From Thermoleophilaceae bacterium (lineage in GTDB: Bacteria; Actinomycetota; Thermoleophilia; Solirubrobacterales; Thermoleophilaceae): DNA of 64,000 bases. Within the stretch, counting starts at the first letter, position 1, and every line of letters begins with the position of its first letter. This document shows positions 1 to 64,000 of the stretch, in pieces. Both the position numbers and the translations under genes were made by a program. A model generated the notes under the pieces. That model had not been told where the DNA came from and ran no database searches. It saw nothing but the letters and a program-made list of their open reading frames with translations. The stretch spans positions 249,925 to 313,924 of the forward strand of contig JBBDYQ010000025.1 of NCBI GenBank assembly GCA_040901445.1, read 5' to 3'.

Positions 1-98
1 GCCCGGCCGAGGCGGCGCTCGCGCTGGTGCTGCCGCTCGTCGCGGCGGTTCCGCTGCTGGGCGCGGCGGCGCGGCTGGGAGTGGCGGCCCGTGCTTGA
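1..98 (+). CDS. C-terminal end of a membrane protein, probably ECF transporter T component (partial)
   Basis: An open frame enters from the left edge and stops at a TGA at 96-98. The visible residues are almost all Ala, Leu, Val and Pro, as in the end of a transmembrane helix, followed by a short Arg-containing tail. It overlaps the next gene by 8 bases. The next two genes encode the ATPase pair and the S component of an energy-coupling factor transporter, so the missing partner would be the T (EcfT/CbiQ) membrane component. The assignment rests on position only; too little sequence is present to show a family motif. Confidence 0.5.
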   Translation, partial: PAEAALALVLPLVAAVPLLGAAARLGVAARA

Positions 99-1668
99 GG
101 CCGAGCGCTTCTCCTACCGCTACCCGGACGCGGGCCGGCCGGCGCTGCGGGAGCTGTCGCTGGCGCTGGAGCCGGGCTCGTTCGTGGTGCTCGCGGGCGA
201 GTCGGGCTGCGGCAAGTCCACCCTGCTGCGCGCCGCCTGCGGGCTGGTGCCGCACTTCCACGGCGGGGAGGCGTCCGGTGAGCTGCGCGTGGCCGGGATG
301 AGCGTGCGCGAGCACGGGCCGAGCGAGCTGGCGGCGGTGTCCGGGACGCTGTTCCAGGACCCCGAGGCGCAGGTGGTGATGGGCGGGGTGCGGGCGGAGA
401 TCGCGTTGCCGCTCGAGCACCGCGGCGAGCCGGCCGGCGCCGTGGCGCGGGGCGTGGAGGAGGCCGCGCTGGCACTCGGCGTGGGGCACCTGCTCGAGCG
501 CCGGACTGACACGCTCTCGGGCGGCGAGCTGCAGCGCGTGGCCCTGGCCGCGGCGCTGGCGCCCCGGCCGCGGTTGCTCCTGCTGGACGAACCCTCGTCG
601 CAGCTCGATCCCGTGGCGGGCGACGAGCTCGTCGGGCTGCTGCGGCGCCTGAACGAGGAGTGGGGGACCACCGTGCTGATCGCCGAGCAGCGGGTGGAGC
701 GCTGCCTGCCGGCGGCCGATCGCGTCCTGGCGCTCGCGGACGGCCGCCTCGTGTGCGACGCGGCCCCGGATGACTTCCTGGCCTGGGCCGCCGACGCCGC
801 GCCCGCCCTCGCCACGCCCGCCGCGCGGCTGTTCTCGCTCGCCGGCCTGCGGCCGCTGCCGCGGTCGGTGAAGGAGGCGCGCGCGCGGCTGGCGGGTGCG
901 GGGACGGCGCCGGCGCCGGGGCCCGCGTCCGCGTCCGCACTGGCCACGCGCCCGCGCCGCCGCGCTCCGGCGGCACTGGAGCTGCGCGGCGTCTGGCACG
1001 AGATCGAGGACGGGCCCGCCGTGCTGCGCGGGGTGGACCTGCGCCTGGAGGCGGGCGAGCTCGCCGTGCTCATGGGCCGCAACGGGGCCGGGAAGAGCAC
1101 CCTGCTGTGCCACGCGCGCGGCCTGCTCGAGCCCACGCGCGGCACGGTGGAGCGGGCGGGCGACGTCGCCCTGGCGCTCCAGAACCCCAACGACTACCTC
1201 GTGCACGAGCACGCCGCCGACGAGGCGGGACCCGCCGGCCTGGCGCGCGCCGGCCTCGCCGGTCGCGGCGCGGAGAACCCGCGCGACCTCTCGGGCGGCG
1301 AGCGCCAGCGGCTGGCCCTGGAGATCACACTAGGCGAGCGGGCCTGGACGGTCGTGTGCCTCGACGAGCCCACCCGCGGCATGGACCGCCCGCACAAGCA
1401 CGCGCTCACGGCCCGGCTGCGCGAGCTGGCCGCAGCGGGTGCCGCCGTGCTCGTGGCCACCCACGACACGGAGTTCGCCGCGGGCCTGGCCGACCGCATC
1501 GTGCTGATGGGGGAGGGGGTCGTGATCGCCGACGGCCCGACGGCCGAGGTGCTGTGCGGCGGCTGGCATTTTGCGACGGAGACGGCGCGCATCCTCGACG
1601 GGGCAGGCGGGGCGCTGTTGCCGGAAGAGGGAGCTCGACTGCTACGAAGGGAGCTGGTGGACGCGTGA
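91..1668 (+). CDS. ECF transporter fused ATPase (two ABC domains in one chain)
   Basis: Cytoplasmic ATP hydrolysis subunit that drives vitamin uptake by an energy-coupling factor transporter. The 525-residue chain holds two complete ABC ATPase domains. The first has Walker A GESGCGKST (about 36-44), signature LSGGE (about 142) and Walker B LLLLDEPSS; the second has Walker A GRNGAGKST (about 331), signature LSGGERQRLALE and Walker B VVCLDEPTRG. It therefore corresponds to EcfA and EcfA' fused head to tail, replacing the usual two genes. The GTG start overlaps the preceding membrane protein frame by 8 bases and the stop overlaps the next start, so the three genes form one translationally coupled operon. 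An Ala/Pro-rich linker near residues 265-290 joins the halves. Confidence 0.93.
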   Translation: MLEAERFSYRYPDAGRPALRELSLALEPGSFVVLAGESGCGKSTLLRAACGLVPHFHGGEASGELRVAGMSVREHGPSELAAVSGTLFQDPEAQVVMGGVRAEIALPLEHRGEPAGAVARGVEEAALALGVGHLLERRTDTLSGGELQRVALAAALAPRPRLLLLDEPSSQLDPVAGDELVGLLRRLNEEWGTTVLIAEQRVERCLPAADRVLALADGRLVCDAAPDDFLAWAADAAPALATPAARLFSLAGLRPLPRSVKEARARLAGAGTAPAPGPASASALATRPRRRAPAALELRGVWHEIEDGPAVLRGVDLRLEAGELAVLMGRNGAGKSTLLCHARGLLEPTRGTVERAGDVALALQNPNDYLVHEHAADEAGPAGLARAGLAGRGAENPRDLSGGERQRLALEITLGERAWTVVCLDEPTRGMDRPHKHALTARLRELAAAGAAVLVATHDTEFAAGLADRIVLMGEGVVIADGPTAEVLCGGWHFATETARILDGAGGALLPEEGARLLRRELVDA

Positions 1669-3566
1669 CCTGGCAACTGGCGTCGTTCCTCATCCTGGGC
1701 CTCGTCATCGCGGTCGGGTTCGGCTGGTACGAGCGCTCGCATCCGAGCGCGCGCGTGCTCGCGCTCGTGGCCGCGCTCGCGGCGTTCGCCGTCGTCGGGC
1801 GGCTCGCTTTCGCCGCGATCCCCAACGTGAAGCCCACCACCGACATCGTGCTGCTCGCGGGCCACGCGCTCGGGGCCGTGCCCGGCTTCGCCGTCGGCGC
1901 GGTCACCGCGATCGTGTCCAACCTCTTCTTCAGCCAGGGGCCGTGGACGCCGTGGCAGATGGTGGCCTGGGGCGGCGTGGGCGCCGCCGGCGGCGGGCTG
2001 GCGTGGGCGCTGCACGGGCGTGAGCTCGGGCGCTGGGCGCTGGCGGCAGTGTGCGGCCTCGCCGGCCTGGCCTTCGGGGCGTTCATGGACGTCTACCAGT
2101 GGACGTTCGCGGCGGAGCAGACGCTCAGCTCGTATCTCGCGATCTCCGCGACGTCACTTCCCTTCAACCTCGCCCACGCGATCGGCAACGTCGCCTTCTG
2201 CCTCGCCTTCGGGCCCGCGTTCGTGCGCGCGGTGGCCCGCTACCGCCGCCGCTTCGAGGTGCGCTGGCGGCTGCCGAGCCCCGCCGCGGCCTCCGTGGTG
2301 GCGGCGCTCGCGGTGGCGGCGCTGGTCGTCGCCCCCGCGGCCCAAGCCGCCAGCGCCACCTCGCGGGGGCTGGGCTACCTCGACCGCGCCCAGAACGCCG
2401 ACGGAGGCTTCGGCGGCGCCCGCGCGCAGGGATCCACCCAGCTGCACACGGGCTGGGCGGCGCTGGGGATCGCCGCCGCGGGGCGCAACCCCCGCGACGT
2501 CACCCGCCGGGGCCGTTCGGTCATGGACTTCATCCGGCGGGGCGTGCGCGAGCTGAACGACACGGGTGAGCTCGAGCGCACGATCCTCGCGGTGCGTGCC
2601 GCCGGCCTGAACCCGCGCCGCTTCGGGCGGCGCGACCTGGTGCGACTGCTGCTGCGCCGGCGCGATCGAGACGGCTCCTGGGAGGGCCGGGTGAACCACA
2701 CGGCCTTCGGCATGCTCGCCCTGAGCGCCGGAGGAGAGTCGCGCTCCCGGCTGCGCGGCTCGGCTCGCTGGCTCGAACGCGCCCAGTCCGAGGACGGCGG
2801 CTTCGGCGTGACCCCCGGTGGCGCCAGCGACGTGGACGACACCGGCGCGGTACTCCAGGCGCTTGCGGCGGCCGGGCGGGGTGGATCGCCGGCGGCCCGG
2901 CGCGCGATCTCCTATCTGCGCGGCGCGCAGAATCCCGACGGCGGCTTCGGCCAGACCGTCTCCCGCGACTCCAATGCCCAGTCCACCGCGTGGGCGATGC
3001 AGGGCCTCATCGCGGTCGGCCGCAGCCCGGCGCGCCTGCGCCGCGGCGGCCGGACGCCCGCGGAGTACCTGCGCTCGCTGCAGGCGCGCGACGGCAGCGT
3101 GCGCTACTCGCGCACGAGCGCGCAGACGCCCGTCTGGGTCACGGCCCAGGCGCTCACCGCGCTGGCGCGCAAGGCGTTCCCGCTGCGGCCGGTGAAGCGG
3201 CGGGCGCGGCGCTCGGCGGACACGCCGGCCGGCGCTCCGGCGCCCGGCGGCTCCGACGCCGCCGCTCCGCCCGCCAAGGGCGATTCGTCGCAGGCGAAGC
3301 CCCGCTCGGAGGAGGAGGCGACGGAGAAGCTCGAGTCGCCGCCGGTCCAGAGCGTTCCGCGGCGGCCGGGGCCGGATTCGGAGGCCGAGGCTCCCTCGCC
3401 GCCCGTGGCGGGGGCCGCCGCCGACAACGGCGGCGATGAGGAGGGAGGGCCGAGCGGCGCGCTCGTGGGAGGAGCGCTGGCGGCGGTCGCCGCGCTCGTG
3501 CTTGCACTGCGCCGCTGGTGGCGGCGCCGGCACTGCCCGGGCAGCCCCGCCGACGCCTCCGCCTGA
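1665..3566 (+). CDS. ECF transporter S component fused to an extracytoplasmic alpha/alpha-toroid domain
   Basis: Substrate-capture subunit of the ECF transporter, 633 residues, GTG start inside the stop of the ATPase gene. Residues 1-195 are hydrophobic with about six membrane segments and carry the S-component-like stretch GPWTPWQMVAWG (92-103). A further hydrophobic segment (about 207-228) ends in PAAQAAS, resembling a signal-peptide cleavage region. Residues 235-505 contain four repeats of the type YLDRAQNADGGFG (238, 369, 417, 469), typical of the prenyltransferase/terpene-cyclase toroid fold. A Pro/Glu-rich linker follows, then a C-terminal membrane helix with an RRWWRRR tail. The toroid is predicted outside the cell, held by membrane segments on both sides. 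Eukaryotic cobalamin carriers such as intrinsic factor use the same fold, so B12 is a possible substrate. That is inference; the substrate is unknown. Confidence 0.85.
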   Translation: MTWQLASFLILGLVIAVGFGWYERSHPSARVLALVAALAAFAVVGRLAFAAIPNVKPTTDIVLLAGHALGAVPGFAVGAVTAIVSNLFFSQGPWTPWQMVAWGGVGAAGGGLAWALHGRELGRWALAAVCGLAGLAFGAFMDVYQWTFAAEQTLSSYLAISATSLPFNLAHAIGNVAFCLAFGPAFVRAVARYRRRFEVRWRLPSPAAASVVAALAVAALVVAPAAQAASATSRGLGYLDRAQNADGGFGGARAQGSTQLHTGWAALGIAAAGRNPRDVTRRGRSVMDFIRRGVRELNDTGELERTILAVRAAGLNPRRFGRRDLVRLLLRRRDRDGSWEGRVNHTAFGMLALSAGGESRSRLRGSARWLERAQSEDGGFGVTPGGASDVDDTGAVLQALAAAGRGGSPAARRAISYLRGAQNPDGGFGQTVSRDSNAQSTAWAMQGLIAVGRSPARLRRGGRTPAEYLRSLQARDGSVRYSRTSAQTPVWVTAQALTALARKAFPLRPVKRRARRSADTPAGAPAPGGSDAAAPPAKGDSSQAKPRSEEEATEKLESPPVQSVPRRPGPDSEAEAPSPPVAGAAADNGGDEEGGPSGALVGGALAAVAALVLALRRWWRRRHCPGSPADASA

Positions 3567-3677
3567 GACGCGCCCGCACTTTTCACCGTCTCGCCTGAGA
3601 CGCGGCTGCGCTTTCCACCGTCTTCGCTTAAGGACGCGCCTGCACTTTTCACCGCCATAGGTCGCAAAGTGCAGGCG
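3561..3677 (+). repeat. Three imperfect 32-base tandem repeats plus an inverted copy
   Basis: Three units start at 3561, 3593 and 3626. Each has the pattern GAGACGCG, then GCACTTTTCACC, then CGTCTC. Units 1 and 2 can fold alone through GAGACG/CGTCTC arms. The last unit contains CGCCTGCACTTT (3637-3648), which pairs perfectly with AAAGTGCAGGCG (3666-3677), a 12-bp stem with a 17-base loop. The array begins at the very end of the S-component gene and ends just before the regulator promoter. It may act as a transcription terminator or be one member of a dispersed repeat family. Confidence 0.7.
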
Positions 3678-3706
3678 GATGCCCGAGCGCGGGCGCCGAG
3701 GGACAT

Positions 3707-3729
3707 ATTGTTCCGAACACCGGTACAAT
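3707..3729 (+). promoter_or_regulatory. Inverted-repeat operator overlapping a TACAAT -10 element
   Basis: ATTGTTCCG (3707-3715), a 5-base spacer, then CGGTACAAT (3721-3729): the arms match at 8 of 9 positions. The right arm contains TACAAT, a good -10 element, 12 bases before the ATG of the GntR-family gene. A site of this kind over the promoter suggests autorepression by the encoded regulator (inference). Confidence 0.6.
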
Positions 3730-3741
3730 CGCCCCGGCCCC

Positions 3742-4437
3742 ATGGCGTCGGCTTCCCCGGTTCAGCGCTCGCTCGTCTCCGACCAGGTCTTCCGCCTGCT
3801 CTGCGAGGACCTGCTCGCGGGCCGCTACGAGCCCGGTGAGCTGCTGCCCACCCAGCGCCGGCTGGCAGCCGACCTCGGGGTGAACATGGCCTCGGTGCGC
3901 GAGGCGGTGAAGCGGCTCGAGCAGCTGCGGCTCGTGGAGTCGCGCCAGGGGGAGGGCATGCGCGTGCGGGACTGGCGCACCCACGGCGGCCTGGACGTGC
4001 TCGCCCAGCTCGTGCTGCGCGCCGGCGGACTCGACGCCGGGGTGCTGGCCGCGGTGATGGAGGCACGGCGGCTGATGCTGGCGGAGGCGGCCCGGCTCGC
4101 CGCGAAGCGCCGCAGCGCCCACCAGGCGGGCCGGCTCCGCGACCTGGCGCGGCGGCTGGCCGATGTGGAGGACCTCGGTGAGCGGCAGGCGCTGGACTTC
4201 GCCTTCTACACCGAGCTCGTGGAGGCCGCGGGCAACGTGGTGTTCGTGCTGATCACGAACTCCATCCGCGAGCTCTACTTCCAGCACGCGGCGGAGTTCC
4301 GGCCGATCGCCGCCGATCGCGACCTCCTCGCCCCGCTCTACGAGCGCGCGGCGTCCGCGGTCGAGAACGGCGAGGCTGAAATGGCGGCGTCCGCGGTGGG
4401 CGCCCTCGCCGGGGCGCAGGAGGCGGCGCTGCTGTGA
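3742..4437 (+). CDS. GntR-family transcriptional regulator, FadR/FCD type
   Basis: DNA-binding regulator that probably controls the oxidoreductase genes downstream. Residues 10-75 form a winged helix-turn-helix with the GntR features YEPGELLPTQRRLAADLGV and VREAVKRLEQLRLVESRQG. The rest is helical and fits the ligand-binding FCD domain (AVMEARRLMLAEAARLAA onward). I chose the ATG at 3742 because the promoter TACAAT at 3724-3729 and its inverted repeat lie inside the longer alternative that starts at 3679. The next gene starts within this gene's stop codon (GTGA), so regulator, small subunit and large oxidoreductase are coupled. The effector is unknown. Confidence 0.87.
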   Translation: MASASPVQRSLVSDQVFRLLCEDLLAGRYEPGELLPTQRRLAADLGVNMASVREAVKRLEQLRLVESRQGEGMRVRDWRTHGGLDVLAQLVLRAGGLDAGVLAAVMEARRLMLAEAARLAAKRRSAHQAGRLRDLARRLADVEDLGERQALDFAFYTELVEAAGNVVFVLITNSIRELYFQHAAEFRPIAADRDLLAPLYERAASAVENGEAEMAASAVGALAGAQEAALL

Positions 4438-4871
4438 CCGCCCTGCGCGCCATCAGCCCGCGCGAGGCCTCGATCTTCGCCTGCCTGTGCGACACCGTGA
4501 TCGCTCCCGAGCCGCTGCTGCCGCCTGTCAACGAGACCGACGCGGCGCTCTTCTTCGACCGCTGGATGGCCCGCTCGCCACGCCCCAACCGCCTCGGCCT
4601 GCGCGCGCTGCTGCACGTGGTGGAGCTCGCCCCCCTCGCGCTCGGGTTCCGGCGCCGGCTGCGCGCGCTCGGAGCGACCGAGCGAGCCGAGTGCCTCAGC
4701 AAGGTGGAGAGGCGCGCGCCCGCTCCGCTGCGCCAGCTCACCAAGCTCGTCAAGGGGATGGCGTTCCTGGCCTACTACGGGGACGACGCCGTGATGCTGC
4801 GCGTGGGCTACGACGCCGAGGCCAACGCGCGGCGCGGCCGGGAGCTGCGCGCCGCCGAGGGCAGGCCGTGA
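4434..4871 (+). CDS. Small accessory subunit of a GMC oxidoreductase (gluconate dehydrogenase subunit 3-like)
   Basis: A 145-residue helical protein. It starts with ISPREASIFACLCDTVIAPE, the pattern seen at the start of small subunits that accompany GMC-family dehydrogenases, where this protein assists folding, export or cofactor insertion. It is placed directly before the GMC flavoprotein with a 4-base overlap, and no other function is apparent. No twin-arginine signal or membrane segment is obvious, so the complex may be cytoplasmic. Family assignment is by weak sequence pattern plus context. Confidence 0.65.
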   Translation: MTALRAISPREASIFACLCDTVIAPEPLLPPVNETDAALFFDRWMARSPRPNRLGLRALLHVVELAPLALGFRRRLRALGATERAECLSKVERRAPAPLRQLTKLVKGMAFLAYYGDDAVMLRVGYDAEANARRGRELRAAEGRP

Positions 4872-6478
4872 GCGTTCGGCCCACCACCGGCGCCGCCTAC
4901 ACGGACGGCACCGGGATGTTCCGGCCGAGCGCCGAGCGCGTTGAGGACGGCGGCCACATCCCCGGCGAGCGCAACGTGCGTGTGGACGCGTGCGTGATCG
5001 GCACCGGCGCCGGCGGCGCACCCGTGGCGAAGGAGCTGGCCGAGGGGGGCATGCGCGTGGCGATGCTCGAGGAGGGCGCCCGCTTCACGGCGGACGACTT
5101 CACCGCCCGCCCACGCGAGATGAGCACGCTGCTCTACCGCGACGCGGGGCAGGTGGCCACGCTCGGCAACGTGCCGATCGTGCTGCCGCTCGGGCGCATG
5201 GTGGGCGGGTCGAGCGCCATCAACTCCGCCACCTGCTTCCGGACCCCCGGCGCCGTGCTGGAGCGCTGGGGCCGCGACTTCGGCCTCGAGGCGCTCACGC
5301 CCGCGGCGCTCGACCCGTTCTTCCGCCGGGTGGAGCGAGAGCTGGGCGTGGCGCAGGTGCCGCCGCACATCGCGGGCAACAACGCGCTGGTGGTCAAGCG
5401 CGGCGCCGACGCGCTCGGCTGGTCCGGCGACTTCATCTACCGCAATGCCCGCGGCTGCGTGGGCTCCGGAGTGTGCAACTTCGGCTGCCCCACCGGAGCC
5501 AAGCAGCACGTGGGCACCACCTACGTCCCGCGCGCGTGGGAGGCGGGCGCCACGACGTTCAGCAACTGCCGCGCGGAGCGCATCGTGGTGGAGGGCGGCC
5601 GAGCCCGCGCCGTGGAGGCGAGCACGGCCGGCGGCGGCCGCCTGCGGGTGGAGTGCGACATCGTCGTGGTGGCGTGCGGGACCGTCCACACGCCGCTGCT
5701 GCTGCGCCGGCAGGGTCTGGGCGGGGACTCCGGGGAGCTGGGCCGCAACCTTGCGATCCATCCCGCCACGGGCGTCCGGGCTCGGTTCGACGAGGAGATC
5801 GACATGGCGCGCGGGGTGCCGCAGTCCTACTTCATCGACGAGTTCGCGGGCGAGCGGATCATGTTCGAGGGCGCCGCCGGGCCGCCGGACTACTACGCGA
5901 TGTCGATGGCGTCGTCGCGCGAGGCGCACCGCGACCTGATGCTGCGCTACCGCGAGATGTCGCAGTTCGGGCTGATGGTGTCCGACACGTCGCGCGGGTT
6001 CGTGCGCGAGCGCGCCGGGCGGGCGGAGATCCGCTACGACCTCAACAGGGAGGACACCGCGGCGTTCAAGCGGGGCATCGAGCTGCTCACCGAGCTCTAC
6101 TGGGCGGCCGGCGCGCGTGTGGTGTACCCGCCCGTCGAGGGGATCGGCGAGCTCCACGACGGTGACCTCGACACCCTGCGCGCGCACGAGCTGCGCGCCC
6201 GCGACCTCGTGCTGATGGCGTTCCACCCGCTCGGCACCGCCCGCGCGGACGCGCGCCCGGAGCGCGGGGTGGTGGACGAGGACCTCGCCCTGCGAGGCGT
6301 CGAGGGCGTGCACGTGGCCGACGGCAGCGTGGTGCCGAGCTCGCTGGGCGTGAACCCGCAGATCACGATAATGGCGCTCGCCACGCGGCTCGCCTACCAC
6401 CTGCTCGGCGAGCCCCCGCCCGAGCACGAGCCCGAGCCGGAGTCGATCGCCCGCCCGCGCGCGCCGCTCCCGGTGTAG
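4868..6478 (+). CDS. GMC-family FAD-dependent oxidoreductase
   Basis: Flavoprotein dehydrogenase or oxidase acting on an alcohol-type substrate, 536 residues from the GTG at 4868. The FAD dinucleotide motif is VIGTGAGGAPVAKEL (about 42-56). The GMC signature region is GRMVGGSSAINSATCFR (about 112-128), and the C-terminal GMC domain holds the catalytic-type HPLGTAR (about 453) and NPQITIMALA. A cysteine-rich stretch, GCVGSGVCNFGCPTGAK (about 196), is typical of the long-chain alcohol and cholesterol-oxidase-like branch. It forms an operon with the regulator and small subunit upstream. The substrate cannot be deduced. Confidence 0.9.
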   Translation: MSVRPTTGAAYTDGTGMFRPSAERVEDGGHIPGERNVRVDACVIGTGAGGAPVAKELAEGGMRVAMLEEGARFTADDFTARPREMSTLLYRDAGQVATLGNVPIVLPLGRMVGGSSAINSATCFRTPGAVLERWGRDFGLEALTPAALDPFFRRVERELGVAQVPPHIAGNNALVVKRGADALGWSGDFIYRNARGCVGSGVCNFGCPTGAKQHVGTTYVPRAWEAGATTFSNCRAERIVVEGGRARAVEASTAGGGRLRVECDIVVVACGTVHTPLLLRRQGLGGDSGELGRNLAIHPATGVRARFDEEIDMARGVPQSYFIDEFAGERIMFEGAAGPPDYYAMSMASSREAHRDLMLRYREMSQFGLMVSDTSRGFVRERAGRAEIRYDLNREDTAAFKRGIELLTELYWAAGARVVYPPVEGIGELHDGDLDTLRAHELRARDLVLMAFHPLGTARADARPERGVVDEDLALRGVEGVHVADGSVVPSSLGVNPQITIMALATRLAYHLLGEPPPEHEPEPESIARPRAPLPV

Positions 6479-6481
6479 GGG

Positions 6482-6781
6482 TCAGAGACGCGCGACCGCC
6501 GTGGCCGCCGCGGCGGCCACGACCACCACCAGGACGGGCGCGCGGAGGACGATCGCCACGGCCGCCACGCCCAGTCCGAAGGCGCGCTCGTCGAGCACGA
6601 GCTCGTCCTCGACCGCGAACGTGGCCGTGACCACCAGGCCCGCCAGCACGGCCGGGGTGACGTAGGGGAGCGGCCGCTCGATCCACGCGGGCAGGCGTGC
6701 AGCGCCGAGCCCCAGCGGTCCCGCGGCGCGCAGCGCGTATGTGGCCACGCCCAGCGCGGCGATCAGCGCCCACGCGGTCAC
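6482..6781 (-). CDS. azlD: AzlD-like branched-chain amino acid exporter subunit
   Basis: Small inner-membrane partner of AzlC, 99 residues and about four helices, with the AzlD-like start TAWALIAALGVATYALRAAGPL. Together the two proteins form an exporter for branched-chain amino acids or related compounds. The GTG start overlaps the azlC stop by 4 bases. The gene ends 3 bases from the convergent GMC oxidoreductase gene. Confidence 0.82.
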   Translation of the reverse strand: MTAWALIAALGVATYALRAAGPLGLGAARLPAWIERPLPYVTPAVLAGLVVTATFAVEDELVLDERAFGLGVAAVAIVLRAPVLVVVVAAAAATAVARL

Positions 6782-7446
6782 GGGCCGGCTTCCTCGCGCG
6801 GATCGGGGGCGTGCGGGGGGCCCTTCGCGGCGCCCAGCCCCGCCAGCGCGCCCGCCGCCGCGAGCACCGTGGCCAGGCCCACAGGCAGGAGCACCACCCC
6901 GATCGCGGCCAGCACGGCGCCCGCGAGCGCGGCCCGGCGAGCGCCGGACTCCTCGCGCAGTCGCGGCGCCACGAGGGCGAGGAACAGGGCGGGGAAGGCC
7001 GCGTCCAGTCCGAGCGCCTCGGGGTCGCCGAGCAGGGACCCGCCGAGCGCCCCGGCCACGGAACCCGCCACCCAGGCGGAGAACAGCGTGACGCCGGTGG
7101 CCACGAAGCGCGGCTCGTCCACGCGGCCGTCCGCGCCGCTCGACACCGCCACCGCCTCGTCCACCACGAGGTGCGCCTTGGCGGCCCGCCGCAGGAAGCC
7201 GCCCCGGAGGGAGGGCGCCACGACGAGGCCCATGGGCAGGTAGCGGAGGTTGAGCGCGACCCCCGACAGCGCGGCCGAGATGGCCGAGCCGCCCGCCTCC
7301 AGCGCCGCCACCGCCGCGAACTGCGCAGACCCCGCGAACACGATCACCGACATGGCCACGGTCTGCAGGGCGTCGAGGCCCGCGGTGCGCGCGAGGACGC
7401 CGAAGGAGACGCCGAACGCCGCGACGGCGAAGGCGATTGCGGCCAC
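6778..7446 (-). CDS. azlC: AzlC-family branched-chain amino acid permease
   Basis: Large membrane subunit of the AzlCD exporter, 222 residues and about seven or eight hydrophobic segments. The family-typical patterns AAFGVSFGVLA, VIVFAGSAQFAAV and LNLRYLPMGL appear near the N-terminus. The GTG start at 7446 leaves 44 bases to the divergent nitroreductase gene. The N-terminus is slightly short for the family and no better start is visible. The C-terminal tail after the last helix is short and Pro-rich. Confidence 0.85.
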   Translation of the reverse strand: MAAIAFAVAAFGVSFGVLARTAGLDALQTVAMSVIVFAGSAQFAAVAALEAGGSAISAALSGVALNLRYLPMGLVVAPSLRGGFLRRAAKAHLVVDEAVAVSSGADGRVDEPRFVATGVTLFSAWVAGSVAGALGGSLLGDPEALGLDAAFPALFLALVAPRLREESGARRAALAGAVLAAIGVVLLPVGLATVLAAAGALAGLGAAKGPPHAPDPREEAGP

Positions 7447-7490
7447 GGTTCGGTCGACTCTCAGGCGCGGAACGGTAGCTTGAGCGGTCG

Positions 7491-8000
7491 ATGGAGCTCG
7501 AGGACGCCATCCGCACCCGCCGCACCCACAAGGCCTACTCGGCCGAGCCCGTGGACCGTGCCACCCTGGACGAGCTGTTCGAGCTCGCGCGCTGGGCGCC
7601 CAACCACAACCTCACCAACCCCTGGCGCTTCCGCGTGGTCGGAGCGGGCTCGCTCGAGGTGCTCAAGCAGGCGGCCGGCCCCGAGGCGGCGGCCAAGCTC
7701 GACCGGGCGCCGACGCTCGTCGTGGTGAGCGTGGCGCAGACCGGCGAGCCGGTGCAGGACGAGGAGGACCACGCGGCCGCCGCCGTGGCGGCCTACATCG
7801 TGCTGCTCGCCGCCCATGGCCGCGGGCTGGCCGGCTACTGGCGCACGCCCGCGGTGCTGCGCGAGCCGGAGGGGCGCGCGGCGGTGGGCGTGCCGGACGG
7901 CGAGTGCGTGCTCGGCCTCATCCACCTCGGCCGCGCCCGCCAGGAGAAGCAGCCTCCCGAGCGGCTGCCGACCGGCGACTTCGTAACGTACCTCCCGTGA
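7491..8000 (+). CDS. Nitroreductase-family FMN oxidoreductase
   Basis: FMN-dependent NAD(P)H oxidoreductase of the nitroreductase fold, 169 residues. The N-terminus LEDAIRTRRTHKAYS gives the FMN phosphate-binding Arg pair. ELARWAPNHNLTNPWRF is the conserved substrate/FMN region, and GYWRTPAV plus VLGLIHLG near the end complete the fold. A TAGCTT -10-like hexamer at 7476-7481 lies 9 bases before the ATG. The stop overlaps the glpD start. The natural substrate is unknown. Confidence 0.87.
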   Translation: MELEDAIRTRRTHKAYSAEPVDRATLDELFELARWAPNHNLTNPWRFRVVGAGSLEVLKQAAGPEAAAKLDRAPTLVVVSVAQTGEPVQDEEDHAAAAVAAYIVLLAAHGRGLAGYWRTPAVLREPEGRAAVGVPDGECVLGLIHLGRARQEKQPPERLPTGDFVTYLP

Positions 8001-9634
8001 TCGCGCGCGACGACGCCCTGGCCGCCTTCGACGCCGAGCCGTTCGACCTCGTCGTCGTCGGGGGAGGGATCACCGGCGCGGGCGTGGCGCTGGACGCGGC
8101 ATCGCGCGGCTACGCCGTGGCGCTCGTCGAGCGCGACGACTACGCCGCCGGCACCTCCAGCCGCTCGTCGAAGCTCGTGCACGGCGGCCTGCGCTACCTG
8201 CAGAACTTCGATCTCGGGCTGGTGCGCGAGGCGCTGCTGGAGCGCTCCCTGCTCGTGAACCTGGCGCCGCATCTCGTCAAGCCGCTGCCGCTGCTGGTCG
8301 CGGCCTTCGAGGGCAAGCGGCCCGATCGGCTCACCGGGGTGGGGCTGAACATGTACGACGTGATGGCGGTGGACCGCATCCGCCGCCGCGATGACGAGGA
8401 CTGGTCACCCGACCGCCACCGCGTGATCCCCGAGGACGAGGTGCTCGAGCTGCTCCCCGCGCTCGCCCCGCGCGAGCCCAGCTCCGCCTATCTCTTCTAC
8501 GACTGCCAGACCGACGACGTGCGCCTGGTGCTCACCGTGCTGGGCGAGGCCGAGCGCTACGGGGCGGTGTGCGCCAACCGCGTCGAGGTCACCGGGCTGC
8601 TCGACGAGGGCGGCGGCGTGCGAGCGGTCGACCGCGTCTCCGGGCGCGAGCTGGACATCCGTGCCGACAACGTGGTCAACGCCACCGGCGTCTGGGCCGA
8701 CCGCATCCGGCCCGAGGAGCTGTACGCGGAGGAGGAGGTGCCGCGCATCCGGCCAAGCCGCGGCACCCACATCACGCTCGCGCGCGAGGACCTCGACGTG
8801 CGCGCCGGGGCGATCGTGCCGGCCGCGGGCGGCCGCACGATCTTCGTGCTGCCGTGGCTCGGGCGCACTCTGGTGGGCACGACCGACAACGACTACGAGG
8901 GCGAGCTCGACCACATCAAGCCCGACGACGGCGACGTGGACTACCTGCTGGACGCGGTCAACGAGTACTTCGGCGGCTCGCTGGGGCCCGCGGATCTCAC
9001 CGGCGCCTACGCCGGGGTGCGCCCGCTCATCTCCACGGGCGACCCCAAGAAGTCGGTGGACATCTCGCGCAAGGCCGAGCTCTACGAGACCAGCTCGGGC
9101 ATGGTCACGATCACCGGCGGCAAGCTCACGACCTGGCGCCGGATGGCCAAGCTGGCGGTGGACAGGATCGTGGAGCGCGAGGCGCGCGACGCTCCCTGCC
9201 GGACGCACGAGATCCCACTGGGCATGCCCGCCCGCGAAGAGGACCTCGCAGGGCTGGACGCCGACACGGGCGCGCTGCTCGGCGCCCGCTACGGTCACGC
9301 CGCGGCGCAGGTGCGCGGCGTGGCGCGCGAGCGCCCGGAGCTCGGCGAGCTCATCAGCCCCGACCTGCCCGACCTGCTGGCGGAGGCCGTCCAGGCCGTG
9401 CGCCAGGAGCAGGCCGCCACCGTGGCGGACGTCCTGCTGCGACGCACGCGCCTGGGCCTGCTGGACGCGCGCCGGCTGTGCAAGCCCGGGGCCGACGGCC
9501 CGGCGCGGGTGGCGGCCGCGATGGGCGCCGAGCTGGGCTGGGATGACACGCGCATGGCGGCCGAGCTCGCCGCCTGGCGCGAGACGGCCGCGGCCGAGGG
9601 CATCGACGCGAGCGCGCGCGAGGTGGCCGCATGA
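7997..9634 (+). CDS. glpD: Glycerol-3-phosphate dehydrogenase (FAD-dependent)
   Basis: Oxidises sn-glycerol-3-phosphate to dihydroxyacetone phosphate and passes electrons to the membrane quinone pool. The 545-residue protein starts at a GTG overlapping the nitroreductase stop. The FAD-binding motif is LVVVGGGITGAGVALDAASRGY (within residues 15-36), followed by GTSSRSSKLVHGGLRYLQ, a GlpD signature. The substrate-domain sequences RGTHITLAR and ITGGKLTTWRRMA are intact, and the C-terminal domain is present. The next gene starts inside the stop codon (ATGA), giving a glpD, DHPS-like and phosphoesterase operon. Confidence 0.93.
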   Translation: MIARDDALAAFDAEPFDLVVVGGGITGAGVALDAASRGYAVALVERDDYAAGTSSRSSKLVHGGLRYLQNFDLGLVREALLERSLLVNLAPHLVKPLPLLVAAFEGKRPDRLTGVGLNMYDVMAVDRIRRRDDEDWSPDRHRVIPEDEVLELLPALAPREPSSAYLFYDCQTDDVRLVLTVLGEAERYGAVCANRVEVTGLLDEGGGVRAVDRVSGRELDIRADNVVNATGVWADRIRPEELYAEEEVPRIRPSRGTHITLAREDLDVRAGAIVPAAGGRTIFVLPWLGRTLVGTTDNDYEGELDHIKPDDGDVDYLLDAVNEYFGGSLGPADLTGAYAGVRPLISTGDPKKSVDISRKAELYETSSGMVTITGGKLTTWRRMAKLAVDRIVEREARDAPCRTHEIPLGMPAREEDLAGLDADTGALLGARYGHAAAQVRGVARERPELGELISPDLPDLLAEAVQAVRQEQAATVADVLLRRTRLGLLDARRLCKPGADGPARVAAAMGAELGWDDTRMAAELAAWRETAAAEGIDASAREVAA

Positions 9635-10473
9635 GGCTGGCGCTGCGGCTTCGCGACAAGCTGCTCGACATCGATCCGGGACGCCCGCTGGTCATGGGCA
9701 TCGAGAACGCGTCGCCCGACTCCTTCTCGGGCAACGGCCACGCGGCCGGTGCCGACATCGTGGACGTGGGCGGCGAGTCCGGCCGCACCGATGTCGCGCC
9801 GGTGCCCGCCCAGGAGGAGATCGAACGAGTGGTGCCCGTGGTGGAGCGCCTCGTGGCGCAGGGCGCGCTCGTCTCGGTGGACACCTGGAAGGTCGAGGTG
9901 GCCCGCGCCGTGCTGGACGCCGGCGCCGTCATGATCAACGACGTCAGCGGCCTGCGCGATCCCGAGATCGCGTCCGCGTGCGCGCAGACGGGCGCGGCGC
10001 TCGTGCTCATGCACACTCGCGGGGAGCCGAAGATGAAGGAGTTCCCCGGCTACGGGGACGTGGTGGGCGACGTGGTGGCCTTCCTGCGCGAGCGGATGAT
10101 CCTCGCGGCGGAACACGGGGTAGGGGAGGAGCAGATCGTGCTCGACCCCGGACCGGACTTCGCCAAGACCCCCGCCGAGACCGTGGCCGTGCTGCGCCGC
10201 CTCGACGTCGTGGCGGCTCTCGGGCGGCCGGTGCTCCTGGCGGTCTCACGCAAGGACTTCGTCGGCCAGGTCACCGGGCGGATGCCGCGCCGGCGCCTCG
10301 CCGGCACGCTCGCGGCGATCGCCGACGGCGTGGACCGCGGCGCCGCCATCCTGCGCGTGCACGACGTGCCCGAGACACTCGACTACCTCGCCGTGCGCGG
10401 CGCGCTGCGAGGCGAGCGCGAGGTTCACCCCGGGCCGCTCGAAGAAGGGTTGCGCAGGGAGCCGGCCGCATGA
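9631..10473 (+). CDS. Dihydropteroate synthase-like protein, divergent
   Basis: Pterin-binding TIM-barrel enzyme of the dihydropteroate synthase family, 280 residues. Family motifs are recognisable but altered: MGIENASPDSFS replaces the usual N-V-T-P-D-S-F-S, DVGGESGRTDVAP replaces G-G-E-S-T-R-P-G, and DPGPDFAKT replaces D-P-G-I-G-F-G-K-T. SRKDFVG and the final RVHDV are kept. The changed second loop is where the family contacts pyrophosphate and p-aminobenzoate, so this may be a paralogue with a different substrate. It overlaps glpD and the phosphoesterase by 4 bases each. Confidence 0.78.
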   Translation: MRLALRLRDKLLDIDPGRPLVMGIENASPDSFSGNGHAAGADIVDVGGESGRTDVAPVPAQEEIERVVPVVERLVAQGALVSVDTWKVEVARAVLDAGAVMINDVSGLRDPEIASACAQTGAALVLMHTRGEPKMKEFPGYGDVVGDVVAFLRERMILAAEHGVGEEQIVLDPGPDFAKTPAETVAVLRRLDVVAALGRPVLLAVSRKDFVGQVTGRMPRRRLAGTLAAIADGVDRGAAILRVHDVPETLDYLAVRGALRGEREVHPGPLEEGLRREPAA

Positions 10474-11267
10474 GCGTCACCATCGCCCAGCTCTCCGACC
10501 TTCACTGCGGCTCACCGCACTTCGTCCCCACCCTGCTCGAGCGCGCGATCGTGGAGATCAACGAGCTGGCGCCGGACCTCGTGATCGTCTCCGGCGACCT
10601 GACCAACGAGGGCTTCCGTCAGGAGTTCCAGACCGCGCGCGACTATCTCGACCGCGTGGAGTGCGAGCACATGATCGTGATCCCCGGCAACCACGACGCC
10701 CGCAACGTGGGCTACGTGCATTTCGAGGACCTGTTCGGCGACCGCCGCGCGGCGACGACGGTCGAGGGCGTCTCGGTGGTGGCGGTGGACTCCACCGAGC
10801 CCGACCTCGACCACGGCACCATCGGCCGCGGACGCTACGGCTGGATCGAGGAGAGCTTCGACCCCGGCGCGTTCCTGCGCGTGTTCGTCCTCCACCATCA
10901 CCTGCTGCCCATCCCCGGTACGGGCCGCGAGCGCAACGTCGTGCACGATGCGGGCGACACGCTCGAGTGCCTCCAGCGCGCCGACGCCCACCTCGTCCTG
11001 TCCGGGCACAAGCACGTGCCGTATGCGTGGCGGCTGGAGAACCTCTTCGTCGTGAACGCCGGCACCGTCTCCACCACCCGCCTGCGCGGCCGCACCAAGC
11101 CCTGTTACAACGTGATCGAGGCGTCGCCGGAGCGGGTCTCGATCTTCCGCAAGTACCCGTTCCACGAGCGGGACGCGATCATCGCGTTCAGCCCGCAGAC
11201 CTACGAGTACGAGAAGGACCAGGCGCTGCTGGGCGAGGCGGCGCCGGGCCCGCGGGCACAGGGGTAG
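10470..11267 (+). CDS. Calcineurin-like metallophosphoesterase
   Basis: Two-metal phosphoesterase, 265 residues. All metal-ligand blocks are present: QLSDLHCGSP (about 7-16), VIVSGDLTNEG (38-48), IPGNHDARN (70-78), VLHHHLLP (about 147) and LSGHKHVPYAW (about 178). The arrangement resembles bacterial cyclic-nucleotide phosphodiesterases (CpdA/Icc-like), although these motifs alone do not fix the substrate. No signal peptide is seen, so it should be cytoplasmic. It is coupled to the dihydropteroate synthase-like gene by an ATGA overlap. Confidence 0.9.
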   Translation: MSVTIAQLSDLHCGSPHFVPTLLERAIVEINELAPDLVIVSGDLTNEGFRQEFQTARDYLDRVECEHMIVIPGNHDARNVGYVHFEDLFGDRRAATTVEGVSVVAVDSTEPDLDHGTIGRGRYGWIEESFDPGAFLRVFVLHHHLLPIPGTGRERNVVHDAGDTLECLQRADAHLVLSGHKHVPYAWRLENLFVVNAGTVSTTRLRGRTKPCYNVIEASPERVSIFRKYPFHERDAIIAFSPQTYEYEKDQALLGEAAPGPRAQG

Positions 11268-11315
11268 GAGCCTCTCAAGAAGCCGCACCGGCGGCCGATC
11301 ACGCGGGGGAAGGGC

Positions 11316-13103
11316 ATGCCCTCCGCGTCCGTCATCGTCCTCGCCTACGGCAACCGCGCCGTCACCGAGCGCTGCCTCGACTCGCTCGCCGCGGCACTCG
11401 GCGACGAGCTGGGAGGCGCCTACGAGCTCGTGCTGGTGGACAACGGCTCGCCGGACGACACCGCGGAGCTGTTCCGCGCCTGGGAGGACCGCGCCACGGT
11501 GCTCCTGCTGGACGAGAACCGCAACTTCGCCGGCGGCTGCAACGCGGGTGCGCGCGCCGCGGCCGGCGACGTGCTCGTCTTCCTCAACAACGACACCGAG
11601 GTGCCGGCGGGTGCGCTCGAGGCCGTCGTCGAGGCCGCGCGGCAGCCCGGCGTGGGCGTGGCCGGCACCCGGCTGCTCTACCCGGACGGGACCATCCAGC
11701 ACGCCGGCGTGGTGCACAAGGAGTGGCAGCCGGGCCGGGTGCTGCCGCTGCATCTCTTCCATCACGAGCCGGGCGACCTGCCTGGGGCGCGCGCCTCCTA
11801 CGACCTCGACGCGGTCACCGGGGCATGCCTGGCGATGCCCGCGCCGCTGTTCGAGGAGCTCGGCGGATTCGACGAGGCCTACGTAAACGGCCTCGAGGAC
11901 ATCGACCTCTGCCTGCGGGCAAGGACCGCGGGGCATCGGGTGGTCTACCGCGGGGACGTGCACCTCGTCCACCACGAGCGCCTGACGCGGGGGGCCAACC
12001 ACGACGAGAAGCCCAACGCCGCGATCTTCCACCGCCGCTGGAACCCCCTGCTCTCCGACGACAGCGACATCCTCGGGACGCTCTTCGGCCTGGGCCTCGG
12101 GCCGATCCCGCCCGACGCGGGCATGCTTCCGCAGCCGGGAGGCGCCCAGCTCGCGGTCCACGGGCGCCTGCGCTCACCGGCGCCGGAGGGGTTCGAGGCC
12201 CGGGCGCTCATCGGCGCCCTCGCGGAAGCGGGGCTCGACGTGGCGGCCCGGGACTGGTTCCCGGTCTGGGAGGCGCCCACCGACGGCGGCCCGCAGTGGC
12301 ACGCGCTCGCCGCCGCCGTCAAGCGCCCGCCTCATCCAGCCGCCGCGGCCATCCGCGTCGCCACCGGGAGCCTCTTGTCGCTGCCCGCCGGCAGTGCGGC
12401 GGTCGCGCGCATCGCGGCGGTGCCTCGCGGCGCGCTGGACGTGGCCGCGGTGTGGGCGGCTGCTCCCGCGCTCGTCGACGAGCTGGTGGAGGGCGGCTTC
12501 CCCCGCGAGCGGGCGCACTGGCTGCCGCCGGCGATCCCGCAGAGACCCCCGGGCCCGGGTGGGGAGGGCATCCTGGCGCTTTTCCCGGCCCACGACCTCG
12601 ACGCCGCCGCCCTGCTGCTCGAAGCGCTCTCGGGCCTCGGCGACCAGCGGATCCGGCTGCTTCCAAACGTCAAGGGCGCGCTGGTCACCGCCTTCGCCGC
12701 AGGCCGCCTGCCCGCCGCGGAGCTGCTGGATCCCACCTCGGACGAGCGCGCGCTGGGCGAGCTGGCGGGCTCGGCGGACGTGGTTTGCGGGTCCGACGGC
12801 GACGGCTTCGAACGGCGGCTGCTGCTCGCCGGCGCCGCGGGCGCCGCGGTAGTGGCGCCCGCGGGCGGCGCCGCCGCGGCGGTGCTCGGAGACGGCGTGG
12901 GGCCCACGGCCGGGGCCGGCGGGCTGCGGGCGGCGCTCGAGCGTGCACTGGCGGACGACACTTCCCGGGCCGCGCGCTCGGACCTGGTCGCGATGACCTG
13001 CGGGCACGCGGCTGTGGGAGCGAGGCTTCGCGAACTCGTGGAGCGCCTGGCCGCCGCGCGCCGGGCTCCCGCGCCGCTCGCCGGGGCATCCGCCCGCCTC
13101 TAG
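11316..13103 (+). CDS. Glycosyltransferase family 2 protein with a C-terminal GT-B-like domain
   Basis: Transfers a sugar from a nucleotide-sugar donor, probably in cell-surface glycan synthesis. Residues 1-255 are a GT2 domain: SVIVLAYGN start, LVLVDNGSPDDT, the DXD-type site FLNNDTEVP (about 90-98), and GGFDEAYVNGLEDIDLCLRA (acid residues of the acceptor site). Residues 280-595 form a second region that resembles a degraded GT4-like fold, with a late EG-like region replaced by ADVVCGSDGDGFERRLLLAGAAGAAVVAP. GGGGGAAGGG-type spacing before the ATG (11301-11315) supplies a ribosome site. The acceptor is unknown. Confidence 0.85.
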   Translation: MPSASVIVLAYGNRAVTERCLDSLAAALGDELGGAYELVLVDNGSPDDTAELFRAWEDRATVLLLDENRNFAGGCNAGARAAAGDVLVFLNNDTEVPAGALEAVVEAARQPGVGVAGTRLLYPDGTIQHAGVVHKEWQPGRVLPLHLFHHEPGDLPGARASYDLDAVTGACLAMPAPLFEELGGFDEAYVNGLEDIDLCLRARTAGHRVVYRGDVHLVHHERLTRGANHDEKPNAAIFHRRWNPLLSDDSDILGTLFGLGLGPIPPDAGMLPQPGGAQLAVHGRLRSPAPEGFEARALIGALAEAGLDVAARDWFPVWEAPTDGGPQWHALAAAVKRPPHPAAAAIRVATGSLLSLPAGSAAVARIAAVPRGALDVAAVWAAAPALVDELVEGGFPRERAHWLPPAIPQRPPGPGGEGILALFPAHDLDAAALLLEALSGLGDQRIRLLPNVKGALVTAFAAGRLPAAELLDPTSDERALGELAGSADVVCGSDGDGFERRLLLAGAAGAAVVAPAGGAAAAVLGDGVGPTAGAGGLRAALERALADDTSRAARSDLVAMTCGHAAVGARLRELVERLAAARRAPAPLAGASARL

Positions 13104-13113
13104 CGCGCCCTGA

Positions 13114-13130
13114 GGGGGCAGAATGCCCCC
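13114..13130 (+). promoter_or_regulatory. Perfect 7-bp hairpin abutting the cDPG synthetase start codon
   Basis: GGGGGCA (13114-13120), loop GAA, TGCCCCC (13124-13130), with the GTG start at 13131. The stretch CAGAAT (13119-13124) also fits a -10 element 6 bases before the start, which would give a leaderless mRNA. The site can be read either as promoter or as translation-blocking hairpin, depending on where transcription starts. Confidence 0.5.
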
Positions 13131-14354
13131 GTGCGTGCCATCGCCCTGATCGACGGAGAGCATCACCCGGCCGTGGTGCGGGCCGCGCTCGACGCGCTCG
13201 ATCCCGTGGGTGTGGTGTTCTGCGGAGGCGAGGAGAAGGTGCACGCTGAGGTCCTGGACGATGCGACGGCGCACTACGGCCGCGACGTGGCGCTGGGACC
13301 GCCGGCCGAGTCGCTGCGGCGGCTCGTCGCGGAGACCGGCGCGCGGCGGGTGGTGGACCTGGCGGACGAGCCCGTGCTGCCCCCCGCGGCCAAGCTGCGG
13401 CTGGCCGCGCTGGTCCTGCACCTCGGCCTGAGCTATGAGGGACCGGGGCTGCGGCTGTCACCCCCGCCGTCCGAGCGGATCGAGTTCGCGGGGCCGAAGC
13501 TCGCGGTGATCGGGACCGGCAAGCGCACCGGCAAGACCGCCGTAGCCGGGCACCTGGCTTCGCTTCTGCGCGATCGGCGGCCGGTGATCGTGTCCATGGG
13601 ACGGGGCGGGCCGGCGGCGCCCCAGGTTGCCGATGCGGGCACGGGCCTGGCGGAGCTGGAGCGCATCGCCGCCGAGGGTCGCCACGCGGCGAGCGACTAC
13701 CTCGAGGACGCGGTGCTCGCCGGCGTGCCCACGGTGGGCTGCAGGCGCGTTGGCGGCGGGCTGGCAGGTGAGCCACACGAGTCCAACGCGGCGGCCGGAG
13801 CGCGCCTCGCCGCCTCACTCGGCCCAGGCGTGATCGTGCTGGAGGGGTCTGGGTCGTGCATCCCGCCGGTGGAGGCGGACCGGACCGTGTGCGTCGTCGG
13901 CGATCGCGCGGATGCGCTCGACGGCCTCGGCGTGTACCGCCTCCTGCGGGCGGACCTGGTGCTGGTCCCCGATCCCGCGCTCGTCCCGGAGGTCGCCCTG
14001 GCGTGCCCAGGCGAGACGATGGCCTTCATGCTTCGCGCGGAGCCCGCGGGGCCGCTGCCGGAGGGCGCCCGCGTGGCGGTTTTCAGTACCAGCTCGGCCC
14101 CGGTCCACGGGCTCGAGCCCCTGGTGGTCTCCTCAGCGCTGGCACGCCGCTCGGAACTCGCTGCCGACCTCGATCGCGCGGCGGCCGAGCGCTGCGACGT
14201 CTACCTCACGGAGCTGAAGGCCGCGGCGATCGACACCGTGGCGGTGCGCGCCCGCGCCGAGGGTGCTCGGGTCGTCTTCGTCAGGAACCGGCCGGTGGGG
14301 CTCGACGCCGATCTCGACGCCGCGCTCGTCAGGCTCGCAGACTCGGCTGGCTGA
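13131..14354 (+). CDS. Cyclic 2,3-diphosphoglycerate synthetase homologue
   Basis: In methanogens this enzyme closes 2,3-diphosphoglycerate into cyclic 2,3-diphosphoglycerate using ATP; the product is a thermoprotectant and phosphate store. The 407-residue protein begins with AIALIDGEHHPAVVRAAL, as I recall for the archaeal family. It has a P-loop at LAVIGTGKRTGKTAVAGHLASLL (about 125-147, GTGKRTGKT) and a second conserved block VIVLEGSGSCIPPVEAD (about 234-250). The 2-phosphoglycerate kinase that makes its substrate lies 2.9 kb downstream on the same strand. Its 3' end overlaps the convergent methyltransferase gene by 26 bases. Activity in this organism is not proven. Confidence 0.82.
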   Translation: MRAIALIDGEHHPAVVRAALDALDPVGVVFCGGEEKVHAEVLDDATAHYGRDVALGPPAESLRRLVAETGARRVVDLADEPVLPPAAKLRLAALVLHLGLSYEGPGLRLSPPPSERIEFAGPKLAVIGTGKRTGKTAVAGHLASLLRDRRPVIVSMGRGGPAAPQVADAGTGLAELERIAAEGRHAASDYLEDAVLAGVPTVGCRRVGGGLAGEPHESNAAAGARLAASLGPGVIVLEGSGSCIPPVEADRTVCVVGDRADALDGLGVYRLLRADLVLVPDPALVPEVALACPGETMAFMLRAEPAGPLPEGARVAVFSTSSAPVHGLEPLVVSSALARRSELAADLDRAAAERCDVYLTELKAAAIDTVAVRARAEGARVVFVRNRPVGLDADLDAALVRLADSAG

Positions 14355-15492
14355 ACAGCTCGAGCGCGGACGCCTCGATCACGGTTGCCGTCGGCCCGGG
14401 ATGGGGCGAGTCCGTGACGATCGCCACGTCGACGTGGTCGGGCAGCTCCCGTCCGTCCAGCGCCGCCGCAGCGCAGGCCAGCGCGTCCTCGGCGCCGATC
14501 GACCCCGGCGGGGCGTGAAGCTGCAGCGAGGCGTTCCCCTCGTTAAGGTCGGCGAAGCCGCGGAGCACCTGGGAGAGTGCATCGGGTCGCCACTCCGGGC
14601 TGCACCAGAGGCTCTTCGACTCCGGCCGCACGTCCCACGCCCGCATCGTGTCCCGGGCCACGAGGTGCGCGCACCCGCCGCAGCGCAGGAGCGAGGGCCC
14701 GAGGCGCTCCAGCCGGCCGCCACAGGCCTGACAGCGGAGCGCGCGGAGCAGGGTGGGCTCGAGATCCGCCTGATCCACGTGCGGCCCGGCGGGCTCGCTG
14801 CGCTCGAGCAGGTACGCCTTGCGCCACGAGTCCCCGAAGCTCGCGGCCTCGAACAGCTCCACCCACTGGCGGGCGTTCGCGGTCGCTTCGAGCGTCGCGT
14901 GGGGTGTGACCTCCGGGATGAAGTCGGCCAGGCTGGCCATCGTGGAGAAGAGGCCGTTCGGCACCGGAAGGGGGCGCGAGCTGAAGCCCTCGCGCTCAGC
15001 GCAGCACTCTGCAATCTCGGCCGGTGTGGGAAGCCCGAACTCGTCGTGCTCGGAGAGCCATCCCGGAACCTCCTGCCCCGAGCGCACGAACACCGCTCTG
15101 ACGAGGTCGTCGATCGGGCCCATCTCGCTGGACGGGCACGCCACCACCACGCGGTTCGCGGACACTCGGGCCAGCTCGTCCACGAAGGCGGTCCGGTCGG
15201 CCGGCGGCACGTGCTCCAGGACGTCGAGTGAGATGACGGTGTCGAACGAGGCGTCGGCGAAGGGCAGCCGCCCGGGGCCGTTGCGCACCGCCAGCATCGA
15301 CGGTCCCGCGGGTAGCGGGAACTGCATGTCCATCCCGACGAAGGGGCTGCCGGGGTCGACGCACGCGAAGCCGTGGGGTCCCGATCCGGCGTCCAGCAGG
15401 CTGGCTGAGAGCTCGCGCTTGCGGCCGAGCACCACCGGAGTGACGAGCGCGTAGCGGCACAGCCAGTTCAGCATCTGCGTGGTGGCCGCCAT
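14329..15492 (-). CDS. SAM-dependent methyltransferase with Trm112-like zinc ribbon
   Basis: Class I methyltransferase, 387 residues from the ATG at 15492; a GTG at 15540 would add 16 residues but overlap the upstream gene by 44 bases. The SAM region reads SLLDAGSGPHGF, and VISLDVLEHVPP is the motif II region typical of small-molecule and glycan methyltransferases. Near residue 250 a CxxC-type zinc ribbon, LRCQACGGRLERL then LLRCGGCAHLVARD, resembles Trm112/YbaR modules. The gene follows the glycosyltransferase-methyltransferase fusion gene at 4 bases. A surface polysaccharide or lipid is the likely acceptor. Confidence 0.78.
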   Translation of the reverse strand: MAATTQMLNWLCRYALVTPVVLGRKRELSASLLDAGSGPHGFACVDPGSPFVGMDMQFPLPAGPSMLAVRNGPGRLPFADASFDTVISLDVLEHVPPADRTAFVDELARVSANRVVVACPSSEMGPIDDLVRAVFVRSGQEVPGWLSEHDEFGLPTPAEIAECCAEREGFSSRPLPVPNGLFSTMASLADFIPEVTPHATLEATANARQWVELFEAASFGDSWRKAYLLERSEPAGPHVDQADLEPTLLRALRCQACGGRLERLGPSLLRCGGCAHLVARDTMRAWDVRPESKSLWCSPEWRPDALSQVLRGFADLNEGNASLQLHAPPGSIGAEDALACAAAALDGRELPDHVDVAIVTDSPHPGPTATVIEASALELFSQPSLRA

Positions 15493-15496
15493 TCGC

Positions 15497-17257
15497 TCAG
15501 GCTGCGCTTGCGGCGAGGTCCGCGCTTGCGCGGCGGTCACGATCGGCGTCGGGGTAGACGATCGCCAGGATCGTGTGCTCGAGGGTGTGGAGGTCGTTCG
15601 ACCGCGTCAGTCCCACGCTTCCGTGCTCGAACCCCCAGGCCTCCATCAGCGCGGCGAACTCGGAGATGTTCCACTCGCGCACGTGACAGAGGTGCTCCGG
15701 CGGGCCGAGGTCGTCAGCGCCGCGCGTGCGGTCGCGCTCGGGGGTGGAGAGGATGATCGCCTCGACCGATTCGAGGATCCCCCGCATGTTGTCGAGCAGC
15801 AGGTCCGGGCGCACGAGGTGCTCGATCACGTCGGCACACACCACCACCGATCCCGTCAGCTCCTCGGGTGAGAGCGGCAGCGGATCCTCGCTGTCGAAGT
15901 CGTGCTCGCGCCAGCTCCCGTAGGGGAACTTCTGGCGGCACAGGTCGAGGTTCGGGCCGAAGTCGATCCCCACGATCTCGAAGCGCGGATGCAGAGCGGC
16001 GAGCTTGTCGCCGCTGCCGGGCCCGAGGTCGATGATCCGCCGCGCGCCCAGCCGCTCGGCCACGCGTGCCGCCTCCGGATAGACGTCGGGCTGCCACACC
16101 ACGTTGTCGCGCTCCTCGATGAGGTCGACGAAGTACTCGGGGGCGTCCCGGTGGACGTAGCCCGGCTTGATGCAGTACGAGCCCACGTCGTCGCGCCCGG
16201 GCAGCTCCACCCTGCGCGCGAGGGGGACGGCGAGCCCGCGCCGGGAATGGTCGAGCCCGTGCCGAGCCCCCACGTCCCATGGGTCGGCGGCGAGGGCGGC
16301 GAGGAAGCAGCCGGCCGCCTCCGCGAACCGGGCGTCCGCGAGCGCCGTGCGTCCGGCGCCGATCTGGCCGGCCGCCTCGGCCTTGTCCTCGTTCGAGACG
16401 TCGATCACGTGCTCGAGCGGCACGCCCTCGGTCCGGGCCACGTGCATGTAGAGGCCGACGAAGTGGTCGAACGCCGCCACGAGGTCATCGACGGCGAGGT
16501 CGGCGGCGCGCAGATTGGCCAGTATCCAGCGCCGGAAGGGGAGCTCGCGCTGGAGGATCCCGATGACCTCGTTGCCACTCTTGCCGTGGTTCATGTTGCC
16601 GCCGTGGACGCGGTACCGGGAGAGCGCGGCGGTGAGGAAGTCCACCTCTGCGACCTCGGCCACGCGCGCCGCGACGAACCAGTCCTGGTAGGGCGAGAAC
16701 GACGGGATGGGGCAGAAGCGGTCCCGCAGCGACGCGCGCACCATGAGGGCCGGGGCGGAGATGAAGTTCTCCCGCAGGAGCCGCGGCAGCACACGTCCGC
16801 GCGCCGGAGTCACCCGGTTCTGGGCGAAGAACGACGGATGGACCGTGCGGTCCTCCTCGTCCACGATCTCCATGTCCCCGTAGACGAGGCCGACCTCCGG
16901 GCGCCGGGTGAACGCCTCGGCCAGGAGGCGGGTGCGGTCCTCGGGCCACGTGTCGTCCGCGTCGAGGAAGGTGATCAGCTCGCCGCGCGCCTCTTCCATC
17001 CCGCGGGTCGTGGCCGCGGCCAGGCCGCCGTTGTCCTGGCGTATGTAGCGGATCCTCCCGTCGGACTGCGCCGCGTAACGCTGCGCGATCTCGGGCGTCG
17101 CGTCGGTGGAGCCGTCGTCCACGACCACCAGCTCGAGACGGTCGGCCGGGTAGTCCTGGCGCAGCGCACTCTCGAGCGCACGACCGAGGTAGCGCTCGTA
17201 GTTGTAGGCGGCCACGACGCCGCTGACACGCGGGGACGGTGCCATCGCCCCGTTCAT
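15497..17257 (-). CDS. Bifunctional glycosyltransferase (GT2) and methyltransferase
   Basis: A 586-residue fusion. Residues 1-230 are a GT2 domain with SGVVAAYNYERYLGRALES, VVVDDGSTDAT and the DXD-type FLDADDTW (about 95-102). A helical, TPR-like middle (about 280-330, ALADARFAEAAGCFLAALAADPW) follows. Residues 380-560 are a class I methyltransferase with IIDLGPGSGDKLA, IVGIDFGPN and VVCADVIEHL. Such fusions occur in polysaccharide clusters, where the chain is extended and methylated by one protein. It is the first gene of a minus-strand pair divergent from the 2-phosphoglycerate kinase gene. Confidence 0.85.
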   Translation of the reverse strand: MNGAMAPSPRVSGVVAAYNYERYLGRALESALRQDYPADRLELVVVDDGSTDATPEIAQRYAAQSDGRIRYIRQDNGGLAAATTRGMEEARGELITFLDADDTWPEDRTRLLAEAFTRRPEVGLVYGDMEIVDEEDRTVHPSFFAQNRVTPARGRVLPRLLRENFISAPALMVRASLRDRFCPIPSFSPYQDWFVAARVAEVAEVDFLTAALSRYRVHGGNMNHGKSGNEVIGILQRELPFRRWILANLRAADLAVDDLVAAFDHFVGLYMHVARTEGVPLEHVIDVSNEDKAEAAGQIGAGRTALADARFAEAAGCFLAALAADPWDVGARHGLDHSRRGLAVPLARRVELPGRDDVGSYCIKPGYVHRDAPEYFVDLIEERDNVVWQPDVYPEAARVAERLGARRIIDLGPGSGDKLAALHPRFEIVGIDFGPNLDLCRQKFPYGSWREHDFDSEDPLPLSPEELTGSVVVCADVIEHLVRPDLLLDNMRGILESVEAIILSTPERDRTRGADDLGPPEHLCHVREWNISEFAALMEAWGFEHGSVGLTRSNDLHTLEHTILAIVYPDADRDRRASADLAASAA

Positions 17258-17273
17258 CGACGGCCACCCGGCG

Positions 17274-17291
17274 AGCTTGAGTCGTCAAGCT
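17274..17291 (+). promoter_or_regulatory. Perfect inverted repeat in the divergent intergenic region
   Basis: AGCTTGA, spacer GTCG, TCAAGCT: 7-bp perfect arms centred in the 40-base gap between the glycosyltransferase gene (leftward) and the 2-phosphoglycerate kinase gene (rightward). It lies 6 bases before the kinase ATG. It may be an operator serving both promoters, or a hairpin at the start of either mRNA. Confidence 0.5.
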
Positions 17292-17297
17292 ACGCGG

Positions 17298-18188
17298 ATG
17301 CCTGAGACGATCGTCGTCCGCCGCGACTACGGCCTGCCCTACTCCAAGGGGGTCATGGCGCAGGAGCTGTCGGCCACGGGGCTGGGCCCGGGGCGGGCCT
17401 TCGAGCTCGCCCGGATGATCGAGCGCCGGCTCGATGCGCGCGGCCAGCCGCAGATCACGGTGAAGGAGCTGCATGCCCTCGCGGAGGATGTCCTGCGGGA
17501 AGAGGAGGGCGACGACGCCCTGCGCCGCTTCCGCGACTGGCGCAGGCTCGGCGGCCTCGACCGCCCGCTCGTCGTGCTGGTGGCGGGCACCACCGGGGTG
17601 GGAAAGTCCACCATCGCCACAATGCTCGCCCACCGGCTGGGCATCACCCAGGTCATCGCCACGGACGTGATCCGACAGGTGCTGCGGGCATTCTTCTCCT
17701 ATGACTTCCTCCCCGCCGTGCACTACTCCGCCTACGAGGCCGGCAAGGCGGTCCTCAAGGGTGGTGGCGATCCCGACCTCGTGGGCTACCTCGAGCAGGC
17801 GCGCAGCGTCTCCACCGGCGTCGCGGCCATCGTGGACCGGGCCTGCAAGGAGAACACGCCGCTCGTGGTCGAGGGCGTCCACCTCGTCCCGGGCACGCTC
17901 GACCCCCGCCTGCGCGAGCGCGGGGTCGTGGTCGAGGCCCTCGTCACGGTGGAGGACGAGGACATGCACCGCGGCCACTTCACGCTGCGCGGCGGCGAGC
18001 GCCCCAAGGACCGCTACCTCGCCCATTTCCATCAGATCCGCAAGCTGCAGGAGCACCTCGCGGGTAAGGCCGCCGACGCCGGGGTCGCAGTCATAGACAA
18101 CGTCCACGTCGACGAGGCGCTGCAGGAGGTCATGGACCTGGTCCTGGTCGCAGCCGGCCGCGCCTCCGACCGAGAGGAGAACCGATGA
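17298..18188 (+). CDS. 2-phosphoglycerate kinase homologue
   Basis: Phosphorylates 2-phosphoglycerate to 2,3-diphosphoglycerate, the first step of cyclic 2,3-diphosphoglycerate synthesis in methanogens. The 296-residue protein has an N-terminal ATP-cone-like domain (residues 1-90, VVRRDYGLPYSKGVMAQEL). The kinase domain follows, with Walker A VAGTTGVGKSTIATMLA (about 97-113) and ATDVIRQVLRAFF, then VVEGVHLVPG (about 192). This layout matches the archaeal enzyme. The ATG at 17298 was preferred to a TTG 7 codons upstream. The fructose-6-phosphate aldolase-like gene overlaps its stop by 4 bases. Confidence 0.87.
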   Translation: MPETIVVRRDYGLPYSKGVMAQELSATGLGPGRAFELARMIERRLDARGQPQITVKELHALAEDVLREEEGDDALRRFRDWRRLGGLDRPLVVLVAGTTGVGKSTIATMLAHRLGITQVIATDVIRQVLRAFFSYDFLPAVHYSAYEAGKAVLKGGGDPDLVGYLEQARSVSTGVAAIVDRACKENTPLVVEGVHLVPGTLDPRLRERGVVVEALVTVEDEDMHRGHFTLRGGERPKDRYLAHFHQIRKLQEHLAGKAADAGVAVIDNVHVDEALQEVMDLVLVAAGRASDREENR

Positions 18189-18877
18189 AGCTGTTCATCG
18201 ACACCGGATCCGTTGCGGAGGTCGAGGAGATCGCCGCCTGGGGCGTGCTCTCCGGCGCCACCACCAATCCCTCGCTGCTGGCGAAGGAGGAGGGGGACCC
18301 CGGCGACATCATCCGCCGCATCTGCGAGCTCGTGGGCGGCCCGACGTCCGCCGAGGTCGTGGCCACCGACGCGCGCGAGATGGTGGCCGAGGGCCGCGCC
18401 CTCGCGGGCCTGCACGAGCACGTGGTGGTGAAGGTGCCGTTCTCGCCCGCCGGCCTCGAGGCCACCCGCGCGCTGTCGGACGACGGCATCCGCGTGAACA
18501 TGACGCTCGTGTTCTCGGCGGCGCAGGCGGTGCTCACCGCCGAGGCCGGCGCCACCTACGTCTCATGCTTCATGGGCCGGGTGGACGACATCGCGGTGGA
18601 CGCGGGCGCCGTGCTCGCCGAGATCGTCGAGGCGCTGCGGCCGGGCGGCACCCAGGCGCAGGTGCTCGCGGCCTCGCTGCGCCACCCGATGCACGCCGTC
18701 ACGGCCGCGAGGCTCGGCTGCGAGGTGGCCACCGTCCCGGCCAAGGTGCTGCGACAGATGCTCGTGCACCCGCTCACCACGGCGGGCATCGAGCGCTTCG
18801 CCGCCGACTGGCAGACGCGGCCGGAGCTCGCGGAGTGGCTGCACGGGCTCGTGCAGGGCGAGCCCGTGGCTCGGTAG
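18185..18877 (+). CDS. fsa: Fructose-6-phosphate aldolase/transaldolase-like protein
   Basis: Short transaldolase-family enzyme that cleaves or forms sugar phosphates through a lysine Schiff base, 230 residues. Conserved segments are MKLFIDTGSVAEVEEIAAWG, SGATTNPSLLAKE, the Schiff-base block HVVVKVPFSPAGL (Lys about 83), and VSCFMGRVDDIAVDAG. The last normally reads Y-V-S-P-F-V-G-R; here Cys replaces Pro. Length and order match the FSA/TalC branch. It is coupled to the 2-phosphoglycerate kinase, which suggests a shared triose-phosphate/glycerate context. A TAGGGT hexamer at its 3' end may belong to the promoter of the next gene. Confidence 0.85.
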   Translation: MKLFIDTGSVAEVEEIAAWGVLSGATTNPSLLAKEEGDPGDIIRRICELVGGPTSAEVVATDAREMVAEGRALAGLHEHVVVKVPFSPAGLEATRALSDDGIRVNMTLVFSAAQAVLTAEAGATYVSCFMGRVDDIAVDAGAVLAEIVEALRPGGTQAQVLAASLRHPMHAVTAARLGCEVATVPAKVLRQMLVHPLTTAGIERFAADWQTRPELAEWLHGLVQGEPVAR

Positions 18878-18917
18878 GGTTCCGCCCGCCCCGACTCGTT
18901 AGAAGGAGAGACCGCCC

Positions 18918-20183
18918 GTGTCCGTCCTAGCCCGCCACGAACTCGACCAGAGTCCCCTCGCCGACCTCCACGCCATCGCCGCCGAGCTCGGCATCGAGGG
19001 CTTCCGCGGCCTGCGCAAGCAGCAGCTCGTCGAAGCGGTCATCGAAGCACAGGGCGGCGAGCCCGAGACCCCCACCGCCGGTCTCGGCTCGCCGGAGGAG
19101 CCGGCGCCGTCCGCCGAGGAGGCCGAGACCACGGAGGAGGAGCTCGCCGAGGCCGAGGAGACCGCGGCCGCCGAGTACGACGTGGACGAGGTGGAGGCCG
19201 TCGCGGCCGACGAGGGCGAGGATGAGGAGGAGGAGGACGAGCGGCCCCGGCGCCGGCGCGAGCCGCGCGGCAGGGGTCGCGGCCGCGACCGCGATCGCGA
19301 CCGCGATCGCGATCGTGGCCGCGACGACGATCACGACCGCGAGGACGATCCCGACGGCGACCGCGGCGCCGAGGAGGTGCGCTCGGGGGTGCTCGACGTG
19401 CTCCCGAACGGCAGCGGCTTCATGCGTGTCGAGCCGTTCGTGCACTCGCGTGAGGACGTGTACGTCTCGCCCGCGCAGATCCGCCGCTGCGAGCTGCGCG
19501 CCGGCGACGAGCTGGCGGGCCCGGTGCGCCCGCCGCGGCGCTCGGAGCGCTACCCGTCGCTGGTGCGCGTCGACACGGTCAACAGCTCTCCCGCCGAGCC
19601 GCCGGAGGAGCGCCCGCGCTTCGAGGACCTCACGCCGGTGTTCGCCTCGCGGCGGCTGCCCGGCCCGGACCGCGTGTCCGGTGCCCCGTTCGGGCGCGGC
19701 TCGCGCGTGGCAGTCGGCGGCGCGCCGGGGGCGGGGGCCACCACCCTGCTGCGCGAGCTGGTGTCCGCGCTGGCCGGCGAGGGCGACCTCGAGCTCACCG
19801 TGATGCTCGCGGGCGTCCGTCCCGAGGAGGTCACCGAGTGGCGGCGCGGGACCGCCACCACGGTCGCGGGCGGCGGCTTCGACCGCCCCGCGGAGGAGCT
19901 CGCTCAGGTCGCCGGCATGGCGGTCGAGCGGGCCAAGCGCGTCGTCGAGCGCGGCCGCGACGCCGCCATCGTCATCGACTCCCTCGACGCGCTCCCGCCC
20001 GGCGTGGCCCGCAAGGTGTTCGGCGCGGCCCGGGCCAGCGAGGAGGCCGGCACGCTCACCATCATCGCCTCCACCGGTACCGCCGGGGAGCTGCAGCGGC
20101 TGGCCACCACGAGGATCGTGCTCGAGGACGGCGGCTCGCTCGCGGCAGCGTCAGGCACCATCCAGGGCGAGAAGCTGGCCTGA
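18918..20183 (+). CDS. Rho-like protein lacking ATPase catalytic residues
   Basis: Related to transcription termination factor Rho but probably not an active helicase; 421 residues. Present: Rho N-terminal helical domain (about 12-45), an acidic then Arg/Asp-repeat insertion (60-150), and an intact-looking RNA-binding fold (155-222: GVLDVLPNGSGFMR, DVYVSPAQIRRCELRAGDELAG, RYPSLVRVDTVN). The ATPase part (240-421) is degraded. The P-loop reads APGAGATT instead of APPKAGKT, so both lysines are gone, and the catalytic-glutamate motif reads LAGVRPEEVTEW instead of LIDERPEEVTDM. The Q-loop and R-loop segments are deleted, while FGAARASEEAGTLTIIAS remains. AAGGAGAG (18903-18910) gives a good ribosome site before the GTG. 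A functional rho presumably exists elsewhere. Confidence 0.85.
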   Translation: MSVLARHELDQSPLADLHAIAAELGIEGFRGLRKQQLVEAVIEAQGGEPETPTAGLGSPEEPAPSAEEAETTEEELAEAEETAAAEYDVDEVEAVAADEGEDEEEEDERPRRRREPRGRGRGRDRDRDRDRDRGRDDDHDREDDPDGDRGAEEVRSGVLDVLPNGSGFMRVEPFVHSREDVYVSPAQIRRCELRAGDELAGPVRPPRRSERYPSLVRVDTVNSSPAEPPEERPRFEDLTPVFASRRLPGPDRVSGAPFGRGSRVAVGGAPGAGATTLLRELVSALAGEGDLELTVMLAGVRPEEVTEWRRGTATTVAGGGFDRPAEELAQVAGMAVERAKRVVERGRDAAIVIDSLDALPPGVARKVFGAARASEEAGTLTIIASTGTAGELQRLATTRIVLEDGGSLAAASGTIQGEKLA

Positions 20184-20190
20184 GCGGCGC

Positions 20191-20652
20191 TCAGCGCCGG
20201 TACGCGACTTCGGCCCAGGAGGGCTCGGGGGAGAGCTCGACGAGCTCCCCGTTGCGGTCCGGCTGGGCGTAGCCGAACGTGTGCGTGCAGTCGTCGAAGA
20301 CCACCTCGAGCTCGCCCTCCTTCACGCGCTGGTCGAGCCAGGCGCCACGGAACACCAGGCGGCGCAGCCAGTGCACGAGCGAGCGGTCGGGAGAGCGCGC
20401 GAGCTCGCGCCAGCAGGCTTTGACGTGATCGCCCAGGGCTGAGGAGGCGTCGGCAACCTCGCCGTTCACGGCGAGCGTCACGAGGTCGTCGCGCTCCTCG
20501 CCGCCGAGTGGCCCCGCCACGAAGCCGAGCTTGACCGCGGCCTGCTCCACGCGCTCGGTGAAGTCGCGCTCGTTGAAGGTGAAGCGCAGCTCCCCGTATT
20601 CGAGCACGTAGTCCGAGCCGGACTCGTAGTTTCCGCGTCGCTTGGTGTCCAT
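20191..20652 (-). CDS. Hypothetical protein, 153 residues
   Basis: Unrecognised soluble protein. It starts MDTKRRGNYESGSDYVLEYG and has alternating charged and hydrophobic residues with Trp/Arg-rich stretches (RSLVHWLRRLVFRGAWLDQRV), which suggests an alpha/beta fold rather than a membrane protein. The ATG at 20652 lies opposite the response regulator gene with a 127-base shared upstream region. The gene converges on the Rho-like gene with a 7-base gap. Codon use matches the neighbours, supporting a real gene. No function is proposed. Confidence 0.65.
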   Translation of the reverse strand: MDTKRRGNYESGSDYVLEYGELRFTFNERDFTERVEQAAVKLGFVAGPLGGEERDDLVTLAVNGEVADASSALGDHVKACWRELARSPDRSLVHWLRRLVFRGAWLDQRVKEGELEVVFDDCTHTFGYAQPDRNGELVELSPEPSWAEVAYRR

Positions 20653-20779
20653 ACCTGAATGCCCTATCGGCGTTGGCGGCCGGGCGTCGAGAGTCTCGCA
20701 CGGACTCCTTCCCCGCCCTAGGGGTGCAACGGGACTTGCAAGGGGGGCGAGATTCCGGGGGGCCTGGACTTGGATTGGC

Positions 20780-21484
20780 ATGGACGACCGCTCGCTGCTG
20801 GTGGTGGAGGACGACGAGGCCACGGCCGCCTTCCTCGCCGACAACCTGCGGGCGGACGGCTTCCGCGTGGCCCTGGCGAGCACGGCGGGGGAGGGGCTGC
20901 GCGCCATCGAGGTGCGCCGCCCCGACCTCGTGCTGCTCGACCTCGGCCTGGGTGACGGCGACGGCCTGGCGCTGCTCGACCGGGTGCGCACGGCCGACGG
21001 GATGGCCTCGCGCATCGACCCCGCGCTGCCGGTGATAGTCGTGAGCGGCCGCGCGGGCGAGCTCGACCGCGTGCGCGGCCTGGCCCGCGGAGCCGACGAC
21101 TACCTGGTCAAGCCCTTCGCCTATCCGGAGCTGCTGGGGAGAGTTCACGCCGTGCTGCGCCGCGCCGGCGGCCGCGTGGGCCGGGGGATGCTGCGCGTGG
21201 GCGAGCTCACCATCGACCCGGCCACGCGCCGGGTGCGGCTCGTCGGCGAGCCGGTGCAGCTCTCGGCCAAGGAGTTCGCCCTTCTGCACGCGCTCGCGCT
21301 GGACCCCGCCCGTGTGTATCCGAAGCCGGATCTGCTGCGCGACGTCTGGGGCTACCTCACGCCCGGGGCAACCCGCACGGTGGACGCGCACGCCTGCCGC
21401 CTGCGCCGCAAGCTCTCGGGCGGCGGCCGCAGCTACGTTCAGAACGTGCGCGGCGTGGGCTACCGGCTCACGGAGGGCGGGTGA
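20780..21484 (+). CDS. OmpR-family response regulator
   Basis: Two-component DNA-binding regulator, 234 residues. The receiver domain has acidic residues at LVVEDDEAT (about 6-14), the phospho-acceptor Asp in DLVLLDLGLGDGDG (about 54), and Lys in DDYLVKPFAYPELL (about 112). The C-terminal winged helix has VQLSAKEFALLHALA and the recognition region RTVDAHACRLRRKL, then VQNVRGVGYRL. The ATG was preferred over upstream in-frame codons because the receiver fold starts there. Its stop overlaps the kinase start. Confidence 0.92.
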   Translation: MDDRSLLVVEDDEATAAFLADNLRADGFRVALASTAGEGLRAIEVRRPDLVLLDLGLGDGDGLALLDRVRTADGMASRIDPALPVIVVSGRAGELDRVRGLARGADDYLVKPFAYPELLGRVHAVLRRAGGRVGRGMLRVGELTIDPATRRVRLVGEPVQLSAKEFALLHALALDPARVYPKPDLLRDVWGYLTPGATRTVDAHACRLRRKLSGGGRSYVQNVRGVGYRLTEGG

Positions 21485-22170
21485 CGCTCCTCGCCGTCTC
21501 CGGCTGGCTCGCGGCCGTTGCGCTGGCAGGGTGGGTGCTGGCTCTGCGCGCACGGATCGAGGCGGTCGCCCGCGCGGACCACGAGCTGCGCGGCCCCGTG
21601 GCGGCGCTCGCCCTCGCGGGCGCGGCACTGGCGCGGGCTCCGGGCATGCGCGAGCGCGGCATCGCGATGGAGGGGCAGGTGGACAGGCTGCGGGCGGCGC
21701 TGGCCGACCTCGCCGCCGCCCGCGGCCGCCGTGGGCGCCGGGGCCGGCGCTCGCGCGTGCAGACGCCGCCCCCGCTGCCGCTCGAGGAGGCGGTGCGCGG
21801 CGCCGCGGCGGGATGGGCGCCCGTGGCCGAAGCGCTCGGCCGGAGGCTGCGGGTGGACTGGCGCGCCGGCACGGCCGCGGCGGCCATCGATCGCGGCAGG
21901 CTCGCCCAGTCACTCGGCAACGTCCTCGCCAACGCGCTCGAGCACGGGGGTGGCGACGTGGCGGTGCGGGCCGAGCGCACGGGTGCGGCCGTGACGATCG
22001 AGGTGCGCGACGGCGGCGCCGGACCGCGCCGCGGGGCCAGGCGCCGCAGCGGCCGCGGGCGTGGGCTCGCGATCGCCGCCCGGGCCGCCGAGGAGGCGGG
22101 CGGCAGCCTCACGCTGCGGCGGGACGAGGACGGGGCCAGCGCGGCCATCGAGCTGCCGGCCGCGTCGTGA
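21481..22170 (+). CDS. Short sensor histidine kinase
   Basis: Partner kinase of the preceding regulator, 229 residues. One N-terminal membrane segment (residues 1-25) is followed directly by the dimerisation helix with the phospho-acceptor His in ADHELRGPVAALALAG (about 37-39). The ATPase domain has the N-box NVLANALEHGGGDV (about 145-158), a weak G1 box RDGGAGPRRG and the G2 region GRGLAIAARAAEEAGGSL. No extracellular sensing loop is present, so it probably responds to a membrane or protein signal. GTG start within the upstream stop. Confidence 0.88.
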   Translation: MTLLAVSGWLAAVALAGWVLALRARIEAVARADHELRGPVAALALAGAALARAPGMRERGIAMEGQVDRLRAALADLAAARGRRGRRGRRSRVQTPPPLPLEEAVRGAAAGWAPVAEALGRRLRVDWRAGTAAAAIDRGRLAQSLGNVLANALEHGGGDVAVRAERTGAAVTIEVRDGGAGPRRGARRRSGRGRGLAIAARAAEEAGGSLTLRRDEDGASAAIELPAAS

Positions 22171-22898
22171 GCCCCTCGCTGCGCCGCCGCCGAGCGGCGT
22201 TGCTGCTGGCGCTGGCGCTCGCGAGCGGCGGGCTGGCGGCGTCGGAGGTGCGCGGGCGGGTGGTGGAGGTCGAGGGCCGCACGGGCGCTCCGGTGCCGGT
22301 GGTCACAGCCGCCGTGGACCTCCCGGCCGGCACGGTGCTCGGCTCCGAGCGATCCGCCGCCGCGCTCGAGGTCCGCCGGGTGCCGGCGGCCTACGTGCCG
22401 CCGGACGCGCTCTCAGACGCCGCCGCCGCGGCGGGCCTGCGCCTCGGCGTGGCGCTGCCGCGCGGCGGCTACCTCACAGCCGGCGCCCTGGCCTCCGGAG
22501 GCGATGGCGCGCCGGAGGAGGCGCCCGGGCCGGCGCTGGCTCGCGGCGAGCGCGCGGTGGAAATCGCGGTGGCGGGCGCCGGCGGACGGGCGGCGGGTGC
22601 GGTGCCCGGTGCGCGGGTGGACGTGCTCGTGACCACTGAGGACGGCCCCGGCGGCGGGCGCACCTACGTCGCGCTCGAGGACGTGGAGCTGCTCGACCTC
22701 CACGACGCCGAGCCGGGCGACGCGAGCCCCGAGGGCGCCGCCGCCCCGCGCGCGCTCGCCACGCTGCGGGTTGCCGCGGCCGACGCGGCCTTCCTCGTGG
22801 CCGCCCAGAGCTTCGCCCGCGAGGTCCGCCTGCTGGCGCGCCCGCCCGGCGACCGGCGCCCGCTCCGCGACGCGGCGGTGGCGCGCGGGGACCTCTGA
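22167..22898 (+). CDS. CpaB-like SAF-domain protein
   Basis: Exported or membrane-anchored periplasmic protein of Flp/Tad pilus assembly (CpaB/RcpC type), 243 residues. An N-terminal hydrophobic segment (about 8-28) precedes a SAF domain (about 45-130): VPVVTAAVDLPAGTVLG, then RRVPAAYVPPDAL and GLRLGVALPRGGYLTAGAL. A second beta-rich part, VPGARVDVLVTTEDG then FLVAAQSFAREVRLLAR, matches the CpaB C-terminal region. It is coupled to the two-component genes by a GTGA overlap. The main tad genes lie 8 kb away at 30441-33423. Confidence 0.75.
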   Translation: MSPSLRRRRAALLLALALASGGLAASEVRGRVVEVEGRTGAPVPVVTAAVDLPAGTVLGSERSAAALEVRRVPAAYVPPDALSDAAAAAGLRLGVALPRGGYLTAGALASGGDGAPEEAPGPALARGERAVEIAVAGAGGRAAGAVPGARVDVLVTTEDGPGGGRTYVALEDVELLDLHDAEPGDASPEGAAAPRALATLRVAAADAAFLVAAQSFAREVRLLARPPGDRRPLRDAAVARGDL

Positions 22899-22901
22899 GC
22901 A

Positions 22902-22950
22902 TCGAACGTCGGGGAAGACCCCGCTACAGCGCTCAGAGCGGGACGTTCGA
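22902..22950. terminator. Bidirectional structured terminator with nested hairpins
   Basis: Outer arms TCGAACGTC (22902-22910) and GACGTTCGA (22942-22950) pair perfectly over 9 bp. Inside, GGGG-AAGA-CCCC (22911-22922) and CGCT-CAG-AGCG can each fold, giving a three-way junction. CCCGCT and AGCGGG offer a competing stem. It sits between the convergent cpaB-like and rpiA genes, so termination from both sides is the simplest role. There is no T-run. Confidence 0.6.
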
Positions 22951-22956
22951 CGCGAT

Positions 22957-23661
22957 TCAGGTGCCCGTGACCAGCTCCGCCACGCTGCCGTCGTCGCGGC
23001 CGAGCAGCGCGGCGGCGGCCATGTCGAGGAAGAGCCCGTGCTCGACCACGCCCACCGTGCCGTCGAGGTCCGCGGCCAGCTCGCGCAGGTCTCCCTCCTC
23101 GCGCACGCGGCAGTCGAGGATCCAGTGGCCTTCGTCGGTCAGGTAGGGAGCGCCCTCGTCCTCACGCAGCAGGGCGTCCTCCACCAGCTTCACCACCCGG
23201 GCGCGGGTGTCGCGCCAGGCGAACGGGACGATCTCCACAGGCAGGCGGAACGCGCGGCCCAGGCGGTCCACGCGCTTGCGCTCCTCGGCCACCACCACGA
23301 AGCGTCGCGCCGCGCAGATGACGATCTTCTCCCGCAGCAGTGCTCCGCCGCCCCCCTTGACCAGTCCGAGGCGGTCGTCCAGCTCGTCGGCGCCGTCGAG
23401 CGCGAGGTCCAGCTCCAGCTCGCCGTCGAGCTCGGCGAGCTCGATGCCCGCGGCGCGGGCGAGCTCGGCCGTGCGCTCCGATGCCGCCACCGCCCGGACC
23501 GGCGGGCCGTGCGGCCAGCGGCGGCCGATGCCCTCCACCACCGCCCACAGCGCCCTGCCGGAGCCCAGCCCGAGCGCCATGCCCGGCTCTACGAGCTCCA
23601 GTGCGGCCGTGGCCGCGGCGCCCCGCGCGGCGGACTGGAGGTCCGGGCCCTCGGCGGTCAC
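22957..23661 (-). CDS. rpiA: Ribose-5-phosphate isomerase A
   Basis: Interconverts ribose-5-phosphate and ribulose-5-phosphate in the pentose phosphate pathway; 234 residues. Conserved RpiA motifs are present: MALGLGSGRALWAVV (phosphate loop), LDLALDGADELDDRLGLVKGGGGALLREKIV (catalytic Asp and Lys/Glu region, about 85-115), and GTVGVVEHGLFLDMA at the C-terminus. The GTG start at 23661 gives the usual family length. It is a single gene, transcribed away from the riboswitch-controlled gene. Confidence 0.92.
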   Translation of the reverse strand: MTAEGPDLQSAARGAAATAALELVEPGMALGLGSGRALWAVVEGIGRRWPHGPPVRAVAASERTAELARAAGIELAELDGELELDLALDGADELDDRLGLVKGGGGALLREKIVICAARRFVVVAEERKRVDRLGRAFRLPVEIVPFAWRDTRARVVKLVEDALLREDEGAPYLTDEGHWILDCRVREEGDLRELAADLDGTVGVVEHGLFLDMAAAALLGRDDGSVAELVTGT

Positions 23662-23754
23662 GCGCCTAACCTACCCGGCGCTGCGGCCGGCACACGCTCG
23701 AATCGGAGCCCGCCGGCGCAACCTCCGTCGGCCTCATGTGATTACGTACCGGAA

Positions 23755-23912
23755 CAGAAGTTGCAAGCCAGCCGAGTCTCCGCCGTCCAGAACGGCGGAG
23801 AGCGGGGGAACCAATCGGAGCGCCACCCGGCTCTCCAGGGGCGAATCGCCGTCTTCGTGCGGCGTAGCGCAGTTGTCAGCGCGAGCCCGTCAGCTCACCT
23901 CGTAGGCACGGA
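23755..23912 (+). promoter_or_regulatory. c-di-AMP riboswitch (ydaO/yuaA class)
   Basis: The leader of the Rpf-like gene carries conserved blocks of the ydaO-yuaA riboswitch: GGGGGAACCAAT (23804-23815), a GGGGCGAATC block (about 23841-23850) and the hallmark CCCGTCAGCTCACCTCGTAG with following GC (23887-23908). Flanking stems such as CCGCCGTC/GACGGCGG-type pairs around 23780-23798 fit the family architecture. Binding of c-di-AMP to this class normally turns expression off. The aptamer ends about 20 bases before the start codon, so control may act on termination or initiation. Outer boundaries are approximate. Confidence 0.9.
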
Positions 23913-23930
23913 CAACAAGGTGGTGGTCGT

Positions 23931-24695
23931 TTGGCCTCGTCAGGGGTGGATCTCGCCCGCGGCGAGATGTGGAAGAAGTCGCTCCAAGCCTCGCGCGCCC
24001 GGCGCGCGGCGGCGGCGATCGCGCGCCGGCGCAAGCTGCGCGTGCGCGGGGGCAGCGGCTCCCTGCTCGCCGTCGCCATGCTCACCGGCGTGCTCGGCGC
24101 GGGCATGGCGATCGGGCACGAGGTGTCCGAGCGCCCGGCCGCCCGGGCCGCCGGAGGCGTGCTGAAGGCCGGCAGCAGCGGGCCCTCGGTGTCAGCGCTC
24201 CAGCGCAAGCTGGGCGGGATCGCCGTCGACGGCGTCTTCGGGCGCCAGACCCGCTCGGCCGTCAGGCGCTTTCAGCGCCGCGAGGGCCTGGCCGTGGACG
24301 GCATAGCCGGGCCGCAGACGCTCGGCGCGCTCGGCCTCTCGGCCGGCTCCGGCGAGCGCTCGGGCTCGCGCGGCGGCGACGGCGGAGGCGACAGCGAGCG
24401 CGGCGGCGACCGCGAGCGTGGAGACGATCGCGAGCGTGGAGACGGTCGCGAGCGCTCAGGCTCCCGCGGCGGCTCGGGCGCGCTCGAGCGCATCGCCCAG
24501 TGCGAGTCCGGCGGCAACCCGCGCGCGGTCTCGCGTGACGGGCGCTACCGCGGCAAGTACCAGTTCGACCGCGCGACGTGGCGCTCCATGGGCGGCCGCG
24601 GCGATCCGGCACGGGCGCCGGAGGCGGAGCAGGACCGCCGGGCGCAGCAGCTGTATGACCAGCGCGGCAGCGCCCCCTGGGCGAACTGCGCGTGA
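23931..24695 (+). CDS. Secreted peptidoglycan-binding protein with Rpf/transglycosylase-like domain
   Basis: Probable wall-remodelling enzyme related to resuscitation-promoting factors; 254 residues. After a basic N-terminus, a hydrophobic segment (about 44-64, LLAVAMLTGVLGAGMAIG) serves as signal or anchor. A PG_binding_1 domain (about 78-135: LKAGSSGPSVSALQRKL, DGVFGRQTRSAVRRFQ) is followed by a Gly/Arg/Asp-Glu repeat linker. The C-terminal Rpf-like domain starts LERIAQCESGGNP with catalytic Glu, then YRGKYQFDRATWRSMGG and ends WANCA. The TTG start at 23931 has an AAGGTGG ribosome site 7 bases upstream; ATG 23967 is the alternative. It is controlled by the c-di-AMP riboswitch upstream. Confidence 0.88.
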   Translation: MASSGVDLARGEMWKKSLQASRARRAAAAIARRRKLRVRGGSGSLLAVAMLTGVLGAGMAIGHEVSERPAARAAGGVLKAGSSGPSVSALQRKLGGIAVDGVFGRQTRSAVRRFQRREGLAVDGIAGPQTLGALGLSAGSGERSGSRGGDGGGDSERGGDRERGDDRERGDGRERSGSRGGSGALERIAQCESGGNPRAVSRDGRYRGKYQFDRATWRSMGGRGDPARAPEAEQDRRAQQLYDQRGSAPWANCA

Positions 24696-25174
24696 CCTCC
24701 TGCACGGGCGACCGCCGGCGGAGGCAGAGGGCTTCCGCCGGCGGCCCGCGCGCTGGTAGGCTCGCCCTGCGGCAGACGCGCTGCGGCAGGAGGGAGCTGA
24801 GAGCAGTTCATCACGCGTTCGACATTCGCGGGGAGTCGGCGGGCGACGTCCAGATCGTCTGGGTGAAGGGCGACGTCGACCTCGACACCGCTCAGCGCTT
24901 CAGCGAGGGCATCCGCCGTGCGACAACGGGCGGGGACGGCGCCGTGCTGGTGGACCTCTGCGAGGTGCCGTTCATGGACTCCACCGGGCTGCACCTGCTG
25001 CTCAACCTCCTGCGCCGTCTCACCCGCCAGCGACGGGAGATGGCGGTCGCGTGCAGCCCGTCGGGCGTCCAGCGGCTGTTCGAGCTCACACGGCTGGACG
25101 GCACCTTCCAGCTCTACGAGAGCCGCGCCGAGGCGCTCGCGGGGCTCGAGCACAGCGGCCGGCTCGGCGTCTAG
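24692..25174 (+). CDS. STAS-domain anti-sigma factor antagonist
   Basis: Anti-anti-sigma-type protein whose STAS domain (about residues 42-155) runs from FDIRGESAGDVQIVWVKGDVDLDTA to LFELTRLDGTFQLY. DLCEVPFMDSTGLHLLLNLLRR holds the Ser of the usual phosphorylation site (D-S-T-G). The frame opens at a GTG overlapping the preceding stop, but the first 38 residues are Arg-rich and not family-like. A strong AGGAGGGAG at 24788-24796 and a TAGGCT hexamer near 24758 suggest that translation really begins just after it, at CTG 24797 or GTT 24806. No partner kinase gene is nearby. Confidence 0.82.
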   Translation: MTSCTGDRRRRQRASAGGPRAGRLALRQTRCGRRELRAVHHAFDIRGESAGDVQIVWVKGDVDLDTAQRFSEGIRRATTGGDGAVLVDLCEVPFMDSTGLHLLLNLLRRLTRQRREMAVACSPSGVQRLFELTRLDGTFQLYESRAEALAGLEHSGRLGV

Positions 25175-26253
25175 ACGCCGGCGGCGGTGCGCTCGACCAA
25201 CGCGGCGAGCAGGCCGGGCATCCCCTCGCGGGCGTGGCGGTCGCGCTGCCAGGCGTCGCCGCCCTCGCGCACGATCCGCTCCACGCCGTCCAGCGCGCCG
25301 GCGTCCGCGCCGAGCTCGCCGAGGTGGGCGGCGGCCACGCCCACGGCGGTGCGGGCCACCTCGGCCAGCGGGGCGATGCGGTCGCCCGCCAGGATCTGCG
25401 CGCGCACGCCGTCGCGCGCAGCGCGGAAGCTGGACCAGGCGATCGCCTCGGTTGCCGGCGCGGGCCCGTCGCCGCCGTCGGCCTCGTGCAGGGCCAGCCC
25501 GTGCACGAGGGCCGCGAGTGCCGAAGCGTCCGCGAGCGACGCCTGGGTGTCGAGCTCGCGCACCTCGAGCGTGCCGTGGCGGGGGTGCGGGCGCACGTCC
25601 CACCACAGCAGCGTGGCGTCCTCCAGCCCGCCGGCGGCGAGCGAGGCGGCGACGGTCTCCTCGTAGTCGGCGAAGTCGTGGAAGGCGCGCGGCACGCCCC
25701 GGCCGGGATAGGCACGCACGAGCGCCGACCGCGCGCTCGCCAGCCCCGAGTCGGCGCCGAACCAGAAGGGCGAGGACGCCGCGAGCCCGGCGACCAGGGG
25801 CAGGTGCCGCCGGAGCCCGTTGTGGGCCCGGATCGCCGTGCCCGGGTCGGGCATGCCCACGTGCACGTGCAGCGCGCACTCGGGCGTGCGCCGCATGAGG
25901 CCGCGCATGTCGCGTTCACAGCGGCGGTAGCGCTCGAGGTCCACGAGCCGGGCGTCGCCGTGGGAGCCGGAGGGGTGGATGCCGCAGCCAAGCAGCGTGG
26001 CGCCCGCCGCGCGGGCCGCGCCGCGCAGCCCGGCGACCGCGCCCGCGGCCTCGGCGGCGTCGCGAGAAGGGGGTGATCGAAGCTCCACCTCCGCGGCGTA
26101 TGCCTCGTGCGCCACGAGCTCGCCGGGCGCGTCGATCGCCGGCAGCAGGCGCTCGGCGTCCGGCGCCAGCGCATGCCCCTCCGGTTCGACCAGCAGCAGC
26201 TCCTCCTCGATGCCGAGCAGGAACGACGGGCCCCGGCCGAACGCGTGCTCCAC
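25171..26253 (-). CDS. Carboxylate-amine ligase of the glutamate-cysteine ligase 2 family (YbdK-like)
   Basis: ATP-dependent ligase forming a gamma-glutamyl-type amide bond, 360 residues. Family motifs are FLLGIEEELLLVEPEGHAL (ATP/metal Glu residues, about 10-28), GIHPSG, CALHVHVGMPD (about 128-138) and LWWDVRPHPRHGTLEVRELDTQASL near residue 235. The GTG at 26253 lies 2 bases after the upstream gene's stop, so the two are co-transcribed. Its 3' end overlaps the convergent STAS gene by 4 bases. The natural substrate (glutamate plus cysteine or another amine) cannot be read from sequence. Confidence 0.87.
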   Translation of the reverse strand: MEHAFGRGPSFLLGIEEELLLVEPEGHALAPDAERLLPAIDAPGELVAHEAYAAEVELRSPPSRDAAEAAGAVAGLRGAARAAGATLLGCGIHPSGSHGDARLVDLERYRRCERDMRGLMRRTPECALHVHVGMPDPGTAIRAHNGLRRHLPLVAGLAASSPFWFGADSGLASARSALVRAYPGRGVPRAFHDFADYEETVAASLAAGGLEDATLLWWDVRPHPRHGTLEVRELDTQASLADASALAALVHGLALHEADGGDGPAPATEAIAWSSFRAARDGVRAQILAGDRIAPLAEVARTAVGVAAAHLGELGADAGALDGVERIVREGGDAWQRDRHAREGMPGLLAALVERTAAGV

Positions 26254-26255
26254 TG

Positions 26256-27323
26256 TCAGGCCGCCTCCAGCGCAGCGGTGGCGGCGATCCGCCCGAACAC
26301 CAGCGCGGCCGCCAGCCCGCTCGCGTAGCCGCCGGTTGCGATCCCTCCGGCGTCCGCGCCGCAGGCGAAGACCCCCGGCGCCACCCGCGCGCTGCCGTCG
26401 ATCGCGAGGCCCCCGAGCGTCGTGGTGATGCCGGCCACGCACTCCACGACGATGGCGCCGTTCTCGCGCCTCACGGGCGCCCCGGCCCGTTCGGCGGCGG
26501 CAATCATCTCGCCCACGCTGCGCTCGCGCACGCGCTCCTCGAGCATCTCTCTCGCAACCCGGTAGCGGGCGCGCGCGCCCGGCTGGCGCGCTGTCCACTG
26601 CACCGCGTCGATCTCGGACCACGTGCGCGTCTCGAAGTGCTCGCCGCGGGTGTTCTCCACCTCGGCATGGCGCGCGTAGAGCTGCGCGAGCTCCACGAAG
26701 CCCTCGGGCTCGACCCGCGCCGGAGGCGCCGGCATGTTGCGGCCGTAGAACTCCCCCAGCCCCGCGCTTGCTCTGCCGCCCGCCGAGAGGCCGATGCGCA
26801 GGCCGTCGCCCTCGCTCCACGGCGCTGCGCGCAGCAGCAGGGCGTCGGCCTCGGGGGTCACGTGCTCGCGGACGAGCTCGCGGTCGGCCTGGAAGCCACC
26901 CGTGGCGAGCACGACGGGCGTGCCGTCGGCGGGCGGCTCGCGCAGCGCGGCGCGCAGGTGCACTCGCCCGCCGGCGGCCTCGGTCAGACAGCGCGCCAGC
27001 GACCTCGTGTCGAAGCGGGTGCCGGTGGTCCGCGGGTTCCCCGTCTCGCGGCCGAGCACCCGCACGCCGAGCGACTCGAGCCACGAGATGTCGCCGTCCA
27101 TCCGCTCCCACACGAGCCGCTGGAGCGCGCGGTCTCCGTCCGGGCACTCCGTGTGGAAGTGCTCCAGCTCGCGATGGCGCCAGATCACCCCGCTCGACAG
27201 CAGCATCGAGCCGCCGGCGTGCTCACCCTTCTCCAGCAGGAGGACGTCCGCGCCCAGCGAGCGCGCCTGGGCCGCCGCCGCGAGCCCGGCCATCCCGGCC
27301 CCGGCCACCACCAGGTCCGGCAT
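26256..27323 (-). CDS. FAD-dependent oxidoreductase (fumarate reductase/ketosteroid dehydrogenase-like)
   Basis: Flavoprotein of the FAD_binding_2 group, 355 residues. The N-terminus PDLVVAGAGMAGLAAAAQARSLGADVLLLEKG is a Rossmann FAD motif. GGSMLLSSGVIW is the pattern of the succinate/fumarate and ketosteroid dehydrogenase branch, and the C-terminus ends in ACGADAGGIATGGYASGLAAALVFGRIAA. It is shorter than typical members (about 450-550), with a reduced substrate domain. It sits between the VOC protein (1-base gap) and the ligase (2-base gap) in one operon. Confidence 0.85.
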   Translation of the reverse strand: MPDLVVAGAGMAGLAAAAQARSLGADVLLLEKGEHAGGSMLLSSGVIWRHRELEHFHTECPDGDRALQRLVWERMDGDISWLESLGVRVLGRETGNPRTTGTRFDTRSLARCLTEAAGGRVHLRAALREPPADGTPVVLATGGFQADRELVREHVTPEADALLLRAAPWSEGDGLRIGLSAGGRASAGLGEFYGRNMPAPPARVEPEGFVELAQLYARHAEVENTRGEHFETRTWSEIDAVQWTARQPGARARYRVAREMLEERVRERSVGEMIAAAERAGAPVRRENGAIVVECVAGITTTLGGLAIDGSARVAPGVFACGADAGGIATGGYASGLAAALVFGRIAATAALEAA

Positions 27324-27324
27324 G

Positions 27325-27984
27325 TCAGACGAGGGCGAAGCCGGGCTTGTGCTCGACGTACTCGACCGTGATCGCGTCCGGACCGCGCACGAACACGGCC
27401 AGGGTGTTGTCCGCGTCCACGACCTTGTCGATCTCGAGGCCGCGCGCCTCGGCCTCTCCGCGCATCTCCTCGGCGGAGTCCACGAGCAGCGCCAGGTGGT
27501 TGAGCAGCGGCCGGACGCCGTCCGGGGCCGGCCCCGCCTCCAGGCGCACGTGCCGGTTGCCCACATGCAGGTCCTGGGCGTCGCGGGTGAAGCCGAGCTG
27601 GGCCAGGCCGGCGGCCGTGGCGTCCGGGTCGGGGACGCGCAGCACCACGTGGTCGAGGTCGTAGTCGGGGCCTTCGTCGCCCGACTCCACGAGCTCCACC
27701 TCGAGCCCTCCCGGCGCGGAGATCACGGTCTCGCCCGCGGGCAGCGAACGCCGCGAGGCCTCGAGGTCGCGCACGCGCAGCGCCACCCGGCCGAGCACGC
27801 CGGGCTCGCGCGGCCCGTCGGCGTCGAACAGCGTGAGCTTGCCCTGGCGCGCGTCCGCGCCGAGCAGCGTGAAGCCCTCGCCCCTGGTGATCTCGTGCAG
27901 GCCGAGACGCTCCAGAAGGAATCCGGCGAGGCGCTCGCGGTCCTCGACCCAGAGCGCGACGTGGTCGAAGGAGTTGGCCTCCAT
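27325..27984 (-). CDS. VOC-superfamily protein (two glyoxalase-like modules)
   Basis: Metal-dependent dioxygenase or glyoxalase-type protein, 219 residues with two vicinal-oxygen-chelate modules. The first starts FDHVALWVEDRERLAGFLLERLGL, the second DLDHVVLRVPDPDATAAGLAQLGF. LNHLALLVDSAEEM and AITVEYVEHKPGF supply the later strands, with His and Glu as candidate metal ligands. It is the first gene of the VOC, FAD oxidoreductase and ligase operon. The reaction is unknown. Confidence 0.83.
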   Translation of the reverse strand: MEANSFDHVALWVEDRERLAGFLLERLGLHEITRGEGFTLLGADARQGKLTLFDADGPREPGVLGRVALRVRDLEASRRSLPAGETVISAPGGLEVELVESGDEGPDYDLDHVVLRVPDPDATAAGLAQLGFTRDAQDLHVGNRHVRLEAGPAPDGVRPLLNHLALLVDSAEEMRGEAEARGLEIDKVVDADNTLAVFVRGPDAITVEYVEHKPGFALV

Positions 27985-28029
27985 GGCCGGCAGACGTACC
28001 CGCCTCCGGCGGGTGTCAACCGGCGGCTG

Positions 28030-28662
28030 TCAGGCCTCGCTGATCGCGTATTCGCGCGCCCGGTCCACGATCTCCTGCGGAGCCGAGGAGATGGAGCCGG
28101 CGTCGAACGGCGGCTCGGGGTCGTACTCGATGTAGAGCTGGATGAGCTGTGCCGTCTCGTCTCCGGCGATCCGCGCGGCCAGCGTGAGGGCCATGTCGAT
28201 GCCCGACGACACGCCGGCGGCGGTGATCACCTTGCCCTGCTCCACCACCCGCCGCGACACCGGCTGCGCGCCGAAGGAGGCGAGCAGGTCCAGCGCGAGC
28301 CAGTGGCTGGTGGCCTCGAGGCCGTCGAGCACGCCCGCCGCGCCCAGCACGAGCGAGCCGGTGCACACCGACGTGGTCCAGGTGGAGGTCTCGTGCGCGC
28401 CGCGGACCCAGTCGAGCCAGCGCTCGTCCTCGAGCAGCGCGCGGGTGCCGAAGCCGCCGGGGAAGACGAGCACGTCGGGGTGGGGGAGGTCCTCCAGCGA
28501 GCTGGACACGTTCAGCTCGAGCATGCGCGTCTCGGTGCGCACCGGCCCCGGCTCGGCGGCCACGAAGCGCACCTCGGCGCCCGGCAGGCGCGACAGCACC
28601 TCGTACGGCCCGACCGCGTCGAGGGCGGTGAAGCGGTCAAACAGCGGGATGGCGATCTGCAC
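28030..28662 (-). CDS. DJ-1/PfpI-family protein (isonitrile hydratase-like)
   Basis: Class I glutamine-amidotransferase-like protein, 210 residues. The nucleophile elbow is TTSVCTGSLVLGAAGVL (Cys about 103), preceded by DVLVFPGGFGTRAL and followed by TSHWLALDLL. This layout matches the branch that includes isonitrile hydratase and the N-terminal half of GlxA regulators; no HTH follows here. I set the GTG at 28662 because GGAGGAG lies 6 bases upstream, rather than the ATG 69 bases earlier. It lies 45 bases downstream of the VOC gene's start on the same strand. Confidence 0.85.
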   Translation of the reverse strand: MQIAIPLFDRFTALDAVGPYEVLSRLPGAEVRFVAAEPGPVRTETRMLELNVSSSLEDLPHPDVLVFPGGFGTRALLEDERWLDWVRGAHETSTWTTSVCTGSLVLGAAGVLDGLEATSHWLALDLLASFGAQPVSRRVVEQGKVITAAGVSSGIDMALTLAARIAGDETAQLIQLYIEYDPEPPFDAGSISSAPQEIVDRAREYAISEA

Positions 28663-28761
28663 GGGCTCTCCTCCGTCGGGGGTCCTGAAGCGGCCGATGA
28701 TCCCCTGTCGCGGGGCTGGCAGCAAGGACACCGACCGGACGGATCCTGCCAGTCCTGCGGC

Positions 28762-29877
28762 CTACGGCGGCGCGTCGGCAGGCGCGGGGGGCCCGGGTGG
28801 CCCGCCCGGCGCGGCCGGCACGGCGGGCGCCGCGCGCGCCTGGCCCTCCAGCCGGTAGTGCCACCACTCCTTGATCACGATCTGAATCGAGGCGGCCGCG
28901 GGCACGGCGAGGATCGCGCCGATCACGCCCAGCAGCGTTGCGCCGAAGAGCACCGCCACCAGCACCACGAACGGTTGCACGTCCACCGCGCGGCGCTGGA
29001 TCTGGGGCTGGATCACGTTGTTCTCGACCTGCTGGTAGACGATCGCCCAGACCGTCCACACGATCGTGGCCGTGGGGAAGTCGGTGAAGAGCGTGACGAC
29101 GCCCACCACCACCGCCGCGACCGTGGCGCCCACCAGCGGGATCAGCGAGAACAGGCCCACGAGCACCGCGAGCGGGGCACGGAACGGCACCCCGAGGATG
29201 GCCAGCACGATGTAGGCGAGCACGCCGGCGATGGTGGCCTGCAGGAGCGCGCCCGCCACGTAGTTGGCCACCGCCGCGGAGATCCGGTCGAGCACCCGGC
29301 TGAGCCGGGCGGCACGGTCGGGCGGCTGCAGCGCCAGGCCGCCCTGGACCCAGGTGCGCCCGCTGCCGAGCATGAACGCCGCCAGGATGAGGATCGTGAC
29401 CAGGGCGAACAGGGAGTCCACCAGGCCGAAGCCGATGTCTGAGAGCACGACCGCGGCGTCGTCGACCCGGCCCGGCAGCTTGCCGGCCTCCTCCTCGACC
29501 TTGTCGATGATCTGGTAGTCCTCCTCGAGACCCCTCAGCGTCTCGTTGTCGCGCACGAACTCCTGGGCGTCGGCGGCGTATTCGGGCAGGTTGTCGGCCA
29601 GCTCGTTGGCCTGGTTCACGAGCGGCGGGACGACCAGCGCGCCCAGCGCGACCGGCAGCAGGAGCAGGCCCAGGTACACGGCCGCGATGGCCAGGCCGCG
29701 CGGGACGTAGCGGTCGAGGAAGTTGACCGGGCCCGACAGCGCGACCGTGATGAAGGTGGCGAGCACGATCCAGCCGATGGGCTCGCGCAGGAGCCACAGC
29801 AGGTACAGCGAGATCGCGACGCCGACCGCGATCAGGATGATGCGCACGATCGACCGGGCGGGCGCGTCCACGCTCAT
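28762..29877 (-). CDS. AI-2E family transporter / permease
   Basis: Integral membrane protein of the AI-2 exporter-like family (TqsA/YdiK/PerM), 371 residues and about eight hydrophobic segments. An early helix pair (residues 10-50, 60-85) precedes a soluble stretch with heptad-like charge (NELADNLPEYAADAQEFVRDNETL). Later helices include the conserved FSLIPLVGATVAAVVVGVVTLF (about 240-262) and YQQVENNVIQPQIQRRAVDVQPFVVLVAVL. A Pro/Ala tail ends the protein. Substrates of this family range from signal molecules to ions; none is assigned. Confidence 0.88.
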   Translation of the reverse strand: MSVDAPARSIVRIILIAVGVAISLYLLWLLREPIGWIVLATFITVALSGPVNFLDRYVPRGLAIAAVYLGLLLLPVALGALVVPPLVNQANELADNLPEYAADAQEFVRDNETLRGLEEDYQIIDKVEEEAGKLPGRVDDAAVVLSDIGFGLVDSLFALVTILILAAFMLGSGRTWVQGGLALQPPDRAARLSRVLDRISAAVANYVAGALLQATIAGVLAYIVLAILGVPFRAPLAVLVGLFSLIPLVGATVAAVVVGVVTLFTDFPTATIVWTVWAIVYQQVENNVIQPQIQRRAVDVQPFVVLVAVLFGATLLGVIGAILAVPAAASIQIVIKEWWHYRLEGQARAAPAVPAAPGGPPGPPAPADAPP

Positions 29878-29912
29878 CGGCGCGATCGTGGCAGGCGCGC
29901 CGGTCGTGATCG

Positions 29913-30368
29913 CTACGCGCCGGCCGCGGCCCCCTCTCCGATGCGCGTGCCGTCCACGCTGATGGCCACGTCGATGTTGCCGCGCGTGGCGTGCGAGTAG
30001 GGGCAGACCCGGTGGGTCTTCTCCACCAGCTCGACCGCCTGCGCCGGGTCCACCAGCGACGGCAGCGAGACGTCCATCTCCACCGCGAGCTTGAAGCCGC
30101 GCTCGGGGGTGGGGAGGAGCTGGACCCGCACGTCGATCGAGACGTCGTCAACCTCGAGCTTGGCACGCCGTCCCACCACCTTGAGCGACGACTCGAAGCA
30201 GGAGCCGAAGCCGATCGCGAACAGCTGCTCGGGGTTGGTGCCCGTGCCGGGGCCGCCCAGCTCGGGCGGGATGCGGATGTCCACCTCGAGCGAGCCGTCG
30301 GCGGTGCGGCCGTGGCCCTCGTCGCGGCCTCCGGTCACGGTGGCCTCGGCGGTGTAGATCGGCTTCAT
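29913..30368 (-). CDS. ohr: Organic hydroperoxide resistance protein Ohr
   Basis: Thiol peroxidase of the OsmC/Ohr family that reduces organic hydroperoxides in the cytoplasm; 151 residues. The two redox cysteines are in AIGFGSCFESSL (Cys57) and HRVCPYSHATRGN (Cys122), and Arg21 and Glu47 occupy the usual active-site positions. Start KPIYTAEATVTGGRDEGHGRT is typical. GAGGAGG lies 5 bases before the ATG. A perfect palindrome 14 bases upstream of the start suggests control by a MarR-type (OhrR-like) repressor. Confidence 0.92.
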   Translation of the reverse strand: MKPIYTAEATVTGGRDEGHGRTADGSLEVDIRIPPELGGPGTGTNPEQLFAIGFGSCFESSLKVVGRRAKLEVDDVSIDVRVQLLPTPERGFKLAVEMDVSLPSLVDPAQAVELVEKTHRVCPYSHATRGNIDVAISVDGTRIGEGAAAGA

Positions 30369-30381
30369 GCGGCCTCCTCGC

Positions 30382-30395
30382 TTGTGGGCCCACAA
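30382..30395 (+). promoter_or_regulatory. Perfect 14-bp palindrome upstream of ohr
   Basis: TTGTGGGCCCACAA reads the same on both strands. It lies between ohr (leftward, start 30368) and cpaF (rightward, start 30441). Its TTG...CAA ends resemble MarR-family operators, so an OhrR-type repressor is the likely ligand (inference). Confidence 0.6.
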
Positions 30396-30440
30396 CGCTA
30401 CCGGGGGGTGAAGGACCGGCGCCGGGCTCCTTCGCTGTTC

Positions 30441-31610
30441 ATGAACCCCTTCGACGAGCTCGCCGAGGCGCTGCGGTCGCGGCTGATCGCCGGCGCGCGG
30501 GCCGGGGAGGAGGTGGACGTGCGCGCGATGGTGGAGCGCGAGGCCGCCGCGCTCTCGGAATCCGAGCGGGAGTCCCTCCACGCGCGCGTGGTCCGGCTGG
30601 CGGCCGGGCTCGGGCCGCTCGAGCCGCTGCTGGCCGACCCCGCGGTGGACGAGGTGATGGTCAACGGACCGGACCGGGTGTACGTGGAGCGCGCCGGGCG
30701 GGTGGAGCACACCGGCGTGGCGTTCGGATCGGCGGACGAGCTCCTGCACGCGATCGAGCGCATCCTCGCCCCGCTCGGGCGCCGCGTGGACGAGGCCTCC
30801 CCGCTCTGTGACGCCCGGCTGGCCGACGGCTCGCGGGTGAACGTGGTGATCCCGCCGCTGTCGCTCGACGGGCCCTGCCTCACCATCCGCCGCTTCCGCC
30901 CGCGTGGCTTCTCGCTCGACGACCTGGTGGAGAACGGCACGCTCACCGCGCCGCTGGCGGGCTTCCTGGCGGGCTGCGTGCGCTCGCGGGCGTCGATCCT
31001 CGTGAGCGGCGGCACGGGATCGGGGAAGACCACCACGCTGAACGCCCTCTCCGGGGCGATCCCGGAGGAGGAGCGCATCGTGACGATCGAGGACGCGGCG
31101 GAGCTGGCGCTGCGCCAGCGTCACGTGGTCCGCCTCGAGGCGCGGCCGCCGTCGCTGGAGGGGAGGGGGGAGGTCTCGATCCGCCAGCTCGTCCGCAACG
31201 CGCTCAGGATGCGCCCCGATCGCATCGTGGTGGGGGAGGTCAGGGGCGCCGAGACGCTGGACATGCTCACCGCGCTCAACACCGGTCACGACGGCTCCCT
31301 GACCACCGTGCACGCCAACTCCCCCGAGGACGCGCTGCGCCGGCTCGAGACGCTCGCGCTCATGGCCGGGGTGGGGCTCCCTCACGCCGCCGTGCGCGAG
31401 CAGGTGGCCGCCGCCCTCGACCTCGTGATCCACCAGGCGCGGCTGCCGGACGGCTCGCGGCGGGTTGAGGCGGTGTCGGAGGTCGTGCGCGTGGCCGGCG
31501 GCGCGGGCGCGCGGGAGCTCTACCGGCTGCGCGACGGGCGCCCCTGGTGGCGAGCCCCGCTCGGCCCCGAGCTGGCGGCGCGGCTGGAGCGCGACGGGCG
31601 CGCCGCGTGA
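30441..31610 (+). CDS. cpaF: CpaF/TadA-type secretion ATPase
   Basis: Hexameric ATPase powering Flp/Tad pilus assembly or type II-like secretion, 389 residues. The N-terminal domain ([31 protein letters not shown]) is followed by Walker [19 protein letters not shown] (about 190-207). The Asp box [10 protein letters not shown], Walker [17 protein letters not shown] (about 263) and the His box [19 protein letters not shown] follow. The ATG at 30441 has no clear ribosome site; an in-frame GTG at 30408 is an alternative. It is coupled to tadB by a GTGA overlap. Confidence 0.92.
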
Positions 31611-32473
31611 GTGCCGCCGCCGCGCTCGCCTTCCTCGCCGGCGCACTCGCCGCCGTGGCCGCAGCCGATCTGGCGCGGGTGGGCGTGCCGGCGCTGCGGG
31701 CGCGCGCGCCGCGCCTCGCGGGCGGCGCGGCAGCTCTCGTCGAGACCGTGGCCCGCGCGGGGCGCGAGGGGCGGGATCCGGGCGCGGCCGAGCGCCGGCG
31801 GCTGCTCGCGGCGGGCGCGCTCGCGGCGCTGGGGGCCGGTGCGATGCTCGCGGGGGCGGCGGCGGGGGTGGTATTGGCCGCGGCCGGCCCGTGGCTCGTG
31901 GCGCGCCTGCTGCGCGCCCGCCGCGCCCGCTACCGGCGTGCGGTGGATGCGGGTGCCGCCGCGATGGCGCTGGCGATCGCCGACGCCCTCGGCGGCGGGC
32001 ACTCGCTGCGCGGGGCGATCGCCCAGGCCTCCGACGGGCTTCCGGGCGCGGCGGGCCATGAGCTGCGGCGCGTGGCGCGGGAGCTCGCGCTCGGCGCGCC
32101 CACCGACGAGGCGCTGGACGCCATGCGCGCCCGCTGCCGCTCGCACGCGATCGACACGATCGTGGCCGCCGCGCTGCTGCAGCGCCGCGCGGGCGGCGAT
32201 CTCGCGCGCCTGCTGCGCGAGGCCGCCAGCCAGTTCGAGGACCACGCGCGGCTGCTCGGCGAGGTGCGCGCCGCCACCGCGCAGGCTCGCTTCACCGGCC
32301 TGGTGGTGGCGGTGCTCCCGGCGGGCGCCGCCGGCCTCGCCGAGCTGGCCAGCCCCGGCTACCTGGGCGGTCTCGCCGGCTCCTTCCTCACCGCATGGCT
32401 CGCGGGCGTGGCGCTCGTGCTCCAGGCCATAGGGCTGGTGGCCATCCGCCGGCTGGGCCGGGTGGAGGCGTGA
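31607..32473 (+). CDS. tadB: TadB-like pilus/secretion inner-membrane protein
   Basis: Platform protein of the Tad machine, 288 residues. An N-terminal hydrophobic segment (1-20), two central helices (about 66-100) and two C-terminal helices (about 225-275) flank a cytoplasmic T2SSF domain. That domain contains ALAIADALGGGHSLRGAIAQAS and IDTIVAAALLQRRAGGDLARLLREAA, the usual GspF-type pattern. GTG start inside the cpaF stop, and tadC starts inside its own stop. Confidence 0.85.
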   Translation: MSAAAALAFLAGALAAVAAADLARVGVPALRARAPRLAGGAAALVETVARAGREGRDPGAAERRRLLAAGALAALGAGAMLAGAAAGVVLAAAGPWLVARLLRARRARYRRAVDAGAAAMALAIADALGGGHSLRGAIAQASDGLPGAAGHELRRVARELALGAPTDEALDAMRARCRSHAIDTIVAAALLQRRAGGDLARLLREAASQFEDHARLLGEVRAATAQARFTGLVVAVLPAGAAGLAELASPGYLGGLAGSFLTAWLAGVALVLQAIGLVAIRRLGRVEA

Positions 32474-33423
32474 CCGTGCCGGCTTCCCTCAGCGCCCCGG
32501 CGCTCGCGTTCATCGCGGCCGCGCTCGCCTGCGCGGGGCTCGCGGAGCTGGCGGCTGCGCGCAGCCATGGCCGCGCCCCCCGCGAGAGCGGAGGTCGATT
32601 GGGGGCGCATACGACCCCCGATCGACCACGGTGGCGCGGCCGGCGGCGGCCGGGCGCACTGAGCGTCGTCGGCCTGCGGCTGCTGGCCGCCGCCGGGCGG
32701 GCGCTGCGACCGCTCGCGCGAGTTGCCGCGCCCGGCGACCTGGCGGCGCGCGTCGCCGCCGCGGGCCGGCCCGGCGGGCTGGGAGCGCGCGAGCTGATGG
32801 CCGCCAAGCTCACGGCCGCGCTGGCAGGCGGGGCCTGGGGAGCGGCCATCGGCGTGGCGGCGCCCGGCCGGCTCGGCCTGGCCACCGCGCTCGCGGGCCC
32901 GGTGGCGGGCTTCCTCGCGCCCGACGTCTGGCTGGTCCGCCGCGCGGCGGAGCGCTTCCGCCGCGCGCGCCGCGAGCTGCCGGCGCTGCTCGACCTCCTG
33001 CGGGTGACGATCGAGGCCGGCGTCCCGCTCGCGGGGGCCCTCGGCTCGGTGGGGGAGCGCTCGAGCGGCACGGTGGGTAGGGAGTGGCGCGCCGCGGCGC
33101 GGGAGGTGGAGCTCGGCGTGCCGTTGCGCGAGGCGCTCGACGGCATGGCGGCGCGCCTGCCGCTGCCCGAGGTCGAGTCCCTCTGCGGCGCGCTCGCGCG
33201 CGCGGCCCGCCACGGCACCCCGCCTGCCGCCGCGCTCGCCGCGCAGGCGCGCGACGCCCGCCTGGCCGAGCGCCGTCGCGTGCAGGAGCACGCGGCGCGC
33301 GCCGGCCCGAAGATCCAGCTCGTGGTCGCGCTGCTGCTCGTGCCGTCCGTGCTGCTGCTCGTGGCCGCCGCGCTGGCCGGCGCGCTGCTGAGCGGCGACG
33401 GCTCGCTGGTCGTGGGCGGCTGA
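32470..33423 (+). CDS. tadC: TadC-like pilus/secretion inner-membrane protein
   Basis: Second platform protein of the Tad machine, 317 residues. The T2SSF domain runs from RARRELPALLDLLRVTIEAGVPLAGALGSVG to VESLCGALARAARHGTPPAAALAAQARDARLAERRRVQEHAARAGPKI, followed by a C-terminal helix (LLLVPSVLLLVAAALAGALL). Between the first helix and the next is a charged stretch (about 35-57) whose DNA carries a strong inverted repeat, suggesting an insertion. No pilin gene, TadZ or TadE/F follows, so the locus is reduced or split. Confidence 0.83.
   Translation: MTVPASLSAPALAFIAAALACAGLAELAAARSHGRAPRESGGRLGAHTTPDRPRWRGRRRPGALSVVGLRLLAAAGRALRPLARVAAPGDLAARVAAAGRPGGLGARELMAAKLTAALAGGAWGAAIGVAAPGRLGLATALAGPVAGFLAPDVWLVRRAAERFRRARRELPALLDLLRVTIEAGVPLAGALGSVGERSSGTVGREWRAAAREVELGVPLREALDGMAARLPLPEVESLCGALARAARHGTPPAAALAAQARDARLAERRRVQEHAARAGPKIQLVVALLLVPSVLLLVAAALAGALLSGDGSLVVGG
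32593..32627 (+). repeat. 13-base inverted repeat inside tadC
   Basis: GGTCGATTGGGGG (32593-32605) and CCCCCGATCGACC (32615-32627) pair at 12 of 13 positions around a 9-base loop. It lies within the variable linker of tadC rather than between genes. Such a hairpin in coding sequence looks like an inserted dispersed repeat that kept the frame open. Confidence 0.65.
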
Positions 33424-33658
33424 CGCGGCCCAAACTCCGGAACGTCCGCCGCCCCGGCCTTTGGTGACCCTGGTCCCGGGCTCGGCCTGCGGCGCGCCAG
33501 GCCAAAGCGCCCGCCCACGGCCACCCACCTCTAGCCCACGGGCCGGTCGGAACCGCCGCCCGGAGGGCCCGATTCTGCAATCCCGCCTGCAATCAGGCGA
33601 AATGCACGCGTCCGCCCGCCCTTGGACGGGCCGGTGCCCCACCCGGCTACGCCGCCGT

Positions 33659-33681
33659 GATCCCGCTCCCCGAGCGGGATC
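33659..33681 (+). terminator. Strong hairpin in the 434-base gap before mraZ
   Basis: GATCCCGCTC (33659-33668), loop CCC, GAGCGGGATC (33672-33681): 10-bp perfect arms. It lies in the gene-free stretch 33424-33857 between tadC and mraZ. That stretch also holds a small GCCTG-CAAT-CAGGC hairpin near 33586 and the mra promoter region. No coding frame with family resemblance was found there. The hairpin has no T-run; it likely ends tad transcription or insulates the division cluster. Confidence 0.55.
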
Positions 33682-33725
33682 GCGCGCCACCTGAGCGTCA
33701 GCCGAGGGCGCTGCCGCCCGAGATG

Positions 33726-33770
33726 TGGGGAATTGTGTTGCGCAGTGGGTGTCGGTGGGCTAGGGTGGGC
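33726..33770 (+). promoter_or_regulatory. MraZ-type operator repeats and mraZ promoter
   Basis: TGGGN boxes occur at 33726 (TGGGG), 33746 (TGGGT), 33756 and 33766 (TGGGC), with a degenerate TGTTG at 33736, all in an exact 10-base phase. Direct TGGGN repeats spaced by 5 bases are the known binding site of MraZ. A promoter TTGCGC (33739-33744), 16 bases, TAGGGT (33761-33766) overlaps them, giving a leader of about 85 bases. MraZ autoregulation of the whole cluster is expected. Confidence 0.8.
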
Positions 33771-33857
33771 CCAGGTTCCAATCACGGACCGGGGTGGCGG
33801 GGCTCCTCCCACTCCGCCACCTCGGTCCGCAACCTTCATCGCGCTGGGAAGGATCAC

Positions 33858-34292
33858 GTGGCGTTCCGGGGTCATTTCGAGTACTCGCTGGATGCGAAGA
33901 ACAGGCTCAACATCCCGCCCAAGTTCCGCGCGCAGCTCTCCGAGGGACTTGTTCTCATGAAGTGGTTCGAACCCTGCCTCGCGCTCTTCCCGGTCAAGGG
34001 CTTCGATGCCTTCACCGACAGCTTCCTGCCCGACCTCAACCCCATCAGCGAGGAGCGCCGCCGGCTCACCCGCTATCTGGCGGGCAGCTCCTACGACGCC
34101 GAGCTGGACGCCGCCGGGCGGGTGACGCTCACCGGCACGCTGATCAAGCACGCCTCCCTCGACAGGGAGGTCGCGATCGTCGGCAACATCGACTACCTCG
34201 AGATCTGGGACCGCTCGCGCTACGAGGCCGAGCAGGACGAGCTGCCCACCGCCGTGGCCGACATCGCGAGGAGCCTTGGCCATCCTTCTTGA
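33858..34292 (+). CDS. mraZ: Transcriptional regulator MraZ
   Basis: DNA-binding autoregulator of the division and cell-wall cluster, 144 residues. Two SpoVT/AbrB-like halves are seen: FRGHFEYSLDAKNRLNIPPKFRAQL (3-27) and SYDAELDAAGRVTLTGTLIKHASL (about 78-101), each with the D-x-x-x-R signature. The GTG at 33858 has GGAAGGA 5 bases upstream; a longer upstream frame exists but lacks the fold. Operator repeats lie about 90 bases upstream. Confidence 0.93.
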   Translation: MAFRGHFEYSLDAKNRLNIPPKFRAQLSEGLVLMKWFEPCLALFPVKGFDAFTDSFLPDLNPISEERRRLTRYLAGSSYDAELDAAGRVTLTGTLIKHASLDREVAIVGNIDYLEIWDRSRYEAEQDELPTAVADIARSLGHPS

Positions 34293-34293
34293 C

Positions 34294-35247
34294 ATGACCC
34301 GTTCCCATGTGCCCGTGCTCGCGGGCGAGCTCATCGACCTGACGGCGCCCGGCGAGGGCCACACGGTCGTGGACTGCACGTTCGGCGCCGGCGGCCACGC
34401 CCGCATCGTGGCGGGCCGCATCGGGCCGGAGGGCACGCTGGTCTGCGTGGACCGCGACCCGGCCGCCGAGGAGCGCTTCGAGGAGTTCGCGCGTGAGGTG
34501 GAGTGCCACACGCGCTTCCTGCGCATGGACTTCGCCGACGGCCTCGAGCTGCTGGCCGAGGAGGGACTGCGTGCCGACCTCGTCTACCTCGACCTCGGCG
34601 TGTCATCCATGCAGGTGGACGCGTGGGAGCGGGGCTTCTCCTACTCCTACGACGCGCCGCTGGACATGCGCATGGACCCCGAGCAGGAGCTCGACGCGCG
34701 CGAGCTGGTGAACGACTGGGACGTGCGCCGGCTGGCGAAGGTGTTCCGCATCTACGGCGAGGAGCGCTTCGCCGACGCCATCGCGCGCGCCATCGGCCGG
34801 CGCAGGGAGCGCTCCCGCATCGAGACGACGCAGGAGCTGGCGGACACGATCGCCAACGCCGTGCCCGCGCCCGTGCGCTTTGCCGGCGGCCATCCGGCCA
34901 AGCGGGTGTTCCAGGCCATCCGCATCGCCGTGAACGGCGAGCTGGACTCGCTCGACCGCGCGCTGCCGGCCGCCTGGGCGGTGCTGCGCGACGGCGGGCG
35001 GCTGGCCGCGATCTCCTTCCACTCGCTCGAGGACCGGCGCGTCAAGCGCTTCCTCGCCGAGCGCGCCCGCGGCTGCGTGTGCCCGCCCGACTTCCCCATC
35101 TGCGTGTGCGGCCACGAGCCCGAGGCCATGCTGCTCACACGCCGCGCCGTGGCGCCCACGGCCGGCGAGGTCGAGGCCAACCCGCGCTCGAAGTCCGGCC
35201 GCCTGCGCGTGGCCGTGCGCCTGCCCGGCGACGGTGTGGAGGGCTGA
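34294..35247 (+). CDS. rsmH: 16S rRNA (cytosine1402-N4)-methyltransferase RsmH
   Basis: Methylates cytosine 1402 of 16S rRNA; classical second gene of the dcw cluster (mraW). From ATG 34294 it has 317 residues. HVPVLAGELIDL and VVDCTFGAGGHARIVAGRI give the SAM site, and VYLDLGVSSMQVD and DMRMDP follow. The C-terminal block is VFQAIRIAVNGELDSLDRALP, ISFHSLEDRRVKRFL and KSGRLRVAVR. A TTG at 34276, preceded by GAGGAG, would add 6 residues and overlap mraZ. The CxCxxDFPxCxCG cluster at 265-277 is usual for the family. Confidence 0.94.
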   Translation: MTRSHVPVLAGELIDLTAPGEGHTVVDCTFGAGGHARIVAGRIGPEGTLVCVDRDPAAEERFEEFAREVECHTRFLRMDFADGLELLAEEGLRADLVYLDLGVSSMQVDAWERGFSYSYDAPLDMRMDPEQELDARELVNDWDVRRLAKVFRIYGEERFADAIARAIGRRRERSRIETTQELADTIANAVPAPVRFAGGHPAKRVFQAIRIAVNGELDSLDRALPAAWAVLRDGGRLAAISFHSLEDRRVKRFLAERARGCVCPPDFPICVCGHEPEAMLLTRRAVAPTAGEVEANPRSKSGRLRVAVRLPGDGVEG

Positions 35248-35954
35248 TGCCCCGCGCCGCCACCGTAGCCGCGCGCACGGCGCCCGCGCCGCACCGCCGC
35301 ACCGCTGCCCCGGCTCGGCGCCCGGCGCGCCCCTCCCGTCCCGCCCGCACGGCCACGCCGCCGCGAAAGGCCATCCGCGTCGTGCCGCGCAACGGCGCGC
35401 GCCCGGCCGCGGCCGCCATCGGCTCCGGCCTGCTCGACCGGCTCCTGCGCGGGCGCGCATGGATCGCCTGCGTCGGCGCCCTGCTCGCGGGGGTGGTCTT
35501 CCTCAACGTGAGCCTGCTCGAGATCAACCGCGGCATCACGCAGAAGGCCGAGCGCTCCGCCGAGCTCAAGCGCGACAACGCGCAGCTGCGGCTGCGGGTG
35601 GCCGGCCTGGCCTCCAGCGAGCGCATCCAGGAGACCGCGGCGGCGCAAGGCTTCGTGCTGCCCGCCCCCGCCGACGTCCACTACGTGAAGCCCGGCCGCG
35701 GCGACGCCCAGCAGGCCGCGGAGCGCATCACCGCCCCGAGCGAGGCCCCCGCGCCCGCGCCGCAGCCCGCGCCGCCCGCGGCCCCGGAGGCGGTCGCGCC
35801 CGCCCAGCCGCAGGCCGAAGCGCCCGCCGCCCCGCAAGCCCAGGCGCCCGTCACACCGCAGACACAGGCGCAGGAGCAGCCCCCGGCCGCCCCGCAGCCC
35901 CCGCCCGCGGCCGGGACGGGGGCGGAACAGGCCCCGGCCCCGGGTGCTCCCTAG
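35247..35954 (+). CDS. ftsL: FtsL-like septal protein
   Basis: Small bitopic division protein located between rsmH and ftsI, 235 residues. A basic, Pro/Ala-rich cytoplasmic tail (1-65) leads to one membrane helix (about 70-90, AWIACVGALLAGVVFLNVSLL). A coiled-coil stretch of leucine heptads (NRGITQKAERSAELKRDNAQLRLRVAGLASSERIQ) follows. The last 80 residues are a Pro/Ala/Gln-rich extension not usual in FtsL. Assignment is by topology and gene order. ATG overlaps the rsmH stop by one base. Confidence 0.78.
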   Translation: MPRAATVAARTAPAPHRRTAAPARRPARPSRPARTATPPRKAIRVVPRNGARPAAAAIGSGLLDRLLRGRAWIACVGALLAGVVFLNVSLLEINRGITQKAERSAELKRDNAQLRLRVAGLASSERIQETAAAQGFVLPAPADVHYVKPGRGDAQQAAERITAPSEAPAPAPQPAPPAAPEAVAPAQPQAEAPAAPQAQAPVTPQTQAQEQPPAAPQPPPAAGTGAEQAPAPGAP

Positions 35955-35957
35955 GCC

Positions 35958-37601
35958 GTGCGGCTCATCGAGCGCCGCATCGGCCTGCTCTTCGCCGTCT
36001 TCCTGCTGCTCCTCGTAGCCGCCACCGCCCGGGCCGGCTGGCTCGGCACGGTGCGCGCGGACGAGCTGCGCTCGCGCGCGCTCACCCAGCAGGAGGAGGA
36101 GCTCGTGGTCCCCGCCCGGCGCGGGACCATCACCGACCGCCACGGGCTGGAGCTGGCCGTGTCCGAGGACGCCGTCACCGTCTTCGCCAATCCCTTCCTG
36201 GTGGAGGACCCCGTGACCACGGCGCGGAAGCTCGCCCCCCTGCTGGGCGAGCCCGAGAGCGAGGTCCTGGAGCTGATCAGCGACGACGAGCGCGGCTTCG
36301 TCTACCTGCGCCGCAAGCTCGATGCCGACCGGGGCGAGAAGGTGGAGGAGCTGGAGCTGCCGGGCATCGGCACTGTCGTCGAGCCCAAGCGCCGCTATCC
36401 GCAGGACCATCTCGCCGCCCAGCTGCTGGGCACGGTGGGCACGGACAACGTGGGACTGTCCGGTGTCGAGGTCTCACGCGAGGAACAGCTCCACGGGACC
36501 GACGGGCGCCGCCGGCTGGTGAAGGACGCGCTCGGCAAGCCGATCTCGATCGTGGAGCTGGAGCGCAGCGAGGCCGGGGAGGACCTGCGGCTGACGATCG
36601 ACGCGGCCATCCAGGAGCGCACCGAGGCGGTGCTCGCGGACGTGGGCGAGGTGTACCGCCCGAAGGGTGCCACCGCGCTCGTGCTCGACCCGCGCAACGG
36701 CGAGGTGCTCGCCCTGGCCAACTGGCCGCGCGTGGACGCCAACGACTGGGCCGGGGCGCCCGATTACGCGCGCCAGAACCGGGCTGTGATGTCGAGCTAC
36801 GAGCCGGGGTCCACCTTCAAGGCCTTCACGGTGGCCAGCGCGCTGGAGGCAGGGCTGGTGGACCCGTCCACCCCCTTCGACCTCCCGCCCCAGATCGAGG
36901 TGGCCGACCGGACGATCGGGGAGGCACACGCGCGCGGCCCGGTGACCCTGGCGGTCCGCGACATCCTCGCGCAGTCGTCGAACGTGGGGGCGGTGAAGAT
37001 CGCGCAGCGATCGGGGGCCGAGCGCTTCGACCACTGGGTGCGCAGGTTCGGCTTCGGCACCGCCACCGGCCTGGACCTGCCCGGCGAGGCCGACGGCATC
37101 GTCCTCGAGCCGGCGGAGTACACGGGCCCGACGCTCGGCAACATGGCCATCGGCCAGGGCCTGGCCGTCACGCCGATCCAGATGGCCGCGGGCTACTCCG
37201 CCATCGCAAACGACGGGGTGCTCCAGCCGCCGCACGTGATCGCCGGCGCCGCGCGCGAGCCGCGCCGGGTGATCTCGCCCACCACGGCGCGCCAGATCGC
37301 AACGATGCTCGAGGGCGTGCTGGGCCCGGGCGGAACCGCGCCGGAGGCGGCGGTGGAGGGCTACGAGCTGGCGGGCAAGACCGGCACTGCCGAGAAGCCC
37401 GGCGAGGACGGCGGCTATGCCGAGGGCAAGTACGTGGCGTCGTTCATCGGCTTCGCCCCGGCCGACGACCCGCAGCTGCTCGTGGCGGTGATGGTGGACG
37501 AGCCCTCGCTGGGCGTGTATTCCGGCGCGGAGGTGGCGGCCCCGGCCTTCGAGAAGATCGTCTCCTTCGCCCTGCCGTACCTGCGCATCCCGCCCGGGTA
37601 G
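35958..37601 (+). CDS. ftsI: Septal penicillin-binding transpeptidase FtsI/PBP2B-like
   Basis: Class B penicillin-binding protein that cross-links septal peptidoglycan, 547 residues. One N-terminal membrane helix (8-28) precedes a PBP dimerisation domain (about 45-200: VPARRGTITDRHGLELAVS). The transpeptidase domain has catalytic SYEPGSTFKAF (Ser about 281, S-x-x-K), SSN (about 340) and KTGTAEK (about 474). No PASTA domains follow. The GTG start lies 3 bases after ftsL. Confidence 0.94.
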   Translation: MRLIERRIGLLFAVFLLLLVAATARAGWLGTVRADELRSRALTQQEEELVVPARRGTITDRHGLELAVSEDAVTVFANPFLVEDPVTTARKLAPLLGEPESEVLELISDDERGFVYLRRKLDADRGEKVEELELPGIGTVVEPKRRYPQDHLAAQLLGTVGTDNVGLSGVEVSREEQLHGTDGRRRLVKDALGKPISIVELERSEAGEDLRLTIDAAIQERTEAVLADVGEVYRPKGATALVLDPRNGEVLALANWPRVDANDWAGAPDYARQNRAVMSSYEPGSTFKAFTVASALEAGLVDPSTPFDLPPQIEVADRTIGEAHARGPVTLAVRDILAQSSNVGAVKIAQRSGAERFDHWVRRFGFGTATGLDLPGEADGIVLEPAEYTGPTLGNMAIGQGLAVTPIQMAAGYSAIANDGVLQPPHVIAGAAREPRRVISPTTARQIATMLEGVLGPGGTAPEAAVEGYELAGKTGTAEKPGEDGGYAEGKYVASFIGFAPADDPQLLVAVMVDEPSLGVYSGAEVAAPAFEKIVSFALPYLRIPPG

Positions 37602-37634
37602 AGGCCGAAGCGCCCTCTAGACTGCGGCGCGACC

Positions 37635-39068
37635 ATGACCCTGCGGGAACTGACGGGGAATGGCGCCGCCGAGACCGAGATCTCGGGCCTGGCGTATGCG
37701 AGCGACCAGGTTCGGAGCGGGTCGCTCTTCTTCTGCGTGCCCGGATTCCGCGCCGACGGACACGACTTCGCGCCGAAGGCCGTCGAGGCCGGTGCCGCCG
37801 CGCTGGTGTGCCAGCGCCCGCTCGGGCTGGGCGTGCCCGAGGTGGTGGTCGAGGACGTGCGCGCCGCCATGGGCCCGATCGCGGCGCGCTTCCACGGCGA
37901 CCCCACTTCGCAGCTGCGAGTGGTGGGCATCACGGGCACCAACGGCAAGACCACCACGGCGTTCCTCGTGCGGGCGCTGCTCGAGGCCGCGGGCATCCGC
38001 ACGGGCCTGCTCGGCACCGTGAAGTCCGTGGTGGGTGGGGTGGAGGAGGCGGTGGAGCGCACCACGCCCGAGGCCGTCGATCTTCAGGCCACCTTTCGCC
38101 GCATGCTCGACGCGGGCGACGGCGCCTGCGCGATGGAGGTGTCCTCACACGCGCTGGCGCTGGGCCGCGCGCGCGGGATCCGCTTCGCCGCGCGCGTGTT
38201 CACCAACCTCACCCAGGACCATCTCGACTTCCACGCCGACATGGAGGAGTACTTCCTGGCCAAGCGCAGGCTCTTCGAGCACGACGGCGGGCCGGCCATC
38301 GCCAACGCCGACGACCCCTACGGGCAGCGGCTGGCGCGCGAGCTGCCCGGCATCACCACGTTCGGAACGGACGAGGGGGCGAGCTTCCGCGCGCTGGACG
38401 TGAGCTTCGACGCGACGGGCTCGCGCTTCGCCTGCGTCACGCCGGACGCCGGTCAGGTGAGCTTCCAGACGGCGCTTCCGGGGCTCTTCAACGTGCAGAA
38501 CGCGCTGGCCGCGATAGCGGCTGCGCGCGTGCTGGGGGTGGAATACGGGGCCATGGCCGAGGCCCTGGCCGCCGTGCCGCGCGTGCCGGGGCGCTTCGAG
38601 CCCGTCGACGAGGGTCAGGACTTCGCGGTGCTCGTGGACTACGCCCACACCCCGGACTCGCTCGAGAACGTGCTGCGGGCGGCCCGGGAGGTCACGCACG
38701 GCCGCCTCCACGTGGTGTTCGGCGCGGGCGGGGACCGCGACCGCGCCAAGCGCCCGCTGATGGGCGCGATCGCCGCGCGGCTGGCCGACCGCGTGATCGT
38801 GACCTCCGACAATCCCCGCTCGGAGCAGCCGGCTGCCATCGTGGACGAGATCCTCGCGGGCGCCGGCCCGGCGGTGGAGCACGACACCGACCGCCGTGCC
38901 GCCATCGGCGCGGCGATCGCGAGCGCCGAGCCGGGCGACGTCGTGGTGATCGCGGGCAAGGGCCACGAGCAGGGGCAGGAGTTCGCCGGCGGGCGCAAGG
39001 AGCCCTTCGACGACGTCACGGTGGCGCGCGAGGCCGTGCGCGGCCGCCTGGCCGCGGCCCGCCCATGA
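37635..39068 (+). CDS. murE: UDP-MurNAc-tripeptide synthetase MurE (meso-DAP type)
   Basis: Adds the third peptide residue to UDP-MurNAc-L-Ala-D-Glu in the cytoplasm; 477 residues. ATP loop GITGTNGKTTTAFLVRALL (about 98-116), carbamylated-lysine region ERTTPEAVDLQATF and catalytic MEVSSHALAL follow the family. SDNPRSEQP (about 395) contains D-N-P-R, the motif for meso-diaminopimelate. This predicts DAP-type peptidoglycan. A TAGACT hexamer at 37618-37623 suggests a secondary promoter close to the ATG. murF starts within the stop. Confidence 0.95.
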   Translation: MTLRELTGNGAAETEISGLAYASDQVRSGSLFFCVPGFRADGHDFAPKAVEAGAAALVCQRPLGLGVPEVVVEDVRAAMGPIAARFHGDPTSQLRVVGITGTNGKTTTAFLVRALLEAAGIRTGLLGTVKSVVGGVEEAVERTTPEAVDLQATFRRMLDAGDGACAMEVSSHALALGRARGIRFAARVFTNLTQDHLDFHADMEEYFLAKRRLFEHDGGPAIANADDPYGQRLARELPGITTFGTDEGASFRALDVSFDATGSRFACVTPDAGQVSFQTALPGLFNVQNALAAIAAARVLGVEYGAMAEALAAVPRVPGRFEPVDEGQDFAVLVDYAHTPDSLENVLRAAREVTHGRLHVVFGAGGDRDRAKRPLMGAIAARLADRVIVTSDNPRSEQPAAIVDEILAGAGPAVEHDTDRRAAIGAAIASAEPGDVVVIAGKGHEQGQEFAGGRKEPFDDVTVAREAVRGRLAAARP

Positions 39069-40393
39069 TCGACCGCACCGCCGCCTGGATGGCCGAGGCC
39101 GCGGGCGCGCGGCTCGTGTCCGGCGATCCGGAGGCCACCGGCGCGCGCCGCGCGGTCACGGACTCTCGCGAGGCCGGACCAGGGGACCTCTTCGTGGGCG
39201 TCCCCGGCGCGCGCGCCGACGGCGGCGAGTTCGCGCCGGACACGCTCCGCGCCGGGGCGTGGGGCGTGCTGGTGGCCGAGCGCCACGCCGAGCGCGGGGC
39301 GGCAGCGGCCCCCCAGGGCGCCGCCGTGCTCGCCGCGGCCGACCCCGTGGCCGCCCTCGGCGCCCTGGCCCGCGCGTGGCGGCGCGAGCTCGGGTGCCCG
39401 GCAATCGGTGTCACCGGCTCCACCGGCAAGACCTCGACCAAGGACATCCTTGCCGCGCTGCTGGCGCCCCGCCTGCGCACGCACGCCAACCGCGAGAACC
39501 TCAACACGGAGATCGGCCTCCCGCTGGCGCTGCTCGACGCGCCCCGCGGCACCCAGGTGCTGGTGCTCGAGATGGCCATGCGGGGCGAGGGCCAGATCGC
39601 CGAGCTCGCCGCCATCGCCGAGCCCGAGGTGGGCGTGATCGTGAACGTCGGGCCGGTCCACCTCGAGCTGCTCGGCACCGTCGAGCGCGTGGCTGCGGCC
39701 AAGGCGGAGCTCATCCGCGACCTGCCCGCCGGCGCCTCATGCGTGATCCCCGCCGGGGAGCCGCTGCTGGACGCCTACGTGCGCGACGACCTCGACACGA
39801 TCGGCTTCGGGCCCGGCGGCGACGTCCGCCTGGAGCGCTTCGAAGGGGGCCGGGCGCAGATCGATGCCCGCGGCACCCCGGTGACCCTGGAGCTGCCCTA
39901 CAGCGAGCCCCACAACCTCATGAACACGCTCGCGGCCGTGGCCGCCGCCACCGCCGTGGGCGTCGTCCCGGGGGGCCGCGTGGAGCCCCACTTCTCCTCC
40001 ATGCGCGGCGAGCTGGTGGAGCTGCCCGGCGGGGTGACGGTCGTGAACGACTGCTACAACGCCAACCCGATGTCGATGCGCGCCGCCCTCGACCACCTCG
40101 CCGCGAGCCCGGCGGAGCGCCGGATCGCCGTGCTCGGCGAGATGGCGGAGCTGGGCCCGGACGCCGAGCGCTTCCACACCGACGTGGGCGGCCACGCCCA
40201 GGACGTGGGCATCGACGTGCTGGTCACGGTGGGCGAGCCGGCGGTGGCCATCGCGACGGGCTTCGACGGGGAGACCTACCCCGTCGCCGACCCCGAGGAG
40301 GCCGGCGCGCTGCTCGCCGAGCTGGCCCAGCCCGGGGACCGCGTGCTCATCAAGGGCTCCCGCTCGGTGGGCCTCGAGCGGGTCCTCGCATAG
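39065..40393 (+). CDS. murF: UDP-MurNAc-tripeptide D-alanyl-D-alanine ligase MurF
   Basis: Attaches D-Ala-D-Ala to the UDP-MurNAc tripeptide; 442 residues. VTGSTGKTSTKDILAALL (about 117-134) is the ATP loop. NRENLNTEIGLPLALL and MAMRGEGQIAELAAIAEPEVGVIVNVGPVHLELLG are family signatures, and VVNDCYNANPMSMRAALDHL and VLGEMAELG complete the C-terminal domain. ATG overlaps the murE stop. The much longer open frame upstream is not coding. Confidence 0.95.
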   Translation: MIDRTAAWMAEAAGARLVSGDPEATGARRAVTDSREAGPGDLFVGVPGARADGGEFAPDTLRAGAWGVLVAERHAERGAAAAPQGAAVLAAADPVAALGALARAWRRELGCPAIGVTGSTGKTSTKDILAALLAPRLRTHANRENLNTEIGLPLALLDAPRGTQVLVLEMAMRGEGQIAELAAIAEPEVGVIVNVGPVHLELLGTVERVAAAKAELIRDLPAGASCVIPAGEPLLDAYVRDDLDTIGFGPGGDVRLERFEGGRAQIDARGTPVTLELPYSEPHNLMNTLAAVAAATAVGVVPGGRVEPHFSSMRGELVELPGGVTVVNDCYNANPMSMRAALDHLAASPAERRIAVLGEMAELGPDAERFHTDVGGHAQDVGIDVLVTVGEPAVAIATGFDGETYPVADPEEAGALLAELAQPGDRVLIKGSRSVGLERVLA

Positions 40394-40396
40394 GGT
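40391..40396 (+). promoter_or_regulatory. Internal -10 element before mraY
   Basis: TAGGGT overlaps the murF stop and lies exactly 6 bases before the mraY GTG at 40403. This spacing would place the transcript start at the start codon, giving a leaderless internal mRNA. No clear -35 was found, and mraY lacks a ribosome site. Confidence 0.4.
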
Positions 40397-40402
40397 CCGC
40401 GC

Positions 40403-41374
40403 GTGCTCGGCGAGATCCTGATCGCGGGCCTGGCCTCGATGCTCATCTGCATCTTCCTCGGGCCGAAGTTCATCTCCTTCATGCGGGAGAAGGAATTCGG
40501 GCAGCACATCCGCGAGGAGGGCCCGGCGGGACACCACACCAAAGCCGGCACGCCCACGATGGGCGGCCTCCTGATCTTCGTCGCGATCTCGGTCCCGTTT
40601 CTGATCATCGGCCCCTACGACGCCGCCTCGCTCGCCGTCTTCGGCACGATGCTCGCGAGCGCCGCGCTCGGCTTCGCCGACGACCTCCTGAAGCTCTCGC
40701 GCAGGCGGTCGCTCGGGCTCTCGGCGCGTCACAAGCTGCTCGCGCAGGCGCTCATCTCGATCGCGCTCTGGTACCTCGTCACGGAGCACGTGGGGTTGTC
40801 GGAGACGCTGCGCTTCCGCGTCTTCGACTACTCCATCGACCTCGGGCTGCTCTACCCCGTGCTCATCTTCGGGGTGCTGGCCGGCGCCACGAACGGCGTG
40901 AACCTCACGGACGGCCTCGACGGCCTCGCCGCCGGCTGCTGCGCCATCGTCTTCCTCGCCTTCACGGCGATGACGTTCATCGCCACCGGGCAGCAGGACC
41001 TCGCGCTGCTGTGCGCCTGCCTCGTGGGCGCCTGCGTGGGCTTCCTCTGGTTCAACTCGTTCCCGGCCAGCATCTTCATGGGCGACACCGGCTCGCTTGG
41101 CCTGGGCGGCGCGATCGCGGCGCTTGCCGTGGTCACCAAGACCGAGCTGCTGCTGCTGATCATCGGCGGCATCTTCGTGATCGAGGCGCTGTCGGTGCTC
41201 ATCCAGGTGGTGGCGTTCCAGCGCTTCCGCCGGCGCGTGTTCCTGATGGCGCCGATCCACCACCATTTCGAGTTGATGGCGTGGTCTGAGACCAAGATCA
41301 TCCTGCGCTTCTGGATCATCGCCGCGGTGTGCTCGGGCATCGGCTTCACGCTGTACCAGAACTCGATCCAGTGA
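40403..41374 (+). CDS. mraY: Phospho-MurNAc-pentapeptide transferase MraY
   Basis: Membrane enzyme making lipid I from UDP-MurNAc-pentapeptide and undecaprenyl phosphate; 323 residues, about ten helices. Conserved loops: EEGPAGHHTKAGTPTMGG (about 44-61), FADDLLKLSRRRSLGLSARHKLL with catalytic D-D (about 92), ATNGVNLTDGLDGLAAG (about 170), FNSFPASIFMGDTGSLGLG, and MAPIHHHFEL. The next gene starts inside its stop. Confidence 0.95.
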   Translation: MLGEILIAGLASMLICIFLGPKFISFMREKEFGQHIREEGPAGHHTKAGTPTMGGLLIFVAISVPFLIIGPYDAASLAVFGTMLASAALGFADDLLKLSRRRSLGLSARHKLLAQALISIALWYLVTEHVGLSETLRFRVFDYSIDLGLLYPVLIFGVLAGATNGVNLTDGLDGLAAGCCAIVFLAFTAMTFIATGQQDLALLCACLVGACVGFLWFNSFPASIFMGDTGSLGLGGAIAALAVVTKTELLLLIIGGIFVIEALSVLIQVVAFQRFRRRVFLMAPIHHHFELMAWSETKIILRFWIIAAVCSGIGFTLYQNSIQ

Positions 41375-42663
41375 GCCGACGGCGGCCTCCGCTCCCGGAC
41401 GGTCCGTATCTCGTGGTGGGGCTGGCGCGCTCGGGCGTCGCCGCCGCGCGGCTGCTGGGCAGCAGGCAGGTGATTGCCTGCGACGTCGCGCGGCCCGAGG
41501 TGGACCTGCCGGGCGTGGACGTCCACCTGGGCACCGACGGCGTCGAGCTGCTCGACCGCGTGGCGTGTGTGATCAAGAGCCCGGGAGTGCCGAAGGAGGC
41601 GCCGGTGATCGCGGCGGCGCGGGAGCGCGGCATGCCCGTTCTCGGAGAGCTGGAGCTGGCCTGGCGGCTCATCCCCAACGAGGTGGTCGCCGTGACCGGC
41701 ACGAACGGCAAGACCACCACCTCGGAGCTGCTCGGTGCGATCCACCGGGCCGCGAGCATGCCGGTGGCCGTGGCCGGCAACGTGGGCACGCCGCTGTCGG
41801 CGCTCGCGGGCACCCTCCCGCCCGAGGCCGTGGCGGTGTGCGAGGCATCCAGCTTCCAGCTCGAGGACACGCTGGCGTTCGCGCCGGAGTGCGCCGTGCT
41901 GCTGAACGTCGAGGAGGACCACCTCGACCGCCACGGCACCCTCGAGGACTACACCGAGGCGAAGCTGCTCGCGTTCGCCCGCCAGGAGGCCGGCGACGTG
42001 GCCGTCGTGCCGCCGGGCATCGATCCCCCGGGGGAAGCTCGGGTGGTGGTCACGGGCAGCGAGCTGGCGCTCGACGGCGACGGAGTGCTCAGCTGGGAGG
42101 GCGAGCCGCTCATGGCCGCGGACGAGGTGCGCCTGCGCGGCCGTCACAACCTCGAGAACGCCATGGCCGCGGCGGGCGCGGCGCTCGCGCGCGGCATCCC
42201 CCGCGAGGCGGTCCGCGAAGCCCTCGCCACGTTCGCCGGCGTGGCTCATCGGCTGGAGGAGGTGGGGGAGGTGCGCGGCGTTCTCTACGTGAACGACTCC
42301 AAGGCCACCAACGTCGCCTCCGCGAGGGTGGGCATCGAGGCATTCGACGGCGGCGTGCACGCCATCCTCGGCGGCAGCCTCAAGGGCGGCGGCTTCGAGG
42401 GCCTCCGAGCCCCGCTCGCCACCCGCGCCCGCGCCGCGTATCTCATCGGCCAGGCGGCCGAGCCGCTGGCCGCCGACCTCGACGGCGCGGGGGTCCCACT
42501 GCACCGCTGCGGCGATCTGGCCACGGCCGTCGGCGTCGCCGCCGGCGACGCCGAGCCCGGAGACGTGGTGCTGCTGTCGCCGGCCTGCGCCAGCTTCGAC
42601 CAGTACGGGAGCTTCGAGCAGCGCGGCGACCATTTCCGCGAGCTCGTGCGCGCGCTGGCATGA
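41371..42663 (+). CDS. murD: UDP-MurNAc-L-alanine:D-glutamate ligase MurD
   Basis: Adds D-glutamate to UDP-MurNAc-L-Ala; 430 residues. YLVVGLARSGVAAARLL is the UDP-binding start, AVTGTNGKTTTSELLGAIH (about 109-127) the ATP loop, and EASSFQLEDTLAFAPECAVLLNVEEDHLDRHG the catalytic block. NDSKATNVASARVGIEAF and LLSPACASFDQYGSFEQRGDHF close the C-terminal domain. GTG start within the mraY stop. Confidence 0.95.
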   Translation: MSRRRPPLPDGPYLVVGLARSGVAAARLLGSRQVIACDVARPEVDLPGVDVHLGTDGVELLDRVACVIKSPGVPKEAPVIAAARERGMPVLGELELAWRLIPNEVVAVTGTNGKTTTSELLGAIHRAASMPVAVAGNVGTPLSALAGTLPPEAVAVCEASSFQLEDTLAFAPECAVLLNVEEDHLDRHGTLEDYTEAKLLAFARQEAGDVAVVPPGIDPPGEARVVVTGSELALDGDGVLSWEGEPLMAADEVRLRGRHNLENAMAAAGAALARGIPREAVREALATFAGVAHRLEEVGEVRGVLYVNDSKATNVASARVGIEAFDGGVHAILGGSLKGGGFEGLRAPLATRARAAYLIGQAAEPLAADLDGAGVPLHRCGDLATAVGVAAGDAEPGDVVLLSPACASFDQYGSFEQRGDHFRELVRALA

Positions 42664-42693
42664 ATCGCGGGATCGGCGTCGAAGCAGGCGGGG

Positions 42694-43914
42694 ATGCGGT
42701 CGCGCGCGCGAACCAAGCCGCCGTTCGAGTACTCGCTCCTGCTCACGGCCACCCTCTGCCTCTTCGCCGCGGGCGCCGTGATGGTCTACTCGGCCAGCTC
42801 GGCGGAGTCGCTGCTCACCGACAACGGCGACCCCGCCTACTTCCTCAAGCGCTATCTGCTCTACGGCGCGCTGGGACTGGCCGCCCTGTATGTGGCATCG
42901 CGCCACGGGCTCGAGCTCCTGAAGGCGCTCACGCCGATCCTGCTGGTCGTCTCGTTCGCCGGCACGGTGGCCGTGATGGTGCCCGGCCTCGGCGTCACCG
43001 TCAACGGCGCCACCCGCTGGCTCGGGGCCGGCCCGCTCCAGTTCCAGCCCTCGGAGCTGCTCAAGGTCGCGCTCGTGCTCTACGTTGCCCAGCTGCTGGC
43101 CAAGCGCGGCCCCGTGCTCAAGCCCGTCCTCATCGTGACGGGCGTGGCGTGCGCGCTGCTCATGAAGCAGCCCGACATGGGCACCGCGCTGGTCGTTTGC
43201 TTCTCGGTCGGGGCCCTGCTCGTGGCCGCGGGCGTGCCCATCCGCAAGCTCGCGCTCGTGGGCGGCGGCCTGGCATTCGCCGCGCTGGCGCTCGCGCTCG
43301 CGGAGCCGTACCGGCGCGAGCGTCTTGTGGCCTTCCTCGACCCGTGGTCCGACGCGGGCGACAGCGGCTTCCAAGCCGTGCAGGCCATGATCGCGATCGG
43401 CTCCGGCGGCCTGTTCGGCGTGGGCCTGGGCGAGTCGGTGCAGAAGGTCTTCTACCTGCCCGAGGCCCACACGGACATGATCCTCGCGATCATCGGCGAG
43501 GAGCTCGGGCTGGTGGGCGTGCTCGGACTGGTGGCGCTCTACGGCCTGATCGCCTACGCGGGGCTGCGCGCCGCCAAGCTCGCGCGCGACCGCCACGCCA
43601 AGCTGCTCGCCGCCGGCATCACGTCGCTGATCCTCTGCCAGGCGGTGCTCAACTTCTTCGCGGTCATGGGCTTGGCGCCGCTCACCGGCGTGCCGCTGCC
43701 GTTCATCTCCTACGGCGGCTCGAACATGATCGTGCTGCTGGGCGCGATGGGCCTGCTGCTGAACGTGGCGGCCACGGGCGGGAAGGTCCGCCTGCGCGCC
43801 GTGGACGGGGAGAGGAGGGCGCGTGCCGCGGATCCTGATCGCGGCCGGCGGGACGGCCGGGCACGTCGTGCCGGCGCTGGCGATCGCCGACGCGCTGCGG
43901 GCCAGGGGCGCTGA
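42694..43914 (+). CDS. ftsW: Septal peptidoglycan glycosyltransferase FtsW
   Basis: SEDS-family polymerase acting with FtsI at the septum; 406 residues, about ten helices. Typical blocks: VMVYSASSAESL, VNGATRWLGAGPLQFQPSELLKVALVLY (about 104-131, catalytic Asp region), MKQPDMGTALVVCF, AHTDMILAIIGEELG (about 263) and GVPLPFISYGGSNMIVLL. The last 30 codons run 92 bases into murG in another frame and are Arg-rich. The ATG at 42694 is preceded by a GGCGGGG stretch. Confidence 0.94.
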   Translation: MRSRARTKPPFEYSLLLTATLCLFAAGAVMVYSASSAESLLTDNGDPAYFLKRYLLYGALGLAALYVASRHGLELLKALTPILLVVSFAGTVAVMVPGLGVTVNGATRWLGAGPLQFQPSELLKVALVLYVAQLLAKRGPVLKPVLIVTGVACALLMKQPDMGTALVVCFSVGALLVAAGVPIRKLALVGGGLAFAALALALAEPYRRERLVAFLDPWSDAGDSGFQAVQAMIAIGSGGLFGVGLGESVQKVFYLPEAHTDMILAIIGEELGLVGVLGLVALYGLIAYAGLRAAKLARDRHAKLLAAGITSLILCQAVLNFFAVMGLAPLTGVPLPFISYGGSNMIVLLGAMGLLLNVAATGGKVRLRAVDGERRARAADPDRGRRDGRARRAGAGDRRRAAGQGR

Positions 43915-44896
43915 CGTCGAGTTCGCCGGAGGCGAGCGGGCCGAGGCCGAGCTCGTGCCGGCCGCCGGCTACCCGTTCCACCCGCTGAGCGTGGCCGGCC
44001 TCGACCGTCGCAACCCCGCCCGCGCGGCCCGCGCCGCGATGCGCTCCGCCCGCGCCGTGGCCACGTCCGCGCGGCTGCTGCGGCGGCTGGGGGCGGATGC
44101 CGTGATCGGCGGCGGCGGCTACGTGGCGGGCCCGGTCGGCCTGGCGGCCGTCTCGCTGCGGCTGCCGCTCGTGCTGACGGAGGCCGACAGCCATCTCGGC
44201 GTGGCCAACCGCATGCTCGCTCCGCTGGCGCGCCGGGTCTTCCTCGCGTTCGAGCTGGCGGGGCGCGGCGGCCCGAAGTACGAGGTCGTGGGGCGACCGA
44301 TCCCCGCCGGCACCACCGGCGCCGACACCGACGCCGCCCGGGCGCGCTTCGGCATCGATCCCGGCCAGGTCTGCCTGCTCGTGTTCGGCGGCTCCCTGGG
44401 CGCGCGCACGATCAACCTGGCTGCGCTCGACGCGTTCTCTCCCGCGGCGCCATGCGCGGTGCTCCACGCCTGCGGGCGCCGCGACCACGACGAGTTGCGG
44501 GACCGGCTCGAGCGCGACGGCTCGCCTCCGCACTACCACCTGGAGCCATACGTCGAGCCGTTCGGCGACGCGCTCGCCGCCGCCGACCTCGCCGTCGCCC
44601 GAGCCGGGGGGTCGGTGTTCGAGCTCGCCGCCGCCGGCCTGCCGTCGATTCTCGTGCCCTACCCGCACGCCACGGCGGACCACCAGGCCGGCAACGCGCG
44701 CTGGATGGCCGCGGGCGGCGCCGCCGTGATCGTGCCGGACGCCGAGCTCGACGGGCCCAGGCTGGCCCGCGAGGTGGCCGCCCTCCTGGGCAGCGCCGAG
44801 CGGCTCGCCGCGATGCGCCGCGCCGCGCTGTCGCTGGCCCGCCCGGATGCCGCGGACCGCGTGGCGGCGGCCACGCTCGCCCTCACCCGCGCCTGA
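43823..44896 (+). CDS. murG: UDP-GlcNAc transferase MurG (divergent)
   Basis: Forms lipid II by adding GlcNAc to lipid I; 357 residues. RILIAAGGTAGHVVPALAIADAL has the actinobacterial G-G-T-A-G-H form of the acceptor loop. VFGGSLGARTIN (about 188) and ARAGGSVFELAAAGLPSILVPYPHATADHQAGNAR (about 255-289) form the UDP-GlcNAc site. The usual H-E-Q-N segment is replaced by TEADSHLGVANRM. Gene order and the C-terminal donor site support MurG. GTG start lies inside ftsW. Confidence 0.92.
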   Translation: MPRILIAAGGTAGHVVPALAIADALRARGADVEFAGGERAEAELVPAAGYPFHPLSVAGLDRRNPARAARAAMRSARAVATSARLLRRLGADAVIGGGGYVAGPVGLAAVSLRLPLVLTEADSHLGVANRMLAPLARRVFLAFELAGRGGPKYEVVGRPIPAGTTGADTDAARARFGIDPGQVCLLVFGGSLGARTINLAALDAFSPAAPCAVLHACGRRDHDELRDRLERDGSPPHYHLEPYVEPFGDALAAADLAVARAGGSVFELAAAGLPSILVPYPHATADHQAGNARWMAAGGAAVIVPDAELDGPRLAREVAALLGSAERLAAMRRAALSLARPDAADRVAAATLALTRA

Positions 44897-44958
44897 TCAC
44901 TTGTCGATTCCGCGCTCGTTCGCTCCAGCGGGCGCCGGGGCGGCGCCGATGGATCCGC

Positions 44959-45696
44959 ATGAGATCCTTCGGCCGGCAAGCTGACCGGCGTGACGGGGAG
45001 GTCGCCGCCCTGCTCGAGCTCCTGCGCTCGTCGTCGCGACTCTCGGATGCCAGCGACGGAGCGGCCGTGGCCCAGGCGGTCTGCGACGGGGTCCGCGCGA
45101 CCGTGGGCACTCCCGGCGCCGACTGGCAGCCCGGCCCGGAGCGCGTGGAGGCCCTGCGCCTCTTCGCAGAGCAGGCGATCATGGCGCTCGACGCGGCCGC
45201 GTCGTTCGACCGCGTGCGCTTCCTGGCCGACCACGACTCGCTCACCGGCCTCGGCAACCGGCGCTGCTTCATGGACTGCCTTGCGGGGGAGTGCTCGCGC
45301 TCGCGCCGTTACGCCCGCCCGTTCGCGGTTGTCTTGTGCGACCTCGACGGGCTCAAGCAGCTCAACGACCGCCACGGCCACCAGACCGGCGATGCCGCGC
45401 TGCTGCGCCTGGCCGACGTGCTGCGCGCGACCCTGCGGGTGAGCGACGGCGCCTTCCGGGTGGGCGGCGACGAGTTCGGGCTCGTCCTCGTGGAGGCGGG
45501 CGCGGATGAGGCCGCCGACGTGGTGGGCCGGCTGCGCGAGTCGCTGCCGGTGGCCGAGGACACCCGCCTGGCCGGCCTCGGCGCCAGCTTCGGCGTGGCG
45601 GTGTTCGAGCGCCACGATGAGGTCGAGGAGCTGCTGCGCCGCGCCGATGCCGCGATGTACGCGGACAAGCGGACGCGCCGGACCCTGTCCTCATAA
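44959..45696 (+). CDS. GGDEF-domain diguanylate cyclase
   Basis: Synthesises cyclic di-GMP from GTP; 245 residues. The N-terminal 80 residues are helical and could be a remnant of a GAF-like sensor (EALRLFAEQAIMALDAAASFDRV). The GGDEF domain starts DHDSLTGLGNRRCFMD, has FAVVLCDLDGLKQLNDRHGHQTGDALL-type metal and base sites, and the active motif FRVGGDEFGLVL (about 176). An R-V-S-D inhibition site lies exactly five residues before GGDEF. No membrane segment. Its position between murG and murC is unusual. Confidence 0.9.
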   Translation: MRSFGRQADRRDGEVAALLELLRSSSRLSDASDGAAVAQAVCDGVRATVGTPGADWQPGPERVEALRLFAEQAIMALDAAASFDRVRFLADHDSLTGLGNRRCFMDCLAGECSRSRRYARPFAVVLCDLDGLKQLNDRHGHQTGDAALLRLADVLRATLRVSDGAFRVGGDEFGLVLVEAGADEAADVVGRLRESLPVAEDTRLAGLGASFGVAVFERHDEVEELLRRADAAMYADKRTRRTLSS

Positions 45697-45706
45697 GCTC
45701 CGCGGG

Positions 45707-46849
45707 GTGGCGCACGACTTCGAGGCCGAGGGCCTGCTCGACGGCGTCGACGACCCGGGCGCTCGCCGGGCGCGCCTCGAGCTGCTCGAGCGCCTCGCCG
45801 CCGACGGCGTGGGCGTCGACGAGCTGAAGCGGGCCGTGGCCGACCACCGGCTCGCGCTGCTGCCGGTGGAGCGCATGCTCGCGTCCGAGGGCAGGCGCTA
45901 CTCGGCCCACGAGATCGCCGCGCGCTCGGGCGTGGGCATCGAGTACCTCGACTCCCTCTGGCGCTCGCTCGGCCTGCCGCTGGTGGACCGCGACGAGCGG
46001 GCGTACTCGGACGAGGACCTCGAGGCGGCGCGCGTGGTGAAGAGCTTCCTCGACGCGGGCTTCCCGCCCGAGGGCGTGCTCGAGGTGAGCCGCGTGCTGG
46101 GCAACGGGATGGCCACGCTCGTGGCGGCGGTGAACGACCTGGCCCGGCGCATCCTCGTGCAGCCGGGCGACAGCGAGCTCGACGTGGCCATACGGCTGGC
46201 CGAGGCCGCCGGCGAGCTCGCGCCCGGCCTCGACCCCCTGCTCACCTACGTGGCGAACCACCACCGCCGCGAGCAGAACCGCCAGGCGGTGGTCGGCGCG
46301 ACGGAGCTCGGCGCGGCGGCCACCCACACCGTCGTCTGCTTCGCCGACCTCGTGGGCTTCACGCAGCTGGGCGAGGAGCTGCCGCCGGACGAGCTGGGGG
46401 GACTGGCGCGGCGGCTCGCCGAGATGGCCGAGACCGTTGTGAAGCCGCCCGTCACCCTCGTCAAGACGATCGGGGACGCGGTGATGCTGGTGGCGCCCGA
46501 CGCGGACCCGATGGTCGATGCCGCACTCGGCCTGCTCGAGCGAGCGGAGGCCGAGGGCGAGGGCTTCCCCGGCCTGCGGGCGGGGATCGCCGCGGGCGAG
46601 GCGCTGCGGCGCGCGGGCGACTGGTACGGCAGCCCCGTGAACCGCGCAAGCCGCGTCACGGCCAGGGCCCGCCGCGGCAGCGTGCTGGTCACCGCCGAGG
46701 TGCGCGAGGCCACGCGGGGCGACTACGACTGGTCCGACGCGGGCCGCAAGCGCCTGCGCGGCGTGAGCGACGAGGTCTCGGTGTTCCGCGTGCGGCGCCA
46801 GGGCCAGGCCGCCGACACTCCGGGCCGCAGGCGCGGGTCCGACCCGTAG
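45707..46849 (+). CDS. Class III adenylate/guanylate cyclase with N-terminal regulatory domain
   Basis: Makes cAMP (or cGMP) in the cytoplasm; 380 residues. Residues 1-195 are helical and resemble the autoinhibitory, pH-responsive domain of the Rv1264 type (EIAARSGVGIEYLDSLWRSLGLP, VVKSFLDAGFPPEGVLEVSRVLGNGM). The cyclase domain has metal ligands in CFADLVGFTQLGEEL (about 206-220) and IGDAVMLV (about 257). The Lys of VKTIGD fits adenine recognition, and GSPVNRASRV holds the transition-state Asn/Arg. TAAGCT at 45694-45699 lies 7 bases before the GTG, suggesting a leaderless mRNA. The last 42 codons overlap the opposite-strand gene. Confidence 0.9.
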   Translation: MAHDFEAEGLLDGVDDPGARRARLELLERLAADGVGVDELKRAVADHRLALLPVERMLASEGRRYSAHEIAARSGVGIEYLDSLWRSLGLPLVDRDERAYSDEDLEAARVVKSFLDAGFPPEGVLEVSRVLGNGMATLVAAVNDLARRILVQPGDSELDVAIRLAEAAGELAPGLDPLLTYVANHHRREQNRQAVVGATELGAAATHTVVCFADLVGFTQLGEELPPDELGGLARRLAEMAETVVKPPVTLVKTIGDAVMLVAPDADPMVDAALGLLERAEAEGEGFPGLRAGIAAGEALRRAGDWYGSPVNRASRVTARARRGSVLVTAEVREATRGDYDWSDAGRKRLRGVSDEVSVFRVRRQGQAADTPGRRRGSDP

Positions 46850-47727
46850 ACCAGCAGCACGAGCATCGCGCCGTACATCGGCAGGTGGCCGATGAGCTCG
46901 GTGCTCCCGAAGAACCAGAGCGTGGCGTTGAAGGGGACGCCCGCGATGAGGACGATCGCCTGGGGGAGGGCGCCGCTGATCAGCAGCAGGCCGAAGAGCA
47001 CCTCGATCGCCCCCGCCACCCGCACGAACTCGAGGTCTGACATCGGGAGGCCCACCGCCTGGGCCACGTTGAGCTCCGGCATCTCGGCCAGCAGCTCGAG
47101 CGCGAGCTGCGGGTTCGCCAGCTTCTCGGCGAAGGCCACGACGATGAGCGCGAGCCCGGCCGTCACACGCAGCGTCCAGACCGACTGGACCACGGCGGCG
47201 AGCGACGGCTCGGCCGCGCGGCCCAGCTCGTGGTCGGCCGACCAGCGCCCCGGCCCCGCGATCAGCACGTAGACGGCCAGGCCCAGCAGGTCGATGCGCT
47301 GCACCACGGGCCAGAAGCCGAACTCGATCATCCCGAGCGGCCCCGCCGCCACCAGCAGCCACGCGGCCGGCCGGGCGTTCCAGCCCGTGGCCATGCACAC
47401 GGCCACGATCACCATCACCGCGCCCAGTGCGATGCCAGCCACGTCGGCCTGCAGGTCCATCGCCGGGGACAGGTAGAAGCCGAGCGAGAGCAGGCCGATC
47501 AGCGAGACGGCCAGGTGGATGCGCACCGCGAACGGCATGAACGGGGCCATGCGGCCCAGGAACGGCACGTCGACGCCGTCGCGCACGCGGGCGAGCAGGC
47601 GCACCGCCAGCGCCACGAGCACCGCGGCGCCGAGCAGGGCCAGCGTCAGCCCCTCGCCCGCGAAGCCCCAGTCCACCTCGCCGCCGTCGACGAACCAGGT
47701 CTCGTGCGCGAGGGGGAGCGTGTCCAC
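46723..47727 (-). CDS. DoxX-like integral membrane protein
   Basis: Membrane protein of 334 residues with about eight hydrophobic segments. Helices such as LTLALLGAAVLVALAVRLLARV, IHLAVSLIGLLSLGFYLSP, VAGIALGAVMVIVAVCMATGW and the late VRVAGAIEVLFGLLLISGALPQ then IVLIAGVPFNATLWFFG resemble the DoxX/DoxD group, whose roles include respiratory-chain or thiol redox functions. The GTG at 47727 lies 33 bases from murC, which runs the other way. Its 3' 127 bases overlap the cyclase gene tail to tail; the last 40 residues are Arg-rich. The function is unknown. Confidence 0.75.
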   Translation of the reverse strand: MDTLPLAHETWFVDGGEVDWGFAGEGLTLALLGAAVLVALAVRLLARVRDGVDVPFLGRMAPFMPFAVRIHLAVSLIGLLSLGFYLSPAMDLQADVAGIALGAVMVIVAVCMATGWNARPAAWLLVAAGPLGMIEFGFWPVVQRIDLLGLAVYVLIAGPGRWSADHELGRAAEPSLAAVVQSVWTLRVTAGLALIVVAFAEKLANPQLALELLAEMPELNVAQAVGLPMSDLEFVRVAGAIEVLFGLLLISGALPQAIVLIAGVPFNATLWFFGSTELIGHLPMYGAMLVLLVYGSDPRLRPGVSAAWPWRRTRNTETSSLTPRRRLRPASDQS

Positions 47728-47760
47728 CCCTCCGATGGTGGCGGATATGGTCCGCCGGCG

Positions 47761-49074
47761 GTGGCGGACTGGTCACAGAGGAAGCTCCACTTCGTCGGCA
47801 TCGGCGGCGCGGGAATGAGCGGCCTGGCCCTCGTGGCCCGGGCCCTGGGCGCCGGCGTCTCGGGCTCGGACCGCGCGGAGTCCTCCTACACGGAGCGACT
47901 GCGCGCCGCGGGCATCGAGCCGCTGGCCGGCCATGACGCGGCCAACGTGCCCGAGGGCGCCGAGGTGGTCGTGTCCACCGCCATCGCGCCGGACAACCCG
48001 GAGCTGGCCGCCGCCTCCGGGCCCGTCCTGCACCGGGGCGAGCTCCTGGCGCAGGCCGCGGCGCTCAAGCGCTCGATCGCGATCGCGGGCGCGCACGGCA
48101 AGACCACCACGGCCGCCATGGCCGCCCACGCCCTCATCGGCTGCGGCGCGGATCCCGCCTACCTCATCGGCGGGGAGCTGCGCAGCACCGGCTCGAACGC
48201 CGGCTGGGGGGAGGGGGAGTGGGTGGTGATCGAGGCCGATGAGTCCGACCGCTCGTTCCTGGCGCTGCGCCCCGACGTCGCGGTGGTCACCAACATCGAG
48301 CTCGACCACCACGCCACCTACGCGTCGCGGCGCGAGCTCGACGACGCGTTCGCGGCTTTCGTCGAGCCCGCCGGAGCCACGATCGCCTGGGAGGGAGCGG
48401 GCCTGCCGGCGGCGGACGTGGTCTACGGCCTCGGGGCCGGTGACCTCCGCGCCGAGCTGGTCGAGCTGCACGGGCTGGGCTCGCGCTTCACCGTCGACGG
48501 GGTGGAGGTTGAGCTGCGCGTGCCGGGCGAGCACAACGTGCTCAACGCGCTCGCCGCCCTCGCCGCCTGCCGCGAGGCCGGGGTCGCGCTCGACGAGGCC
48601 GCCGCCGCGCTCGCGTCATTCGCCGGCGCCGGCCGCCGCTTCGAGGATCACGGCAGCACGGCGTCGGGCGCCCGCGTGTTCGACGACTACGCCCACCACC
48701 CCACGGAGGTGCGCGCCACGCTCGAGGCGGCGCGCCGCCTGGGCGCCCGCCGCGTGGTGGCCTGCTTCCAGCCGCACCTCTACTCACGCACCCGCGCGCT
48801 CGCGGGAGACTTCGGCCGCGCCCTCGCCCTGGCCGACGCGATCGTGGTCTGCGACGTCTACCCGGCCCGCGAGGCTGCCGAGGACTTTCCCGGCGTCAGC
48901 GGCTACACCGTGGCCGCCGCCACGGCGCGCGCGTCGGGGGGCCGGCCGGTCTGGTGGCTGCCCACGCTCGGCGAGGCCGAGCGCTTCCTCGGAGGGGAGC
49001 TGGCCGCCGGCGATGTGCTCCTCACGCTCGGCGCGGGCGACGTGCACCGGGTGGCCGAGGGCCTGGCCGGGTAG
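47761..49074 (+). CDS. murC: UDP-MurNAc:L-alanine ligase MurC
   Basis: Adds L-alanine to UDP-MurNAc; 437 residues. LHFVGIGGAGMSGLALVARALG starts the UDP-binding domain, IAGAHGKTTTAAMAAHAL (about 103-120) is the ATP loop, and VIEADESDRSFLALRPDVAVVTNIELDHH is the catalytic block. VFDDYAHHPTEVRATLEAAR and CFQPHLYSRT complete the protein. TATGGT (47749-47754) inside a GGCGGA/TCCGCC hairpin lies 6 bases before the GTG and may serve as a promoter. Confidence 0.95.
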   Translation: MADWSQRKLHFVGIGGAGMSGLALVARALGAGVSGSDRAESSYTERLRAAGIEPLAGHDAANVPEGAEVVVSTAIAPDNPELAAASGPVLHRGELLAQAAALKRSIAIAGAHGKTTTAAMAAHALIGCGADPAYLIGGELRSTGSNAGWGEGEWVVIEADESDRSFLALRPDVAVVTNIELDHHATYASRRELDDAFAAFVEPAGATIAWEGAGLPAADVVYGLGAGDLRAELVELHGLGSRFTVDGVEVELRVPGEHNVLNALAALAACREAGVALDEAAAALASFAGAGRRFEDHGSTASGARVFDDYAHHPTEVRATLEAARRLGARRVVACFQPHLYSRTRALAGDFGRALALADAIVVCDVYPAREAAEDFPGVSGYTVAAATARASGGRPVWWLPTLGEAERFLGGELAAGDVLLTLGAGDVHRVAEGLAG

Positions 49075-49110
49075 GACCGGCGGCCCCGACCGCGAACCTC
49101 CCAGCAGGTC

Positions 49111-50001
49111 GTGACCACCCGAACCGTCGCCCTCGCGCCCCGCGCCGTATTCCTCGCCCTGCCACCGCGGGCCCGCCGCCGCCTGCTGGCCTCGGCCGCC
49201 CTGGCCGTGCTGCTCGCCGCGGCGTACCTCGGCTGGCTGAGGGACTCCTCGCTCGTCGCGGTGGAGGAGGTCGAGGTCACGGGCCTCACCGCTCCCGCGG
49301 CCGAGCGGATCGAGGGAGCGCTCACGGCCGCCGCCACCGACATGACCACGCTGCACGTGCGCACCGGCGAGCTGGAGCAGGCCGTGGCGGGCTTCCCGGT
49401 GGTGGCCGCCATCCGGGTGGAGGCCGACTTCCCGCACGGTCTCCACATCCGCGTGATCGAGCACCGCCCCGTCGCGCTCCTGGAATCGGACGGCGAAAGC
49501 GTGCCGGTGGCGGGCGACGGCACCGTGCTCCCCGATGTGGAGGCCGGACGCTCGCTGCCGAGCATCCGGGCGGACACGGCAACGAGCGCCGGGCGGCTCT
49601 CAGACGGCGCCGCGCGCGCCCTGGTGGCGGTGGCGGGCGCGGCCCCGGCGGCGCTTCTGGCACGGGTCGAGCGCATCGCCCCTGCGCCGGGCAGGGGTAT
49701 CGTGGTGGACCTGCGCGAGGGTCCCGAGCTCATCTTCGGCGACGGCTCGCGCCCGCGGGCCAAGTGGGTCGCGGCCAGCGCGGTGCTGGCCGAGGAGTCG
49801 TCGGCGGGGGCGGGCTATCTCGACCTTCGGATCCCCGAGCGGCCGGCCGCAGGAGGCCTCGGGGCGGAGACCGTGGAGCCCATCGACCCGGCTGGCGCCG
49901 CGGCCCCGGAGCAGGCATCTCCCGCTCCACAACCGGCCTCTCCCGCTCCACCACCGGGATCCGAACTTCAACCTCAGGTCGAGGGTGGGGCAGTTGGCTG
50001 A
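49111..50001 (+). CDS. ftsQ: Cell division protein FtsQ (POTRA domain)
   Basis: Bitopic division protein linking early and late divisome proteins; 296 residues. Cytoplasmic basic tail, one membrane helix (about 25-45, LLASAALAVLLAAAYLGWL), then a POTRA domain starting VAVEEVEVTGLTAPAAERIEGAL and a beta region (FPVVAAIRVEADFPHGLHIRVIEHRPVALLE). The C-terminal 45 residues are Pro/Ala/Gln-rich. GTG start with AGCAGG upstream. It lies directly before ftsZ, and ftsA is absent as in other actinobacteria. Confidence 0.9.
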   Translation: MTTRTVALAPRAVFLALPPRARRRLLASAALAVLLAAAYLGWLRDSSLVAVEEVEVTGLTAPAAERIEGALTAAATDMTTLHVRTGELEQAVAGFPVVAAIRVEADFPHGLHIRVIEHRPVALLESDGESVPVAGDGTVLPDVEAGRSLPSIRADTATSAGRLSDGAARALVAVAGAAPAALLARVERIAPAPGRGIVVDLREGPELIFGDGSRPRAKWVAASAVLAEESSAGAGYLDLRIPERPAAGGLGAETVEPIDPAGAAAPEQASPAPQPASPAPPPGSELQPQVEGGAVG

Positions 50002-50047
50002 CCCTCGACCGCGACTCGACCCCGGCTGCACGAAATCATGCCGCCCG

Positions 50048-50077
50048 TTGACATATCCGGCGGCATGGCTCTACAGT
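50048..50077 (+). promoter_or_regulatory. Sigma-70-type promoter of ftsZ
   Basis: TTGACA (50048-50053), 18-base spacer, TACAGT (50072-50077). The -35 is a perfect consensus, rare in this GC-rich window. It yields a leader of about 50 bases. A second TAGGGT at 50120-50125 lies 9 bases before the ATG and could be a downstream start. Separate strong transcription of ftsZ fits the high FtsZ demand. Confidence 0.75.
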
Positions 50078-50134
50078 GCGGCAATTCTCGGGCAGGAAGC
50101 CAACTCTCAACTATGACTCTAGGGTCGGACGGAT

Positions 50135-51223
<1,089 letters not shown>

Positions 51224-51243
51224 CCCCGGTCCAGACCGCATGG

Positions 51244-51249
51244 TAGATT
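51244..51249 (+). promoter_or_regulatory. -10 element of the AbrB/PIN module
   Basis: TAGATT, 6 bases before the antitoxin ATG at 51256, so the transcript should begin at the start codon (leaderless). No ribosome site precedes the ATG. Confidence 0.5.
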
Positions 51250-51255
51250 TCTGCC

Positions 51256-51504
51256 ATGCGCACTACCATCGACGCTGCCGGGCGCCTGGTCGTCCCCAAG
51301 CCGCTTCGTGACGAGCTCGGCTTCGCCCCGGGACGCGAGCTCGAGCTGAACGCGGTCGACGGCCGTCTCGAGGTCGAGGTCCCGGCGACGCCGATGCGGC
51401 TCGAGGAGCGTGAGGGGGTACTCGTGGCCGTCCCGGAGGCGGGCACCGTGCCGGCCCTGGACGACGAGACCGTGCGCGCCACCCTCGACCGGCTCAGGCG
51501 GTGA
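51256..51504 (+). CDS. AbrB/MazE-type antitoxin
   Basis: DNA-binding antitoxin, 82 residues. RTTIDAAGRLVVPKPLRDELGFAPGRELEL (2-31) is the swapped-hairpin AbrB domain; the acidic C-terminal half (DDETVRATLDRLRR) would wrap the toxin. It is followed by a PIN-domain gene with a 4-base overlap, the usual antitoxin-toxin order, and probably represses its own leaderless promoter. Confidence 0.9.
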   Translation: MRTTIDAAGRLVVPKPLRDELGFAPGRELELNAVDGRLEVEVPATPMRLEEREGVLVAVPEAGTVPALDDETVRATLDRLRR

Positions 51505-51902
51505 CGCCGGACACAAGCGTGCTGGTTGCGGCGTTCAGCTCCTGGCATCCCGCCCACTCGGCGTCGCGCGCCGCGGTGTCGTCGGTCCGCGACCTGATCG
51601 CTCACGTCGAGCTCGAGACGTACTCGGTCCTCACGCGGCTGCCGGCGCCCCACCGCGCCCCCTTCGCCGTGGCTGCGGACTATCTCGCCAGGCAGTTCGC
51701 CGGCGACCGCCTCGCCCTCGGGCGCGCAGCGCGCAGCTCGCTCATCGCCCGGCTCGCGTCGCTCGCCATCGAAGGAGGCCGTGCCTACGACGGACTGATC
51801 GCGCTCACCGCCGCCGAGCACGAGCGCACCCTGCTCACGCGCGATCGCCGCTCGATGGCGACGTACGAGCGGGTGGGCACGCGCTTCGAGCTCGTCGGCT
51901 AG
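51501..51902 (+). CDS. PIN-domain ribonuclease toxin (VapC-like)
   Basis: Toxin predicted to cleave RNA with a magnesium-dependent PIN fold; 133 residues. Acidic active-site residues fall at Asp4 (TPDTSVLVAAF), Glu37/39 (HVELETYSVL), Asp97 (AYDGLIALTA) and Asp115 (LLTRDRRS). GTG start inside the antitoxin stop. Its TAG stop and the TAG of the opposite-strand gene share one CTAG at 51899-51902. Confidence 0.9.
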   Translation: MTPDTSVLVAAFSSWHPAHSASRAAVSSVRDLIAHVELETYSVLTRLPAPHRAPFAVAADYLARQFAGDRLALGRAARSSLIARLASLAIEGGRAYDGLIALTAAEHERTLLTRDRRSMATYERVGTRFELVG

Positions 51903-53875
51903 CGCGGCCTGCGCTCGCGCAGCGGCAGCCGGGCCGTGCGGGCGCGCCCGCCGGGCTCGCGGATCGAGACGTGGAGGACCAGGCGGCTGGCCGACAGCCG
52001 GCCGCGCGGGCGGATCGTCACCACGGCCCGGCCGCGGCGCACGCGCGCCCTGCCGGTGCCGAGCGAGCGCCGGCCGCGGCGCAGCCGGCCGCTGACCAGC
52101 GAGCCGTTGCGCGCGCCGCTCAGGCGCAGCGTGCAGCGCAGCAGCTGCCGGCGGCGGCGGTCGCGGGCCAGGCGGCAGCTCGCCGAGCCGGCGCGGGTGC
52201 GTGCCTCCAGCGGCGCGGCCGGGCCCGGAGGTCCCTGAGGCCCGGCCGGCCCCTGGGCTCCGGCCGGCCCGGCGGGACCCTGGGCGCCGTTCGCCCCCGC
52301 CGGCCCCTGCGGCCCCGCCGCGCCGTCCGCGCCGTCTGTGCCATCGGTGCCGGCCGGTCCCTGCGGCCCGGCGGGCCCCTGCGACCCCGCCTGGGCGGCC
52401 GTGCCGGTTCCGCTGAGCTGCACCTGATCGAGACCCGGCAGGCCGCCCAGGCGGGGCACGTCGTCGCGGAAGCGCAGCAGGCCGCCGCGGGCTCCGGTGC
52501 CCGCAGGCGCGAATCGAACTCTCACGCGGCAGGTGAGTCCGGGGCCGAGCGTCACCCCGCTGCACTCGTCCCTGGTCACGACGAAGTCGTCGCTGTTGAT
52601 GACGCTCACGTTGTCCACGGTGACCGACACGAATCCCTGGTTCGTGAAGGTCACCTCCTCAGCGTCGGTGGAGAGGCGCCCGACCTCGGTGTCGGTGAAG
52701 CTCCTCGCCGCGGGGCTGGCGGTGGTCGTGTTGCGCTGGAGGACCTCCAGCCTGTCGTCCGTGCCCCCGACGGCCGTGAGGATCGTGATTGCCGGATCAG
52801 AGGGGCCGGGCGGCCGCTCGACGACGGCTACCGAGCCCGGGGAGTTGTCGACCGATCCGACGACATACCGGGTCGTGATGTTGAAGTCGGTGCCGGCCGT
52901 GCCCTCTTTCACCTCCAGCAAACCGCGTCCGGTGGCGAGCTGGACCGCCTGCGAGAAGAGCAGGTCGAGGTCGCCATCGCCGTTGACGTCCGCGATCGCC
53001 AGCCCTTGCGCGCTGCTGCTGGCGAACTCGGGCGTGTCTGGCCCGAACGTCGCCCCGGCGGCGCCCGCGAAGACACCCACGGCGTTGCTGTTGCTGTACG
53101 CCACGACCAGGTCGTCGTCGTCGTCTCCGTCGAAGTCTCCGACCTCGATCTCGCGCGGGTCGTGGATGCCCGGGTCCAGAGACGCGGCCGCGACGAAGTC
53201 GACGCCGGTCGTGCCCGTGAGGATGCCGATCGCGTTCGGCGACCCGTTGCACGCGACCGCCAGGTCGAGATCGGCGTTTCCGTCGAAGCTCCCGGCCGCC
53301 AGGCTTCGCGGGTTGTCGCAGACGGCTTCGGTGGACAAGCCGCCGAACGTCGCACCCGAGCCACCGGGGAGGACCGCGACCTCGTCCGTGCCGAGGAGCG
53401 TCACCGCCAGGTCGGGGTCTCCGTCGCCGCTGAAGTCGCGCGCGACGATGTCGGTCGGCACGTCACCGACCGCGACCGTGCCGGCGCTGTCGAAGGTTCC
53501 CCCGACCGCGCCCAGGAAGATCGAGATGTCGTCGCTGCTCTGGTTCGCCACGGCGAGATCGGAGTCGCCGTCGGCGTTGAAGTCCCCGATCGCAATCGAC
53601 CTCGGGCTGTCGCCGGTGGCGAGCTCGTCCGAGGGGTTGAAGCGCCCGAGGATGGTGTCCACGTAGACCTCCACCCGGTCCTCGCCCGGGATCACGACGG
53701 CGACGTCGGGGCGCGCGTCACCGTCGAAGTTGCCCGTCGCGATCGCTCCCGGGTCGTTGCCCGGCGAGAGGAACGCCGGCTCGTCGAGGTTGAAGCCGAG
53801 CGCCGCATGAGCCGGTGCGGTCCCCCCGAAGAAGCCCGCCACCGCCGCCACCGTGATCCACGCTCGCCTGTTCAT
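51899..53875 (-). CDS. Secreted FG-GAP/VCBS beta-propeller protein with collagen-like stretch
   Basis: Predicted surface or secreted protein of 658 residues. Signal peptide 1-25 (cleavage after PAHA). Six FG-GAP-type blades follow (about 40-330), each with a calcium-type loop such as [27 protein letters not shown] and DVNGDGDLD. Residues 385-490 form an ASPM/Hydin-like immunoglobulin domain ([33 protein letters not shown]). About 19 Gly-X-Y triplets follow (around 500-560), then an Arg-rich beta domain. There is no sortase motif or C-terminal membrane helix; the basic end may bind wall polymers. The start codon lies 27 bases from the shared promoter motif. Confidence 0.87.
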
Positions 53876-53902
53876 GGCGCAATCATGGGGCCCGCGGGGG
53901 GC

Positions 53903-53934
53903 CCCGTCGTCAGGGTGGCGACCCTGATCTTTGG
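53903..53934 (-). promoter_or_regulatory. Shared promoter motif, copy A
   Basis: On the coding strand the order is palindrome CAGGGTCGCCACCCTG (53926-53911), -35-like GACGAC (53911-53906), 18 bases, CATGAT (53887-53882), 6 bases, ATG. The same layout precedes the beta-repeat protein and the small protein at 57862. It looks like an activator site abutting a leaderless promoter. Confidence 0.7.
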
Positions 53935-53951
53935 CTCGCGGCGCGCGCGAG

Positions 53952-56435
53952 TCAGCGCAGGTCGATCGCCCTGGGGAGCGTGAACGTGCTGGCGGTCGCG
54001 CGGCCGCCTCTGCGGGTGGCGACTCTGGTGCGGGCGCGGTAGATCGCCGCGCCGGCGCCCTCGGGCACTGGAATGCGGACGCTGAAGAGGCCCCTGCGGT
54101 TCGGCACGGCGCGAGCGACCGCGATCCGCTCGCGGCGCCGGCACGACAGGAAGCGCTCGATCGAGATCGACGCGGGCCTCCTCGCGAACGGGCCCGTGAT
54201 GCGCCCGCGCAGGACGAGTGTGTCGCCGCGGCGGCTGAGGGTTGTGGCCACCATGCGGCGGACGAGCCGGAGGCGCTGCGAGCGTATCCGGCCGAGGCGC
54301 GCCTGGTAGCGGGCGCGGCGGGCGCGCGCCCGGGACGGCGCGCGTACCCGGGCGGCGAAGCGACCGTCGGAGCCGATGCGCGCGCGGCCGACGCGGCGGC
54401 CGTCGAGCAGGATCTGGACGGTGCGGCCGGCGAGCCGAAGGTCGGCAGAGCCGGTGACAGACACGCGCCTCCTGCTCGCGGGGAGCACGTCGATGAGCAG
54501 CAGGTCGAGTCGGGTGCAGGCGAGGTAGAGGTCGTTTGCGGTGCCCTGCTCGAACGCTGGCTCGCCGCGGACCGTCTCGGTAGGGGCCGAGGGGGCGGGA
54601 GTGGGGTCGGCCGGCGGCGCGGCGGGGGCGGGCTGCGGCGCGGCGGGCTCCTGCGGAGCGGGTGCAGGCGGCGACGGATCGTCGGCCGGCGGGGGCGGGG
54701 GCGGAGGAGGCGGAGGAGGAGGCGGAGGCGGTGGTGGGGGCGGCGCCGCGGCCGAGAACGCGAGCGTCACGTCGTTGGGGTTGTAGAAGTCGTCGTAGGT
54801 GCCGCTGCCCGTCGTCGCTCCGGTGAGCTGCGCGAACTCGCCGCCGACACTGCTCGCGGTCAGGACCCGGAAGCTGTCGGTGCTCGCCGGGTCGAACGAG
54901 GGGTCGTTGACGATCGCCAGGGTGCCGTCCAGCGTGGCTTCGCCTGCGACTTCGAGCCAGTCGTACTGCGTGCCCTGGGCGGCCCCCTCGATCTCGGCGA
55001 CGAGCGTTCCCGCCGGGCCTTGGGTGTAGTCGCCGGCGATCGAGAGCTTGCCCGGGGAGCTCCCGGGCCGGATCGTGCCGCCGCTGTTGGTCACGTTGCC
55101 GCCGGCGGTCCCCGCCCCCTGGAGCGTGCCGCCCTGGATGGAGAGCGTGCCGCCGAGGGTGGCGCCGGCGGCGACGTCGCTCACGCCTGCCGTCTGTGTG
55201 AGCCCTTGGCCCATCGCGAGCGTGCCGGTGTCGACGTTGATCGCGCCGGTGCTCGTGACCGGCACGCCGAGCGACACCGTGGTCGCGCTGGTGGTGCGGT
55301 TGATCGTGCCGTCGTTGCGGATCAGCCCGCCGCCGAAGTTGAGCGAGCCCAGGCCGGCGCCGGTGATGTCGAGCACGTCGCCCGCACCCACCTCCACCGT
55401 CCCGCCGGCGCCGCTGAAGCTGATCGTCCCGCCGCTCCAGGTCGCGGCCGGCGGCATGTTGAGCGTGTGCCCGCCGGTCATCGTGACGCCGCCGGTGATC
55501 TGGGCGCTGCCGGTCAGGTTGGTGGTCGCCGCGCCGTTCAGCGTGAGTCCGCCGAGGCTCGCCAGTCCGCTGACGGTCAGCGTGCCCGCCCCCGAGCGGG
55601 TCCCCGAGGTCGCGGTCAGCGACGTTACGGTCGCGTTCGCGTCGAGCGCCAACGTCCCTGACGCGAGCTCCAGCGCCGCCGGGTCGAAGGTCGCGTCGGC
55701 CGCGACCGACAGCGAGCCGCCGCTGACCCGCGCCGTCCCGTCCCCGCCGATCCGCGCGGCCGCCCCGGCGAGCTCCACCGCCCCGCCGGTGAACGACAGC
55801 TGCGCGCCGCTCGCCAGGAGGTAGGTGCCGCTCGAGGAGCCCACCCCGTCGCCTTGCCCGAGCCCGAGCGTGCCGGTGTTCACGTTGACGACGCCGTCGT
55901 TCTCGAACGGCACGCCGAGCGACACCGTGGTCGCGCTGGTGGTGCGGTTGATCGTGCCGTCGTTGCGGATCAGCCCGCCGCCGAAGTTGAGCGAGCCCAG
56001 GCCGGCGCCGGTGATGTCGAGCACGTCGCCCGCACCCACCTCCACCGTCCCGCCGGCGCCGCTGAAGTCGATCGTCCCGCCGCTCCAGGTCGTAATGGCA
56101 CCGAGGGCTACGTTGCCGCCACCCGTGACGTGCAGGGTGCTGTCCATGGACGAGGTGCCGGCGCCCAGCGTGAGGCTCGTCCCGCTCACCTGAAGCGTGC
56201 CGTCCAGGTCGAGGCTGTTGGCCACGCCCGCGGTCGTGCCGAGGACGACCGCCCTGCTCGACGGGATCACCACGTCGTCGGTCACGTCCGGAACCGACGA
56301 CTGGCTCCAGTTGGCGGCGGCGTTCCACTGGTCGCCGGGACCCTGGAAGGTGTTCGTCGCGGCCGCGGCGGGCGCGGGCGCCGCGAGCGCGAGAAGCAGA
56401 GCGGCCACCACCGTCACCCGTGCGAGTCCGTGCAT
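53952..56435 (-). CDS. Large exported beta-repeat protein with poly-proline linker
   Basis: Predicted surface protein of 827 residues. The start at 56435 gives a clean signal peptide (about 1-26, ending APAAAA); a start 63 bases earlier would run through the promoter motif. Residues 27-560 are Gly/Thr/Ser-rich beta repeats (GGTIDFSGAGGTVEVGAGDVLDITGAGLGSL occurs twice), suggesting a right-handed beta-helix like autotransporter passengers. A run of about 19 prolines (near 580) and Pro/Ala tract lead to an Arg-rich C-terminal region (670-827) with immunoglobulin-like strands (DLRLAGRTVQILLDGRRVGRARI). No anchor motif is seen. The function is unknown; adhesion is plausible. Confidence 0.82.
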   Translation of the reverse strand: MHGLARVTVVAALLLALAAPAPAAAATNTFQGPGDQWNAAANWSQSSVPDVTDDVVIPSSRAVVLGTTAGVANSLDLDGTLQVSGTSLTLGAGTSSMDSTLHVTGGGNVALGAITTWSGGTIDFSGAGGTVEVGAGDVLDITGAGLGSLNFGGGLIRNDGTINRTTSATTVSLGVPFENDGVVNVNTGTLGLGQGDGVGSSSGTYLLASGAQLSFTGGAVELAGAAARIGGDGTARVSGGSLSVAADATFDPAALELASGTLALDANATVTSLTATSGTRSGAGTLTVSGLASLGGLTLNGAATTNLTGSAQITGGVTMTGGHTLNMPPAATWSGGTISFSGAGGTVEVGAGDVLDITGAGLGSLNFGGGLIRNDGTINRTTSATTVSLGVPVTSTGAINVDTGTLAMGQGLTQTAGVSDVAAGATLGGTLSIQGGTLQGAGTAGGNVTNSGGTIRPGSSPGKLSIAGDYTQGPAGTLVAEIEGAAQGTQYDWLEVAGEATLDGTLAIVNDPSFDPASTDSFRVLTASSVGGEFAQLTGATTGSGTYDDFYNPNDVTLAFSAAAPPPPPPPPPPPPPPPPPPPADDPSPPAPAPQEPAAPQPAPAAPPADPTPAPSAPTETVRGEPAFEQGTANDLYLACTRLDLLLIDVLPASRRRVSVTGSADLRLAGRTVQILLDGRRVGRARIGSDGRFAARVRAPSRARARRARYQARLGRIRSQRLRLVRRMVATTLSRRGDTLVLRGRITGPFARRPASISIERFLSCRRRERIAVARAVPNRRGLFSVRIPVPEGAGAAIYRARTRVATRRGGRATASTFTLPRAIDLR
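54688..54744. repeat. Proline-codon simple repeat
   Basis: A GGN-type run on the plus strand encodes about 19 consecutive prolines on the minus strand. It is the rigid linker of the beta-repeat protein and a likely slippage site. Confidence 0.8.
55261..55444. repeat. 184-base direct repeat, copy 1
   Basis: Matches 55909-56092 over 184 bases with only two adjacent differences (GAAGCTGATC against GAAGTCGATC). Both copies encode the same 61-residue segment of the beta-repeat protein. Confidence 0.9.
55909..56092. repeat. 184-base direct repeat, copy 2
   Basis: Second copy of the 55261-55444 repeat, 648 bases apart and in the same frame. The near identity also at synonymous positions points to recent duplication or gene conversion. 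Confidence 0.9.
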
Positions 56436-56463
56436 GCACGCGATCGTGGATGCGCCCCGCGCG

Positions 56464-56490
56464 CCCGTCGTCGGGGTGGTGACCCTGAGG
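56464..56490 (-). promoter_or_regulatory. Shared promoter motif, copy B
   Basis: Coding strand: CAGGGTCACCACCCCG (56487-56472), GACGAC (56472-56467), 18 bases, CACGAT (56448-56443), 7 bases, ATG of the beta-repeat protein. Same geometry as copy A; the outer part (CCAAAGAT in A and C) is not kept here. Confidence 0.7.
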
Positions 56491-56494
56491 GTCG

Positions 56495-57687
56495 TCATCG
56501 GACGGTGAGGGTGGCGCGGTCGGTGGCGCGCTGGCCGTCGGCGGTTCGCGCGACGATCGCGATGCGGTAGCGCCCGGCGCGGCGCGGTACGCGCACGGCG
56601 ATCTGGTTGCGGCCCGTTCGCGAGCGCCCGCGCGTGCGGCCGGCGCGGCGGCGGCCGCGCAGGAGCGTGACCTCGACGCGCGCGCCGCGGGTGGCGGCGT
56701 AGCGCAGCCGCAGCCGCCGGCCGCGGCGGGAGCGGTAGCGGCCGTCCGACAGCGCCAGCGCGAGCCGGTCGATGATCTCCGCGGGCGTCTGGGGGCCGGC
56801 GGGGCCCTGCACGCCGGGGGCCCCCGCGGGCCCGGGTGCTCCGGTGGTCCCCTGTACTCCCTGCGGTCCGGTGGTCCCCTGCGGTCCGGGGGCTCCCTGC
56901 GGCCCGGCCGGGCCGGTCGCCGGGCCGCGCAGGTCGGCGTCGACGAACCGCACCCGGTGGTTGCCCCGGTCGGCGATCAGGAAGCCGCCCTCGGCCGTCG
57001 CCGCCACCGCGGCCGGGGCGTCGAGCTGGGCGGCGGTCGCCGCGCCGCCGTCGCCCAGGGAGCCGGCGGTGCCGGTGCCGGCGACGGTCGTGATCGTCCC
57101 GGCCGGCGACACGCGCCGCACCCGGTTGTTGGCAATGTCGGCGATCAGGAAGCCGCCGTCGGCGGTCAGGGCCACAGCGGCCGGGAAGCTGAGCTGGGCG
57201 GCGGTGGCCGGGGCGCCGTCGCCGGAGAAGCCGGCGGTGCCCGTGCCGGCGGCGGTGGTGATCGTGCCGGCCGGCGACACGCGCCGCACCCGGTGGTTGT
57301 CGGCGTCGGCGATCAGGAAGCCGCCGTCGGCGGTCGCCGCCACCCCGAACGGGTGTTGAGCTGGGCGGCGGTCGCCGCGCCGCCGTCGCCCAAGGAGCCG
57401 ACGCTGCCGGTGCCGGCGACGGTCGTGATCGTCCCGCCCGGCGACACCCGCCGCACCCGATGGCTGCTCCGGTCGGCGATCAGGAAGCCGCCGTCGGCGG
57501 TCACAGCCACCCCGGACGGGAAGTTGAGCTGGGCGGCGGTCGCAGCGCCGCCGTCGCCGGAGAAGCCGAACGTGCCCGTGCCGGCGACCGTGAAGATGCT
57601 GTTCGTGGCGGCCCCTGCCTGCGGGGCGCTCGCCGCCAGCGCGAGCGCGCCCAGTGCCAGCGCAGCGCGCCACCTCTTGTCAAGCAT
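56495..57687 (-). pseudogene. Secreted NHL-repeat/collagen-like protein, frameshifted
   Basis: From ATG 57687: signal peptide (about 1-26, ending APQAGA), then repeated 56-residue units of the NHL type (VAGTGTFGFSGDGGAATAAQLN, GVAVTADGGFLIADRSSHRVRRVSP). These are followed by Gly-X-Y collagen-like triplets (GPAGPQGAPGPQGTTGPQG) and an Arg-rich beta domain ending TLTVR. After the second unit the frame breaks at 57351-57353: ACCCG stands where ACCCCG is expected. Unit spacing is 168, 168 and then 167 bases, confirming a one-base loss. The reading frame is restored only by shifting frame. It could be a true pseudogene, a phase-variable C-run or a sequence error. Confidence 0.8.
56975..57600. repeat. 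168-base tandem repeats encoding NHL units
   Basis: The landmark GATCAGGAAGCCGCC starts at 56975, 57143, 57311 and 57478, giving periods of 168, 168 and 167 bases. Units are highly similar at DNA level. The single short period marks the frameshift. Confidence 0.88.
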
Positions 57688-57862
57688 CGCCCTCTCCCTC
57701 CCGCTCCCTGGGCTCTGGCGCCGCGTCCCCCGCGGCGATCTCGTCCTGCCCGCCGCTTTCGAGGGCGGCAGGCAGCGGCGACGACATGCGCGACCCCAGC
57801 TCGGCGAGCTCGCGCAACAGATCGCGCTCCCGTCCGCCTCTCCACTCGCGCTCGTCGCCCAC
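57680..57862 (-). CDS. Small hypothetical protein upstream of the NHL-repeat gene
   Basis: A 60-residue frame: GDEREWRGGRERDLLRELAELGSRMSS, then an acidic Pro/Glu end. It is charged and helical with no membrane segment or known family. Evidence for it being real: the GTG at 57862 sits 27 bases from the shared promoter motif, the same distance as for the two large exported proteins. Its stop overlaps the NHL gene start by 8 bases (coupling). It may be a leader or chaperone-like peptide; this is inference. Confidence 0.5.
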   Translation of the reverse strand: MGDEREWRGGRERDLLRELAELGSRMSSPLPAALESGGQDEIAAGDAAPEPREREGEGDA

Positions 57863-57889
57863 GCACCCACCATTGCGAGCCGACACGCC

Positions 57890-57922
57890 CCCGTCGTCGG
57901 GGTGGCGACCCTGATCTTTGGG
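57890..57922 (-). promoter_or_regulatory. Shared promoter motif, copy C
   Basis: Coding strand: AGATCAGGGTCGCCACCCCG with GACGAC (57898-57893), 17 bases, CAATGG (57875-57870), 7 bases, GTG 57862. It matches copy A at all but one position over more than 25 bases. It lies 15 bases past the DUF1059-like gene. Confidence 0.7.
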
Positions 57923-57936
57923 ACGCCCGAGGGCGG

Positions 57937-58092
57937 CTAATCCTCCTCGACCCAGCCGAGCAGCTGCTCGCGGGAGACGGTGTCCACGAGCTCGGGGTGG
58001 CTCTCCTGGATGTGCTCCTGCGCCTGCCCGACGACCTCGTCGTCGCTGTCGCCGCGGATTGACCGCCCGCAGAGCTGGATCCGCGCGCCCAT
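57937..58092 (-). CDS. DUF1059-like small protein
   Basis: A 51-residue protein, ARIQLCGRSIRGDSDDEVVGQAQEHIQESHPELV then DTVSREQLLGWVEED. The Cys-Gly, acidic and HIxxxHP pattern resembles the small DUF1059 family, which may bind metal through Cys and His. Its ATG overlaps the stop of the LAL regulator (ATGA), so the two are translated together. The role is unknown. Confidence 0.65.
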   Translation of the reverse strand: MGARIQLCGRSIRGDSDDEVVGQAQEHIQESHPELVDTVSREQLLGWVEED

Positions 58093-60965
58093 CAGGGCGC
58101 CGGCTCCGAGGACGCCTCGCCGGCGAGCGCGGCGGCCAATCCGCCGCGGGAGTCGATCTCGAGCTTGCGATACACCCGCCCGAGGTGGGTCTCCACCGTC
58201 TTGGTCGTGATGAACAGCCCCTCGGCGATCTGGCGGTTGGTCATGCCCTCGGCCGCCATCCGGGCCAGGCGAAGCTCGCGCGGCGTGAGCGCGTCGCTGC
58301 CCTGCGCGCGCGCCCGGCGGGGGCGGGCACCGGCGGCCACCAGCTCGGCGCGAGCCCGCTCGGCCAGCGGCGTGGCGCCGCAGCGGTCGGCAAGGTCGAG
58401 CGCGGTCTTCAGCGGATCGCGGGCAGCCAGGCGATGGCCCTCCGCATAGAGGGCCGCGCCGAGCTCGAAGCAGGCGTGCGCGTGCTCCAGCTCGGCGCCG
58501 GTGCCCTCGACGGTCTCCACCGCCTCCCGCAGCAGTGCCACGCCGCGGTCGCCGCCGGCGACGGTGCCTGCGGTGCGAAGGGTCAGCGCGAGTGCCCGCG
58601 GGGCGCCGAAGGCGCGCGCCAGCTCGAGGTCGCGCTCGGCGAGCTGCCCTGCGCGCTCGTGGTCTCCGAGGGCGAGCGCCGCACGGACCGCCGTCGAGCG
58701 CCAGGGGACGACCGAGGCGTGCGAGGTTGACATCGCCTCGAGGCTGTGCCCGCACGCCATGCAGTCCTCCAGCGCCGCCTCCGGATCGCCGGAGAGCAGC
58801 CGCAGGCGGCCCCGCGCCTCGAGGTAGTCGTTCCAGGTGAACGACGCCGACCAGCGCTCCTCGCCGCCGGGGAGGTCGAGGGCCGCCGCGGCCGCTGTCA
58901 TCTCGCCCAGCTCCATCAGGGCGAGCGCCAGCACCGCGTGGGCGGATGGGAGCTCGGGCTCCCAGCCGTAGCGGGAGGCGTCGATGGCGGCCTGGGAGTC
59001 TGCGACCGCGTCCTCCAGCCGCCCGAGCCGGTACCACGCGTGCGCCCGGGCGTGAGACGCCGTCGCGAACACGAGCACGGAGCCGCGTTGCCGCGCGGCG
59101 GCGATCGCCGCCGACAGCACGTCCGCCGCTTCGACCAGCTCGTCCGCCACGACGAGCGCGGTGGCGGCCAGGATGCGGGAGCTGACCGGGCTGACGCCGC
59201 GATCGGACGGGTCCTCCCGGCCCAGCGCCGCGTGCGCGAGCCGGCCGACCCGGGCGGCCGACCCGCCCGTCAGGCCCTCGGCGAGCGCGCTGTGGGCGAG
59301 CATGAGCCGCTCCGCGGCCGACGCCTCGCCGCGGGCGGCGCGCTCGACGATCGCGTCGAGCCCGCCAGGCGCGCGCGTCGCGTACTCGAACCCGCCGAGC
59401 GCGACGCGGAGTGCGCCCAGCGTGCGCAGCAGGTCCCCGTCGCCTGCCCCCTCCGGCGAACCGTCCTCGAGTTCGGCGATCCCGCGCTCCAGCACGGTCG
59501 CGGCGGCTTGGTGGTCGCCGCCGCCGCCGAACGCCTCCCCGAGCCGGTGCGCGGCGGCGGCCCGCTCGTGCCCGGGCGCGAGCGCGTCGAGCGCCTCTGT
59601 CGCGCGCCCGGGAGCCTCGGGGTCGTGTGCGTAGGCCTCGGCGACAGCGAGCTCGAGCAGCACGTCCGCTCGCTCTCCGCCGTCGGTCTGCGCCACCGCG
59701 CCACGCAGGTAGCGCACTGCCGCTCGCCCGGCCCCGCGCGCCCGGGCGTGCCGGGCCGCCTCCCGCAGCGCGCCCGCGGCCCACGGCTCGGCGGCGCCGT
59801 GCGCGGCGAGCAGGTGCGACGCGACCCGCTCGGGGTCGGAGCCGGCCTCCGCGAGCAGGCCCGCGGCGGTCGCGTGGCCCCGCGCACGGCTGGCGCTCGG
59901 GATGTGCTCGTAGACGGCCGCGCGGACGATCGGGTGGGTGAACGCCAGCGGCGTGCCCGGCCCGAGCATCGCCGAGCGAGCCAGCTCGTCGGCCGCCGCC
60001 GCGGCCGCGTCCGGATCCAGCTCCGCGAGGCGCGCCGCGTCGCCGAGTGGCGCGCCGTCCCCGAGCACCGCGACGGCCTCCGCCAGCCGCCCGGCCGCCG
60101 CCGGCAGCGCCATGAGCCGAGCGAGCAGAGCCCGGCCGGCGGCGTCGCCCGCAAGCTCCTCGACGCGCCGTACCGGATCGGCGGCGCTCGGCCCGTCGGC
60201 GGCGAGCGCGGTGGTGAGCTCCTGCAGGTGGAACGGGTTGCCGCCCGTGGCCGTCGCGCACGCCTGGCACAGCTCGGGCGTGGCGGCGGCCCCCAGCCGG
60301 GCGGTCACGAGCTCCGTCACCGCGCCCTCGCTCAGCGGGCCGAGTGCGAGCGCCTCCGACAGGGGATGGGCGGCGAGGCGCGCCGCCAGCCGCCGCTGAG
60401 GCTCGCCCGCCCCCGGCCGCAGCGCGACGATCACCGCGACCGGCAGCTCGTCGAGCCGCTGGAGCAGATAGTTCAGGAAGCGCAGGCTCAGCGCGTCGGC
60501 CCAGTGTGCGTCGTCCACCGCGATGAGCAGGGGCGCCCCCTCGGCCAGCCCCGCCGCGAGCCAGTGCAGGCCGTGGAAGACCGAGAATGCCTGCTCGCGC
60601 TCGTCTGCCGCCCCGGGTGCGTCTGCGGCGTCGAACAGCGGGCGCGTCAGCGCGGCCGCGCCCGACAGGAGGCGCTCGCGCTCCCGCGGCGCCGCTGCGG
60701 CGAGCGCGGGAGCGAAGAGCTGGAGCGCGACGCCGAACGAGAACTCCGCCTCGAGCTCGTCCCCGCGGCCGTGAAGTGCGGCGGCCCCTGCGCCCGCCGC
60801 CGCCTCACGCGCGGCGGCGAGCAGCCGCGACTTCCCGAGCCCCGCCTGGCCCTCGAGCACCAGACAGCGCCCGGAGCCGTCGCGCGCGGCCGCGAGCGCC
60901 CGCTCCACGGCCGCGAGCTCCTCGGCCCGCTCCAGCAGCTGCGCAGTGTGTTCCTTCGTCGGCAC
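58092..60965 (-). CDS. LAL-type LuxR-family transcriptional regulator
   Basis: Large ATP-binding regulator of 957 residues. N-terminal STAND/AAA-like ATPase: LLERAEELAAVERALAAA, Walker A VLEGQAGLGKSRLLAAA (about 37-50) and Walker B PLLIAVDDAHWADALSLRFL (about 145). A TPR-like middle with Ala-rich helices (350-850) and a C-terminal LuxR HTH follow (TPRELRLARMAAEGMTNRQIAEGLFITTKTVETHLGRVYRKLEI). The GTG at 60965 was chosen; a TTG at 61004 would fall into the motif copy. Being the only regulator in the surface-protein block, it is the best candidate for its activator (inference). Confidence 0.9.
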   Translation of the reverse strand: MPTKEHTAQLLERAEELAAVERALAAARDGSGRCLVLEGQAGLGKSRLLAAAREAAAGAGAAALHGRGDELEAEFSFGVALQLFAPALAAAAPRERERLLSGAAALTRPLFDAADAPGAADEREQAFSVFHGLHWLAAGLAEGAPLLIAVDDAHWADALSLRFLNYLLQRLDELPVAVIVALRPGAGEPQRRLAARLAAHPLSEALALGPLSEGAVTELVTARLGAAATPELCQACATATGGNPFHLQELTTALAADGPSAADPVRRVEELAGDAAGRALLARLMALPAAAGRLAEAVAVLGDGAPLGDAARLAELDPDAAAAAADELARSAMLGPGTPLAFTHPIVRAAVYEHIPSASRARGHATAAGLLAEAGSDPERVASHLLAAHGAAEPWAAGALREAARHARARGAGRAAVRYLRGAVAQTDGGERADVLLELAVAEAYAHDPEAPGRATEALDALAPGHERAAAAHRLGEAFGGGGDHQAAATVLERGIAELEDGSPEGAGDGDLLRTLGALRVALGGFEYATRAPGGLDAIVERAARGEASAAERLMLAHSALAEGLTGGSAARVGRLAHAALGREDPSDRGVSPVSSRILAATALVVADELVEAADVLSAAIAAARQRGSVLVFATASHARAHAWYRLGRLEDAVADSQAAIDASRYGWEPELPSAHAVLALALMELGEMTAAAAALDLPGGEERWSASFTWNDYLEARGRLRLLSGDPEAALEDCMACGHSLEAMSTSHASVVPWRSTAVRAALALGDHERAGQLAERDLELARAFGAPRALALTLRTAGTVAGGDRGVALLREAVETVEGTGAELEHAHACFELGAALYAEGHRLAARDPLKTALDLADRCGATPLAERARAELVAAGARPRRARAQGSDALTPRELRLARMAAEGMTNRQIAEGLFITTKTVETHLGRVYRKLEIDSRGGLAAALAGEASSEPAP

Positions 60966-61000
60966 GGTGGCGAGCCCCGTGGCGAGTGTAGGTCCGGTCG

Positions 61001-61029
61001 CCAAGATCGGGGTGGTTTCCCTGACGACG
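61001..61029. promoter_or_regulatory. Shared promoter motif, copy D (inverted)
   Basis: Plus strand: CCAAGATCGGGGTGG then TTTCCCTGACGAC. The palindrome arms are weaker (GGGGTGG/TTTCCC) and the orientation is opposite to copies A-C relative to the LAL gene. It lies 35 bases before the LAL GTG, with a TACACT -10-like hexamer between. It may serve autoregulation or the divergent antitoxin gene. Confidence 0.55.
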
Positions 61030-61090
61030 AGGACGACGACGCTTGATCAGAGGTGGCGCACCGCGCCGCCCCGCGCGCTGCCGGGCGCCT

Positions 61091-61112
61091 ACACATGCTA
61101 ATGTGCATGTGT
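61091..61112 (+). promoter_or_regulatory. Operator and leaderless promoter of the second TA module
   Basis: ACACATGC (61091-61098), 6-base centre TAATGT, GCATGTGT (61105-61112): perfect 8-bp arms that run into the GTG start at 61111. The centre TAATGT fits a -10 element 6 bases before the start. Binding of the antitoxin here would block both transcription and the start codon region. Confidence 0.7.
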
Positions 61113-61377
61113 GCTGACCAGGCGCACCCAGATCCTGCTGGACGAGGAGCGCTATGAGCGCCTTCGCCGTCGCGCCGAGCGCGACGGCGAGTCGGTGGCC
61201 GCGGTGGTGCGCACGGCGATCGATGGGCTTCTGGACGACGACGACGAGCGTCGCCGCCGGGCCGCCGCCTCGTTCCTGGCGGCGGAGCCGATGCCGGTGG
61301 ACGACTGGCCGGTCATGAAGCGTGAGATCGAGGAGATGTACGAGCGCACGCCCGGACTCGGCGAGCCGGGCGAGTGA
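61111..61377 (+). CDS. Ribbon-helix-helix antitoxin
   Basis: Antitoxin of 88 residues. RRTQILLDEERYERLRRRAERDGESVAAVVRTAIDGLLDD (4-43) is a ribbon-helix-helix DNA-binding domain. The C-terminal half (PMPVDDWPVMKREIEEMYERTPG) would bind the toxin. The GTG start overlaps the operator; the toxin gene begins inside the stop. Confidence 0.88.
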   Translation: MLTRRTQILLDEERYERLRRRAERDGESVAAVVRTAIDGLLDDDDERRRRAAASFLAAEPMPVDDWPVMKREIEEMYERTPGLGEPGE

Positions 61378-61814
61378 GGCGCGTCTTCGTCGACACGAAC
61401 GTCTTCCTCTACGCGCTCGGAGCCGAGCACCGCTATCGGGACCCTTGCCGGGCGATCGTGGAGGCGATCGCCGCGCGGCGGGTCGCGGCCGAGACGAGCG
61501 TCGAGGTCGTGCAGGAGTTCCTTCACGTCCGCGGGCGCCGGGGGCGGGACCCGGCGGAGGCCCTGGCGCGCGCCGAGGAGATCGTCTCCTGGTGCGCGCC
61601 CGTCCATGCCTTCGAGCCCGGAGACCTCACCCGCGCGTTCGAGCTGCTCCGCCGCTTCAGCACGCTCAGGCCGCGCGACGCCGTGCACGCCGCCACCGCG
61701 CTGAACCGCGGCATCGAGGCGATCCTCACCGCGGACCGCGACCTGGGCTCCGTGCCCGCGCTCGAGCGCGTCGACCCCGGCGACCGCGCGGCCGTAGCCG
61801 CGCTGGGCGCCTGA
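61374..61814 (+). CDS. PIN-domain ribonuclease toxin (VapC)
   Basis: Ribonuclease toxin of 146 residues. Active-site acids: Asp7 (VFVDTNVFLYAL), Glu44 (TSVEVVQEFL), Asp102 (RPRDAVHAATAL) and Asp121 (ILTADRDLG). Clear VapC architecture. GTG start coupled to the antitoxin. It lies 63 bases before gcvT. Confidence 0.92.
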   Translation: MRRVFVDTNVFLYALGAEHRYRDPCRAIVEAIAARRVAAETSVEVVQEFLHVRGRRGRDPAEALARAEEIVSWCAPVHAFEPGDLTRAFELLRRFSTLRPRDAVHAATALNRGIEAILTADRDLGSVPALERVDPGDRAAVAALGA

Positions 61815-61877
61815 GGCTCGGATCCTGGGGCCGCTCGGCGCCGGGCGCCCCGGCCCCGTTGGTACGCTCCGGCCGTC

Positions 61878-62924
61878 TTGCAGCCGGCCGCCGAGACCCT
61901 CCGCCGCACGCCCCTGTACGACCGTCACGAGGCGGCCGGCGCGCGGCTGGTTCCCTTCGCGGGCTGGGAGATGCCGGTGCAGTACGAAGGCATCCGGGAG
62001 GAGCACCTCACCGTGCGTTCGACCGCCGGCCTCTTCGACGTCTCGCACATGGGCGAGATCGAGGCCAGCGGCCCCGGCGCGGAGGACTTCCTGCAGCGAG
62101 TGCTCTCCAACGACGTCAGCCGCCTCGCTGTGGGCGGAGCCCAGTACTCGGTGCTGTGCGCCGAGGACGGCGGCGTCCTCGACGACCTCTTCACCTACCG
62201 CCTCGACGAGGCGCGCTACCTCACCGTCACCAACGCCTCCAACCACGAGAAGGACCTCGCGTGGTTTCGCCGTCACGCCGAGGGCTTCGACGTCTCGGTG
62301 CGCGACGCCCAGGTCGACTACGCGATGCTCGCCCTCCAGGGCCCGGACGCGCGCGGGCTCCTCCCGGTCGACGCGCCGCCGCGCATGCGCATCGCGAGCG
62401 CGGAGATCGCGGGGGTGGAGTGCCTCGTGGCCGGCACGGGCTACACCGGGGAGGACGGGGTGGAGCTGCTCGTCCCCTCCGACGGGGCGCTCGCCGTCTG
62501 GGACGCGCTGGATGCCACGCCTGTGGGCCTGGGCGCGCGCGACACGCTCCGGCTCGAGGTCTGCTTCCACCTCTACGGCAACGACCTGTCCGAGGACCGC
62601 AACCCGATCGAGGCCGGCCTGGGCTGGTGCTGCAAGCTCGACACGGGCTTCGTCGGCGCGGACGCGCTGCGCGACGTCCAGCCCTCCGAGAAGCTCGTGC
62701 CGTTCGTCTTCACCGGCCCCGGCATCCCGCGCCAGGGCAACGCGGTGGAGCCCGCGGGGGTCGTCACCAGCGGGTCGCTGTCACCCTGCCTGGGCGTCGG
62801 GATCGGCATGGCCTACGTGCCCGCCGACACGGCCGAGCCCGGCACGCCGATCGAGGTGGACGTGCGCGGCAAGCCGCGCTCCGCCGAGGTTCGCGAGAAG
62901 CCCCTCTACACGAAGGAGTCATGA
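61878..62924 (+). CDS. gcvT: Glycine cleavage system T protein (aminomethyltransferase)
   Basis: Transfers the methylene group from the lipoyl arm of GcvH to tetrahydrofolate and releases ammonia; 348 residues. TPLYDRHEAAGARLVPFAGWEMPVQYEGI (11-39) and DVSHMGEIEASGPGAEDFLQR are typical, with the catalytic Asp region LFDVSHMG, plus TGYTGEDGVELLVP and GARDTLRLEVCFHLYGNDL. TTG start with TACGCT (61863-61868) 9 bases before it. gcvH starts 3 bases downstream. Confidence 0.94.
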   Translation: MQPAAETLRRTPLYDRHEAAGARLVPFAGWEMPVQYEGIREEHLTVRSTAGLFDVSHMGEIEASGPGAEDFLQRVLSNDVSRLAVGGAQYSVLCAEDGGVLDDLFTYRLDEARYLTVTNASNHEKDLAWFRRHAEGFDVSVRDAQVDYAMLALQGPDARGLLPVDAPPRMRIASAEIAGVECLVAGTGYTGEDGVELLVPSDGALAVWDALDATPVGLGARDTLRLEVCFHLYGNDLSEDRNPIEAGLGWCCKLDTGFVGADALRDVQPSEKLVPFVFTGPGIPRQGNAVEPAGVVTSGSLSPCLGVGIGMAYVPADTAEPGTPIEVDVRGKPRSAEVREKPLYTKES

Positions 62925-62927
62925 GCA

Positions 62928-63320
62928 GTGGCCGACGAGAGCTACCCGGAGGGCCTGCTGTACCACGCCGAGCACGACTGGGCTCGGATCGAGGGCGACG
63001 AGGCCGTCTTCGGCATCACGTGGTTCGCGCAGGACGCGCTCGGCGAGGTCGTGTTCTTCGACCCGCCCGAGGTTGGCGCCACGGTGGCCAAGGACGGCAC
63101 CTATGCGGAGGTCGAGTCGGTCAAGGCGGTGTCGGACGTCTTCTCCCCGCTCTCCGGCGAGATCGTCGCAGTCAACGAGGCGCTCGCCGACAGCCCGGAG
63201 AAGATCAACGATGACCCGTACGGCGATGGCTGGCTGGTGAAGGTGCGCCTCAGCGAGGCGTCCGAGACCGAGGCGCTCATGGACGCCGCCGCCTACAAGG
63301 AGCTCCTGGCGAGCTCGTGA
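62928..63320 (+). CDS. gcvH: Glycine cleavage system H protein
   Basis: Lipoyl carrier protein shuttling the aminomethyl group; 130 residues. LLYHAEHDWARIEGDEAVFGITWFAQDALGEVVFFDPPEVG leads to the lipoyl-lysine site AEVESVKAVSDVFSPLSGEI (Lys about 66). DPYGDGWLVKVRL is conserved near the end. GTG start; gcvPA begins inside its stop. Confidence 0.95.
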   Translation: MADESYPEGLLYHAEHDWARIEGDEAVFGITWFAQDALGEVVFFDPPEVGATVAKDGTYAEVESVKAVSDVFSPLSGEIVAVNEALADSPEKINDDPYGDGWLVKVRLSEASETEALMDAAAYKELLASS

Positions 63321-64000
63321 GCCGCTACACCGCCGCCACCGAGCAGGACCGCCGCGAGATGCTCGCGGCCATCGGCGCGGGCTCCGTGGACGACCTCTTC
63401 GCCGAGATACCCGAGGCCGTGCGCCTGGACCGCCCGCTGGACCTCCCGCCCGGGATGTCGGAGCAGGAGGTCAACGACCATCTGGCCGAGCTGGCCGGGC
63501 GCAACCGCCACGCGGACTCCGAGGTCAGCTTTCTCGGCGCGGGCATGTACGACCACTACGTCCCCGCGCTGGTGGACTCGATCATCTCCCGCAGCGAGTT
63601 CCTGACGCCCTACACCCCCTACCAGCCCGAGATCTCCCAGGGCGGACTGCAGGTGATGTTCGAGTTCCAGACGGCCGTCTCGGAGCTCACCGGCCTGCCG
63701 GTGGCCAACGCGTCGGTCTACGAGGGCCCGTCGGCCGTGGCCGCCGCGGGCTACATGGCCAAGCTCGAGACGCGCAAGCGCCGCATCGTCGTCTCGCGCG
63801 GCGTGCACCCCCATTCGCGCGAGGCGCTCGCCACCCACGCCGCCGGCTACGCCATGGAGGTGCACGAGGTGCCGCTCAATGCCGATGGCGCCACCGACCT
63901 CGAAGCGCTCGCCGCGGCGGTGGACGACGACACCGCCGCCGTGGTGCTCCAGCAGCCCAACTTCCTCGGCACGGTCGAGGACCTGGGCCCGCTGGTCGAG
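63317..64000 (+). CDS. gcvPA: Glycine dehydrogenase (decarboxylating) subunit 1, partial
   Basis: N-terminal subunit of the split P protein, which decarboxylates glycine with pyridoxal phosphate. 228 codons are visible and the gene runs off the window. MLAAIGAGSVDDLFAEIPEAVRL, FLGAGMYDHYVPALVDSIISRSEFLTPYTPYQPEISQGGLQVMFEFQT and NASVYEGPSAVAAAGYMA match GcvPA. A P subunit 2 gene is expected beyond the edge. Confidence 0.94.
   Translation, partial: MSRYTAATEQDRREMLAAIGAGSVDDLFAEIPEAVRLDRPLDLPPGMSEQEVNDHLAELAGRNRHADSEVSFLGAGMYDHYVPALVDSIISRSEFLTPYTPYQPEISQGGLQVMFEFQTAVSELTGLPVANASVYEGPSAVAAAGYMAKLETRKRRIVVSRGVHPHSREALATHAAGYAMEVHEVPLNADGATDLEALAAAVDDDTAAVVLQQPNFLGTVEDLGPLVE

Follow-up and report, generated by a model that had tools for sequence, protein, structure and literature searches.

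The cyclic 2,3-diphosphoglycerate (cDPG) synthetase (cDPGS) of Methanothermus fervidus is reportedly known from Matussek 1998 and De Rose 2023, and a membrane-bound cDPG hydrolase of Methanothermobacter thermautotrophicus is said to go back to Van Alebeek 1994; we know of no gene that has been assigned to this hydrolase. A structure paper from 2023 considers cDPG exclusive to hyperthermophilic methanogens (PMC10690619). Passages of a further source describe the M. thermautotrophicus hydrolase as membrane-bound and inhibited by K+ and Pi, interpret the fast turnover of cDPG as that of a carbon and phosphate store and report the compound for Methanobrevibacter smithii (PMC1224877). In passages of two other papers, cDPGS genes of the Nitrosocaldales are taken as pointing at thermoadaptation or a phosphate store (PMC7819960, PMC7554672); these passages make no mention of a bacterial distribution or of a hydrolase. 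The Nitrosocaldales share with the bacterium treated here the occurrence of cDPGS outside methanogens, but are archaeal thermophiles. Our literature search found no paper joining 2-phosphoglycerate kinase, cyclic diphosphoglycerate and Actinobacteria. If the bacterial operons described below work, cDPG would be far more widespread, heat protection would probably not be its main role and a gene for cDPG breakdown would be at hand for testing. Mesophilic enzymes would also aid biotechnological cDPG production.

The window, i.e. the whole stretch of DNA analyzed, comprises 64,000 nucleotides from a Thermoleophilaceae bacterium (GCA_040901445.1, contig JBBDYQ010000025.1, positions 249,925-313,924, forward strand). 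A sequence-only reading of window positions 13131-18188 had noted homologues of both cDPG pathway enzymes on one strand within 5 kb, and both open reading frames were recovered exactly there (Table 1), with an E value of 1e-57 for cDPGS and 266 bits for the 2-phosphoglycerate kinase (2PGK) homologue. The region thus delimited omits a calcineurin-like metallophosphoesterase gene (MPE) that is part of the unit. The glycerol-3-phosphate dehydrogenase gene is the first of a syntenic block in the window's family, MPE starts within the 3' end of the folP-like gene (ATGA overlap), and talC overlaps the end of 2PGK by 4 nt, a placement of talC that is shared by 19 loci. At about 36 loci, a Rho-family gene is situated downstream of the module. 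In the closest undisturbed relative (L028), a glpD-folP-MPE-cDPGS-2PGK-talC-rho arrangement is present and GT2 or methyltransferase genes are absent. We consider it probable that the window contains a three-enzyme cDPG module consisting of 2PGK, cDPGS and MPE, that this module serves as a phosphate/carbon store, and that the ancestral operon had the order seen in this relative and was split here by inserted glycosyltransferase and methyltransferase genes.

Table 1. Genes of the putative cDPG module and its surroundings (window coordinates)
Feature	Position	Strand	Evidence
Glycerol-3-phosphate dehydrogenase (glpD)	7997..9634	+	NCBIfam PRK12266 302 bits, cut-off 360; syntenic in 7 relatives
Dihydropteroate synthase (folP-like)	9631..10473	+	TIGR01496 239 bits, above cut-off; upstream, syntenic in 6 relatives
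Calcineurin-like metallophosphoesterase (MPE), candidate cDPG hydrolase	10470..11267	+	Pfam Metallophos 66 bits
GT2 glycosyltransferase, lineage-specific gene inserted after MPE and before cDPGS	11316..13103	+	Pfam Glycos_transf_2
cDPG synthetase (cDPGS) homologue	13131..14354	+	PDB cDPGS E 1e-57; active-site residues; tree
Methyltransferase-domain protein, opposite-strand insertion	14329..15540	-	Pfam Methyltransf_11; no counterpart at related loci
GT2 glycosyltransferase-methyltransferase fusion, insertion	15497..17257	-	Pfam Glycos_transf_2 and Methyltransf_23; no counterpart at related loci
2-phosphoglycerate kinase (2PGK) homologue	17298..18188	+	PRK04220/PRK12337 266 bits (below cut-off); pLDDT 94
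TalC/fructose-6-phosphate aldolase-type transaldolase	18185..18877	+	TAL_FSA; TIGR00875 241.7 bits, cut-off 245.95
Short Rho-like protein, conserved operon neighbour	18918..20183	+	TIGR00767 203 bits, first 266 of 415 positions

The cDPGS homologue (407 amino acids, GTG start) matches PDB entries 9sxb, 8oru and 8ork, each named cyclic 2,3-diphosphoglycerate synthetase, over residues 3-402 (phmmer, E 1e-57 to 4e-56). It shares with the M. fervidus enzyme (PDB 8ork/8oru) homology over the full length at 35% identity, the P-loop GTGKRxGKT and the ligands of 2,3-DPG, Mg and phosphate. With the active-site residues listed for M. fervidus as reference (PMC10690619), the window protein keeps nine unchanged: E45, K46, K145, R146, K149, T150, D208, E404 and K406, which correspond to its E35, K36, K131, R132, K135, T136, D189, E361 and K363. 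Among these, E45, K145, R146 and K406 contact 2,3-DPG or shield charge in the solved enzyme (PMC10690619). In contrast, the ADP-contacting residues E305 and T353 are replaced by D and S, and the window protein is shorter by several tens of residues. It differs further in being a bacterial protein and in its encoding in an operon-like unit together with 2PGK and MPE. In the tree (midpoint rooting, several forks weak), the sequences from Actinomycetota show deep branching and high diversity and the archaeal ones are placed among Geothermincola-like lineages, which leaves a recent transfer of cDPGS from archaea into the window genome unsupported.

The kinase (296 amino acids, ATG start) finds its best NCBIfam matches in two equivalog models for 2-phosphoglycerate kinase, both at 266 bits and thus below the curated cut-offs of 343 and 603. 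The model of the M. fervidus 2PGK (NCBIfam PRK04220, COG2074) is the best of all curated models, yet its cut-off of 343 bits is not reached, and we therefore regard the protein as a homologue within the 2PGK family whose activity is probably that of 2PGK. An archaeal homologue in the same gene arrangement (L065) lies above that cut-off (367.8 versus 343 bits). The sequence-only reading had described the key motifs as intact, which holds for the P-loop of cDPGS and for the Walker A motif GVGKST of 2PGK, but its "SKG cone" amounts to a sub-threshold ATP-cone match (21.2 versus 25.8 bits). An ATP-cone-like N-terminus and a P-loop kinase domain are common to the window protein and the M. fervidus enzyme, and the family-invariant columns (A3/A5) are retained. 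A difference lies in the gene arrangement: the 2PGK gene mostly overlaps or abuts cDPGS in related loci. The structure model (pLDDT 94) retrieved generic P-loop kinases only, at query-normalised TM values below 0.5.

MPE belongs to Pfam family PF00149 (Metallophos, 66 bits versus a cut-off of 21.5) and carries the conserved class III (calcineurin-like) residues D10, H12, D43, N74, H142/143, H180 and H182. The dimetal-site residues together with a family-specific HHHxxPxPxxGRER motif are present in 68 of 69 MPE members. The nearest folds are those of the class III enzymes Rv0805 and GpdQ (Foldseek E about 1e-14), with which MPE shares the D-x-H, GD, GNHD, H, GHxH pattern of the dimetal site; it differs from them in sequence (17-19% identity only), in its own invariant GRER and AGD motifs and in its tie to cDPGS. 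At most loci, MPE is located directly upstream of cDPGS. This is the arrangement in Actinomycetota, while in Mcinerneyibacteriota, Thermoplasmata and Aminicenantes the gene follows downstream, behind a gene for a CBS-domain protein. No MPE was found at the cDPGS-2PGK loci of one genus (g13, G012; loci L025 and L030) and at two Acidimicrobiia loci, and weaker paralogues occur in six genomes without cDPGS. Judged by gene linkage, MPE may hydrolyze cDPG, and the conserved companion of the cDPG-making genes may thus encode the cDPG-breakdown enzyme. The proposed reaction would equal the regulated cDPG breakdown of Methanothermobacter, whose hydrolase is membrane-bound, whereas MPE looks like a soluble phosphoesterase. 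No mark of membrane attachment is apparent in MPE.

The sequence-only reading spoke of an actinobacterium, which is correct but understates the distribution: in a broad, phylum-wide sample of Actinomycetota, about half of the genomes (153 of 296) contain cDPGS. The gene is followed directly by 2PGK at 77 of the 80 loci fetched, with an overlap in 47 of these 77. A survey of related genomes, as that reading had proposed, covered 250 Thermoleophilia and found 2PGK in 110 and MPE in 109 of the 114 genomes with cDPGS and neither in the 136 genomes without, counts that are phylogenetically non-independent. Nearly perfect co-occurrence and adjacency in most carriers bear out its argument for a working pathway, and a functional pathway of two steps is how the pair is best understood. 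Among 28 genomes of the archaeal phylum to which L065 belongs, no further cDPGS carrier was detected. The homology, the conserved catalytic residues, the operon structure and the co-occurrence are observed; from them we infer the substrates and the direction of all three steps. 2PGK would phosphorylate 2-phosphoglycerate to 2,3-diphosphoglycerate, cDPGS would spend a second ATP to join both phosphates in the cyclic pyrophosphate cDPG, and MPE would reopen the P-O-P ring, such that carbon and phosphate could return to gluconeogenesis.

It is conceivable, though rather doubtful, that cDPG is formed while MPE acts elsewhere, for example on 2,3-DPG or on a cyclic nucleotide regulating the operon, and is a regulatory or housekeeping neighbour. 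Among solved proteins, Rv0805, a cyclic-nucleotide phosphodiesterase, and GpdQ, a glycerophosphodiesterase, are closest to it, the CBS-domain gene adjacent in three loci hints at regulation and some cDPGS carriers do without MPE; against this stand a linkage to cDPGS as tight as that of 2PGK and kept in two arrangements, and the invariant motifs peculiar to the family. Recruitment of the proteins to some other, related phosphorylated hydroxy acid as substrate, with no cDPG made, appears improbable. Relatives of 2PGK do use other substrates, as mevalonate-3-phosphate 5-kinase falls into the same kinase family (NCBIfam), and this reading would suit the sub-cut-off score of 2PGK and the two cDPGS genomes found without it, but the four residues that contact 2,3-DPG or shield charge are all retained and an iPGM gene adjoins cDPGS at one locus (L095), pointing to phosphoglycerate chemistry. 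A role of the cDPGS-2PGK pair in a glycan pathway, which the sequence-only reading had offered as a possible addition in view of opposite-strand glycosyltransferase genes, can practically be dismissed. The genes on that strand are one GT2-methyltransferase fusion and one methyltransferase gene, their proximity to the pair is seen in this window only, none of 80 related loci has a homologue of them or of the GT2 gene between MPE and cDPGS, and the operon of syntenic relatives lacks all of these genes. They are local insertions splitting the operon, and the glycan role is thus unsupported.

That cDPG acts as a compatible solute or thermoprotectant like in hyperthermophilic methanogens, one of the two methanogen functions named in the sequence-only reading, is likewise improbable as a general role. 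The enzymes are the same as in M. fervidus, some carriers are geothermal according to their record titles (Geothermincola) and an IVYWREL estimate for the window gives a growth temperature of about 50 °C, a value that is unreliable at 75% G+C; a 16S rRNA gene as a further temperature proxy was not found in the window's genome. However, none of the 250 Thermoleophilia genomes contains a full reverse gyrase above the cut-off, matches to the model being confined to its last part (positions 704-1166), and record titles place carriers in soil, groundwater and peat/palsa lineages. A candidate hydrolase and a phosphate transporter in the operon also suit turnover better than a static solute. Most likely, cDPG in Actinomycetota is a turned-over phosphate/carbon (energy) store tied to gluconeogenesis rather than chiefly a thermoprotectant, a physiological role suggested by the neighbouring genes: glpX is present at 33 loci, talC at 19, and a PHO4/Pit transporter with a PhoU-like DUF47 protein at about seven. 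More tentatively, a complete cDPG cycle of kinase, cyclase and dedicated hydrolase could be common and old in Actinomycetota, provide non-thermophiles with a regulated phosphate/carbon reserve that partly replaces polyphosphate and include the first cDPG-breakdown gene. PPK1 is rarer in Thermoleophilia with cDPGS (55 of 114 genomes) than in those without (122 of 136), an anticorrelation that we keep as a hint only because it is carried mainly by two families (f8 and f9); the window genome itself contains both cDPGS and PPK1.

The two genes that the sequence-only reading paired, for homologues of cyclic 2,3-diphosphoglycerate (cDPG) synthetase (cDPGS) and 2-phosphoglycerate kinase (2PGK), are real and were correctly delimited, but a calcineurin-like metallophosphoesterase (MPE) of the same unit had been overlooked. 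The cDPGS product finds no match in Pfam or NCBIfam and aligns over its whole length with the solved cDPG synthetases 9sxb, 8oru and 8ork (E 1e-57 to 4e-56, 35% identity). Ligands of 2,3-DPG, Mg and phosphate are given in the crystal paper on the M. fervidus enzyme (PMC10690619); in our alignment, E45, K46, K145, R146, K149, T150, D208, E404 and K406 of that enzyme are identical in the window protein, while E305 is replaced by D and T353 by S. The 2PGK product is a P-loop kinase for which both best curated models are named 2-phosphoglycerate kinase, with a score of 266 bits that lies below both cut-offs (343 and 603). In an archaeal locus of like arrangement (L065), the homologue exceeds the 343-bit cut-off.

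Features of the window and of related cDPGS loci
Feature	Sequence	Coordinates	Strand
MPE	window	10470-11267	+
cDPGS	window	13131-14354	+
2PGK	window	17298-18188	+
Rho-like protein	window	18918-20183	
c-di-AMP riboswitch	window	23760-23924	
Peptidoglycan-binding, Rpf-like gene	window	23946-24695	
Phosphoglycerate mutase (iPGM)	L095	2583-4142	
Small CBS-domain protein	L089	10242-10670	
Small CBS-domain protein	L097	10233-10661	
Small CBS-domain protein	L103	10267-10662	

Full matches to cDPGS and to 2PGK occur in the same 15 of 101 related genomes; the two genes adjoin each other in the relatives. A scan of species-representative genomes yielded at least 435 cDPGS relatives; among the 80 loci retained, 2PGK lies directly downstream in 77, overlapping cDPGS in 47 of these, and one of the other three is broken by a contig end. 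The co-occurrence survey proposed by the sequence-only reading, run on 250 Thermoleophilia genomes of at least 80% completeness, bears the linkage out: strong 2PGK matches are present in 110/114 genomes with cDPGS and in 0/136 without. The p-values (about 1e-66) do not take shared ancestry into account and we therefore put weight on the pattern rather than the number. Across Actinomycetota, cDPGS was found in 153 of 296 sampled genomes. Two genomes, G106 (locus L063) and G105 (L095), encode cDPGS without detectable 2PGK; in the latter, from Bipolaricaulota, cDPGS is adjoined by an iPGM gene, a single ORF with the C-terminal half ahead of the N-terminal half.

Neighbour-gene clustering placed MPE in 69 of the 80 loci, rising to 71 after tblastn of loci overlooked by the gene caller. 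Where upstream, it lies within 60 nt of cDPGS in 58/66 cases and overlaps it in 44. Strong MPE matches occur in 109/114 Thermoleophilia genomes with cDPGS versus 0/136 others, six of which contain weaker paralogues. A second, more distant paralogue (E ~1e-80) is an additional copy in genomes of family f9 and stands alone in some genomes lacking cDPGS (e.g. G003, G017, G150, G165). In three distant lineages, Mcinerneyibacteriota, Thermoplasmata and Aminicenantes, a tandem version of this MPE family is found on the opposite side, behind a CBS-domain gene. The small CBS-domain protein encoded between 2PGK and tandem MPE (L089, L097, L103) suggests, by its position, adenine-nucleotide control of the cDPG module. 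The MPE family retains the dimetal-site residues and has, in addition, an invariant GRER/AGD signature; the AlphaFold model (pLDDT 88) has Rv0805 and GpdQ as nearest folds, and none of the models searched provides a curated equivalog.

In methanogens, 2PGK forms 2,3-DPG from 2-phosphoglycerate and ATP, and cDPGS closes the ring in an ATP-driven step (PMC10690619; PMC1224877). The window enzymes would likewise turn 2-phosphoglycerate into cDPG. Judging from linkage, MPE may open the cyclic pyrophosphate again, a reaction suited to GpdQ/Rv0805-type chemistry. However, the known cDPG hydrolase is membrane-bound, a possible mismatch with this candidate, and is inhibited by K+ and Pi (PMC1224877).

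The least disturbed relative, L028, has the order glpD-folP-MPE-cDPGS-2PGK-talC-rho. The window shares it, but a GT2 gene parts MPE from cDPGS, and a methyltransferase and a GT2-methyltransferase fusion gene, in opposite direction, fill the cDPGS-2PGK gap, so that 2PGK is probably transcribed separately. The glycan-related role suggested earlier drew on the opposite-strand genes between cDPGS and 2PGK; none of the three inserted genes has a homologue at the other cDPGS loci examined, which places a glycan function outside the conserved system.

Genes for gluconeogenesis or for the handling of phosphate make up the conserved neighbours: class II fructose-1,6-bisphosphatase at 33 and TalC-type transaldolase at 19 of 80 loci, a Pit transporter with PhoU-like partner at about seven, and phosphoglycerate mutases at a few, although those of Acidimicrobiia may be homoserine kinases because hom/thrC adjoin. 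Full reverse gyrase is absent from all 250 Thermoleophilia genomes, and carriers include, by record title, peat, soil and groundwater MAGs. PPK1 is rarer with cDPGS (55/114 versus 122/136), a contrast mostly owed to two families, and the window genome also has PPK1. Taken together, these observations moderately favour a turned-over phosphate/carbon store. Methanobrevibacter smithii is a gut mesophile. It contains cDPG, and rapid turnover and a role in carbon and phosphate storage have been described for the compound (PMC1224877).

A phylogeny built from 83 sequences puts the window cDPGS within a well-supported Thermoleophilaceae-type clade. Sequences from Actinomycetota are spread over most of this tree, and those from archaea stand among a small number of deep lineages of Actinomycetota and other bacteria, which argues against a recent gift from archaea; midpoint rooting and weak deep forks leave the direction of older transfers unfixed. 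The cDPG enzymes themselves are already known and bacterial cDPGS annotations may exist in databases; the literature searched, covering few subscription journals, yielded no description of the Actinomycetota breadth, the operon or the linked MPE.

The Rho-like protein beside the operon is short, matching Rho over no more than the first 266 of its 415 positions, and has a Walker A motif without lysine (GAPGAGATT). A similar degenerate P-loop is kept in six relatives (L026, L027, L028, L031, L033, L034), and the Coriobacteriia locus L066 has full-length Rho in the corresponding place; by its motifs, the window protein is apparently a conserved short, ATPase-dead Rho. The c-di-AMP riboswitch (65.9 bits) lies directly upstream of the Rpf-like gene.
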